Origin: an uncultured Opitutaceae bacterium
GTDB lineage: Bacteria > Verrucomicrobiota > Verrucomicrobiia > Opitutales > Opitutaceae
Assembly (NCBI GenBank): GCA_937942145.1
Contig: CALDFV010000141.1
Coordinates: forward strand, 1 to 41,217
Reading direction: 5' to 3'
Length of the DNA stretch: 41,217 nucleotides
Part shown: positions 1 through 41,217 of the stretch, piece by piece
How positions within the stretch are numbered: position 1 is the first letter of the stretch
Layout of the letters: the number at the start of each line of letters is the position of its first letter
The notes under the pieces: model-generated
What the model was told of the DNA's origin: nothing
Database searches by the model: none
The model's input: the letters and a program-made list of their open reading frames with translations, nothing else
Translations under genes and position numbers: made by a program

Positions 1-1
1 C

Positions 2-1729
2 ATGTCTGGTTTTATAACGGTGGTCGGGGCTACTTTGACGATTGAGGCAGGTACTGTCATCAAGAGCGCTGCGGGGACAGGAACTGATGCCACGGCGCTG
101 ATCATCTCTCAAACGGGCAAGATCAACGCGGTCGGGTTTCCCTCTGCTCCAATCATTTTCACTGCGGAAGCGGATCCGATGGATGGATCCTGGGGACCTG
201 AAAATGGCAACGCTTGGGGTGGGCTGATCATCCTAGGAAACGCTCCGATTAATTCCGACCGAAACAAGAATAGCTTCGCAGAAGGCACTACTATTACAGA
301 CACAGTGGAAGGTATTCCAGAATTTCTGCCCGAAGCCTCTCGTGTATTTGGCGGAACAGATACTGAAGACAGCTCAGGAGTATTAAGTTACGTTTCCATT
401 CGTTTCGGTGGTTCTGAATTGGCTCAGGATGCGGAGATCAATGGGCTAACACTCGGAGGCGTCGGCAGAGGCACCCAAATCGATCACATAGAAGTTTTTG
501 CCAACTCCGACGACAGCATCGAATTCTTCGGTGGCACGGTAGATCTTAAATACGCAGTAGCTGCTTATGGCGGTGACGATGGATTCGACTACGACCAAGG
601 CTGGGAAGGACGTGGCCAGTTCTGGGTGTACGTGGGTGGACCGGTTGCCAACTCTAAGTTCGAGCCCGACAATGGGGGAGAGCACGACGGGGAGACCTCA
701 TTCAATGCCGGTCGTAATATCGGAGGGGGCACGATTTACAACGCAACCTATGTCGGCAATGGCGAGGATGGAGCGGCTCTTCGCATTCGCGACAACGCCT
801 ATGCGGTTTACAAGAACTCCATTTTCACGGGATGGCCCACCGGAATTCGAATTGAGGCAGACTCTGGCCTTCGCATCGCGAGCAATGGTGAGACCGTCTC
901 TCTGATCGACATCACTAACAATCTTTGGGACTTCGAAGTCGGCGACCTGTTTCACGGCGACGAGACGGACACACTTGGAGCGGGTGGTACGAATTTGGAC
1001 GATGATGAGGCGTTCCTTGCTGATGCAACAAACAACAACACGGTTGAAGCGGCTCTGCTCCGAGGAATTTCTCGGGCGGCAGACGGTGGTTTCGATCCAC
1101 GTCCTCAATCGAACAGCCCTGCGTTGACAAACGTTTTGGCAGACTTTCCAGAGGGTGACGCTTGGTTTACGCCAGTAGACTATCAAGGCGCCTTTTCCAC
1201 GGATGACAATTGGATGGCAGGCTGGACCTATCTTTCCGAGGCTGGATACTTGTCTGCGGCCGAATCTGCCGACGGATCCGTTGTAAACGTATCTGCGCGC
1301 TCAAATGTCGCAGCGGGAGAGAGTCTGATTCCCGGCTTTACCGTTTTTGGCACCAAAACCGTTCTTATCCGCGCAGTAGGGCCAAAGTTGGCTGACCTAG
1401 GCGTCACAAGCCCGATGCCGAATCCGACTATGACTCTCTTCAAGACGGATTTCACACAGACTCCACCGGTGAACATAGCGATTGCTACGGTTGATGAATG
1501 GAATGAAGGTGGAGAAGCGAGCGCGGCCCAGATTGTAGCAGCCGCAGGGTTCGCGGGGCTCTTCCCCTTTTGGGCAACCATTGATTTCCAAGGCCAAGCT
1601 CTCCCTACGGACGATACGACTAGTACCGCAGCTCTGCTGACCCTCACAGAGGGTGTCTATACGATCGTTGTAAGCGACGAAGAGGGCGCTGCAGGCGAAG
1701 TACTCGTCGACGTGACCGTTATCGAGTAA
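2..1729 (+). CDS. Secreted beta-helix-like protein with Opitutae-type C-terminal domain (5' partial)
   Basis: The reading frame is open to the left edge and lacks any signal peptide, so this is almost certainly the 3' part of a longer secreted protein; the ATG at base 2 is probably internal. Residues 1-400 are rich in Gly, Asp and Asn and contain short beta-strand repeats such as 'TLTIEAGTVI', 'WGGLIILGNAPI', 'IDHIEVFANSDDSIEFFGG', resembling right-handed beta-helix surface proteins. Residues about 425-575 form a separate domain with 'LIPGFTVFGTKTVLIRAVGP', 'ATVDEWNEGGEAS' and a final 'GEVLVDVTVIE', a block I associate with the C-termini of many secreted Verrucomicrobiota proteins. It is followed directly by a terminator. 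The substrate or role is unknown; a surface or adhesin-like function is only a guess. Confidence 0.75.
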   Translation: MSGFITVVGATLTIEAGTVIKSAAGTGTDATALIISQTGKINAVGFPSAPIIFTAEADPMDGSWGPENGNAWGGLIILGNAPINSDRNKNSFAEGTTITDTVEGIPEFLPEASRVFGGTDTEDSSGVLSYVSIRFGGSELAQDAEINGLTLGGVGRGTQIDHIEVFANSDDSIEFFGGTVDLKYAVAAYGGDDGFDYDQGWEGRGQFWVYVGGPVANSKFEPDNGGEHDGETSFNAGRNIGGGTIYNATYVGNGEDGAALRIRDNAYAVYKNSIFTGWPTGIRIEADSGLRIASNGETVSLIDITNNLWDFEVGDLFHGDETDTLGAGGTNLDDDEAFLADATNNNTVEAALLRGISRAADGGFDPRPQSNSPALTNVLADFPEGDAWFTPVDYQGAFSTDDNWMAGWTYLSEAGYLSAAESADGSVVNVSARSNVAAGESLIPGFTVFGTKTVLIRAVGPKLADLGVTSPMPNPTMTLFKTDFTQTPPVNIAIATVDEWNEGGEASAAQIVAAAGFAGLFPFWATIDFQGQALPTDDTTSTAALLTLTEGVYTIVVSDEEGAAGEVLVDVTVIE

Positions 1730-1779
1730 ATCGTGGACTGATATATTTTACAAAGTCGTTAGGCTTTGTGATTACGGGG

Positions 1780-1817
1780 ACCAGCCCCTCTTTGAGGGGC
1801 TGGTTTTGTCGTTTTTT
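1780..1817 (+). terminator. Rho-independent terminator
   Basis: A perfect 11-bp stem (1780-1790 with 1794-1804) closes a TTT loop and is followed by a T-rich tract. It sits 51 bases after the stop codon of the first gene. Confidence 0.9.
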
Positions 1818-1891
1818 GTCGCTTGTTTCGGAGTCGCAATATTGTTTGGTAATGAATCCTAGGGTTGGTGCCGTTACGTATATCAAAAGGA

Positions 1892-2482
1892 ATGAGAGTT
1901 TTATTTCAGGGATTGCATCAGGGACGCGTCTTTAACGCGGCCTTTCTTGTTATCCTAGGTTTTGGATGTTCCTTTGTCTTTGGCGAAGAGCCCAAGTCCC
2001 CGTTTGAGCGAGTCACCAAGACGGTTACAAGCAAAGCTCCTGCGCAAGTGGCCCCTTCCAAATTGGATAAAATGGAGTTTACGGGATTACTGGGTATAGG
2101 GGGCGAGGTGACGATTAGCCTTTACGATGCTGAGACTAAGCAAAGTCATTGGATTCCCCTCGATGGTGCGGAAGATGGGATTTCTGTCTCCGGATTTGAC
2201 GAGGATAATGGCACGATTTCAGTGAGCTTGGATGGGATAACGCGGGAAATAGCCATCAATGAAAACGAAATTGTCGCGTTGAAGCGGACCGCGCCAGTCA
2301 GAGCAAGCGGATCCGGCGCTGCACCCCAGAAGAAGGTCGTCGCAGTTAAAGATGACGAGACGCTCATCAAGGAGGAAGAAGCCCGTCTCTTTGTCAGTGA
2401 TCTCCTTGCGAACGGGATGAAGCAGCGGGAGGAATTTCGCAAAGCCAGAGAAGCGCGAACCGCGAACAGCAGGGCAAACTAG
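1892..2482 (+). CDS. Hypothetical secreted protein
   Basis: I do not recognise a family. The frame can be extended to a TTG at 1865, but the ATG at 1892 gives a typical signal peptide: a basic N-terminus, then a hydrophobic stretch 'FNAAFLVILGFGCSFVFG' ending before 'EEPKS'. The mature part is about 165 residues. Its centre ('FTGLLGIGGEVTISLYD', 'WIPLDG', 'GTISVSLDG') looks like a small beta-rich domain. The C-terminal 50 residues are charged and helical ('KEEEARLFVSDLLANGMKQR') and may form a coiled coil. The gene stands alone between two transcription units; periplasmic location is inferred from the signal peptide. Confidence 0.7.
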   Translation: MRVLFQGLHQGRVFNAAFLVILGFGCSFVFGEEPKSPFERVTKTVTSKAPAQVAPSKLDKMEFTGLLGIGGEVTISLYDAETKQSHWIPLDGAEDGISVSGFDEDNGTISVSLDGITREIAINENEIVALKRTAPVRASGSGAAPQKKVVAVKDDETLIKEEEARLFVSDLLANGMKQREEFRKAREARTANSRAN

Positions 2483-2628
2483 TAGCTCATTTTCTAGCGT
2501 GGTTTGCGAATCGCTAGTTGGGAGCCGGTTCTGTTCTTCTGTAAACCATTAGGCTCTACTGCCTAAAATGGCCCGACTAGAGAGTCATCCAGTCCTGTTC
2601 AGGGCAGTATTGGCTTGAATTTCTAAAT

Positions 2629-2659
2629 AACATATCAATAAATCAGGATATGTTGATAT
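2629..2659 (+). promoter_or_regulatory. Candidate operator upstream of metK-ahcY
   Basis: Two overlapping perfect inverted repeats lie 45-75 bases before metK. AACATATC (2629-2636) pairs with GATATGTT (2647-2654), and ATATCAA (2632-2638) with TTGATAT (2653-2659). This resembles the AT-rich, ATCAA/TTGAT-type palindromes bound by ArsR-family regulators of the SAM cycle in Proteobacteria (SahR). No such regulator is encoded here, so the identity of the binding protein is inference. A further 10-bp palindrome ATGAATTCAT is at 2677-2686. I do not see a recognised SAM or SAH riboswitch core. Confidence 0.45.
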
Positions 2660-2703
2660 TTGAGTGCAATGCTCGAATGAATTCATAGAAATTCGTTACA
2701 TTT

Positions 2704-3885
2704 ATGGCCAAAAAATACGTATTCTCATCAGAATCGGTTGCTGAAGGGCATCCGGACAAAGTTTCTGACTATATTTCAGACAGCGTTTTGGACGCTTGCC
2801 TCGCCCAGGACCCCAACAGCCGGGTGGCCTGCGAGACCTTGGTTAAGAGTAACCAGGTGGTGCTAGCGGGAGAAATCTCTACCAAAGCGAAACTCAATTA
2901 TGAAGAAATCGTTCGTCAGGCAATTCGTGAGATTGGATATGTGAATGACGATGACATCTTTCACGCCGATAAGGTTTTCATAACGAACAACCTGACTAGC
3001 CAGTCAGAGGATATTGCCCAAGGTGTAGACGCTAAGAAGGCAAAGGACAAGGACACCGCAGAGCAAGGCGCGGGTGACCAGGGAATCATGTTTGGCTATG
3101 CGTCAAACGAAACCAAAGAACTTATGCCGGCCGCAGTAATGTTTGCTCATCGGATTGGTCGCCAGATCGCGAAGATTCGTCATGCCGGGCGTCAAGCCAA
3201 GTGGCTTCGTCCCGATTGCAAGTCGCAGGTCTCGATTCGTTACGAAGGGGACAAGGCGATTGAGATCACGGCGGTTGTAATATCGACCCAACATACGGAA
3301 GACGTACGCCGCAAAGACATCGAGAAATTTATGATCGAGAAGGTCATCAAGAAATGCCTTCCGAAGAGTCTTCTCACTAAAAATACCCAATACTTGATCA
3401 ATCCGACCGGGCGTTTCGTCATTGGCGGCCCCCAGGGCGATGCCGGATTAACCGGCCGTAAGATTATTGTAGACACCTACGGAGGATCCGGGCGCCACGG
3501 AGGGGGAGCTTTCTCGGGGAAAGACCCATCGAAAGTCGATCGCTCGGCAGCCTATATGTGCCGCTGGGTAGCGAAAAACATCGTCGCGGCCAAGCTTGCC
3601 GATCGAGCCGAGCTCCAAGTGGCGTATGCGATTGGGCATCCCGAACCGGTATCGATCACGGTGGATACATTTGGAACGGGTAAGGTAGACGAGGAAGTTA
3701 TCGAAGCAGCGGTAAGCGAGGTATTCGATTTCAAGCCGGCGGGAATCGTCAGGCAGCTAAAACTGAAGCAGCCGATTTACCGTTCCACGACCAATTACGG
3801 TCACTTCGGGAAAGACTACCTTTCTTGGGAGCAAACAAACAAGGCGACCGCCCTCGCGAGAGCAGTTAAGAAACTTTCAAAATAA
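2704..3885 (+). CDS. metK: S-adenosylmethionine synthetase
   Basis: Makes S-adenosylmethionine from methionine and ATP in the cytoplasm. The 393-residue length is normal for the family. Visible signatures are the N-terminal '[14 protein letters not shown]' ATP/methionine motif, the hexapeptide region '[12 protein letters not shown]', and the P-loop-like '[19 protein letters not shown]'. The start ATG follows 'ACATTT' without a visible Shine-Dalgarno sequence, but the N-terminal motif sits at the expected distance. ahcY begins 9 bases after the stop, so the two form one operon that makes SAM and removes its product S-adenosylhomocysteine. The inverted repeats at 2629-2659 are the likely control site. 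Confidence 0.97.
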
Positions 3886-3894
3886 AGTATACAC

Positions 3895-5325
3895 ATGAGC
3901 GATACACAAACACTTGATTATAAGGTTGCGGATATTTCGCTTGCGGATTTTGGCCGTAAGGAAATCGAAATTGCCGAGCATGAAATGCCCGGCCTGGTAG
4001 CGATTCGCGATAAGTACGCGGCTGAAAAACCGCTGCAAGGCGTACGGATTATGGGGTCACTCCATATGACGATTCAAACTGCTGTATTGATAGAGACGCT
4101 CGTAGAGCTGGGAGCGGAGGTACGCTGGGTCAGCTGCAATATCTATTCGACGCAAGACCATGCGGCGGCAGCGATTGCTAAGGCTGGTGTCCCTGTTTTT
4201 GCCTGGAAAGGTGAAACTCTGGAAGAATACTGGTGGTGCACCGATCAAGCATTGGCGTTTCCGGGAGGGCTGGGTCCTCAGTTGATTGTTGACGATGGAG
4301 GCGACGCAACTCTACTCATCCACAAGGGACTGGAGCTCGAGAATGGTAGCGAATGGGTGAATACAGACTCAGGCACCGAAGAGGAGCAGGTTATCAAGGA
4401 GCTACTCAAGAAGATACATGCCGAGAACCCTGGTCGCTGGGCAAAGGTTGTGGAAGAGTGGAAAGGTGTTTCCGAGGAAACGACCACCGGTGTCCACCGT
4501 CTTTATCAGATGATGGAGGAGGGGAAATTGCTCGTTCCTGCGATCAACGTGAATGACTCGGTTACCAAGTCAAAATTCGACAACCTTTACGGTTGCCGCG
4601 AATCGCTCATCGATGGCATCAAGCGGGCGACCGATGTGATGACCGGTGGCAAAGTGGCTGTAGTTTGCGGTTACGGTGATGTCGGGAAAGGTTGCGCTCA
4701 AGCCCTCGTAGGAATGGGAGCTCGCGTCATCGTGACTGAGATCGATCCGATATGCGCCCTGCAAGCCGCGATGGAGGGCTTTGAAGTTTGTCCAGTCGAA
4801 GACACCTTGGGCCGAGCGGATATCTATGTAACGACTACTGGTAACAAGGACATCATCCGAGTTGAGCACATGGAGAAAATGAAGGACCAGGCGATTGTCT
4901 GTAACATTGGCCACTTTGATAACGAGATTCAGATCGACAAGCTAAACGCTTACGAGGGAATCAATGTCGATGTGATCAAGGACGAATCGCAAGGGGCGGT
5001 AGACAAATACACTTTCCCAAGTGGAAACAGCTTCTACATGCTCGCCAAGGGCCGCCTCGTGAATCTGGGCTGCGCAACGGGACATCCATCTTTCGTGATG
5101 TCCAATTCGTTCGCGAACCAGACATTGGCTCAAATCGATCTGTGGAGAAACAAGGAAACCTACAAGCCAGGTGTTTACTTGCTCTCTAAGGCGCTCGATG
5201 AAGAGGTCGCCCGTCTCCATTTAGAGAAGATCGGTGTCAAGCTAACCAAGCTGACCGAGGAGCAGGCCGACTACATTGGCGTGGATGTCGCAGGCCCTTA
5301 CAAGCCGAGTCACTATCGTTACTAG
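3895..5325 (+). CDS. ahcY: Adenosylhomocysteinase (SAH hydrolase)
   Basis: Splits S-adenosylhomocysteine reversibly into homocysteine and adenosine, using a tightly bound NAD+. The 476-residue length matches bacterial AhcY. Seen in order: substrate-domain motifs '[16 protein letters not shown]' and '[16 protein letters not shown]', the '[17 protein letters not shown]' segment, the Rossmann NAD motif '[15 protein letters not shown]' near residue 255, and the C-terminal 'KPSHYRY' tail that completes the neighbouring subunit's NAD site. It lies 9 bases downstream of metK and ends at a strong terminator, so metK-ahcY is a two-gene SAM-cycle operon. Nothing unusual was seen in the catalytic regions. 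Confidence 0.97.
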
Positions 5326-5348
5326 GATCAAACTTAGAGAAATCTTTC

Positions 5349-5377
5349 AAAGGCCCGCTTCTTGCGGGCCTTTTTTT
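5349..5377 (+). terminator. Rho-independent terminator of metK-ahcY
   Basis: The stem AAAGGCCCGC / GCGGGCCTTT encloses a 5-base loop and runs into seven T residues, 23 bases after the ahcY stop. Confidence 0.95.
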
Positions 5378-5539
5378 GGTAAATAGCATGCCCTTTTAGT
5401 GGGAATTTGACTGGCTTATATGACGCGTTTCACAGGGCATTTCTCCTTGCTCTTCGTTTTGCCAGGCCCATTTTGATGGGGCTCTGGAAAGTGTGGGGTT
5501 GGAGTATTTCTCCGATCTCGATTCCGATTTTCAACTGAC

Positions 5540-6466
5540 ATGGCGATCTACAACAATTTATGCGACATGATAGGCAACACTTCGCTGGTCCGTTTGGACC
5601 AGTTTGGAGCGGGTTTGCCAGGCAATATCATTGGAAAACTTGAAGGCTACAATCCTGGTTGGAGCGTTAAGGACCGAATTGGCAAAGCGATGATTGAAGC
5701 GGCGGAGCGCAGCGGCGAGCTCACGGAAGGCGGTACGATCATTGAGCCCACTTCGGGAAACACGGGAATCGGTCTCGCGATTGCAGCCGCGGTTAAAGGC
5801 TATAAAATCATTTTGACGATGCCCTCGTCGATGAGCATCGAGCGCCGCAAGCTTCTCATCAATTTGGGCGCTGAGCTCGTTTTGACCGACGGTCACCTTG
5901 GAATCCCCGGAGCGATTGAGGAAGCGGAGATGTTAAACGGCAAAATCAGGGGGTCATTCATGCCTAAGCAATTTGAGAACCCGGCGAATCCTCAGGTTCA
6001 TTACGAAACGACTGGACCGGAGATTTGGAAAGATCTCGAAGGGAAAGTGGATATCTTTATCGCCGGAGTGGGCACGGGTGGAACGGTTTCAGGGACGGGT
6101 AAGTTTCTGAAGGAGCAGAATCCTAATATCCAGATTATCGCAGTCGAACCCGAAGAGTCCCCTGTTTTGAGCGGCGGAGAAATGGGGCCGCACCTGATTC
6201 AGGGAATCGGCGCGGGATTTGTGCCTGGGGCCTATAATTCGGACGTCGTGGATGAGGTCATCCAAGTGGAGAGCCATGCGGCGATTCGGACGAGCAAGGA
6301 GCTTGGCAAAAGCGAAGGGCTCATTGCGGGAATATCGTCGGGCGCGGCGGCTTTAGCGGCAAAAAGGGTTGCGAGCCGTTCCGAAAACCAAGGCAGGAAT
6401 ATTGTGGTCATGCAGCCAGACACCGGAGAGCGATATATTTCGACGCTTCTTTTCTACCAAGATTAA
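5540..6466 (+). CDS. cysK: Cysteine synthase (O-acetylserine sulfhydrylase)
   Basis: PLP enzyme that joins sulfide to O-acetylserine to give cysteine. The 308-residue length is typical of CysK. The PLP lysine lies in 'NPGWSVKDRIGKAM' near residue 45. The substrate loop 'EPTSGNTGIGLAIA' and the phosphate-binding 'GVGTGGTVSGTG' follow, and the C-terminal half has 'GISSGAAALAA'. The start ATG is consistent with the conserved N-terminus ('IGNTSLVRL'). It lies 70 bases upstream of a sirohaem reductase on the same strand, so sulfide made by that enzyme could feed this step. CysM cannot be fully excluded from motifs alone. Confidence 0.93.
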   Translation: MAIYNNLCDMIGNTSLVRLDQFGAGLPGNIIGKLEGYNPGWSVKDRIGKAMIEAAERSGELTEGGTIIEPTSGNTGIGLAIAAAVKGYKIILTMPSSMSIERRKLLINLGAELVLTDGHLGIPGAIEEAEMLNGKIRGSFMPKQFENPANPQVHYETTGPEIWKDLEGKVDIFIAGVGTGGTVSGTGKFLKEQNPNIQIIAVEPEESPVLSGGEMGPHLIQGIGAGFVPGAYNSDVVDEVIQVESHAAIRTSKELGKSEGLIAGISSGAAALAAKRVASRSENQGRNIVVMQPDTGERYISTLLFYQD

Positions 6467-6535
6467 ACTTTAGGAAACCAGGCTGAAGCGGTTGAGGTTA
6501 ATACGTCTACAGTCTAAAACAAACGATTCAAAAAC

Positions 6536-8110
6536 ATGCAGTGGAGACTCGATAAGAGACGCGTAAGTGAGGAAGAGCAGCTTAAAGACAATGGGCTGAC
6601 TCTGGATTTTGACGAGGTGGCTCGGAAGGGTGCGCTTGGCGGAGGCGAAAAGCTGCTTTCGAAGTGGTATGGTATTTACGGTTCGCGCCACCCCGGAGCG
6701 CACATGGCGCGTGTGGTCATTCCGGGTGGTGTGGTGACTTCTAGCCAAGCACGTCGGATTGTGCAAGTCGCCGAGGACTATGGCCAAGGCAAGATTTCCA
6801 TCACGACACGTCAGTGTATCCAGTTCCATTGGCTCAAGGCCCCCGCTCTTGCGGACATGCTGCGGGATTTGGCGAAAGACAATTTAAGCTGCTTCCATGG
6901 TTGCGGTGATGTGACACGTAACGTGGTTGCCTGTCCGCTCGCCGAAACCTGCCAGTACAAGCGAATCAACGTGCTGCCTTACGCCAAGGAAACTGCAAAG
7001 GCGCTTACAGCGATGCGGGATCTCGATAACCTGCCTCGCAAGTTCAAGATCAACTTTTCCGGATGTGGCGCGGGCTGCGGACAGCCCTTTATCAACTGTA
7101 TTGGCGCCATTGCGGTTACTCGTAAGAACGAGTCGGGCGAGGAGGAGACTGGTTTCAAAGTCGTCATAGGCGGCGGCATGGGCTGGGAGGCATTCATCGG
7201 AAAAGAACTCTTTGCCTTTGTCCCTCCAGGCCGGATTGCGGCAGTCAATCGAGCGATTGCGCTACTGTTTCGTGACAATGGGGACCGGAGGGATCGGACA
7301 CAGTCTCGCCTGAAATTCGTGGTCGAAAAGAAGGGAATAGAATTCTGCCGGGAAGTGGTAATCGACTTCCTCGAAAAGGAAAATGTCAGTTTAGACGGTT
7401 TCGTTTTCACGGACGCCGTTGAAGATCTTGGAGTTCCTTATCCGGATCGCCCCTTGCTAGAGCCAAACCCAGTGGGCACCGATGGATTGGTGACCGTTCG
7501 GGTAATGGTTCCCAAGGGGGAAATCACGCATCCGCAAATGAAGCGAATGGCTCAACTGACTGAAGAATTTGGAGACAAGCGCCTCTTTTTCACTCAACGG
7601 CAGAATATAGAAATTCATGGCGTGAAGCCAGAAAAAGTTGAGACCCTTTCAGGGGAAATCAAGAAGGCGGGATTCGCGACTGAAGGGTTTTTCGGCCTCC
7701 AAGACATGGTAGCCTGTGTGGGCTCGACCTATTGCCCCAAAGCCGTGACTGAAACGCGTGCTTTGTTTGATATTTTGCATCCGGTAGTCAAAAATCCGAA
7801 GTACTCAGAAATTTGGGACAAAGCCTATATCAATATTACGGGCTGCCCGAATAGCTGTTCCCCTTATCGCATCGCCGACATCGGATTCCGAGGTATGCGA
7901 ATAAGAGAGCAAATCGGTTCAGTCGAGGCCTACGAAATTCGAATCGGTGGCGAGCACAATCGTCTCGGGCGTTTACTGGGCGAGTATAAGCTCAGTGACT
8001 GTGCCCGTATTGTAGAGACAATACTGGATACGTTTTTGAAGGAAAGACAAGGCGATGAGACGCTGGCGCAGTGTGTTAATCGCGTGAGCGCTCAAGAAGG
8101 AGTAAAATAG
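6536..8110 (+). CDS. Sirohaem [4Fe-4S] sulfite/nitrite reductase
   Basis: Catalyses the six-electron reduction of sulfite to sulfide or nitrite to ammonia. At 524 residues it fits the monomeric ferredoxin-type family. It has the two ferredoxin-like halves and the paired sirohaem-binding regions ('TTRQCIQFHWL' and 'TQRQNIEIHGV'; 'GDVTRNVVACPLAE'). The coupled [4Fe-4S]-sirohaem cysteines are all present: C394 and C400 in 'CVGSTYC', C437 and C441 in 'GCPNSC'. Position after cysK and before an NAD(P)H-type FAD/Fe-S oxidoreductase favours assimilatory sulfite reduction. The NirA and ferredoxin-sulfite reductase subfamilies are hard to tell apart by eye, so no symbol is given. Confidence 0.9.
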   Translation: MQWRLDKRRVSEEEQLKDNGLTLDFDEVARKGALGGGEKLLSKWYGIYGSRHPGAHMARVVIPGGVVTSSQARRIVQVAEDYGQGKISITTRQCIQFHWLKAPALADMLRDLAKDNLSCFHGCGDVTRNVVACPLAETCQYKRINVLPYAKETAKALTAMRDLDNLPRKFKINFSGCGAGCGQPFINCIGAIAVTRKNESGEEETGFKVVIGGGMGWEAFIGKELFAFVPPGRIAAVNRAIALLFRDNGDRRDRTQSRLKFVVEKKGIEFCREVVIDFLEKENVSLDGFVFTDAVEDLGVPYPDRPLLEPNPVGTDGLVTVRVMVPKGEITHPQMKRMAQLTEEFGDKRLFFTQRQNIEIHGVKPEKVETLSGEIKKAGFATEGFFGLQDMVACVGSTYCPKAVTETRALFDILHPVVKNPKYSEIWDKAYINITGCPNSCSPYRIADIGFRGMRIREQIGSVEAYEIRIGGEHNRLGRLLGEYKLSDCARIVETILDTFLKERQGDETLAQCVNRVSAQEGVK

Positions 8111-8195
8111 TCGGCAGCGAACTAGTCTAAAGCCAAAGAGATACGGAAGCTGATTCCTGCAGACGAAAAACCAACGAGCTAAGCAACTTAATACA

Positions 8196-10088
8196 ATGAG
8201 TGAAGACAAATCACTAGGACCCTTTTTAGAAGCCGTTAAAGAACTCGATATCAAATACGATACGGCTCCGATTGATCAGGAGTACTCGACTTTCGCGGGA
8301 GTGGGGGCGGAGCCCCTCGACTTTAAGAGCTATGCCAAGGACATTCCCTGCCAAGCAGCTTGTCCGGCGAAAACGAGGGTACCTCACTACATTCAGGCCT
8401 TAGCTGAAGGCAATCCAGACAAGGCCTATCTGATTAACCAGGAAGACAACGTCTTTTCGGGTGTTCTCGGGCGCGTTTGCTCGCGTCCTTGCGAGGATGG
8501 GTGCCGCCATAACTGGACGGACATCAATGGGCCGGTTCACATTTGCCACCTCAAGCGAGGAGCGTCGGATTTAAAAACGAGCAAGCCAGAGCCTTTGCCC
8601 GCCTGGTTTGAGGAGACTGGGAAGCGAGTCGCTGTTATTGGAGGCGGTCCATCAGGATTGACTGCAGCACGCGAGCTTCGCCGCTATGGACACAGCGTGA
8701 CGATTTTTGAAAGAGACAAGGTCTTAGGCGGCATGATGGTACAGGGCATCCCAATCTTCCGTCTTCCCCGCGAAACCGTGGCAGAAGAAGTCAAGGCGAT
8801 CATAGACAGTGGTATCGATGTGAAGCTGAACACTTCGGTAGACGCAGAGATGATGCAGCAAGTCATCGACGAATACGACTCGGTATTAGTATCCGTTGGT
8901 ACGGTACATGCGTCTAATTTGAAATTGCCTGGTCTTCCGGATGATGGGCATGCGGTTTCTGGTCTCAAGTTCATGCACGACTACAATATGGGCGATATCG
9001 AAGACGGTTCTATGACGGGGCAGAATGTGATCATCGTCGGCGGTGGATTTACCGCGGTGGACTGTGCTCGGTCTTGTGCCCGAGCGGCGCTTCGCCTTGT
9101 GGGAGAGGAAGGAACGGTCACCATAGTGTATCGCCGAACCGCGGGTCAAATGGCGGCTAAGTACGATGAGATTGAGGAGATGGGGGTGGAGAACATTCAC
9201 ATCGAAACGCTGATGAATCCCCATTCGGCACGGGTTGAAAACGGGAAGCTGGTCGGAGTGTCTTTTCAGCGTAACGCTCTTGAAGATGTCACCAGCGAGG
9301 TTGGAAAACCACGCGTGCGGGCGATCGAGGGAACCGAGGAGGAATTTCCCTGCGATCTATTGATTGTGGCCATTGGCCAGACGCGCACACTAAATATTCT
9401 TCCAGAGGGTATTCATCAGAATGAAGGCGACGGGCATGCTACGAGTCACGAGAAAGTTTTCATGTCAGGTGATTTCAATTACGGCAGTTTGGATGTCATT
9501 ACCGCCGTTCAGGACGGCAAAGATGCGGCTGAGAAGATTGATACGTCCTTGATGGGTAGGAAGCGTCGTCAGAAGCATATAGCTATTGAGATGACGGAGG
9601 TGAATGGTGAAACAGGCCGTGTTCGGGATCACGATTTACAACTTCCACCTCTGATGCCAACCTTGCCCTTAGGGCAACGGGATGGCATTGCGGAAGTTGA
9701 GCTCGGTCATGATCTCGAAGCACTGCAAGTGCATGCGACTCGCTGCTATTGGTGCCAAAACAAATTCGAAATCGATCACGACAAGTGTATCCACTGTAAT
9801 TGGTGTATCGAGGTAACGCCGCGTGACTGTATCAACAAAGTTTCCCGCCTTTTCTACGATGAGGACGATTTCGTTGAAACGAGCCTGGAGACGGATCTCA
9901 ATCACGAGGCGACTTATATTTGGATCGACAGCAAGGAATGTATTCGTTGCGGAAAGTGTCTCAGGATTTGCCCTACGAGTGCGATCACGATGCGTAAGAC
10001 TGAATTGTGCGGCTGCTCAACCGAGGAGTTTGAGGAAAAGAAGTCGCATAACCAGGCCTACGGCACGGTTGCGCACGCCAAGTACTAA
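8196..10088 (+). CDS. GltD-like FAD/NAD(P)H oxidoreductase with C-terminal Fe-S clusters
   Basis: A 630-residue flavoprotein of the glutamate-synthase small-subunit family. The N-terminal Fe-S region has C52/C56 and C95/C99/C103 ('PCQAACPAKT', 'GRVCSRPCEDGC'). The FAD motif 'VIGGGPSGLTAARE' is near residue 148, and the NAD(P)H-binding 'IIVGGGFTAVDCARS' follows. The C-terminal 110 residues add ferredoxin-like clusters: 'CIHCNWCIEVTPRDC', with unusual spacing in its fourth ligand, and a regular 'CIRCGKCLRICP'. It would move electrons from NAD(P)H through FAD to Fe-S centres. It lies 85 bases after the sulfite/nitrite reductase and no GltB large subunit is present, so supplying that reductase is the most economical role; this is inference. 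Confidence 0.85.
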   Translation: MSEDKSLGPFLEAVKELDIKYDTAPIDQEYSTFAGVGAEPLDFKSYAKDIPCQAACPAKTRVPHYIQALAEGNPDKAYLINQEDNVFSGVLGRVCSRPCEDGCRHNWTDINGPVHICHLKRGASDLKTSKPEPLPAWFEETGKRVAVIGGGPSGLTAARELRRYGHSVTIFERDKVLGGMMVQGIPIFRLPRETVAEEVKAIIDSGIDVKLNTSVDAEMMQQVIDEYDSVLVSVGTVHASNLKLPGLPDDGHAVSGLKFMHDYNMGDIEDGSMTGQNVIIVGGGFTAVDCARSCARAALRLVGEEGTVTIVYRRTAGQMAAKYDEIEEMGVENIHIETLMNPHSARVENGKLVGVSFQRNALEDVTSEVGKPRVRAIEGTEEEFPCDLLIVAIGQTRTLNILPEGIHQNEGDGHATSHEKVFMSGDFNYGSLDVITAVQDGKDAAEKIDTSLMGRKRRQKHIAIEMTEVNGETGRVRDHDLQLPPLMPTLPLGQRDGIAEVELGHDLEALQVHATRCYWCQNKFEIDHDKCIHCNWCIEVTPRDCINKVSRLFYDEDDFVETSLETDLNHEATYIWIDSKECIRCGKCLRICPTSAITMRKTELCGCSTEEFEEKKSHNQAYGTVAHAKY

Positions 10089-10237
10089 ATTGATCTGCCG
10101 TGTTTTTGGTAGCGGACAATCTGTGAACGCTTTTTAGAAAGACCATCAGGAGGGCACTCGAAGATAGCCTGCAATCTCGATGAGCTCCTTACGAGTCGCT
10201 CTCTGCATGACAATTTTTGACTAAGGATGGTCAGCAG

Positions 10238-11210
10238 GTGAGGAAATTTGTTTTATTTTTAGTGATAAGCTTTTCTAGTTTTGGGGCTAGTAGTTTGGTT
10301 GGTGTTTTCAAATCATTTTGAGATTGTGGAGAGCGAGAAGGGACTGCCGCCAAGAACGATTGAATCGATTGCGGAATGACAGATTGCCATCGCACGAGAA
10401 GGGTTTTCGTCGGACTCCACCGTCGACGGAATTTGGGGTGAACAGACCCGCCAGGTGCTTCTTGCTTACCAAAGCAGGCATCGACTGCCGAGAAGCGGTG
10501 CCTTCGACGCGGCTACCGGAAAGCGCCTAAAAATCCAGGAGCCTGTATTTGAAACAAGACGTTTGAGTAAGGGCGACTTCGATCAACTGGGGCCAAAGCC
10601 TTCGAGCTTGCGAGAACGAGGGTAGCTCGACCGCATGCGATACCATTCGATTTTGGAAATGCTTGCGGAGGAGTCGCATTCCCATCCGGATTTCGTCATT
10701 CAATTGAATCCAGACGTGGACTGGAAGAAATTGAAGCCAGGAGAGAAGATCCAAGTCCCCCGCGTGCCTCCAATCACAATACCTTCGCTAGTGGCTTCTA
10801 TTCGAATTCGGCTTTCGAGCCGGACGCTTCAAGTTTACGGCTATGACGACCAACTTCTTTTCCACTGTCCGGTCAGTATCGCGCAACGGGTCGAGAAGCG
10901 ACCGAGTGGGGAGCTTCGAGTGAGTGTTACTGCAAGAGATCCAAATTACACTTTCAACCCGGAGATTCTCTCCGCGGTAGCCCAACGCGAAGGAATTGCC
11001 AAGAGATTCGTCATTCCACCGGGTCCCAACAATCCAGTGGGGAATGCCTGGATTGGCTTGAATTTGCCTGGCTACGGAATCCACGGCACCCCTGAGCCAG
11101 AAAAAGTGGGTCGAACCGAGTCCCACGGTTGTTTTCGAGTCGCAAACTGGGATGCCACGACGCTTCTGGGCGTGGCGGAGATAGATCTACCGGTTTACGT
11201 CGAGCCCTAA
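10238..11210 (+). pseudogene. Broken L,D-transpeptidase with peptidoglycan-binding domain
   Basis: The ancestral protein can be read through three lesions. A GTG at 10238, with AAGGA about 10 bases upstream, opens a signal peptide ('RKFVLFLVISFSSFGASS'). One extra T in the run at 10316-10319 shifts the frame. In the new frame a TGA at 10377-10379 sits where 'ESIAE-W-QIA' would be expected. The peptidoglycan-binding domain follows ('STVDGIWGEQTRQVLLAYQS'). A TAG at 10623-10625 then interrupts 'SLRERG-LDRMRYHS'. From 10635 the YkuD catalytic domain stays open for 191 codons, including 'YGIHGTPEPEKVGR' and the nucleophile motif 'SHGCFRVANWD'. The remaining ORF lacks a signal peptide and could not reach the wall in normal form. 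Confidence 0.88.
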
Positions 11211-11337
11211 GCATTTCAATAAGAGACCGCCACAAATCCAGGAACTAGTGTGTCGTTTTCTGGTGGTCGCAAATCAGGTATTAAGCTCCCTCGCGGTGCG
11301 TTTCCGTCTGTTCTGGCAGAACGTCTTTCTTATCCCA

Positions 11338-12084
11338 TTAGGGGGTGACAAGGCTATTGCGCGTAAGCGATTTATCCTTGATAGGTGTTCCACCGTGATA
11401 GAGTTGACCACGCCAAATAAGGATATCGCCGATATCACCGGTTATAATTTCTTCCTGGATGCCGCGATCTGAAAGCTCCTTGCGAATGCACTCTTTGGCC
11501 AAGGGTACTTCGCTGTGTTTGTCCGAGACGTAGATATTGCCATCGGAAAACTGACAGGGAGGGATCAAGTAGCTTTTGGGGTAGACGCGGACGGGTCCCA
11601 ACCTTTTCCAGGAAAATGGAGCTGACAACCATCTCCTCCGCAGAGGGAGCGGGCATGTAGTAAGGGTCGAAATGGTCCTCTTGTTCGCTTTCCTTTTCGA
11701 AGGTGGGGGTTTCAATTGCGAGCGGATCGCCGCCGAGTAGTTCGGCCAAAACGCTGGCTAAAGCTTCATCGAGTATCAGGTTGCGGCAAATCTTTGAGAC
11801 AAAGTGTACATCGTTCAGCTTACTGATGAGTCGGCGAGATCCATCTGGAGCGTTTTTGAAGTGCATCCGGTGACCCGTCAGCTCCCCTTCCCAGAAATCG
11901 ATTACTAAGGGGTTGTCATCGTGTTTCCGGTTTTCCACAGCGAGTCGAGCTCGTCGAGGTAGGCCCGAATTTCCTTCGGCTTTAGAACGCCTTTTAAGAC
12001 AAGGTAGCCGTGCTCATCCCAGAATTTTCTTTGGCTGGAACTGAGGTTTGTGGATCGATTAAAGAGTCTGTCTAGAAGTGCCAT
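11338..12084 (-). pseudogene. Broken phytanoyl-CoA dioxygenase (PhyH) family gene
   Basis: Three consecutive pieces of one PhyH-type Fe(II)/2-oxoglutarate dioxygenase lie in alternating frames. Piece 1 starts at the ATG at 12084 ('MALLDRLF') and reads 'FWDEHGYLVLKGVL' up to about 11940. Piece 2, in another frame to about 11605, reads 'DNPLVIDFWEGELTGHRMHF' and carries the iron HxD motif in 'EDHFDPYYMP'. Piece 3, back in the first frame, reads 'GPVRVYPKSYLIPP' and 'GDILIWRGQLYHGG' with the second iron histidine. The shifts fit a one-base deletion near 11930-11942 and a one-base insertion near 11590-11612. The C-terminus stops right after 'NSLVTP', shorter than usual. No full-length product can be made. 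Confidence 0.85.
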
Positions 12085-12292
12085 GCAAAATTCGGGTAGT
12101 CGAAAGCTAGTATTGGGAATTTCCAACCTGCGGCTAGCTAAGCGAGTCGTCGCGCTGGCGCCAATCGCATTTTTAGTAATGCGCTCAATTTGAGGGATCG
12201 AGCGGGTTGAGTGGGCCAGAGAACGAGTTCCCTCGAATTGTGCCTCGTTTTTCATTGAACCCTTGTATTGGGAAACCAAGTGTCGGCAGCTC

Positions 12293-13021
12293 ATGACTCC
12301 CTTAGAAATCGCTTCCGAAACACTCGAGAGACATATCGCCGGCAACCCCTATCCAGGGCGGGGTTTGATCATTGGGAAATCGCTGGGCGATTCCCACTGG
12401 CAGCAGGTTTACTTTATCATGGGGAGAAGCCCAAACAGTCGCAATCGGCAGTTCGCTGCGGAAGCGAGTGTCCTAGAGACCCGTCCGTTTGATGAGTCGA
12501 AGGTTGAGGACCCATCGCTCATTATCTATGAGGCCATGCTGGAGTGTCGGAAAGCGTTTATGGTGAGTAATGGTGACCAAACGCGAACGCTTCATGATGG
12601 CTGGTCCAATGGACAATCGATGAAAGAGGCCCTGAGCCAGCGAGAACGCGAGCCTGACGCACCCAACTACACTCCTAGAATTACGGGTATGCTCGATTTC
12701 TCAAATGGATCGCCTGAAATTGGATTGAGCATCCTGAAAGCAAATAAGACGAATTCGGAATACACAGATCGGCATTACTTTTATCCGAGTCCGCCTTCTG
12801 CTGGGATCGGGTATGGACTGACCACATACATGGGTGATGGAAATCCGCTACCAACGTTTGTCGGAGATCCGCTTTTGTTTCCTATCGGGGCGACTCCAGA
12901 GGATACCTTGGATCGGTATTGGGATGCTCTGGACGAGGATAATCGAATCTCGATCGCGGTCAAAGAGATCGCGGTAGACGGGTCGACCTCAAGAATAGTT
13001 ATTCGCAATAAGTACGTATAG
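12293..13021 (+). CDS. PurO-type IMP cyclohydrolase-like protein
   Basis: Resembles the IMP_cyclohyd family, best known from archaeal PurO, which closes the FAICAR-derived ring to form IMP. The N-terminal pattern 'NPYPGRGLIIGKS' followed by 'QVYFIMGRSPNSRNRQF' is characteristic, and the rest ('LIIYEAML', 'GDQTRTLHDGW', 'TPRITGMLDF') fits the same fold. I use the ATG at 12293 (242 residues) rather than the TTG at 12263. The gene reads away from the broken PhyH gene. Its function in purine synthesis is by family only; whether the genome also has a bifunctional PurH cannot be seen here. Confidence 0.75.
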   Translation: MTPLEIASETLERHIAGNPYPGRGLIIGKSLGDSHWQQVYFIMGRSPNSRNRQFAAEASVLETRPFDESKVEDPSLIIYEAMLECRKAFMVSNGDQTRTLHDGWSNGQSMKEALSQREREPDAPNYTPRITGMLDFSNGSPEIGLSILKANKTNSEYTDRHYFYPSPPSAGIGYGLTTYMGDGNPLPTFVGDPLLFPIGATPEDTLDRYWDALDEDNRISIAVKEIAVDGSTSRIVIRNKYV

Positions 13022-13170
13022 AGAGAGGTATCCCAAATTCTCAACTCGCTTTGGGCCGAAATAATTTATCTCAAAACGTATCCAGTACTTTGGGTTGAAT
13101 AGGTTTTTCCATTTTGATCGGTAGACCACAAACTCGGAGTTTTTGTTTTTCAGATGGGAGTCTGGCCTTC

Positions 13171-14088
13171 CTATTCGATTTCGAAATCGGCGATTCCGTG
13201 TGATTCCGCGTTTCGGGATGCGTATTCCGCTGCCAGCCGAACGGTGTCCACTATGCCTGTTTCGGGATGGTTGACAATTCCGTTTAGCAAGGTTGCAAAG
13301 AATACGTCGCCGCAGCCTATGGGAGAGACGCATTTGGCGGGTCTAGGCTGAATACTGACGCAAGATTCGTTTTTGATTTTGATCCAAATCGGGTTCTCTC
13401 CATCGGTAATGATCCATTGAGGACAGTCGTACGTGGCCTCGATTTGGTCCAATAGTGAATCTGTGGGCGCATCGCTTACATCATGGTCGAAGAACATTTC
13501 CAGTTCATCCCGATTGATCTTCACTAAAGCAGGGGATTGCTGGACGAACCCTTTGAGTCCTGGGCCATAGGTGTCTACTGCCAATTCGACGAATTCTTCT
13601 CTTCGGCTGAGCCAATCTCTAAGAGGGTCCCAAGTCTCAGAGTCCCAATTGGGAAAGACGCCGCAAACCGCTAATAGATAGGGCCTGTCAAGTGTAGACA
13701 GGTATTCAACGCAATCGTGCACGGCTTGTTTGGAAACCAGGCAGTCTAACCCGAGGATGGAAATTTCTTTGCTCCCAGGTGATCGAATGATCGAACCGGA
13801 TCGCGTCACGCAGTCAGTTGTGAACGCCTGGAATGGAATGTTTTCCGCTTCAAGTGATTTTGTGCACGACGGCCCGAACGATCCGCCAGGAAAGCAAACG
13901 GTGGTCGTATCGGCATCGAGGCGTACGAGCATTTTGGAGACGTTGATTCCTTTTCCTCCCACTTGAAAACGTTCTTTGGTAGCTCTGCTTGTTTTGCCCG
14001 GTCCCCAATCGCCCACGTAGTAGGTTGTCTCCGCTACGAGGTTGGCAGTGAGCGTTACGATTGGCATTTTTGAATGGGAGAGGCTCAT
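13171..14088 (-). CDS. PfkB-family sugar kinase (1-phosphofructokinase/LacC-like)
   Basis: Ribokinase-fold ATP-dependent kinase of about 300 residues. The N-terminal sugar-binding motif 'VGGKGINVSKML' is of the 1-phosphofructokinase/tagatose-6-phosphate kinase type. The C-terminal catalytic motif is 'SPIGCGDVFFATLL', with the usual GAGD varied to GCGD and the catalytic Asp kept. Either the ATG at 14088 or the one at 14067 ('MPIVTLTAN') may be the start; the second gives the usual beginning for this family. It is transcribed away from the DNA glycosylase gene. No phosphotransferase-system or aldolase gene lies next to it, so the substrate is unknown. Confidence 0.83.
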   Translation of the reverse strand: MSLSHSKMPIVTLTANLVAETTYYVGDWGPGKTSRATKERFQVGGKGINVSKMLVRLDADTTTVCFPGGSFGPSCTKSLEAENIPFQAFTTDCVTRSGSIIRSPGSKEISILGLDCLVSKQAVHDCVEYLSTLDRPYLLAVCGVFPNWDSETWDPLRDWLSRREEFVELAVDTYGPGLKGFVQQSPALVKINRDELEMFFDHDVSDAPTDSLLDQIEATYDCPQWIITDGENPIWIKIKNESCVSIQPRPAKCVSPIGCGDVFFATLLNGIVNHPETGIVDTVRLAAEYASRNAESHGIADFEIE

Positions 14089-14126
14089 TGTGGCAAAATC
14101 TATTTGAGAAAGGGAAAGGAATTAGA

Positions 14127-14660
14127 ATGGTGGCCAAGGTGAGAAAGCTTGTCGAAGCAGATTTTAATTCACGTGATACCCTGATGCTGGCCCGGGGACT
14201 ATTGGGGAAGCATCTCGTAATTCGCGCGGAGGACCGAGAGCTTTCTCATATGATCACGGAAGTCGAAGCCTATGACGGACCGGAGGACTTGGCCTGCCAC
14301 GCTAGCAAAGGTAGAACGCTTCGTACCGAGCCTCTTTTTGGGTCTCCAGGGTGCTGGTATGTCTACCTCTGCTATGGGATGCATGAGATGCTCAACTTAG
14401 TCACAGGTCCGGTTGACTATCCGGCGGCGATCTTGATCCGAGGACTGGACGCGGTTTCGGGCCCTGGCAGGCTGACCAAGCGATTGGGAGTGGATCGTCG
14501 TTTCAACGCGATGCCGGCGAACACTGAAACCGGAATGTGGCTCGTGGACCGAGGACTTCCGATTGGAGAGGCCAGCGTGCGGGCGACTCCCCGAATTGGC
14601 GTTGACTACGCGGGAGAGGATTGGGCGAATCGGCTCTATCGGTTTGTTCTAGAACACTAG
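14127..14660 (+). CDS. DNA-3-methyladenine glycosylase (AAG/MPG family)
   Basis: Excises alkylated purines in base excision repair. The ATG at 14127 is chosen because AAAGGA lies 6 bases upstream and it begins the conserved domain; the frame extends further upstream to 14061 but into the divergent neighbour's 5' end. The 177-residue product carries the family signatures 'ARGLLGKHLV', 'ITEVEAYDGPEDLACHAS' with the catalytic Glu, 'YVYLCYGMHEMLNLVT', 'AAILIRGLD' and 'GPGRLTKRLG'. Its stop codon overlaps the end of the convergent DUF3108 gene by four bases. Confidence 0.92.
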   Translation: MVAKVRKLVEADFNSRDTLMLARGLLGKHLVIRAEDRELSHMITEVEAYDGPEDLACHASKGRTLRTEPLFGSPGCWYVYLCYGMHEMLNLVTGPVDYPAAILIRGLDAVSGPGRLTKRLGVDRRFNAMPANTETGMWLVDRGLPIGEASVRATPRIGVDYAGEDWANRLYRFVLEH

Positions 14661-15580
14661 TTCGAGCTAGACTGAGCCAAGATCGGGATATCGTTTAATG
14701 TGAACGCCTCGAGCCGCATGGATGCGGTTCCGATGGACGTTTTAACGTCGAGTCGTAAGGGAATGCGGCGATCGTCGGCAGACACCCAAATAGCCATTTT
14801 ACCTCCCTCTCTGAAGATCTTGCTCTGAGGATAGGCGGATACCGGCTCCACGCGAAAGGCCTCGATCTTCCCAAATTGGGTGGTGATGGTTTCGGTTCCT
14901 TTAGCTTCCATTTCAATGAGGTAGAAGCGGCCGTTCGAGCTGATGAAAAGTGGATAAGTACTCCCTTTCTCCAGTTTCCATCCACGAATTTGGAGAATGG
15001 CAGAGGCGTAGTCGAGGGGTGCCGCGTAGGGAAGATCTTTGATCTGGTTCTTTTCCGGTCTCAGTTTATCCACGTGATTCATTTTCCCGGTCTCAAAGTT
15101 GAAACGGGTGATGGTCTCCTTTTCGTTGGATTGGCCCTCGTCGGTGACTCTGTTTTCGAGAATTCGTCCCTCCGTCGAATCAAGAAGGGTATAGCCCTTA
15201 AGCATGAGGGGAAAGACGGCCTTTATGAGACCTGTTGTGCGGGCTTCCGTTTTTACCTCCAGTAACGAAGGGTTTGAATGGTCAGGGTCTTCGGTAGAAA
15301 TTACGATTTCCGCGACCTTTCTAAAAATTCCCCATTGTCCTCGAAACTGGAAGCGCTCTCCGGCATTGAATCCGTCGGCAGTTTTTTTGGGGTCAGGAAA
15401 CTCGCGTTCGGGCCAAACGATTTCCTTTGGCAGATTGGCTTCTGTGTCTTCCCTGATCTCGTTCGGGTTGATTGCGAATGAGCTGGTGGAGAAAACCGAT
15501 AGTAGGAGACACGCAATGAACCCGCATTTTGCATTCAAATGAGGTTTAAGGAGCGAAATTTGGAATCTTCTCTCAAGCAT
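14657..15580 (-). CDS. DUF3108-family secreted protein
   Basis: A 307-residue protein with a signal peptide ('CGFIACLLLSVFSTSSFA'), so it is exported. The mature part matches what I recall of DUF3108: 'NAGERFQFRGQWGIFRKVAEI', an internal 'ETITRFNFETGKMNHVDK', 'PLDYASAILQIRGW', and a C-terminal beta-rich block ending in 'IWVSADDRRIPLRLDVKTSIGTASMRLE'. The family is usually periplasmic and of unknown biochemical function. It is convergent with the glycosylase gene and lies downstream of the exonuclease fusion on the same strand, with 71 bases between them. Confidence 0.8.
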   Translation of the reverse strand: MLERRFQISLLKPHLNAKCGFIACLLLSVFSTSSFAINPNEIREDTEANLPKEIVWPEREFPDPKKTADGFNAGERFQFRGQWGIFRKVAEIVISTEDPDHSNPSLLEVKTEARTTGLIKAVFPLMLKGYTLLDSTEGRILENRVTDEGQSNEKETITRFNFETGKMNHVDKLRPEKNQIKDLPYAAPLDYASAILQIRGWKLEKGSTYPLFISSNGRFYLIEMEAKGTETITTQFGKIEAFRVEPVSAYPQSKIFREGGKMAIWVSADDRRIPLRLDVKTSIGTASMRLEAFTLNDIPILAQSSSN

Positions 15581-15651
15581 CGAGACTTATTGGATCGACT
15601 AGGTTTGTCGTGAATGAAGTTTCTGATCAATGCTGGAAATAGCGATATCGC

Positions 15652-17922
15652 TTATTTCAGCGAGTACCAGGAAGGTTGCAAAGACAACGGATCATACCTT
15701 TTGGTTGCATCCTTTATGATCAGACCGCCATTTCCCCGATTTTGGGAGTCTCGGAGCATTGATGGCAGCTTCTCTGTGGAATCGACTTTCTGGACAGGAG
15801 AGATCCGGAGCCGGAGATTCACGGAAAAGGTGTCTAGCTCCCGCCTTCGACGGTTTAGAGGAAGGTTGAGAAGGGTGTCCCCATTGCACCAAAATAGATC
15901 GAACAACCAGAGGAGCGTATCGACGTCCTCCCCGATGAACAGATCCTCGACCGGACGCTTCAGGCGCATTTCCAAGTCGCTGTAAGGAAGCGGGCGCTCT
16001 TTCTTCCACGCAACCAGTGTGCCGTCCGCAATATAGTCCTGTGGGATCAATCGGGCTGATTCGGCAATCTCAGGAAACCGGTGGGTGATGCGCTTTCCCT
16101 CTGCGTCGAATAGCTCGACTCGATCGTCCACTTTATGGATTTGGCACCGTAGCCCATCGTGAAGCTCCTCGACCCAAATCGGCGACTGAAACTGGGATAG
16201 AAACTCGAAGTCCATATCCCCCTTTGCCGGCTTTTCCAGTTTCAAAGGAAAGAACAGTTGCAAAGGGATGTAGTCGAGCATGCGGTCGATCGTCGCGTTC
16301 GCAACGCGATTGAGGTCGGCACAGCGTAGATTGGCTCGCCGAACCGCTTCGATGGGTGCTTCGAACCGCTTGGCCAAGCCCTCCTCTATGACGGACTCTT
16401 CGATCGCATTTCCCTGGTTGGAGAGCACGAGCTCAGAAAGCGATTTTCCCTCCCGAGGATCTAGTTTTCGATAGGCTTCGGACAGAAGGGAATGCTGAAA
16501 AACGGGGTTGGGCGACTTCTCCAACGTGTCGAAGAGAACGCGAAAATCTTCGAGTGTCTGCCCGATTTGCGGGTTTGGGTTGAGGAGTGATAGTAAGGCG
16601 GCCTTGGGATCGGCCTCGTGTTGCCGGACCCGTTTGTAGTCGGTCTCGTTTGCGTTCGCGGCGAAGAGGATTGCCTGGCGATTGGTCTTGGTGGTGATGC
16701 TGAGGCTCCGCTGGGAGGCCCGGGCAAATGCGTGTCCAGACAGGAATAGGGCGGCGATGGCAACATCCGTTGGGCCAAGATTGGCAAAATACTCGCTGAC
16801 GATTTCTACCTTTCGCGTGTGGCTCTCGGCTTTGACGGCATTTTCTTTTGCAGTGGTAAAGCTCGAGATCGAATGAGGCGATACATTGGGGTGGCTCTCG
16901 GACTCAGAGGTGCGGGATTCCGACTTTGGAGCTGGATTGATTGGCAACTCCAACGCCAGCTGGTTCTGGGCACCCAATTCGAGGGCATTGATACCGCGAT
17001 CCCGCAAGGTCTGGGCAAACTCCTGGGCGAAACCGTGAGTTGTGTAGACGATCTTTGGGTCCACACGAGCGACGAATTCGAGCAAATCCAGAAAGTCCGC
17101 GTGGTCCGAAAGGGGAAAAGCCCGATCGGAGCCTTTAGAGTGGTGGCGATATGAGTCCAGAGCCCAGCCCGAAAGCATTGCGGTACGGTGGTTGCGGATT
17201 CCGGTTAGCCATTTCGAGTCTTTCGGAAGAGGAGGCGCGATAACGACGCATTCTTTAGCCTCTTCATATCTGAATTCCGAGTACGCAGGAAACGTGAAAC
17301 CGATTTCCTCGCATGCCTGAGTCATCTTCAGTACTTGTGGATGCAGGAGGATTTTCAGGCCACTGCCTTCAAGGCATTTCAACGCCTCTTGAGCTTTTCC
17401 CAGGCTGTATCCGAAAAGCACGGGAATGCGATGATCATCTATCGTTTCATGGCAGAATTGCAGGATCTCCTTCTTGACCTCGGAAATAGGTGGAAAAGCG
17501 TATTTAGGAACGCCATACGTCGTTTCAATAATCAATGTATCTGCTTTGGGTACGATGCACGCCTCTGCGGTTAGATTGGGCCCAAGCTTAAAGTCGCCCG
17601 TGTAGAGGAGCGTCTCACCTTTTTTTTCAAGAAGCAGCATAGACGACCCTGGTATGTGGCCTGCGGGATAGAGCGCTCCCTTTACACTAGGGCTGATCTC
17701 GAAAGGTTCCTGTAATCCATAGGTTTTCCACTTCCGCTTTCCCGGCATGCGGGCTTTCAGTAAGCGGGCAGTTCCTTCTGAGCAGAGCACCGAAGGGTGA
17801 TTGCCAAAATGGTCGAAGTGGGCGTGGGAAATGAAAACGTTTGAAGCGGGCTTCCGCGCGTCCAGATGCCAGTTGATTTCGGGCAGGAAAATCCCGTTCT
17901 TTTTCTCAACGACCCAACTCAT
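15652..17922 (-). CDS. Metallo-beta-lactamase/beta-CASP exonuclease fused to an inactive-looking ATP-dependent DNA ligase region
   Basis: A 756-residue fusion. Residues 1-335 are a ligase-associated-exonuclease-like beta-CASP nuclease with intact metal motifs: 'SHAHFDH' (H33, H35, D37, H38), 'AGHIPGSSML', 'LLYTGDF', 'LSDHADF', 'YTTHG'. After a polar linker, residues about 375-530 resemble the ligase N-terminal helical domain ('DVAIAALFLSGHAFARA'). Residues 535-756 align with the nucleotidyltransferase domain, including 'ITHRFPEI' and 'LFDLFW'. The catalytic residues are replaced: motif I KxDG is L587-H-D-G; motif III DGE is DGT (T635); the motif IV Glu is G732; the first Lys of motif V (WxKxK) is S754. 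The protein ends at motif V, so no OB fold is present. Nuclease activity is plausible; ligation is not. It lies 6 bases after the DoxX gene. Confidence 0.88.
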   Translation of the reverse strand: MSWVVEKKNGIFLPEINWHLDARKPASNVFISHAHFDHFGNHPSVLCSEGTARLLKARMPGKRKWKTYGLQEPFEISPSVKGALYPAGHIPGSSMLLLEKKGETLLYTGDFKLGPNLTAEACIVPKADTLIIETTYGVPKYAFPPISEVKKEILQFCHETIDDHRIPVLFGYSLGKAQEALKCLEGSGLKILLHPQVLKMTQACEEIGFTFPAYSEFRYEEAKECVVIAPPLPKDSKWLTGIRNHRTAMLSGWALDSYRHHSKGSDRAFPLSDHADFLDLLEFVARVDPKIVYTTHGFAQEFAQTLRDRGINALELGAQNQLALELPINPAPKSESRTSESESHPNVSPHSISSFTTAKENAVKAESHTRKVEIVSEYFANLGPTDVAIAALFLSGHAFARASQRSLSITTKTNRQAILFAANANETDYKRVRQHEADPKAALLSLLNPNPQIGQTLEDFRVLFDTLEKSPNPVFQHSLLSEAYRKLDPREGKSLSELVLSNQGNAIEESVIEEGLAKRFEAPIEAVRRANLRCADLNRVANATIDRMLDYIPLQLFFPLKLEKPAKGDMDFEFLSQFQSPIWVEELHDGLRCQIHKVDDRVELFDAEGKRITHRFPEIAESARLIPQDYIADGTLVAWKKERPLPYSDLEMRLKRPVEDLFIGEDVDTLLWLFDLFWCNGDTLLNLPLNRRRRELDTFSVNLRLRISPVQKVDSTEKLPSMLRDSQNRGNGGLIIKDATKRYDPLSLQPSWYSLK

Positions 17923-17928
17923 ATTGGG

Positions 17929-18348
17929 CTAGACGCCACGTCGATCGAGGCTGAGTCGTCCAGGACCGATGAATACAAGTGAAAGTAGAGTAAGGTTGAC
18001 CTGAGCGTACACTACCATGACGTTGTCGATTTCGGGGCTGTGGATAATTAAATTAGCCAGAGCAAAGCCGACGATGGCGGAAAGGAGCAGCCCGATTCCC
18101 CGGGTGAATATTCCCAGAATGAGGAATAATCCACCGACCGACTGAATCACCACGGATGCGATCCCAAAAATGAGGTGGAAGTATGTTATCCCGATCAGAG
18201 AAACGGCGCTTCCAATTCGTTCCCAGCTGTCTGGACCTTCCGCCCAAAGTGGGAAGCCGTGGTAGGCGATGAGACCGCCAACTCCAATGCGGAGGATTAA
18301 AACACCAAAAAAATCGAATCTGCTTAAGCCAGTAAGGGCAACCTTCAT
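17929..18348 (-). CDS. DoxX-family membrane protein
   Basis: A 139-residue inner-membrane protein with four hydrophobic segments. The N-terminal 'ILRIGVGGLIAYHGFPLW' with 'GPDSWERIGSAV' is the typical DoxX start, followed by 'VIQSVGGLFLILGIFTR' and 'NVMVVYAQVNLTLLSLVFIGPGRLSLD' near the C-terminus. DoxX proteins are poorly understood and have been linked to quinone or redox functions. The exonuclease-ligase fusion starts 6 bases after its stop codon, so they should share a transcript; no functional link is obvious. Confidence 0.85.
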   Translation of the reverse strand: MKVALTGLSRFDFFGVLILRIGVGGLIAYHGFPLWAEGPDSWERIGSAVSLIGITYFHLIFGIASVVIQSVGGLFLILGIFTRGIGLLLSAIVGFALANLIIHSPEIDNVMVVYAQVNLTLLSLVFIGPGRLSLDRRGV

Positions 18349-18586
18349 AGGGAAATCGCTTGTAATTAGTCCGAAGGATAGACCAAGCCCTCCCGAAAGA
18401 GCAATGGATTAAAAGTCCAACGGGTATTTACATTAACAAACGTGGGTTGCTCTGACGCAGGGGATAGCAATTGACTGCTTTCGCAGTAGGCGAGACGGCT
18501 TCTGAGCCAGTACGGGAATTCCGATCTTTTCGCAGATGGAGCAGGTTCGTTTGCGGGTACGATAGTGGCCTTAAGCCGGATTTCCC

Positions 18587-19678
18587 CTATCTCACTACTC
18601 TTCCCGAGCCACCGCTATTCAACAGGGCTTCTACTTCGGCGCGGGTAGAGAAATTGTAGTCGCCGTAGATCGAGTGAGCCAAACAAGAGGAGGCCACGGC
18701 AAAGGCGATGGCCGTTTGCGGTTCGCGAAGCTTGGGGTCGTTGAAGGCGAAAATCAGTCCGGCCCCGAAGGCGTCACCCCCGCCGACACGATCCACGATG
18801 TTACGGATCTCATAAGGCTGATAGTGGCTTCCTTCAAGAGGGGCAAAGTAGGAATAGTCGGAAGCGGTGTCGTAGAGCATCGCTCCCCAGTTGTTGTGGG
18901 AAGCGGAGATGCTTTCGCGCAAAGTGATGGCAACTTTAGATAGGTTTGGGAATTGACTGACGATCTCACGCGCTACGCCGGTGTACTTGCTGGCGTCTAT
19001 CTTGCCTGAGTGCACATCTGTGTTTTCCGCATGGATACCAAGAACGTCGGAGGCATCCTCTTCATTACCAATGACGACATCGACGTAGGGAAGCAAGCGC
19101 GACATGGTTTCGCAGGCAAGTTCGGTTGACGAAAGAGTGGGGTTCCACCTCCAGAGTTTTTTGCGAAAATTGAGATCGCAGGAAACCGTGAGCCCGGCCG
19201 CTTTTGCGTTCTTGACGGACTGGATCGTCGCTTCGGCTGATTCCTCGGACAATGAGGGAGTGATTCCGGTAGTGTGAAACCATCCAGCTCCATCAAAGAT
19301 CGAATCCCAGTCGTAGGCCGACGCGGGGGTCATGCTGATAGAGGAATACTCACGGTCGTAAATCACGCGACTCGGGCGTTGATTGGCCCCCGCTTCTACG
19401 AAGTAAAGACCGAGTCGTCCCGATTTACTCAATACGATTTCCGAAGTGTCTACGTCGAGTCCGCGCAGGTTGGATATCAGAGCTTGGGTGACGTCGTTAT
19501 TGGGAATTGCGGTGACGAATCGAGTGTCTCCACCTAGCATTGAAATAGAGGCAGCGACATTGGCTTCTGCTCCGGCGAATGTGAGGTTGAGGTCACCGGG
19601 AAGTGACTGGCGGAAACGTTTAAAGCCAGGAGGGCAAAAGCGGCCCATGATTTCACCGAAAGTTACGATCGTTTTCAT
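18587..19678 (-). CDS. kdgK: 2-keto-3-deoxygluconate kinase
   Basis: PfkB/ribokinase-fold enzyme that phosphorylates 2-keto-3-deoxygluconate to KDPG. The start at 19678 gives 'MKTIVTFGEIMGRFCPPG', the standard KdgK beginning; a longer frame to 19705 is less likely. Seen: 'FAGAEANVAASISMLGG' (sugar-binding region), 'CDLNFRKKLWRW', and the catalytic 'DRVGGGDAFGAGLIFA'. The 363-residue length is typical of this subgroup. It lies downstream of the KDPG aldolase gene on the same strand, with 143 bases between, so the two catalyse successive steps of uronate breakdown. Regulation by the divergent IclR gene is likely. Confidence 0.88.
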   Translation of the reverse strand: MKTIVTFGEIMGRFCPPGFKRFRQSLPGDLNLTFAGAEANVAASISMLGGDTRFVTAIPNNDVTQALISNLRGLDVDTSEIVLSKSGRLGLYFVEAGANQRPSRVIYDREYSSISMTPASAYDWDSIFDGAGWFHTTGITPSLSEESAEATIQSVKNAKAAGLTVSCDLNFRKKLWRWNPTLSSTELACETMSRLLPYVDVVIGNEEDASDVLGIHAENTDVHSGKIDASKYTGVAREIVSQFPNLSKVAITLRESISASHNNWGAMLYDTASDYSYFAPLEGSHYQPYEIRNIVDRVGGGDAFGAGLIFAFNDPKLREPQTAIAFAVASSCLAHSIYGDYNFSTRAEVEALLNSGGSGRVVR

Positions 19679-19821
19679 ATGATTGATTGGATTGATGTAT
19701 TGCACCCATGAAGGGCTCAGGATTCACAGAGATTTTTTGAAATTGATTTTTGAATACTTGATCGTGTTCGTTTGGTCTTTGATCCTGTTGTCTGTAGGGA
19801 GTGTTCTTCGTGGGAGAAAAA

Positions 19822-20472
19822 TTATCCACGGATACTGTCTGCATTTTGACGAGCTTCACGGGCGTTGGCTTCGATCTGGTTCCAGTCTTGAGCGGCAATG
19901 AGTTCACGCTTAGCAATCCAGGAACCACCGATCGCTGATATAAGCGGGGAAGCGAGATAGTCTTTCATGTTTGTCGCATTGAGCCCACCGAGGGGAATGA
20001 AATCAATGTCGAGGTGCTGGTAGGGGGCGGCCATGTTTTTAAGATGGCTTAAGCCACCGGCGGTTTCTGCGGGAAAAAACTTGAGAGTGCGGCAGCCGAG
20101 CTCGATGCCTTGCTCAATGTCACTAGGTGTTACGATTCCCGGTCCAAAGGGCAGTCCCTTGCTCTGAGCGTACTCGACGACTTTACGATTGAGGCCGGGA
20201 GCAACCCCAAAGGCGGCTCCCGCAGCGACGACTTCGTCGACCTGCCCTGTGGTAAGTATGGTGCCGATTCCAGCGAGCATCTCGGGGACATCTTCGCGAA
20301 TCGCTCTGAGAGCGCCGAGAGCCGCATCGGTTCGGAGCGTCAACTCCATGGCGTCAATGCCACCCCTCAGTAAAGCGCGTGCGAGCGGCACGGCATTGGC
20401 CGCATCGTCAATTACGAGCACCGCGATGATGGCGGACTTCTTTATCTTTTGATGTAGTTCCGTGGGAAACAT
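19822..20472 (-). CDS. eda: KDPG/KHG aldolase
   Basis: Class I aldolase splitting 2-keto-3-deoxy-6-phosphogluconate to pyruvate and glyceraldehyde-3-phosphate. The 216-residue length is standard. It has 'IAVLVIDD' at the N-terminus, E43 in 'MELTLRT', 'AGIGTILT', the Schiff-base lysine K131 in 'TLKFFPAE', and the phosphate-binding 'IPLGGLNATNMKDYL' and 'IGGSWI'. It is the first gene after the divergent promoter region that contains the IclR operator candidate, with kdgK behind it. Together they finish the pathway that GH88-released unsaturated uronates would enter. Confidence 0.93.
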   Translation of the reverse strand: MFPTELHQKIKKSAIIAVLVIDDAANAVPLARALLRGGIDAMELTLRTDAALGALRAIREDVPEMLAGIGTILTTGQVDEVVAAGAAFGVAPGLNRKVVEYAQSKGLPFGPGIVTPSDIEQGIELGCRTLKFFPAETAGGLSHLKNMAAPYQHLDIDFIPLGGLNATNMKDYLASPLISAIGGSWIAKRELIAAQDWNQIEANAREARQNADSIRG

Positions 20473-20560
20473 GTTTGAAGAGGCTAGTGATTTATTGGCT
20501 CGCTGATTCGATGTTGAGAGGTTGCCGGCTGCCTTAAAGTTGCTCAGGATCAGGATTTAT

Positions 20561-20579
20561 TTGTCAGTATAGTTGACAA
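20561..20579 (+). promoter_or_regulatory. Candidate IclR-family operator between eda and the regulator gene
   Basis: TTGTCA (20561-20566) and TGACAA (20574-20579) form a perfect 6-7-6 inverted repeat in the 147-base gap between the divergent eda and IclR genes. It is 89 bases upstream of the eda start and 41 bases before the regulator's ATG. The position suits control of both genes. Confidence 0.5.
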
Positions 20580-20619
20580 GTAAGACAGTAATGCAGACAC
20601 TCTGGCTATCTCTGTCGAT

Positions 20620-21303
20620 ATGTCAATGGAAACCAAAGGTTTGGCCACATCACTTTTCAAAGCGCTCGATACGCTCAATCTACTGAGTGGCTGTTCGGAC
20701 GGTGCTCTGATTGGGGAGGTCGTCTCGGAAATGGGTCTTCCGCGTAGCAGCCTGATTCGCATTTTAGATAGTCTGATGCACTATGGGCTGGTTGAGCGTA
20801 GTTTGGAGCGGCGGTATCGTGTGACCTCGAAGTTTCGGGATTGGCGGTCGGAGGACCGGGACGAAAAGCTTGTATCCAAATACCGGCCCTTACTAAGAAA
20901 GATCGCTGACGAGGTGGGTGAAATGGCGGTCTTGGGCCGGCTACAGGGAAGGAGGATTTTCCATCTTCATTACGAGGAGCCCGATTGCCGCGTTCGCGTA
21001 GCGCCACCGGTGGGAAGGGCTTTTGCCATTGAGAAGATGGCGATGGGCAAACTAGCCTTAAGCCAGCGCCCGGACCTGATTCCGGAAGGGGGTTCCAACG
21101 AACTTCGCAAGGAAATCGCTCGGGCGGGAAAAGATGGATTTTCCTGGAATCGAAGTGAGTCAGAAGAGGGCATCATCGCTTGGGGTACCTGGCTGGAAGA
21201 ACCATCGCCGCTGTCTCCGATGATTGCGGTTACTTGGCCGTCTTTCCGATATTCGGACAAAGGCCTGGCTCAAGTTGAAAGGCTTCTCGCCGCTAGCCTT
21301 TAG
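20620..21303 (+). CDS. IclR-family transcriptional regulator
   Basis: A 227-residue DNA-binding protein. The first 60 residues form the winged helix-turn-helix ('LFKALDTLNLLSG', 'GEVVSEMGLPRSSLIRILDSLMHYGLVER'). The rest is the effector domain: 'LLRKIADEVGEMAVLGRLQGR', 'AFAIEKMAMGKLALS', and 'EEGIIAWGTWLEE' near the ligand pocket. It is divergent from eda-kdgK, the usual arrangement for KdgR-type IclR regulators of uronate catabolism, so KDG or a related sugar acid is the probable ligand. Its last 11 bases overlap the convergent gene at 21293. Confidence 0.88.
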   Translation: MSMETKGLATSLFKALDTLNLLSGCSDGALIGEVVSEMGLPRSSLIRILDSLMHYGLVERSLERRYRVTSKFRDWRSEDRDEKLVSKYRPLLRKIADEVGEMAVLGRLQGRRIFHLHYEEPDCRVRVAPPVGRAFAIEKMAMGKLALSQRPDLIPEGGSNELRKEIARAGKDGFSWNRSESEEGIIAWGTWLEEPSPLSPMIAVTWPSFRYSDKGLAQVERLLAASL

Positions 21304-21814
21304 CCGATTCCCGAAAGGCCTGAGCCTGGGCGAGCTCTTCTGGACTAATGAGGGTTTCGACGTGCGCGAGCAGTTGTTTCAGCTTGTCCGTAGCGTTGTA
21401 AAGCTGTTCGTCCTGTCCGTTCCACATAAACGAGTGAACCGCTTTGGAAAGTTGTCCGAGGGATCGCGAAGCCGCGATGAAACGAGCTGCTCGCTGCCTT
21501 TCGTGTTCCGGGAGAACGGTCGAGGCCTGGTCAAGGGTATTGCGAAAGCCTTCCATTTCTTTGAAAAGATCCTCGTACCTTTTGTGTCCTGCGAGAAATT
21601 CGATTTGCTCTTGGGATTTTATGATACTCGCAAAAAAAGCTCCGATCGGAGGTCTTTGCTCGCTCGATTGAACAGATGGGAGAAAGGCCTCATCACTTAC
21701 CTTAGTGGTACGAGACTCCTCGCTGGCGAAAGTCAATTGAGCCAGGCAGAGCCCACAGGCAATTGCGTTGAAAAGGGGAAAAATTGGAGGTGCTTCAAGG
21801 GTGGCGCTGCTCAT
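21293..21814 (-). CDS. Hypothetical secreted helical protein
   Basis: I do not recognise a family. The 173-residue product starts with a signal-peptide-like segment ('IFPLFNAIACGLCLAQLTFAS'). The mature region from about residue 50 is predicted mostly helical, with regularly spaced leucines ('YEDLFKEMEGFRNTLDQAS', 'QLYNATDKLKQLLAHVETL'), resembling a four-helix bundle. No cysteines or haem motifs occur in the mature part. It converges on the IclR gene and overlaps its 3' end by 11 bases. Periplasmic location is inferred from the signal peptide. Confidence 0.65.
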   Translation of the reverse strand: MSSATLEAPPIFPLFNAIACGLCLAQLTFASEESRTTKVSDEAFLPSVQSSEQRPPIGAFFASIIKSQEQIEFLAGHKRYEDLFKEMEGFRNTLDQASTVLPEHERQRAARFIAASRSLGQLSKAVHSFMWNGQDEQLYNATDKLKQLLAHVETLISPEELAQAQAFRESAKG

Positions 21815-21964
21815 TCAGTAGGTGAATCGGAGAAGCTGAAAAAGGCTTAACAGCATTCAATGTGAATTGAGTTAATTTCGTAGATGGCTTAGGAGTTTTA
21901 GCGGGAGCGACGATTATTGCGTAGGGTGATTTCAGGCGGCATCCGTAAAACCACGTACCTAGTT

Positions 21965-22876
21965 TCATAAATCCGAGCCAAACGACTTTCGATAGGCCAG
22001 AGGAGACACGCCTTTCCTTTTGGAGAACTGGCGGGTGAAGTAGTTGCTGTCGTTGAAACCCACCTCGAACGCGATTTGAGACACGGTCAGCCTAGAGTTG
22101 CGAAGAAGGCGCATCGCATTTTGGAGCCTGAGTTGGATCAGGTATTCGAAGGGCGGCAAGCCAGTCGCTTTGGTAAAAGTGCGCATGAAATGGCTGCGGG
22201 ACAAGCGAGACATCTCAATGAAATCATCCAACTTCCAGTCCCGGGCGCAATCCTGCTCCATACTGCTAATGACGGAACCCACTCGAAGCAGGGCGGCCGA
22301 GCGATTGGACTCCGATTGGGTTTCCTGGTAGGATCGAGAGAGAAAGACCACCAGATCTATGAGTTTACCGAGCAAGGCGGATTCGTATCCGTCTCTTCGG
22401 TGTTCCACTTCCCCGACCATTTCTAGGGCGATTCGCTCAGCCCGAGAAAGGGACAGTCGCTCAAGGTGCAGTCGGCTAGAGAAACGGTGTTGCTTCCTGA
22501 ACACGGGCTCCAAGAGAAAGAGGGCGCAGTATCCCGGAATTTTCAGGAGGCGATTCTCTGGCAGCTCGATCTGCTCGGGATCGTACATGACATTGATCAT
22601 TTCGAGTCGATCCCGATTGTGGAAGTAGTGGTCCTGCATTCCCTGGAGTAAAAAGACATCGCCCGCGACAACGGGGAACTCATCACCATTGAGCCAGTGC
22701 TGAGCGGTTCCGCCCACAATAAGGACGAGCTCACAAAAGTCGTGGGCGTGCTTAACCTCAGTCAGATCGTGCTCGTGTGAGGGTTCTTTCGAGGAGGAGG
22801 TGATGACGTGCCTGGCCGTAATGGGGTAGGCCGCGTCTTCAAAGTAGTTTCTTCCTTCGGCTAGGATTCCGGTCAT
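21965..22876 (-). CDS. AraC-family transcriptional regulator with cupin sensor domain
   Basis: A 303-residue regulator. The N-terminal 150 residues form an AraC-type cupin ('KHAHDFCELVLIVGGTAQHW', 'VVAGDVFLLQGMQDHYF'). The C-terminal 100 residues contain two helix-turn-helix motifs ('WKLDDFIEMSRLSRSHFMRTF' in part, and 'LTVSQIAFEVGFNDSNYFTR') followed by 'GVSPLAYRKSF'. It is transcribed divergently from xylA across a 279-base gap that holds tandem direct repeats. It is therefore a good candidate for a xylose- or pentose-responsive activator of xylA; this is inferred from position. Confidence 0.9.
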   Translation of the reverse strand: MTGILAEGRNYFEDAAYPITARHVITSSSKEPSHEHDLTEVKHAHDFCELVLIVGGTAQHWLNGDEFPVVAGDVFLLQGMQDHYFHNRDRLEMINVMYDPEQIELPENRLLKIPGYCALFLLEPVFRKQHRFSSRLHLERLSLSRAERIALEMVGEVEHRRDGYESALLGKLIDLVVFLSRSYQETQSESNRSAALLRVGSVISSMEQDCARDWKLDDFIEMSRLSRSHFMRTFTKATGLPPFEYLIQLRLQNAMRLLRNSRLTVSQIAFEVGFNDSNYFTRQFSKRKGVSPLAYRKSFGSDL

Positions 22877-23033
22877 TCGATGTTCCTTTGCAATACGATC
22901 GTGCTAGTTTTTGTGGAATGGAGAATGGGCGCTTTGTTTTAAGTCGTCTCGAGCTATTGGAATAAGGTACATGCATCGTCAAACAACAATGGGCATATTA
23001 TGCTATAATTTGAGAAAATGGTTAAGGTTATAG

Positions 23034-23068
23034 GGAATCGATTCCTGTCATAATGAAGTCATAAAGAA
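23034..23068 (+). promoter_or_regulatory. Candidate xylA control region: palindrome plus tandem 11-bp direct repeats
   Basis: A perfect 12-bp palindrome GGAATCGATTCC (23034-23045) is followed at once by GTCATAATGAA (23047-23057) and GTCATAAAGAA (23058-23068), a one-mismatch tandem repeat. Direct repeats one helical turn apart are typical targets of AraC-family activators, and xylA starts 88 bases downstream. A TATAAT box is also present at 23004-23009, without a clear -35 partner. Confidence 0.45.
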
Positions 23069-23155
23069 AACTGCGAAATTCTTTTCGCTTCCTCCAATCG
23101 GTCGGTCTGTTTTGATGGCTGTCCACTTCTATCAAACCACTATCACTGAAATCAA

Positions 23156-24484
23156 ATGAGCATCATCAAAGGAGACAGAGAGTACTTTCAAGGAATTGGA
23201 AAGATCGCCTACGAAGGGCGCGATAGCGACAACCCGCTAGCGTTTAAATGGTACAACCCGGATCAGGAAATTGGCGGAAAGTCTATGAAAGAACTGTTCC
23301 GTTTCGCGATCGCCTATTGGCATACCTTCTGCGGAACGGGAGGCGACCCCTTTGGTCCGGGTACGAAGGCATTCCCTTGGGCAGACGGAGCAGATGCCGT
23401 GTCGCGAGCTAAGCACAAGATGGATGCCGCATTCGAATTCATAACCAAAATGGGGGTGCCTTATTACTGCTTCCACGACTTCGACTTGGTTGAAGAGGGA
23501 GAGAGTTTCAAAGAGTCTGAAGCAAACCTGAGCGCGATTGTGGACTACGCCAAAGAGAAGCAAGCGGCTTCGGGCGTAAAGCTGCTTTGGGGAACGGCTA
23601 ATCTTTTCAGCAACCCGCGTTACATGAATGGGGCGGCTACTAATCCAGATTTTAGTACGGTGGCCTATGCCGGTGCACAGTTGAAGAACGCGATAGACGC
23701 GACCATTGCTTTGGGAGGTGAGAACTATGTTTTCTGGGGTGGTCGCGAAGGTTATATGTCCCTGCTGAATACGGACACCAAGCGTGAAAAAGCTCATCTG
23801 GCTCGTATGCTTACAATGGCTCGGGACTATGCTCGTGGCCAGGGATTCAAGGGTCAGTTCTTTATTGAGCCGAAACCGGCGGAGCCCTCCAAGCATCAGT
23901 ACGATTTCGACGTTGAAACGGTGATTGGCTTTTTGCGTGAGCACGACCTCTTGCAGGATTTTTCTCTCAATGTAGAAGTGAATCACGCCACGTTAGCAGG
24001 GCACACCTTCGATCATGAGTTGCGTATGGCTGCCGATGCTGGACTGCTTGGCAGTATGGATGCGAATCGTGGAGATTATCAAAATGGTTGGGATACCGAC
24101 CAGTTCCCCATGAATTTGAACGAGCTGACCGAGGCGATGCTGGTTGTCCTCAATGCGGGCGGTTTCAAAGGCGGCGGCGTGAATTTCGACGCGAAGACTC
24201 GCCGTAACTCGACGGATCTGGAAGATATCTTCATCGCCCACATTGCGGGCATGGATGCCTTCGCTCGAGCGGCTTTGGTTGCTGACAAGATTCTCAACGA
24301 GTCAAAGTTGCCCGCCTTGAAGCAAGAGCGCTATGGTAGCTTCGACGGCGGAGATGGGGCTCGCTTCGAAAAGGGTGAACTTTCTCTCGAAGACGTCTAC
24401 GCGATCGGAAGCGCGGGCGGCGAGCCGCAGCAAATAAGTGGCAAACAAGAGCGCTACGAGCAGATCGTGAACGATTTTATCTAA
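23156..24484 (+). CDS. xylA: Xylose isomerase
   Basis: Interconverts D-xylose and D-xylulose in the cytoplasm using two divalent metals. At 442 residues it belongs to the longer (class II) xylose isomerases. Catalytic and metal regions are present: '[13 protein letters not shown]' with H107 and D110, '[17 protein letters not shown]', '[17 protein letters not shown]', '[16 protein letters not shown]' and '[20 protein letters not shown]'. No xylulokinase gene is adjacent. The upstream gap holds candidate sites for the divergent AraC regulator, and a terminator follows. Confidence 0.97.
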
Positions 24485-24525
24485 ATTCGATATACAGGCA
24501 ATGACCGTTACGGTTTCCTGGACGG

Positions 24526-24556
24526 GTCCGTCTTCCTCGTGAGACGGGCTTTTTTA
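24526..24556 (+). terminator. Rho-independent terminator of xylA
   Basis: GTCCGTCT (24526-24533) pairs with AGACGGGC (24542-24549) with one G-U wobble and runs into six T residues. It is 41 bases after the xylA stop. Confidence 0.9.
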
Positions 24557-24792
24557 TTTCGTTCGCACTGCTTCGGGGGAAGTAACGGAAAAAGTTTTTG
24601 AGTCCGTGAACCTAGGTTGTGAACTTTTACAAATAGACGTTTATGCGTAAAAGTGTAGCCAAGGCTTGCTGGGAGAAACGTGATTGTTGAGGTATTTTGT
24701 GAGCAGTCGCATGCCTTAAATAGTTTCTTAGAGGCTAAAATAAAGATATTTTATGCTTGCTAAAGAAAAATATTGAGGGCAAATGGTCTCCT
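24557..24792. promoter_or_regulatory. Intergenic region with palindromes upstream of the XRE-cupin regulator
   Basis: No gene is seen between the xylA terminator and 24793. The stretch holds a 10-bp palindrome AACCTAGGTT (24609-24618) and an inverted repeat ACTTTTAC / GTAAAAGT (24623-24630 and 24647-24654) with a 16-base spacer. These may be operators for the GH88 gene cluster; there is no direct evidence for binding. Confidence 0.35.
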
Positions 24793-25350
24793 ATGTCTAG
24801 CGTCCTTTTGGAAGAGCCCAGTGCATTGCCGATGTTTGATTTCTCTGTTTTGAGAGAGATCCGCAAGCGGGCGGAGATGACATTGAATGACCTTTCCCAA
24901 GCTAGCGGGGTGTCAATCGCAGTCATCTCTAAGCTCGAAAGAAACCAGTCTCAAGCAGAGGTGGAGACGCTTTACAAAATAGGACGAGTGTTTGGAATGC
25001 GGGCCACCGACTTGATGACCCTGGCCGAAGCGCCTCTTTCCAATCGAAAAGAGTCTGAAATCTACTCATCTGAAGGATTCACATTCGAGGCGGTACGGTA
25101 TGCGAATGCCAACTGCTTGCTTGGAGAAGCGAAGAGTGGAGCGAGTATTTCCAAGCCTGAGATCCACCACGACGACCATGAAATTTGCTGGGTCTTGAAA
25201 GGGGTGCTGCGCGTCACGCTTCCCCAGGAAACCCAAGTCTTGTCGAAAGGGCAGAGTATCCAGTTCGATGCGATTCAAGAGCACGGCTATGAGGTGCTCG
25301 AAGACTGCCAGTTCATGATCGTGCACATCAGAAAAGATAAACGCTATTAG
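24793..25350 (+). CDS. XRE-family regulator with C-terminal cupin domain
   Basis: Two-domain regulator of about 185 residues. An N-terminal helix-turn-helix ('LREIRKRAEMTLNDLSQAS', 'VAVISKLERN'-like segment) is followed by a cupin ('ICWVLKGVLRVTLPQETQVLSKGQSIQFDA'). The frame extends to a TTG at 24757, but the ATG at 24793 is preferred. Such HTH-cupin proteins usually bind a small metabolite in the cupin barrel. The GH88 gene starts 8 bases after its stop codon, so it is probably the local regulator of this catabolic operon, expressed with it. Confidence 0.85.
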   Translation: MSSVLLEEPSALPMFDFSVLREIRKRAEMTLNDLSQASGVSIAVISKLERNQSQAEVETLYKIGRVFGMRATDLMTLAEAPLSNRKESEIYSSEGFTFEAVRYANANCLLGEAKSGASISKPEIHHDDHEICWVLKGVLRVTLPQETQVLSKGQSIQFDAIQEHGYEVLEDCQFMIVHIRKDKRY

Positions 25351-25358
25351 CATTTAGT

Positions 25359-26738
25359 ATGAAAATTGACACTACGATTACACCCGAATCATTGAAAGGG
25401 CAGCTGGACCAGTTCTGGGAGTTGTCAGGACAGAAGATCGATCTCATCGAAAACGAGTACGACATGTCGAACGGCTCACCGGTCTTCACCGTAAATGGCA
25501 AATACGCCACTCGCGGATGGACTGAGTGGACGGAGGGCTTCGTTTATGGGTCGTCGTTTCTGCAGTTCGACGCTACCGGCGACGAGCGATTCCTTGAGCT
25601 GGGGAAAACGCGTACGATAGAGCGCATGGCAACTCACGTGAGCCACGTGGGTGTACATGACCATGGCTTCAATAACTTGAGCTGCTATGGCAACTGGTTG
25701 CGCTTGCTTAACGAAGGGAAGGCCAAGGGGCCACAGGCCGAACGTGATTTTTGCGAGTTGGCACTGAAGGTTTCGGGAGCGGTGCAAGCAAGCCGTTGGT
25801 CGACCATTCATGAAGGAGGTGGCTATATCTATTCCTTCAATGGGCCGCATAGTTTGTTCGTGGATACCATTCGCAGTTGCCGCATCGTGATGGTGGCCCA
25901 CGCTTTGGGGCATGTTCTCATGGGCGAGAATGACTCTCCGATTAGCCTGCTTGGCAGAGCAATCGACCACATCAACGCCACCGCCAAGTACAGTGTATAT
26001 TACGGGGAGGGCCGAGATAAATACGACGAGTGGGGACGGACCGCTCACGAAAGTGTTTTTAATACGAATGACGGACGCTATCGCTGTCCAAATGCCCAGC
26101 AGGGATTTAGCGGGTTCACGACATGGACACGCGGTTTGTCCTGGGCGATGGTTGGTTTCGCGGAGGAACTCGAGTTCATAGACACGCTTCCAGATGAGCA
26201 GTTTGAAGCTTTTGGAGGCAAAGCAGTTTTTAAGGAAACTTGCTTAAAAGGCGCTAAAGCGACCTGCGACTGGTTTATCGAGAATACGCCGACCGACGGA
26301 ATTCCCTACTGGGATGGTGGGGCTCCACAATTGCACCGATTGGGTGAGTGGAGAGATCGAGTATCTGACCCTTACAATGAATGGGAACCCATCGACAGTA
26401 CTGCAGCCGCGATAGGCGCCCAAGGATTACTGCGTCTAGGCCGTTATCTGGGACTGGATACAAAGGAAGGATCAAAGTACTGGAGTGCGGGACTTACTAG
26501 TATGCGTTCGCTTTTAGCCGCTCCATACTTGAGCGAAGATAGCGGGCATCAAGGGCTGCTTTTGCATTCCATCTATCACGAGCCCAATGGCTGGGACAAC
26601 GTGCCTGAGGGGCAGAAGATTGCCTGTGGCGAATCGAGCCAATGGGGTGACTACCATATCCGGGAGGCCGCCCTTCTGCTGCAGCGAGAGATTCGGAATG
26701 ATTCCTATTGCACCTTTTTTGGGTGTCTGAATCAATAA
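25359..26738 (+). CDS. GH88-family unsaturated glucuronyl hydrolase
   Basis: Removes the 4,5-unsaturated uronic acid left at the non-reducing end of oligosaccharides by polysaccharide lyases. The 459-residue protein has no signal peptide, so it acts in the cytoplasm on imported oligosaccharides. GH88 signatures are 'HDHGFNNLSCYGNWLRL' with D101, 'SLFVDTIRSC' with D169 (the two Asp positions expected from Bacillus UGL), 'GFTTWTRGLSWAMVGFA', 'EPIDSTAAAIGAQGLLRLG', and 'CGESSQWGDYHIREAALLL'. It is co-oriented with the regulator before it and two sugar-metabolism genes after it. The actual polymer (glycosaminoglycan, ulvan, rhamnogalacturonan or other) cannot be told from sequence. Confidence 0.85.
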   Translation: MKIDTTITPESLKGQLDQFWELSGQKIDLIENEYDMSNGSPVFTVNGKYATRGWTEWTEGFVYGSSFLQFDATGDERFLELGKTRTIERMATHVSHVGVHDHGFNNLSCYGNWLRLLNEGKAKGPQAERDFCELALKVSGAVQASRWSTIHEGGGYIYSFNGPHSLFVDTIRSCRIVMVAHALGHVLMGENDSPISLLGRAIDHINATAKYSVYYGEGRDKYDEWGRTAHESVFNTNDGRYRCPNAQQGFSGFTTWTRGLSWAMVGFAEELEFIDTLPDEQFEAFGGKAVFKETCLKGAKATCDWFIENTPTDGIPYWDGGAPQLHRLGEWRDRVSDPYNEWEPIDSTAAAIGAQGLLRLGRYLGLDTKEGSKYWSAGLTSMRSLLAAPYLSEDSGHQGLLLHSIYHEPNGWDNVPEGQKIACGESSQWGDYHIREAALLLQREIRNDSYCTFFGCLNQ

Positions 26739-26754
26739 ATTACAAAACATTATT

Positions 26755-27579
26755 ATGTCGGATTTATCCAAATTGTGTATACATAGTATAACTACCAAGC
26801 CATGGGGTTTGAGGGAAGCGGCGACTAAGTACGCAACGGCTGGTGTTACTGGAATTTCGGTTTGGCAGGATGCTGCGGCGTCTTTCGGAGACGGACACCG
26901 TGCTGCGGGAGAAATGTTTCGCAGTGAAGGGATCGATGTTGTCAGCTACGTTCGCGGAGGATTTTACACCGCACTGGAAGGGGCGGGACGAATGAAGGCG
27001 ATCGACGAAAACAAGCGGATCATTGATGAAGCCGCTGCGCTGGGTGCCCCCCTCGTCGTTCTCGTTTGCGGTGCCACTCCAGGACAATCGCTTTTCGAAT
27101 CGAGGAAGCAAATAACCGAGGGAATCGCTGCGACGATTCAACATGCCTCGGATGCGGGAGTTAAACTAGGAATAGAGCCTCTCCATCCCATGTACGCGGA
27201 CAGTCGCAGCGCGGTGAACACCATGTCCCAAGCCAATGCGATCTGCGATGAAGTGGGGCATTCCCATTTGGGGATCACCGCGGACGTCTTCCACATTTGG
27301 TGGGACGATCGACTAGAGAAGGAAATTAAGATCGCGGGTGAAAAAAACCGTCTTTTCTCCTTTCACATCTGCGATTGGAAAAATTTGCCTGAAGACATGC
27401 TTAATGATCGGGGGCTTATGGGAGAGGGTGTTATCGATGTTTCTGGAATACGTCGATGGGTGAATGAGACAGGATTTTCCGGATACGAAGAAGTGGAGAT
27501 CTTTTCCAACAAGTACTGGGCTATGGATCAAGACGATTATCTTGATCAAATAATAGACGCTTACAAATCGCTTTCTTAG
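26755..27579 (+). CDS. Sugar phosphate isomerase/epimerase-like TIM-barrel protein
   Basis: A 274-residue protein of the xylose-isomerase-like TIM-barrel family (AP endonuclease 2 superfamily). Barrel motifs with likely metal ligands are visible: 'PLVVLVCGATPG', 'VKLGIEPLHPMY' (Glu), 'LGITADVFHIWWD' (Asp and His), 'LFSFHICDWK' (His), and 'GYEEVEIFSNKYW' (Glu). It is 16 bases after the GH88 stop and 26 before the oxidoreductase, in one operon. The enzyme class commonly isomerises or epimerises keto-sugars; the substrate here is presumably a sugar or sugar acid released by GH88 processing. Confidence 0.83.
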   Translation: MSDLSKLCIHSITTKPWGLREAATKYATAGVTGISVWQDAAASFGDGHRAAGEMFRSEGIDVVSYVRGGFYTALEGAGRMKAIDENKRIIDEAAALGAPLVVLVCGATPGQSLFESRKQITEGIAATIQHASDAGVKLGIEPLHPMYADSRSAVNTMSQANAICDEVGHSHLGITADVFHIWWDDRLEKEIKIAGEKNRLFSFHICDWKNLPEDMLNDRGLMGEGVIDVSGIRRWVNETGFSGYEEVEIFSNKYWAMDQDDYLDQIIDAYKSLS

Positions 27580-27605
27580 AGGGTGAAACTCAACTATTCA
27601 ATATT

Positions 27606-28760
27606 ATGAAAACTCACAAAGTAGGTATTATAATGAACGGCGTCACTGGCCGCATGGGCACGAATCAGCATCTCATGCGTTCGATCGTCGAAATTATCAA
27701 ACAGGGGGGCGTTTGGGTGAACCCTGAAGAGACGATTATGCCCATTCCCATTCTAGTTGGAAGGAACGAAACTAAGCTCAAGGAATTGTCAGCCCGATCC
27801 GGTATCGAGCGATGGACTACCGATTTGGACAGCGTTATGGCAGATCCAGAGTTTTCCATCTATTTCGATGCTCAAAGCACTTTGAGGCGGGCGGATGCCG
27901 TAAAAGCGGCAGCGACGGCAGGAAAACACGTCTACTGCGAAAAGCCAACTGCAGTGGATACGCAGACCGCGATTGATTTACACAACTTTTGCGTGGACAA
28001 GGGTGTTAAGAGTGGCGTGGTTCAAGACAAACTCTGGCTTCCTGGATTGGTTAAATTGAAGCGGGCGATCGAAAAAGGCTACCTAGGACGCATATTCTCG
28101 GTAACTGGAGATTTTGGATACTGGGTATTTGAAGGAGACACGATTCCGGCCCAGCGACCTTCCTGGAACTACCGTAAGGAAGACGGTGGTGGAATGATGA
28201 TCGACATGCTATGTCATTGGAGATACGTTCTCGACAACCTCTTTGGACCCGTGAAGGCCGTTAGCTGCCGTGGAGCGACGCACATTAAGCAGCGCATCGA
28301 CGAAAGTGGAAACCCCTATGCGTGTACGGCGGATGACGCGGCCTATTCGATGTTTGAGATCGAAGGGCCACATGGTGAAATTGTCGTTAACTTCAACTCT
28401 TCTTGGTGCACTCGCGTCCGCAGAGACGATTTGCTAACGCTGCATGTAGATGGCGAGCTAGGTTCCGCGGTTGCCGGTTTGCGGGACTGTCATATTCAGC
28501 ATTATGCGAATACGCCGAAGCCGATTTGGAATCCTGATATCGATCAGCCTATCGATTTTTACAAGGACTGGTCTGAGGTGCCCAACCAGGAAGTTTACGA
28601 CAACGCTTTCAAGGTTCAGTGGGAAATGTATTTGAAGCACGTGGTGCTGGATACGCCCTTCCGTTGGACACTACTTGAAGGAGCAAAAGGCGTACAACTA
28701 GCCGAGCTTGGTTTGCAAAGCTGGGAAGAGCGCAAGTGGCTCGAAGTTCCAGATTTGTAG
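27606..28760 (+). CDS. Gfo/Idh/MocA-family oxidoreductase
   Basis: NAD(P)-dependent sugar dehydrogenase family member of 384 residues. The N-terminal Rossmann fold is seen in 'HKVGIIMNGVTGRMGTNQ', and the family lysine motif in 'GKHVYCEKPTAVDTQTA'. The C-terminal alpha/beta domain contains 'GGGMMIDMLCHWRYVLDNLFG' with the expected His-region. The N-terminal glycine motif 'NGVTGRMG' is longer than the usual GxGxxG, recalling a dihydrodipicolinate-reductase-like start. It is the last gene of the GH88 cluster before a terminator. The substrate is unknown, probably a sugar or uronate derivative. Confidence 0.85.
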   Translation: MKTHKVGIIMNGVTGRMGTNQHLMRSIVEIIKQGGVWVNPEETIMPIPILVGRNETKLKELSARSGIERWTTDLDSVMADPEFSIYFDAQSTLRRADAVKAAATAGKHVYCEKPTAVDTQTAIDLHNFCVDKGVKSGVVQDKLWLPGLVKLKRAIEKGYLGRIFSVTGDFGYWVFEGDTIPAQRPSWNYRKEDGGGMMIDMLCHWRYVLDNLFGPVKAVSCRGATHIKQRIDESGNPYACTADDAAYSMFEIEGPHGEIVVNFNSSWCTRVRRDDLLTLHVDGELGSAVAGLRDCHIQHYANTPKPIWNPDIDQPIDFYKDWSEVPNQEVYDNAFKVQWEMYLKHVVLDTPFRWTLLEGAKGVQLAELGLQSWEERKWLEVPDL

Positions 28761-28771
28761 AAAATTGATTG

Positions 28772-28802
28772 CGGGCTTGGATCCTTTCCAAGCCCGTTGT
28801 TT
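28772..28802 (+). terminator. Rho-independent terminator after the Gfo/Idh/MocA gene
   Basis: CGGGCTTGG (28772-28780) pairs perfectly with CCAAGCCCG (28788-28796) and is followed by a T/G-rich run. The SDR gene begins 41 bases after the stem and so may be transcribed separately or by read-through. Confidence 0.85.
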
Positions 28803-28836
28803 TGTTTATTGGTAATAAAAGTAACTGAAGAAAGTC

Positions 28837-29631
28837 ATGACGGCAAAAGCGAATAGTAAAACTGCTCTAGTAACGGGCGGAACAAGAGGAATCGGTTTCG
28901 GAATTGCTCAATCCCTAGCGGATGAAGGCTGGAATCTTATACTGAATGGTATGCGTCCTGAGAATGCCGTTCAAGATGTGCTCGATTTACTCCGATCGAA
29001 GGGGGTTGAGGTTGCCTACGCACGAGGCGACATTGGTTCTAATGAGGGCCGTGAATCGATCATCGAAATCGTACGATCCGCCCCAGGCGGGGCATTAAAT
29101 CTGCTCGTCAACAATGCTGGCGTGGCTCCCAAGCAGCGTCTGGACATTCTGGAGACGACGGAGGAAAACTATGACTTCGTCGTCGATACAAACTTGAAAG
29201 GCGCTTTCTTTCTGACTCAGCTCGTCGCTAACGACATGGTGGAGGCAAAGAAGCAGGACGAAAGCTTTTCGGGAGCAATCGTGAATGTTTCCTCGATCTC
29301 AGCAACGGTCGTTTCGGTGAATCGTGGTGAGTACTGCATTGCTAAAGCAGGCCTGAGTATGGTCACCCAGCTTTTCGCCGCCCGTATGGGTGAATTTGAT
29401 ATTCCCGTCTACGAGATTCGTCCCGGCGTGACCAAGACCGACATGACCGCTTCACCCGCGGTGACCGAGAAGTACGACAAGCTGATCGAAGAAGGTCTGT
29501 GCGTCACCAAGCGCTGGGGCTATCCTGAAGATGTGGCAAAATCAGTAGCATCACTCGCCCGAGGCGATTTTCCGTATTCAACGGGACAAGTGTTGATGGT
29601 GGATGGGGGACTGACTATCCCGAGGCTTTGA
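28837..29631 (+). CDS. SDR-family oxidoreductase (FabG/KduD-like)
   Basis: Short-chain dehydrogenase/reductase of 264 residues. The NAD(P) motif 'TGGTRGIGFGIA' begins at residue 13, with 'NNAG' at 92-95, the catalytic serine in 'NVSSIS', and Y166 and K170 in 'EYCIAK'. 'IRPGVTKTDM' follows, and the C-terminal 'GQVLMVDGGLTIPRL' is typical. Annotation pipelines would probably call it 3-ketoacyl-ACP reductase. Its place after a GH88 gene and the presence of kdgK and eda suggest reduction of a 4-deoxy-5-keto-uronate or similar ketone (a KduD-like role) instead; this is inference. Confidence 0.85.
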   Translation: MTAKANSKTALVTGGTRGIGFGIAQSLADEGWNLILNGMRPENAVQDVLDLLRSKGVEVAYARGDIGSNEGRESIIEIVRSAPGGALNLLVNNAGVAPKQRLDILETTEENYDFVVDTNLKGAFFLTQLVANDMVEAKKQDESFSGAIVNVSSISATVVSVNRGEYCIAKAGLSMVTQLFAARMGEFDIPVYEIRPGVTKTDMTASPAVTEKYDKLIEEGLCVTKRWGYPEDVAKSVASLARGDFPYSTGQVLMVDGGLTIPRL

Positions 29632-29737
29632 TCTATGCGATCCTAGTGTTTGAAAGTTTTTGGGCGGCGGTGTTTGCCGCTTCAAGAACCATAGTTCTAA
29701 GGGATTTGGGCTGATTTCGATCAGTCGAGAAACCCCG

Positions 29738-29908
29738 TTACGAAGGGTCGACCTTTTTGATGTGAGTTGGCAGTGTGGGTTTTGCGCATTTGCAACTGAC
29801 GGTATCGCCGCAGCCTCGCTTCTCCCTGAACAAAAAGCGTTTAGCGAGCCAGGCCGTTGCGAGAGCGACGACTAGCAGGATGATGACTGTTTCCGATATT
29901 TGCAACAT
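29738..29908 (-). CDS. FeoB-associated Cys-rich membrane protein
   Basis: A 56-residue protein missed by length cut-offs. It opens with a single hydrophobic helix ('SETVIILLVVALATAWLAKR'), followed by a basic stretch and a Cys-rich tail with 'RGCGDTVSCKCAKP'. This is the layout of the FeoB-associated Cys-rich protein family, and it lies 72 bases from feoA, on the opposite strand and divergently transcribed. It would sit in the inner membrane and probably assist FeoB; its biochemical role is unclear in general. The start is the ATG at 29906-29908. Confidence 0.82.
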   Translation of the reverse strand: MLQISETVIILLVVALATAWLAKRFLFREKRGCGDTVSCKCAKPTLPTHIKKVDPS

Positions 29909-29980
29909 GGACGCAAAACCATTTGACTTTGGCTAGTTTAGACTGAAACTCGATCTCAACAAGCCTAAAAGGAAGATCCT

Positions 29981-30208
29981 GTGAAAACCTTAAACGATTT
30001 AAACGACGGTCAGATCGCAAAAATTGGTTCGTACAAGCGGACTCAAGGGGTTTCGCGTCGTTTGATGGAGTTGGGGCTGATGCCGGGAGTTACGGTTCGT
30101 TTTATTAAATCTGCGCCTTTGGGGGACCCCATTGCGCTGGACGTTGGGGGTCGCCAATTGAGTTTGCGACGTGAAGACGCCGCTCAAATCATCGTTCAAC
30201 CCGTTTAA
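29981..30208 (+). CDS. feoA: Ferrous iron transport protein A
   Basis: A 75-residue SH3-like cytoplasmic partner of FeoB. It starts with GTG at 29981, preceded by AAGGA at good spacing. Family motifs are 'LNDGQIAKIGSYKRTQGVSRRLMELGLMPG' in overlapping parts, and 'PIALDVGGRQLSLRREDAAQI'. feoB follows 23 bases later. No clear Fur box was recognised in the 72-base gap between feoA and the divergent Cys-rich gene. Confidence 0.95.
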   Translation: MKTLNDLNDGQIAKIGSYKRTQGVSRRLMELGLMPGVTVRFIKSAPLGDPIALDVGGRQLSLRREDAAQIIVQPV

Positions 30209-30231
30209 AGCCTGCGAGGCGATATCCCGTA

Positions 30232-32460
30232 GTGCCGAAACTAGCGAATAATGGTGTCTCATCAGATCGACTGCGACGGGTAGCGTTGATCGGCAATCCT
30301 AATACGGGAAAGAGTACGCTGTTCAATTGCCTAACCGGTTTGCGTCAGAAGGTGGGCAACTACTCCGGGGTGACGGTTCAGAAGAAGACGGGAATTACGC
30401 TGATCGGTACGGAGCGCGTTGAGATTCTTGATTTGCCGGGAACCTACAGTTTGGCGGCTACTTCGCCCGACGAGCGGGTGGTGGTGGATGCGCTTCGTGG
30501 GGAGGTTGAGAATCTTGACCGACCGGATATTGTGCTTTGCATTGTCGACGCGACCAATTTGCAGCGAAACTTGTTTCTCGCTTTTCAAATCGGGCAGCTA
30601 GGAGTGCCGATGGTGCTCGCGCTTAACTATTGGGATACCGCTCAAAAGCGGAACATCGCCATAGACATAGAAGGCCTCAAAGAGAAGCTCGGCATCCCAA
30701 TTGTGCCGATCTCTGCATCGCGAGCGGAAGGAATCACTGAATTGAAAGATGCGGTGATTCAGGCGTTGGACGAAAAGCCGAAGTTGATATCACCCACGTG
30801 GCCTGAGTCGATAGAGGAAGCGATCTCTGGGGTGCGTTCGGAGCTACCGGAACCAGTATCAGCTCGGATCGACGATGCCGCTTTAATGCGTGGCATCTTT
30901 GAGAGTGACGAAGAGATCTTCAAACGGGCGGGAGCGTCCGGTTTGGAAACGCAGGAGGCACTTGAGATCTCGAAGAAGGCACTCTTTAAAGGCGGGCTGA
31001 ATCCAGCCAATGCAGAAGCGGTACTTTTGTACCGACACATTAAGGAACACGTAGAGCCCTGCATTTCGGCGCGAGATTCCTCGAGAATCGCGGGGAGTGA
31101 GTCCATCGATAGCCTCTTAACGCATAAGGTTTGGGGACTAATCGCGTTTCTGGCCTTGATGTACCTTGTGTTTCAATCCGTCTACAGTTGGGCGGGACCT
31201 TTCATGGACTTGATCGACATGGGAAAGTCCGTGGTGCAAGACACCGTCTCGAACGTTCTCTCAGGGTGGCCTATGATTGAAAGTCTGGTTGCCGATGGGA
31301 TCATTGAGGGGGTCGGGGCCGTGGTCATATTTTTGCCTCAAATCATGATCCTATTCTTCTTTATAAGTCTGCTAGAGGATACTGGATACATGTCGAGGGC
31401 AGCTTTTCTGATGGATAAGCTATTTAGTTGGTGCGGTCTGTCGGGTAAAAGCTTTGTTCCGCTTCTTTCCAGCTATGCTTGCGCCATTCCTGGGGTGATG
31501 GCGACTCGAACGATTCAGGATTCAAAAGCCCGATTGGTGACGATTCTTGTCGCTCCCTTCATGAGTTGTTCGGCCCGGCTACCCGTCTATGTGTTAATGA
31601 TTGGAGCATTCATAGAGCCTCGATATGGAGCAGCTGTGGCGGGTGCCGTACTGTTCTTGATGCACTTCGTAGGATTGCTTGTAGCGATGCCGTTTGCGTA
31701 CTTGATGAATAAGTACATTCTTAAGACGCCTCCACAGCCCTTTCTTTTGGAGTTGCCTAGCTATCAAATCCCCAAAGTGCGGGATGTGATGCTCAAGATG
31801 TACAGTCAGGGTAAGGAGTTCGTCGTTAATGCCGGAACCGTGATATTCGCGATTACCATTATCATTTGGGCTCTCCTGTATTTTCCGCGTACCGAATCCG
31901 TAGAAATAGAAACCCGCGAAGCATTCGTATCTGAAATTGCCGCTCAGAATGGCTGGACCGAGGAATTTGCCCTAGCGTCAATCCATGAGGATGAAGCAAT
32001 CGTGGCCGCGTTGGACCACAAGGTGTCTTCCGCATTCATCGAGCAGAGTTGGATGGGGCGGATCGGAAAGACCGTGCAGCCCGTATTTGCAGGAGCTGGA
32101 TTTGACTGGAAGATTACCGTAGGCGTGATTGCCAGTTTTCCCGCCCGAGAGGTGATTATTTCCACGCTAGGGATTATCTACAGTCTTGGCGGTGATGTGG
32201 ACGAAGAGGCGGGTGACTTGCGTGAAGCGATGGCTAGCCAGAAATGGCAGAGTGGGCCTAAAGCGGGGATGCCGATTTTCACCATTCCCGTCGTGATTGC
32301 GTTAATGGTGTTCTTTGCCCTGTGCCAACAGTGTGGGGCGACCCTTGCGGTGATCGCTCAGGAGACGAGCTGGAGATGGGCAGCGCTGTCCTTTGGGTTT
32401 ATGACGATCCTCGCTTGGCTAGCTTCAATTGGGATCAACCAGGTGGGATCCTGGTTTTAG
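30232..32460 (+). CDS. feoB: Ferrous iron transporter FeoB
   Basis: A 742-residue inner-membrane Fe(II) transporter with an N-terminal GTPase. The start is GTG. The G-domain motifs are 'GNPNTGKSTLFN' (residues 21-32), 'NYSGVTVQKKTG', 'DLPGTYSL' and 'LNYWDTAQ' (in place of a strict NKxD). A helical regulatory domain follows, then the transport domain from about residue 300 with 'FLPQIMILFFFISLLEDTGYMSRAAFLMD', 'SSYACAIPGVMATRT' and 'APFMSCSARLPVYVL'. The C-terminal half has 'FPAREVIISTLG'. It is co-transcribed with feoA and ends 8 bases from the convergent histidine kinase gene. Confidence 0.96.
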   Translation: MPKLANNGVSSDRLRRVALIGNPNTGKSTLFNCLTGLRQKVGNYSGVTVQKKTGITLIGTERVEILDLPGTYSLAATSPDERVVVDALRGEVENLDRPDIVLCIVDATNLQRNLFLAFQIGQLGVPMVLALNYWDTAQKRNIAIDIEGLKEKLGIPIVPISASRAEGITELKDAVIQALDEKPKLISPTWPESIEEAISGVRSELPEPVSARIDDAALMRGIFESDEEIFKRAGASGLETQEALEISKKALFKGGLNPANAEAVLLYRHIKEHVEPCISARDSSRIAGSESIDSLLTHKVWGLIAFLALMYLVFQSVYSWAGPFMDLIDMGKSVVQDTVSNVLSGWPMIESLVADGIIEGVGAVVIFLPQIMILFFFISLLEDTGYMSRAAFLMDKLFSWCGLSGKSFVPLLSSYACAIPGVMATRTIQDSKARLVTILVAPFMSCSARLPVYVLMIGAFIEPRYGAAVAGAVLFLMHFVGLLVAMPFAYLMNKYILKTPPQPFLLELPSYQIPKVRDVMLKMYSQGKEFVVNAGTVIFAITIIIWALLYFPRTESVEIETREAFVSEIAAQNGWTEEFALASIHEDEAIVAALDHKVSSAFIEQSWMGRIGKTVQPVFAGAGFDWKITVGVIASFPAREVIISTLGIIYSLGGDVDEEAGDLREAMASQKWQSGPKAGMPIFTIPVVIALMVFFALCQQCGATLAVIAQETSWRWAALSFGFMTILAWLASIGINQVGSWF

Positions 32461-32468
32461 ATAGCCCT

Positions 32469-33521
32469 CTAGTTACCTTTCGGCTGAAAGGGAGCTTCCT
32501 TCGATACCTCAAGAGGAATTGTGAAGCGGAACACGGATCCCTTGTTAGGAATGGAATCGACTTGAATTTCCCCTCCCATGAGCTCGACGAGATTCTTGCA
32601 GATCGCTAGACCCAGGCCGCTACCCCCAAAACGGCGCGAAATGGATGCGTCGATTTGCGAGAAAGGTTTGAAAAGGCGGTGCATTTTTTCAGGGGCAATG
32701 CCAATACCGGTGTCTTTGACTGAGACTTGGAGAAGGGAAGTGTCTTCGGAGATATTGGTAGCGGATGCTTCAATACAGATCTCGCCTTGGATAGTGAACT
32801 TGAGAGCGTTGTTGACCAGATTGAGAATGATTTGGCGCAGGCGGGCCGAATCGCCTACCGCGATGCTGGGAACGGACTCGTCGATCTTTGCGTCAATGGT
32901 AAGAGAGCGCTGGACCGCTTTGCTTTTCAGAAGAAAAACGCAACTATTGATACAATCGCTTGGAGAAAAAGGAATTGACTCGATATCGATCTTCCCAGCG
33001 TCAATTTTGGAAAGATCGAGAATATCGTTGATCAATGTAAGCAAGGTATCCCCGCTAGTGCGGATCGCTTCGAGCATTTCCTTTTGGTCTTCATCCAATT
33101 CCGTATCCTCGAGAAGGTCTAGCATGCCGACCATTCCGTTGAGGGGAGTGCGAATTTCATGATTCATATTCGCCAGAAACGCGCTCTGCATGTCTATCTT
33201 CCGATTGGCGTCCGATGGCTTGGCTGAGTCCTCTACGACTGCTGGTACCAGTGTTACGAATACAAGGGAATGTGCAGGGAACGGTAAGCAATTTGCGATG
33301 TTAATCTCGCTCGGCTGATTGTCTCCTCCAAGAAAGACTACATTACTTGAGCAAGATGTGCCTTCTGCGATAGCAGATATTATGAGAGCTTCCAAAGTAG
33401 GGGATTGCTCTGCAATTGAATTCCCCCTTGAAAGGAGCTTCTGTGTTGCCGGATCCGACTTCAAAATATTCAGCTCGTAGTCAACGATGACGGACGATAC
33501 GACACTTGAAGAGGGTTGCAT
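32469..33521 (-). CDS. Soluble sensor histidine kinase
   Basis: A 350-residue kinase without membrane segments. The first 95 residues look PAS-like ('VIVDYELNILKSDPATQKLL', 'HSLVFVTLVPAV'). The HisKA dimerisation domain has the phospho-acceptor H121 in 'ANMNHEIRTPLNGMVGMLD'. The HATPase domain shows the N box 'RQIILNLVNNALKFT', 'VKDTGIGIAPEKMHRLF' and 'GGSGLGLAICKNLVELMGG'. No receiver domain or response-regulator gene is adjacent, so its partner is elsewhere. It lies 47 bases downstream of the ThuA gene on the same strand and converges on feoB; the signal is unknown. Confidence 0.92.
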   Translation of the reverse strand: MQPSSSVVSSVIVDYELNILKSDPATQKLLSRGNSIAEQSPTLEALIISAIAEGTSCSSNVVFLGGDNQPSEINIANCLPFPAHSLVFVTLVPAVVEDSAKPSDANRKIDMQSAFLANMNHEIRTPLNGMVGMLDLLEDTELDEDQKEMLEAIRTSGDTLLTLINDILDLSKIDAGKIDIESIPFSPSDCINSCVFLLKSKAVQRSLTIDAKIDESVPSIAVGDSARLRQIILNLVNNALKFTIQGEICIEASATNISEDTSLLQVSVKDTGIGIAPEKMHRLFKPFSQIDASISRRFGGSGLGLAICKNLVELMGGEIQVDSIPNKGSVFRFTIPLEVSKEAPFQPKGN

Positions 33522-33568
33522 TTGGTTTCTATTTTAAATTCGAGGCTTAACGGAGAAAATGGATACGA

Positions 33569-34522
33569 TCATTTTTTCCTCCTGATATCCGCGTAGCGGT
33601 CCTCCCTGATCTTCGAGGGATTGGCAGGGTAGTCCTGGTTCCGCTTTAGCTCTTCCAAAGTAGGTGTACTTGAAGGAATACCGTCTTCAGGAATCTCCTT
33701 GTTTGCGATCCATCCAATCGCATTCAACACGACTTTGCGCAGATTGTCGTCCAACCAGTTGTCATGCCAATGACCGCCGGTAAACCCAAACCCTCGGCTT
33801 CCATTCTCGTTTTCCGACACCCACATGACGTGTTGAAGGTCTCTTCTCGCAACCGCAGCTCGGCCATCTGGGGTCGAATTGTGGTGATGGTCCTTTTCTG
33901 GTAGTAGGTCGATTGGGGGAACCGCGGAAAGAATAGGAGTGACTCCTTCCATGTCTTTCCGGAATCGCATATTGAAGTACCATTCGTCATTGATTGAAAA
34001 CGGCTTAACCCCATTAGCGACGGGATGATCAGGAAGCTTTTCAAATTCAGGTGTCCAGTGCGGGTTGACCGATTTGTAGAGCTGGTAGTATCCACCTATC
34101 CAGCGCAGGAACGCATCACCCGGCGCTCCGTCGACCGTTTCGACTCCGTAGTGCAGACAACCGACTCCAACACCTTTGGCTTGGAGAGCGTCGATGGCGC
34201 CCACGTGATTATTGGCGACGTGCCTTTCTCCTCCATCACAGTAAATGACTACGGCTTTGATCCCTTCGAGAAGAGATTTGTCTTGGGGCCAGCCGGGATT
34301 CTCTGGATTGTGGTAGACCGAAGCGTCAAAGTCTAACCCGCTGTCGTTCAGACATTTTGCCAATAGTATAGATCCGGCATTGTGTTCGTGAGCAAAATAT
34401 CCGTGGCTCTTTTTGCCTGCTACAAACAGAACTTTGGTTTTATCGGCATGAGCCGCGAATGTGCAGAGAAGGATACCTAAGGTGGCTAAGGCTTTTATTA
34501 GGTGGATCATATTCATTGGCAT
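33569..34522 (-). CDS. Secreted ThuA-domain protein
   Basis: A 317-residue exported protein with a signal peptide ('LIKALATLGILLCTFAAHA'). The mature part is a ThuA (trehalose-utilisation-like, class I glutamine amidotransferase fold) domain: 'KTKVLFVAGKKSHGYFAHEH', 'VVIYCDGGERHV', 'GVGCLHYGVE', 'GFGFTGGHWHDNW'. ThuA proteins are frequent in planctomycetes and Verrucomicrobiota and are thought to act in sugar metabolism, with no firm enzymatic role. The C-terminal 50 residues are charged and probably extended. Its neighbours do not point to a specific sugar. Confidence 0.85.
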   Translation of the reverse strand: MPMNMIHLIKALATLGILLCTFAAHADKTKVLFVAGKKSHGYFAHEHNAGSILLAKCLNDSGLDFDASVYHNPENPGWPQDKSLLEGIKAVVIYCDGGERHVANNHVGAIDALQAKGVGVGCLHYGVETVDGAPGDAFLRWIGGYYQLYKSVNPHWTPEFEKLPDHPVANGVKPFSINDEWYFNMRFRKDMEGVTPILSAVPPIDLLPEKDHHHNSTPDGRAAVARRDLQHVMWVSENENGSRGFGFTGGHWHDNWLDDNLRKVVLNAIGWIANKEIPEDGIPSSTPTLEELKRNQDYPANPSKIREDRYADIRRKK

Positions 34523-34570
34523 TGGAAGTTCTGGATATTGTTCTACTATGAGAATCGTTGGCTCGTGTCT

Positions 34571-34642
34571 GGTAGGGCTGACTATCCTTAGTCAGCCGTT
34601 TTAGCAACTAGCCGCGGCTGCTTAAGGATAAGCAGCCCTACC
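34571..34642. repeat. REPIN: two inverted REP-like hairpins with GTAG heads
   Basis: REP 1 is GTAG (34572-34575) followed at once by a perfect 9-bp stem with TCCT loop (34576-34584 and 34589-34597). REP 2 is the mirror image: a perfect 9-bp stem with AGGA loop (34616-34624 and 34629-34637) followed by CTAC (34638-34641). The two arms are also largely complementary to each other over 28 bases. This is the architecture of REP doublets moved by REP-associated tyrosine transposases; no such transposase is in the window. It lies between the ThuA and larC genes. Confidence 0.85.
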
Positions 34643-34730
34643 TCAGTATCAAAGTGTTTCTATAGTTGTGGGACACGCTTTTCCGATCATTGTTAAGAGA
34701 GTTTCCCTGCTGAAGGCTGTATCGGTGTTG

Positions 34731-35999
34731 TTATTCGGCTTCTCTTGTTCGTTTGAGCTCCATTATGGAAACCCCTTGTTTCTTCGCTACTCTGGACAAG
34801 TCTTCATATTCCGCTTTTCGCCGTTCTTTGCCAGAAGGGGTGGTTACTGTTTTGACTCTGATGGTCCCGAATTTCGTGGAAACGGCTTCTTCGGTCCGGT
34901 CGAGGATTTTACGGCTTACGGGATAATATCGAACACCAATTGCCGTGGTATTTTCGAGTATGAAGTCGCAGACCGATTCGAGGTCTTCATGGCTAGCTAA
35001 AGCGCTGAGCAGGTGGCCGGGCCGGCCCTTTTTCATAAGGGCTTGAGTGAGCGTAAAGTCGATCGCCCCTTGCTCGAGAAGTTGAGCCTGGAAGTCAGAA
35101 CCTAGAAGTTCAGATGATAAATCGTCCAGGTTGGTCTCGATCGAATAGATCGCTGAGTAAGCTTGGCTGATCGTGCCGAGAGAGAGTCGAAGTACATTCG
35201 GCCCAATAAAATCCTTCTTTCCCGGACCGTAGGCGGAACGATCTATCTTCAAGGTTGGTGACTCAAAGATGGGATTGAGGTATTTGAGAATGGCAGCGCC
35301 CGTGGGAGTCACACGTTCCCCCTTCTCGTCTCCTTTGTAGCAGGGAATCCCTTGTAGCAGTTTCGCAGTTGCGGGAGCGGGAATAGGAAGAAGTCCGTGC
35401 TGTGTATTGACCATTCCATGACCTACACAAACGGGTTCCGAATAGGTTGTGAGACTGCCGAGCCGATCGATTAGCACAGCGCAGCCGACAATATCAATGA
35501 TCGAGTCAACGCCACTGATTTCGTGGAAGTGAATCTTCTCAATGGGAATATTGTGTACTTCTGATTCTGCCTTTCCGATGAGCTGGAAAATTTCCTTAGA
35601 AATTTTTCGAGCAGAATCGGTGATATCTGCGTTGTCGATCAGCTCAATAATTTCGCTTAGGTGGCGATGTGCATGGGAGCGATGCGCATGACTATGAGGA
35701 TGATCGTGGCTGTGGGAATGGCTGTGCCCCTCGTCGTGCTTATGGTGGTGATGTGGGTGTTCGTGTTCGTGCTTATGGTCGTGATGCGCGTTGGTTGGTT
35801 CGTTGAGATCGACCACATTCACGTGACGGCATACGATGCCGTTTTTTTCCACACTAGAGATCTCTACGCGCCCGTCGGGAAGATTCAGTTTTTGAGGAAG
35901 CCCCTCGAGGTCATCGTATGCCTCCAGCAGTCCGCAAAGAGCTCCGAGGAACATGTCTCCTGAAAGACCGGAAAATGGCTCGATGTAGAGGTTATTCAT
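34731..35999 (-). CDS. larC: Nickel-pincer cofactor biosynthesis protein LarC
   Basis: Inserts nickel into the pyridinium bisthiocarboxylate mononucleotide to finish the nickel-pincer cofactor. Full length at 422 residues in a single frame, unlike some lactobacilli where larC needs a frameshift. The start 'MNNLYIEPFSGLSGDMFLGALCGLL' is the family signature. Residues about 70-115 are a loop very rich in His and Asp, probably a nickel store. Then come 'IHFHEISGVDSIIDIVG', 'GLLPIPAPATAKLLQG', 'RVTPTGAAILKYL' and the C-terminal 'IETNLDDLSSELLG'. Its ATG overlaps the larB stop (ATGA), so translation is coupled. No LarA target enzyme is in the window. Confidence 0.95.
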   Translation of the reverse strand: MNNLYIEPFSGLSGDMFLGALCGLLEAYDDLEGLPQKLNLPDGRVEISSVEKNGIVCRHVNVVDLNEPTNAHHDHKHEHEHPHHHHKHDEGHSHSHSHDHPHSHAHRSHAHRHLSEIIELIDNADITDSARKISKEIFQLIGKAESEVHNIPIEKIHFHEISGVDSIIDIVGCAVLIDRLGSLTTYSEPVCVGHGMVNTQHGLLPIPAPATAKLLQGIPCYKGDEKGERVTPTGAAILKYLNPIFESPTLKIDRSAYGPGKKDFIGPNVLRLSLGTISQAYSAIYSIETNLDDLSSELLGSDFQAQLLEQGAIDFTLTQALMKKGRPGHLLSALASHEDLESVCDFILENTTAIGVRYYPVSRKILDRTEEAVSTKFGTIRVKTVTTPSGKERRKAEYEDLSRVAKKQGVSIMELKRTREAE

Positions 36000-36652
36000 T
36001 TGGCGTCAATCTGTTTCAAAATCCGGTAGGCTGCCATGGCGGCTCCGTATCCATTGTCTATATTGGTGACCGAAATGCCATTTGCGCAGCTGGACAGCAT
36101 GGCATTCAAGGCTGCCATTCCACCTGTAGCGACTCCGTAACCAACGCTCGATGGCACGGCGATGATGGGCTGGGACAAAAGCCCTCCTACGACACTCGGC
36201 AAAGCTCCCTCAAATCCGGCGACTACGATGAGTGTTCGGCAGGTTTTTATGTCATCCAGACGGTCAAATAGCCTGTGTATTCCGGCTACTCCTACGTCGT
36301 TAATCCGTTTTGCAGGGACGTTTAGCAGATTGAGCGTGTAGTACGCTTCATTGACTACAGGAAGATCCGAACTACCTGCACTTAATATTCCAATGCGAGC
36401 ATTCTTGTCGTCGAGATCATTGGCCTGTAACAAAAAGCACTGGGATACTGGGTCGTAGTGAGCATCAGGAAAATACTCTAGCAGGGCTTGGCCCTTTTCC
36501 GGCTGTACCCTTGTGGCCAGCGCGTTTCTAGACTGAGTTTGATACTCGTTCAGAATTCTTCTTAGCAGGTCTACGGATTTTGAGCTTCCGTAGACCACTT
36601 CGGGGAAGCCTAAGCGTTCTTCCCTGTTGGTATCCAAATTATAGTCATCCAT
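35996..36652 (-). CDS. larB: Nickel-pincer cofactor biosynthesis protein LarB
   Basis: Carboxylates nicotinic acid adenine dinucleotide and hydrolyses its phosphoanhydride in the first step of nickel-pincer cofactor synthesis. The C-terminal 150 residues resemble PurE ('IGILSAGSSDLPVVNEAYYTL', 'VVAGFEGALPSVVGGLLSQPIIAVPSSVGYG' in parts, 'NIDNGYGAAMAAYRI'). The ATG at 36652 ('MDDYNLDTNREERLGFPEVVYG' region) is chosen over the upstream frame extension because the conserved 'REERLGFPEVVYG' comes near the N-terminus in this family. It overlaps larE by 8 bases and larC by 4, a tight operon in the order larE-larB-larC. Confidence 0.93.
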   Translation of the reverse strand: MDDYNLDTNREERLGFPEVVYGSSKSVDLLRRILNEYQTQSRNALATRVQPEKGQALLEYFPDAHYDPVSQCFLLQANDLDDKNARIGILSAGSSDLPVVNEAYYTLNLLNVPAKRINDVGVAGIHRLFDRLDDIKTCRTLIVVAGFEGALPSVVGGLLSQPIIAVPSSVGYGVATGGMAALNAMLSSCANGISVTNIDNGYGAAMAAYRILKQIDAK

Positions 36653-37454
36653 TCGAAGAAATTGCTCGGTTGAGTTTTCCGGAAACCAGACCTTCCTTGT
36701 CGATTGCAACTTTTTTGTAGCCGATTCCCTTTAGGGAGGACTCGATCAGCGGAAAAAGTGATTGGAGTCTTTCGATTTCTGATACAGGGGATTCGATCTT
36801 CGCAAGATCCCCGAAATGGCGTACGCGGACTTCTGGGAAACCGAGGTTGTTCAGCACAATCTCGGCCGATTCAATTTGAGTCAGCTTTTCTTTGGTTACT
36901 TCTTGACCGTAGGGAATTCGAGAGCTGAGACAGGGGCTTGCGGGTTTGTCCCAGACAGGAAGCTCGAAGTGCTTCGCAAGTGCTCTAATATCGTCTTTGC
37001 CGAGCCCACAGTCGGCGAGGGGAGTCAGGATGTTTTGTTCGTTCGCCGCCTGGTGTCCGGGGCGAAAGTCTCCAAGATCGTCTGCGTTAGCGCCATTCAA
37101 AAGCGCAAAGTTGGCGTATTCTGCCTGATGGAGCTCCCGCATCATGCTGTAGAGCGTGTCCTTGCAGTAGTAGCAACGGTTAAACGGGTTGCTCTTGTAT
37201 TCCGCTTTGTCAAGCTCGTCGGTTTGAATAATCCGAAGGGAAATTTCAAACTGCTGGCAGAATCGCTTGGCGATCTCTAGGTCGGCTCGTTTCAAACTGG
37301 GCGAATCGGCGATGATTCCGATGCCTTTTTGACCGAGGAATCTCTTGGATAGGTAGAGAACGAGTGCAGAGTCGACGCCCCCAGAAAAAGCGGTTAGACT
37401 GCCTTCGATCGGTTTAAACCAGGCTTCCAGACGTTTGAGTAGGGTAGCGTTCAT
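36645..37454 (-). CDS. larE: Sulfur transferase LarE
   Basis: ATP-dependent PP-loop enzyme that adds the two sulfurs to the nickel-pincer precursor. The P-loop is 'TAFSGGVDSALVLYL' near residue 21. Two cysteines lie in 'NRCYYCKDTLY' and a third in 'KPASPCLSSRIPYG', the position of the sacrificial cysteine in the Lactobacillus enzyme. A CxxC pair plus this cysteine is also what an Fe-S-type LarE would need, so this may not be a sacrificial enzyme; that is inference. The 269-residue length is usual. It is the first gene of the lar operon, 90 bases downstream of a His-rich small membrane protein gene. Confidence 0.94.
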   Translation of the reverse strand: MNATLLKRLEAWFKPIEGSLTAFSGGVDSALVLYLSKRFLGQKGIGIIADSPSLKRADLEIAKRFCQQFEISLRIIQTDELDKAEYKSNPFNRCYYCKDTLYSMMRELHQAEYANFALLNGANADDLGDFRPGHQAANEQNILTPLADCGLGKDDIRALAKHFELPVWDKPASPCLSSRIPYGQEVTKEKLTQIESAEIVLNNLGFPEVRVRHFGDLAKIESPVSEIERLQSLFPLIESSLKGIGYKKVAIDKEGLVSGKLNRAISSNG

Positions 37455-37544
37455 GGTAGGTTCTTAGAGGCCGAGGTTGAGTGGGTAGTTCCTCGGATCG
37501 TCGAATCCGTTTGCGAGGGGCAGCCGGTTAGGGTCGAGATCGTA

Positions 37545-37751
37545 CTAGCGCGACTGATTCGCTCTGGATCCCATATTGATTTTTCTGAAAGCAATCCAGA
37601 CGATTGCCCCAGCGGTTAATCCCGCCGAAAGAATCGCGAATGCGCTAATGCTCTCTGGGTGTGGATGAGCATGAGCCAATCCAGAGGTGTGCGCATGTGC
37701 CGCCACGGCGGTAATAAGAAACAGAGAGAATGAGCAAATTGCGGATTTCAT
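37545..37751 (-). CDS. Small His-rich membrane or secreted protein
   Basis: A 68-residue product with an N-terminal signal peptide ('SAICSFSLFLITAVAAHA'), a His-rich stretch ('HTSGLAHAHPHPES'), a hydrophobic helix ('SAFAILSAGLTAGAIVWIAF') and a basic tail. I do not recognise a family. It lies 90 bases upstream of larE on the same strand, and histidine clusters bind nickel, so a role in nickel handling for the lar operon is possible but unproven. No Shine-Dalgarno sequence is visible before the ATG at 37751. The clear domain layout argues that it is real. Confidence 0.6.
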   Translation of the reverse strand: MKSAICSFSLFLITAVAAHAHTSGLAHAHPHPESISAFAILSAGLTAGAIVWIAFRKINMGSRANQSR

Positions 37752-37867
37752 AATGGATGGTTGTCATTTCTGAGGAATATCGGGGAATTGTCAATGAACC
37801 CAATGCTTGTTAGTGGTTTTTGTTTAATTCATTTGCCCGACGGTGGCTAGTCCCATACGAATTCGTA

Positions 37868-38233
37868 ATGCCCGACCAAACTGCAACCTTGGAAGAATTG
37901 AAGCAATCCGTCGCCGCCTTCGCAGAGGAAAGAGACTGGATTCAGTACCACTCGCTCAAGAACCTAGCCATGTCGATTTCGATCGAGGCGGGAGAGTTAA
38001 TGGAGCGATTCCAATGGGTGGATAATGCGGCTTCAAATACGCTCGTTGGAGATGTAGCAGGCAGGCTGGCGATTGAAGATGAGCTCGCGGACGTGCTTAT
38101 CTATTCCCTTCAGTTTGCCAATCGTGCGGAGATTGATCTGTCCCAAGCGATCAAGCGCAAAATGGCGATCAATGCTGAGAAGTACCCCGTCGAAAAAGCA
38201 AGAGGCAGGTCGGACAAGTACGACTCGTTGTAA
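37868..38233 (+). CDS. MazG-like nucleotide pyrophosphohydrolase
   Basis: All-alpha NTP pyrophosphatase of 121 residues, similar to the small MazG/dCTPase group that clears non-canonical or surplus dNTPs. The metal-binding acidic motifs are 'SISIEAGELMERFQW' (ExxE type) and 'IEDELADVLIYSLQFAN' (ExxD type), followed by 'KRKMAINAEKYPVEKARG', the usual end. The ATG at 37868 is chosen over the frame extension to 37820 because 'TLEELKQSVAAFAEERDW' is the normal start of the domain. It stands alone, divergent from the lar genes. Confidence 0.9.
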   Translation: MPDQTATLEELKQSVAAFAEERDWIQYHSLKNLAMSISIEAGELMERFQWVDNAASNTLVGDVAGRLAIEDELADVLIYSLQFANRAEIDLSQAIKRKMAINAEKYPVEKARGRSDKYDSL

Positions 38234-38416
38234 TAGATTTTCGCGACGACTGGCGACTTGGATGACAACGTGTCCGGGATCAAGGGCAATAACGGCGAAA
38301 AAATTCGCATAACCTCCGAGGCCGGTCACCGAATTATCAAATCTTTTGGCTTCTAGTATTAGTCATTGCGAGATTTCGAATGGGATGTTTTTCTGGGGTG
38401 ATATTTGATTGTTTGA

Positions 38417-39484
38417 ATGATGAGTGGATTAAAAACAGGTTTAGGGGTATCTGGCTTAGCGTTAATTTTAGCCGCCTCCCCCCATGGAAAAGCTCAAAAT
38501 GCGATCGTGCTCCCGACGGATGCCATCCTCGGCTATTCGCTCGACTGGTTCGCGGCGAGCGGGGAGGCAACTACGCTTCCCACCGAGATCGTTGTGTACA
38601 GCCTCAGCTGCGGTAAATGCATCGAGGAGCTTTCAGCTATTTCTCGGGGTTATGCTCCGGCACCCGATCGGTTCATGCTTGCCTCATTCAAAAAGAAGGA
38701 TCGGGACGTTTCCATTCCGTTATTGAGTTTGGGGCTGTCCAATGTTGATCCGAAAACGCGGCGATCGACACTATTGGATTTGATCCGAATTTTCACGGGC
38801 GATCCGGATCATTATCTGGAAAACCTTGAAGACTGGGTGACGACGGTCGAGTCGCATTGGCCCATTGGTTCGGGGTATAAGGAGGACGTCCTTTCAAGGG
38901 CTTTTGCGACCAACGTGCTGGATATGCAGGCGCGGATACTGGCGCTGATGGATAAAATGGGAACACCCGATAAGATTCCGTTGGACCAGCCAACATTGGC
39001 CCTTGAGGTGACTCGGGGAAGCGACCGTTACAATGCCTTGGTGGCGACGCTTTCGTTGTCGTGGTTGAGACCCGGACTGGAAACTAAGGAGGATGCGGAG
39101 AGCATTGGAAAGCGGGCGCGATCGATCGATCCCTTGAAATCACTCTCAGCCTCGCAATGGAAAGAGTTGAAGGAATGGGCCATGAGCGGAGCGTACTGGA
39201 TTTGGGGAGGACGGCTGGGTACTGATATACTCGGAGAGATTATCGATTGGCAGGCGCAGTACCATCTGCTCCCAGATGATGCGACTCGCTTGGAGAAGCA
39301 GCGAAAGTGGTTCGACGACACGATCGCGCGGGCGGCGAAGGGACCTCTCAGTCCGCTTGAGGCGTTTGGCTTGGCGGATATCGAAGCTCTCGCTTCGCCT
39401 GCCTGGAGCGCGGCACAGGCCGACGCTCGCCAACAGCTGGTCTTTGCGAGCTACCTTGGAAATTTGACCTCTTCTAAAAAGTAG
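38417..39484 (+). CDS. Hypothetical secreted protein with a CxxC motif
   Basis: I do not recognise a family. The 355-residue product has a signal peptide ('GLGVSGLALILAASPHGKA') and a mature part of about 330 residues. Residues 60-100 read 'EIVVYSLSCGKCIEELSAI', a CxxC placed after a hydrophobic strand as in thioredoxin-like folds, but the rest does not show a clear thioredoxin pattern. The remainder is helical and charged, with Trp-rich segments ('WKELKEWAMSGAYWIWGG'). There are no other cysteines. It precedes the FG-GAP lipoprotein by 117 bases, without evidence of a shared function. Confidence 0.7.
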   Translation: MMSGLKTGLGVSGLALILAASPHGKAQNAIVLPTDAILGYSLDWFAASGEATTLPTEIVVYSLSCGKCIEELSAISRGYAPAPDRFMLASFKKKDRDVSIPLLSLGLSNVDPKTRRSTLLDLIRIFTGDPDHYLENLEDWVTTVESHWPIGSGYKEDVLSRAFATNVLDMQARILALMDKMGTPDKIPLDQPTLALEVTRGSDRYNALVATLSLSWLRPGLETKEDAESIGKRARSIDPLKSLSASQWKELKEWAMSGAYWIWGGRLGTDILGEIIDWQAQYHLLPDDATRLEKQRKWFDDTIARAAKGPLSPLEAFGLADIEALASPAWSAAQADARQQLVFASYLGNLTSSKK

Positions 39485-39601
39485 CGGGTCCTTGAGTACT
39501 GGAAGCGGGATACAGTACGTCCTCTTCTGGAACCGTCTCGGACAATCTCTTAGAGCTTTTTTGGTCGCTCGTTAAGCGCTGATTGCTAGAACGTCATCTC
39601 A

Positions 39602-41209
39602 ATGGTGAGTTTTATTCATCGAGTTCAGTTTTTGGGATGGCTTTTGTTGTCCGTTTTGTTGGTTGCCTGCTCTCAATCTGAAGACGGGGGTCCATCCGTT
39701 GCGAATAGCGTCGAAGCCGGGCGATTGCTCGCGACCCAGCATTGTATTGCTTGCCATCAAGTTCCTGCCCCGGACCTACTTCCCAAGAAAAGCTGGGAAT
39801 ACGCTTTGACTTACATGGGCTTCTTTTTGGGAATTGTAGACTACGAATACATGGAAGGTTCGCCGGAATCCGCGCTGGGAAGCATTCATTTGCGTGAGGA
39901 ATTCGTCCGGGATGCGAACCTTTTGCCAGATGCTCCGTTGATGTCGAACGAGGATTGGGCCAAACTGAGAGCGTATTATATTGCTGAGGCTCCGGAGAAG
40001 GCGATTCCCCAGATCACGAAGCCTGTGATTATTGAGGACACTGAGAAGTTTCGTGTTAAACCTACCCAATACCGTATGGACTCTGCCATTACATCCATGG
40101 TGCACATCGATGAAGAAAATGGACTGCTATACATCCACGATGGTCGATCCGAGCAATTGACCGTTCTGGATCGTAATCTGAATTTCCATGACAGCCATCC
40201 TTCGCCGGGAGTATCTTTGGTTGAAGCTCAGGCTGTTGGCGAAAACCTCTATCTTCTATCTATCGGCGACTTATTTGCCTCAAACATCGGAGCCAAGTTG
40301 GGAGAGTTTCAGCAGACACGGGTTTTAGGCGGCGTATTTATGGGGCTCAATATTTTGGTCAAGGATCTACATCGTCCCGCGGACTTTGCTTTCGCGGACC
40401 TGGACAATGATGGTCTGGTTGAACTGCTCGTAAGCAACTTTGGTGACTACACCGGTAATTTCTCGATTTACCGTCGGGACTCGGAAAGCGGCGCTTTTGC
40501 AGCGGATCCGCTGATTCTTAGTGATCAGCCCGGAATCGTTAAGGGCGATGCCCACGACTTTAATGAAGATGGGTATTTGGACATCGTTGTCATGATGAGC
40601 GCGGCTCGAGAAAACGTGAGTGTGTTTCTCAACGATAAAAACGGAACATTCACTCAGAATGTACTTTGGGAGAAACATCCGTCTTTCGGATACATTGGAT
40701 TTGAACTGAAAGACTTCAATGGAGACGGGCAGATGGACCTGCTTACCCTCAATGGTGACAATGGCGATTCAGATACCTATAACACGTTGAAACGCGACCA
40801 TGGTATTCGCCTTTATCTGAATAAGGGGAATCTTCAATTTGAAGAATCGTATTTCTATCCGATGTATGGGGTATACGGTGCGGAGGTGGCCGACTTTGAC
40901 CACGATGGAGATCTGGATATCGCGGCGATTTCCTACCACCCCGATTTTGATTTGGAACGCCCGGAGAACTTTGTCTATCTTGAGCAGGTCGATTCGCTAG
41001 AGTTCATTCCGTTTACCCATCCCGCTGCTCAAAAGGGCCGTTGGCTGTCGATCGATTCCGGGGACGCTGATGGGGACGGGGACCAAGATATTGTCCTAGG
41101 TGCGGCTTATGTCCCCGTTGGCATGCGGGAGAAATATATGGACAAATTTGAAGAACTGGTGAGTGGGGGTCCGCCTATTCTCGTTTTGGAGAATCGGATG
41201 GGAAAGTAA
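39602..41209 (+). CDS. FG-GAP/VCBS-repeat lipoprotein with an N-terminal cytochrome c motif
   Basis: A 535-residue lipoprotein with lipobox 'LLVAC' (Cys 23). A haem-binding C48-I-A-C51-H52 lies in 'HCIACHQVPAPDLLPKKSW', the start of a short cytochrome c-like domain running to about residue 135. From about residue 160 it is a beta-propeller with at least five Ca-binding FG-GAP motifs: 'DLDNDGLVEL', 'DFNEDGYLDI', 'DFNGDGQMDL', 'DFDHDGDLDI', 'DADGDGDQDI'. Proteins of this haem plus FG-GAP type are abundant in Verrucomicrobiota and planctomycetes. It should be anchored outside the inner membrane; the substrate is unknown. It ends 8 bases before the window edge. Confidence 0.85.
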   Translation: MVSFIHRVQFLGWLLLSVLLVACSQSEDGGPSVANSVEAGRLLATQHCIACHQVPAPDLLPKKSWEYALTYMGFFLGIVDYEYMEGSPESALGSIHLREEFVRDANLLPDAPLMSNEDWAKLRAYYIAEAPEKAIPQITKPVIIEDTEKFRVKPTQYRMDSAITSMVHIDEENGLLYIHDGRSEQLTVLDRNLNFHDSHPSPGVSLVEAQAVGENLYLLSIGDLFASNIGAKLGEFQQTRVLGGVFMGLNILVKDLHRPADFAFADLDNDGLVELLVSNFGDYTGNFSIYRRDSESGAFAADPLILSDQPGIVKGDAHDFNEDGYLDIVVMMSAARENVSVFLNDKNGTFTQNVLWEKHPSFGYIGFELKDFNGDGQMDLLTLNGDNGDSDTYNTLKRDHGIRLYLNKGNLQFEESYFYPMYGVYGAEVADFDHDGDLDIAAISYHPDFDLERPENFVYLEQVDSLEFIPFTHPAAQKGRWLSIDSGDADGDGDQDIVLGAAYVPVGMREKYMDKFEELVSGGPPILVLENRMGK

Positions 41210-41217
41210 GGTAGCGG

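Follow-up and report, generated by a model that had tools for sequence, protein, structure and literature searches.

The locus studied here lies in a stretch of 41,217 nucleotides (hereafter the window) from an uncultured Opitutaceae bacterium (assembly GCA_937942145.1, contig CALDFV010000141.1), and it raises the question of why a ligase that appears unable to ligate would be kept, joined in one open frame to a nuclease that looks active. An initial annotation, made from the sequence alone, had described the gene as an exonuclease fused to a ligase pseudoenzyme retained for DNA binding or nuclease control. We examined the gene by comparison with its relatives, and refer below to fusions whose ligase half has lost its catalytic residues as dead, and to the genus of the window as g1.

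Domain organization of the fusion protein

The fusion gene runs from an ATG start to its stop on the minus strand, which had not been given before, and the open frame of 756 codons noted initially was confirmed, with no internal stops. It divides as follows.

15652..17922, minus strand: whole fusion gene, 756 aa (P0001), from the ORF call and orthologues
16948..17922, minus strand: exonuclease half, residues 1-325 (MBL/beta-CASP, SNM1/TIGR04122-like), metal motifs intact
16828..16947, minus strand: linker, residues 326-365 (pLDDT below 50 at 318-345)
16288..16827, minus strand: ligase DNA-binding domain (DBD, PF04675-like), residues 366-545, with an eroded putative DNA-contact loop at 501-506
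15655..16287, minus strand: ligase adenylation (NTase) domain, residues 546-756, catalytic residues replaced

Pfam and NCBIfam identified the N-terminal part as a beta-lactamase-fold/RMMBL nuclease, with a near full-length match to TIGR04122 (residues 4-317; 209.8 bits, below the cut-off of 325). In the C-terminal part, Pfam matched PF01068 (DNA_ligase_A_M) to residues 574-756 at 89.5 bits, above the cut-off of 26.2, and PF04675 (the DBD) weakly; the PF04679 OB domain had no Pfam match in the protein, whose C terminus is at motif V. The protein scores under the equivalog cut-offs of both TIGR04120 (LigB) and TIGR04122. Domain matches, the alignment and orthologues together confirm, at the level of sequence, the proposed fusion of an exonuclease to a ligase half predicted to be catalytically dead and lacking the OB fold.

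The nuclease half had been said to keep every metal motif, and this holds for all 13 dead proteins, which retain HxHxDH at 33-38, H89, D110, E133, H194, H274 and H296. With these motifs and the predicted fold, the window protein has the defining features of the MBL/beta-CASP superfamily, and its exonuclease half looks active as a beta-CASP DNA nuclease. Relatives of this half that stand alone, about 330 aa long and about 44-52% identical, occur commonly in the family, and one of them (L055) nests among the fused exonucleases, grouping with L107 (support 97/87).

Loss of the catalytic residues and the OB fold

The Lys of motif I (KxDG) is the adenylated nucleophile of ATP-dependent DNA ligases, and the Glu residues of motifs III and IV and the Lys of motif V are catalytic as well. 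We aligned the window protein with 64 full or near-full fusions, giving 65 rows (13 dead, 52 non-dead), of which those cut by contig ends include L088, L124, L121 and L093, and L102 is truncated. Positions 587, 635, 732 and 754 are taken to be those of motifs I, III, IV and V, and 607 that of the motif Ia Arg. The replacements in the window protein, all read from the alignment, are these.

16162..16164, minus strand: motif I position 587, Leu replaces the nucleophilic Lys
16018..16020, minus strand: motif III position 635, Thr replaces Glu
15727..15729, minus strand: motif IV position 732, Gly replaces Glu
15661..15663, minus strand: motif V position 754, Ser replaces the first Lys; the protein stops two residues on

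L587, T635, G732 and S754 thus stand at the catalytic columns, as the initial annotation had placed them, and K587, E635, E732 and K754 are invariant in those of the 52 non-dead rows that have letters there. The motif Ia Arg607 is likewise lost from the window protein. K.DG occurs within the ligase region of every non-dead row (52 of 52) and nowhere in the window protein, so that no KxDG lysine was misplaced in the original reading. A displaced KxDG was also rejected for the dead proteins as a group, where the sole K.DG is a KIDG found where the DBD begins (residue 366 of L036).

The dead proteins do not share one set of substitutions. Residue 587 is Leu in six of the seven g1 proteins and Arg in the seventh (G009), and Glu in all six proteins of a second genus, g20; residue 635 is Thr in six g1 proteins and Leu in one, and Ala or Val in g20; residue 732 is never Glu in dead proteins, being Gly in the window and Asp in G010. 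At residue 754, the six g1 rows with a letter there have Ser or Thr, four g20 proteins have Arg, and two (G029, G223) still have Lys. The four substitutions whose conservation in orthologues the initial annotation proposed to test therefore vary between species and genera, and the conserved feature of the dead orthologues is the absence of catalytic residues rather than specific replacements. Eight other residues of the ligase half (W583, E585, D589, G590, R592, Q594, H596 and K737) show little or no variation among dead and intact proteins; these may be core residues, or may be the trace of residual binding of a nucleotide, DNA or another ligand.

The OB fold is gone as well. PF04679 was found in intact L041 and L094 and in none of six dead proteins scanned, and no clear OB-fold remnant was present in any frame within up to 2.5 kb downstream of the 13 dead genes, in a search that recovered its one positive control. 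Three matches at chance level (L096, L097 and L099; E 0.05 to 0.6) were seen downstream, the best of them on the opposite strand.

The window genome is an 88% complete assembly in 320 contigs, which might point to an assembly or sequencing artefact, but the same state is seen in G010, a single-contig assembly whose protein is 96% identical, and in five congeners, and so reflects neither chance nor an assembly error. Since independent assemblies of 13 species in two genera agree, we rejected a frameshift or assembly artefact, which had been raised at the outset, as next to impossible.

Distribution of dead, intact and broken fusions

Across the family, the protein had matches at E 1e-30 or better in 210 of 252 genomes, many of which matched only its exonuclease half. 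Dead and truncated fusions number at least 13, seven in g1 (G000, the window genome; G010, G009, G006, G002, G003 and G001) and six in g20 (G029, G221, G222, G223, G226 and G227); this is a minimum because further matches (G079, G104, G249, G251 and others) may be fused. The search for orthologues that the initial annotation had suggested thus found the loss of catalytic residues to be common to seven species of one genus and six of another. Apart from G010, the g1 proteins are 56-62% identical to that of the window. Intact fusions of 887-898 aa are present in two g20 genomes (G224, G225) and in both genomes of genus g13 (G022, G168). Beyond the family, full-length fusions were present in other families of the class in a search of 387 phylum genomes drawn from a larger group, and all 17 that were checked keep the motif I Lys and the OB signature word.

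The remaining g1 genomes hold broken copies (G005 and G007) or a piece at a contig end (G004), and no fusion gene was found in G008, which is 85% complete. As the gene is broken in two species and was not found in a third, it appears to be dispensable rather than essential. The G005 copy (L054:6778-7720) has a large deletion and frame breaks, and that of G007 (L046:6477-8771) has frame breaks and stops, with Trp at the position of the motif I Lys. G005 additionally carries a separate canonical exonuclease-ligase-helicase-phosphoesterase cluster (L064).

A fusion in genus g7 (G117, L102:4903-7281) is truncated at the NTase/OB boundary with all its catalytic motifs intact, and is followed by what we take, by appearance, to be a VanZ-like gene and then the start of an Lhr-type gene. 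This truncation may be an early stage of loss, or an assembly join.

Genomic context

Homologue searches identified both neighbours of the fusion gene.

17929..18348, minus strand: DoxX-family gene, 6 bases upstream of the fusion
14657..15580, minus strand: DUF3108 gene, 71 bases downstream of the fusion

A DoxX homologue lies upstream at 12 of the 13 dead loci, the thirteenth being at a contig start, and at all four near intact loci; a DUF3108 homologue lies downstream at 13/13 dead and 3/4 near intact loci. These flanks, common to the window gene and the intact fusions of close genera, identify the dead g1, dead g20 and intact g13/g20 genes as orthologues by position. Convergent with the DUF3108 gene of the window is a DNA-3-methyladenine glycosylase gene (TIGR00567; 14061-14660, plus strand), homologues of which occupy the equivalent place in several related loci, as far as rough picking of neighbours by longest ORF allows.

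A helicase and a phosphoesterase like those of the ligase-associated cluster adjoin the intact fusion in 8 of 15 genomes tested (G023, G016, G013, G014, G146, G207, G265 and G266), with both scoring below curated cut-offs. Neither was found beside the fusion at any of the 13 dead loci, as far as contigs reach, nor beside the four nearest intact fusions (g13/g20). Separation of the gene from the ligase-associated repair cluster seems to have preceded its loss of ligation. NAD-dependent LigA was found in all 17 genomes tested, and the dead fusion is the sole PF01068 match in 11 of 13 dead genomes, the exceptions being G226, with two further matches, and G227, with one. In G226, contig C73 carries a canonical ligase-helicase-phosphoesterase set, and contig C89 has an 858-aa frame for another PF01068 protein.

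One loss or two

To place the losses we compared trees built from rpoB and from the two halves of the fusion (of the 65 rows, 41 for each half, 35 for ligase-half clade tests and 29 for single-domain tests). In the rpoB tree, where the window genome is represented by a fragment of 748 aa, g20 forms a clade (100/98) in which intact G224 splits off first and intact G225 second, ahead of the six dead species (94/87), and g1 groups with g13 (91/88). A union of the dead species, G005 and G007 included, was rejected by rpoB (AU p 9.7e-5), and the exonuclease half agreed (p 0.0044). The exonuclease half of G001 (L040:267-2540) is on a longer end branch than those of its congeners, at 0.63 and 0.58 in two trees.

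Other results fit instead a dead state that arose once and a ligase half that was exchanged afterwards: the ligase-half tree brings all dead proteins together (99/99), and the test on the full ligase half rejects g20 as a clade (p 0.0036). That rejection was lost when the columns conserved in intact rows were left out (p 0.118), and by domain it was weak for the NTase (0.029) and absent for the DBD (0.32). The dead clades also have replacements in common: of 31 columns replaced in both, nine have the same new residue against 2.4 expected from shuffling, a count reached by 1 in 5000 shuffles. Examples of parallel replacement are L746, in 13/13 dead proteins, and, as majority residues, G609, D606, A658 and L723. 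Because rpoB, the exonuclease half and synteny all point to two losses, we disfavour the single origin, and the dead state was probably reached by two separate ligase losses at one orthologous locus, with parallel change.

Such parallel replacement might also be expected if the NTase pocket had been reshaped for binding or catalysis on another ligand. The loss of the Lys, both Glu and the motif Ia Arg leaves no recognisable site for nucleotidyl transfer, however, and common ancestry or plain structural preference could yield the same shared residues; a new chemistry of this kind is very improbable.

Selection on the two halves

Under a codon model, omega for the exonuclease, DBD and NTase was 0.077, 0.073 and 0.058 in dead g1 and 0.043, 0.091 and 0.062 in dead g20, against 0.053, 0.064 and 0.045 in one intact set and 0.012, 0.042 and 0.022 in another, all of these being approximate as absolute values since synonymous sites are near saturation and codon trees are long (lengths 5-37). 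Fixing omega at 1 gave a worse fit by 2dlnL 385-632 in four dead ligase-half sets. The measurement of dN/dS that had been proposed for the ligase half thus returns purifying selection: in both dead clades this half is under strong constraint, about as much as the adjoining nuclease half.

This bears on whether the ligase half is a relic in slow decay, useless since the OB fold was lost and carried along by a useful exonuclease. The broken copies in G005 and G007, the longer branches of the ligase half and an NTase omega slightly above the intact controls would fit such decay, and the G117 truncation, in which the motifs persist, suggests that loss of the OB fold can precede that of the catalytic residues. 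Yet omega in the ligase half is well under 1 and little different from the exonuclease value, and the frames of 13 dead genes are open despite deep divergence within g1. A clean loss of the ligase half also appears to have been available, because the stand-alone L055 nests among fused exonucleases. We therefore regard slow decay as unlikely.

Predicted fold and DNA-contact surface

An AlphaFold2 model built from 50 sequences had a mean pLDDT of 87.5, with a pTM of 0.61 that fixes neither the relative placing of the two halves nor any contact between them. Residues 1-319 of the model align with archaeal CPSF nucleases (Z about 31, rmsd 2.7-2.8), and residues 344-756 with archaeal and human ligases over some 400 residues, the best match being an archaeal DNA ligase (405 residues, Z 37.0, rmsd 3.9). 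Both the nuclease fold and the ligase DBD-NTase fold are thus predicted to be kept in the window protein.

The loop at 501-506 (GDLRIG), presumably a DNA-contact loop, is invariant in intact fusions and eroded in dead ones, strongly so in the window protein, G010, G001 and all six g20 proteins and partially in the four remaining g1 proteins, where GD is retained and Lys replaces Arg504. The mean net charge of the NTase is -9.4 and -10.2 in the two dead clades, compared with -4.5 in the four nearest intact proteins and +1.1 across 50 intact ones; that of the DBD is still positive, at +1.1 and +1.5 against +3.8 in the nearest intact proteins.

These features bear on the main idea of the initial annotation, DNA binding, taken here in the form of a dead DBD-NTase body that reads DNA, binding nicks or ends and aiming the exonuclease at them. 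The two folds predicted to be kept, the positive DBD, the four g1 proteins with a partly preserved loop and the invariant R592 and K737 are all compatible with this. Human Lig4 without catalytic activity is reported to remain able to promote repair in cells (PMC9638927). The erosion of the DBD loop, the acidic NTase, the loss of Arg607 and the lack of an OB fold to close the clamp all speak against DNA reading, which we think rather unlikely though worth keeping in mind. The eroded loop and acidic NTase favour a structural, docking or autoinhibitory role over a DNA-reading one, if not decisively.

Possible role of the ligase remnant

We propose that the dead DBD-NTase half serves the exonuclease as a structural or regulatory body, and give this reading a probability of roughly 0.5. 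The ancestor would have been an active exonuclease-ligase fusion, formed of a ligase-associated exonuclease and a LigB-type ligase. In the genus of the window the ligase function would then have been lost, with the OB fold gone and the adenylation site replaced, leaving a DBD-NTase body that, to judge from its residues, would neither adenylate nor seal and that has seemingly lost part of its DNA-contact surface. The retention of this body may be due to its folding together with the exonuclease, to its stabilising or regulating that enzyme, or to its docking of a partner. The exonuclease half, with its motifs intact, would stay active.

In favour of a structural or regulatory body, omega in the ligase half (0.058-0.091) is comparable with that of the exonuclease half (0.043-0.077) of the same dead proteins. 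In a study of an intact fusion, expression of the nuclease domain apart from the ligase half gave insoluble protein (PMC10140301), which is consistent with a folding role. Against it, stand-alone relatives are common, which means that the exonuclease domain can in general do without a ligase body; the gene is dispensable; erosion of the DBD loop is no more than partial in four of the seven g1 proteins; and the eight ligase-half residues from W583 to K737 are retained. The original pseudoenzyme claim stands in so far as a dead ligase module is retained, conserved and under purifying selection, and is weakened, by the DBD loop and the charge, in its suggestion that the module is kept for DNA binding. 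Nuclease control, offered there as the alternative, may come close to the structural or regulatory role that we favour.

A more specific and more doubtful version is that the ligase was retired twice in parallel, in two genera, with the OB fold removed at the same domain boundary and catalytic and DNA-contact residues replaced, several by the same residue, and that the acidified body, preserved by selection, became a built-in regulator of the SNM1-type exonuclease. Such a regulator could be, for example, an autoinhibitory or docking module, a possibility that we put forward tentatively.

Relation to known systems

Pseudoenzymes are familiar from other classes of enzyme. In the open-access literature searched we found no DNA ligase pseudoenzyme of natural origin, nor any report of a dead, truncated nuclease-ligase fusion. 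An active nuclease-ligase fusion is known from Opitutus terrae (OTER_RS15935) and from Antarctic Dry Valley metagenomes (DV-1-1-Nuc-Lig; PMC10140301). It has RMMBL nuclease, DNA_ligase_A_N and DNA_ligase_A_M in the same order as in the window protein; DV-1-1 differs in having DNA_ligase_A_C (OB) and a ligase half active on nicks, whereas the window protein lacks the OB domain and the catalytic residues (PMC10140301). The window protein thus has the nuclease, DBD and NTase architecture of the Opitutus-type fusion, the likeness to the O. terrae protein being drawn from its description, and without an OB domain or an intact ligase site it would be a derived variant rather than a typical member. 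The earlier phrase 'new class of repair nuclease' is too strong, given that a nuclease-ligase fusion is already published (PMC10140301). The intact fusion is known, then, and what appears from sequence to be new is the inactivation and truncation of the ligase, that is, a ligase turned pseudoenzyme.

Other known systems share parts of the design. The two halves are homologous to two members of the cluster of TIGR04122, TIGR04120, the Lhr-type helicase TIGR04121 and the phosphoesterase TIGR04123, but the window gene adjoins DoxX and DUF3108 genes instead of the helicase and phosphoesterase. Archaeal and eukaryotic DNA ligase I (Pyrococcus ligase, LIG1) shares the DBD and NTase folds at about 20% identity and differs in having the OB fold, the KxDG Lys and the Glu of motifs III and IV. 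SNM1/DCLRE1 and other beta-CASP nucleases have the same fold and metal motifs as the exonuclease half, which is set apart by its fusion to a ligase remnant.

With intact, dead and broken versions at one orthologous locus, a role of the ligase body other than ligation can be tested by direct comparison. The locus also advises caution in calling PF01068 matches ligases, as in 11 of 13 dead genomes the only such match lacks the residues of the classical mechanism. Elsewhere on the window, three adjacent genes on the minus strand (34731-37454) look from their sequence like larC, larB and larE of nickel-pincer cofactor synthesis.
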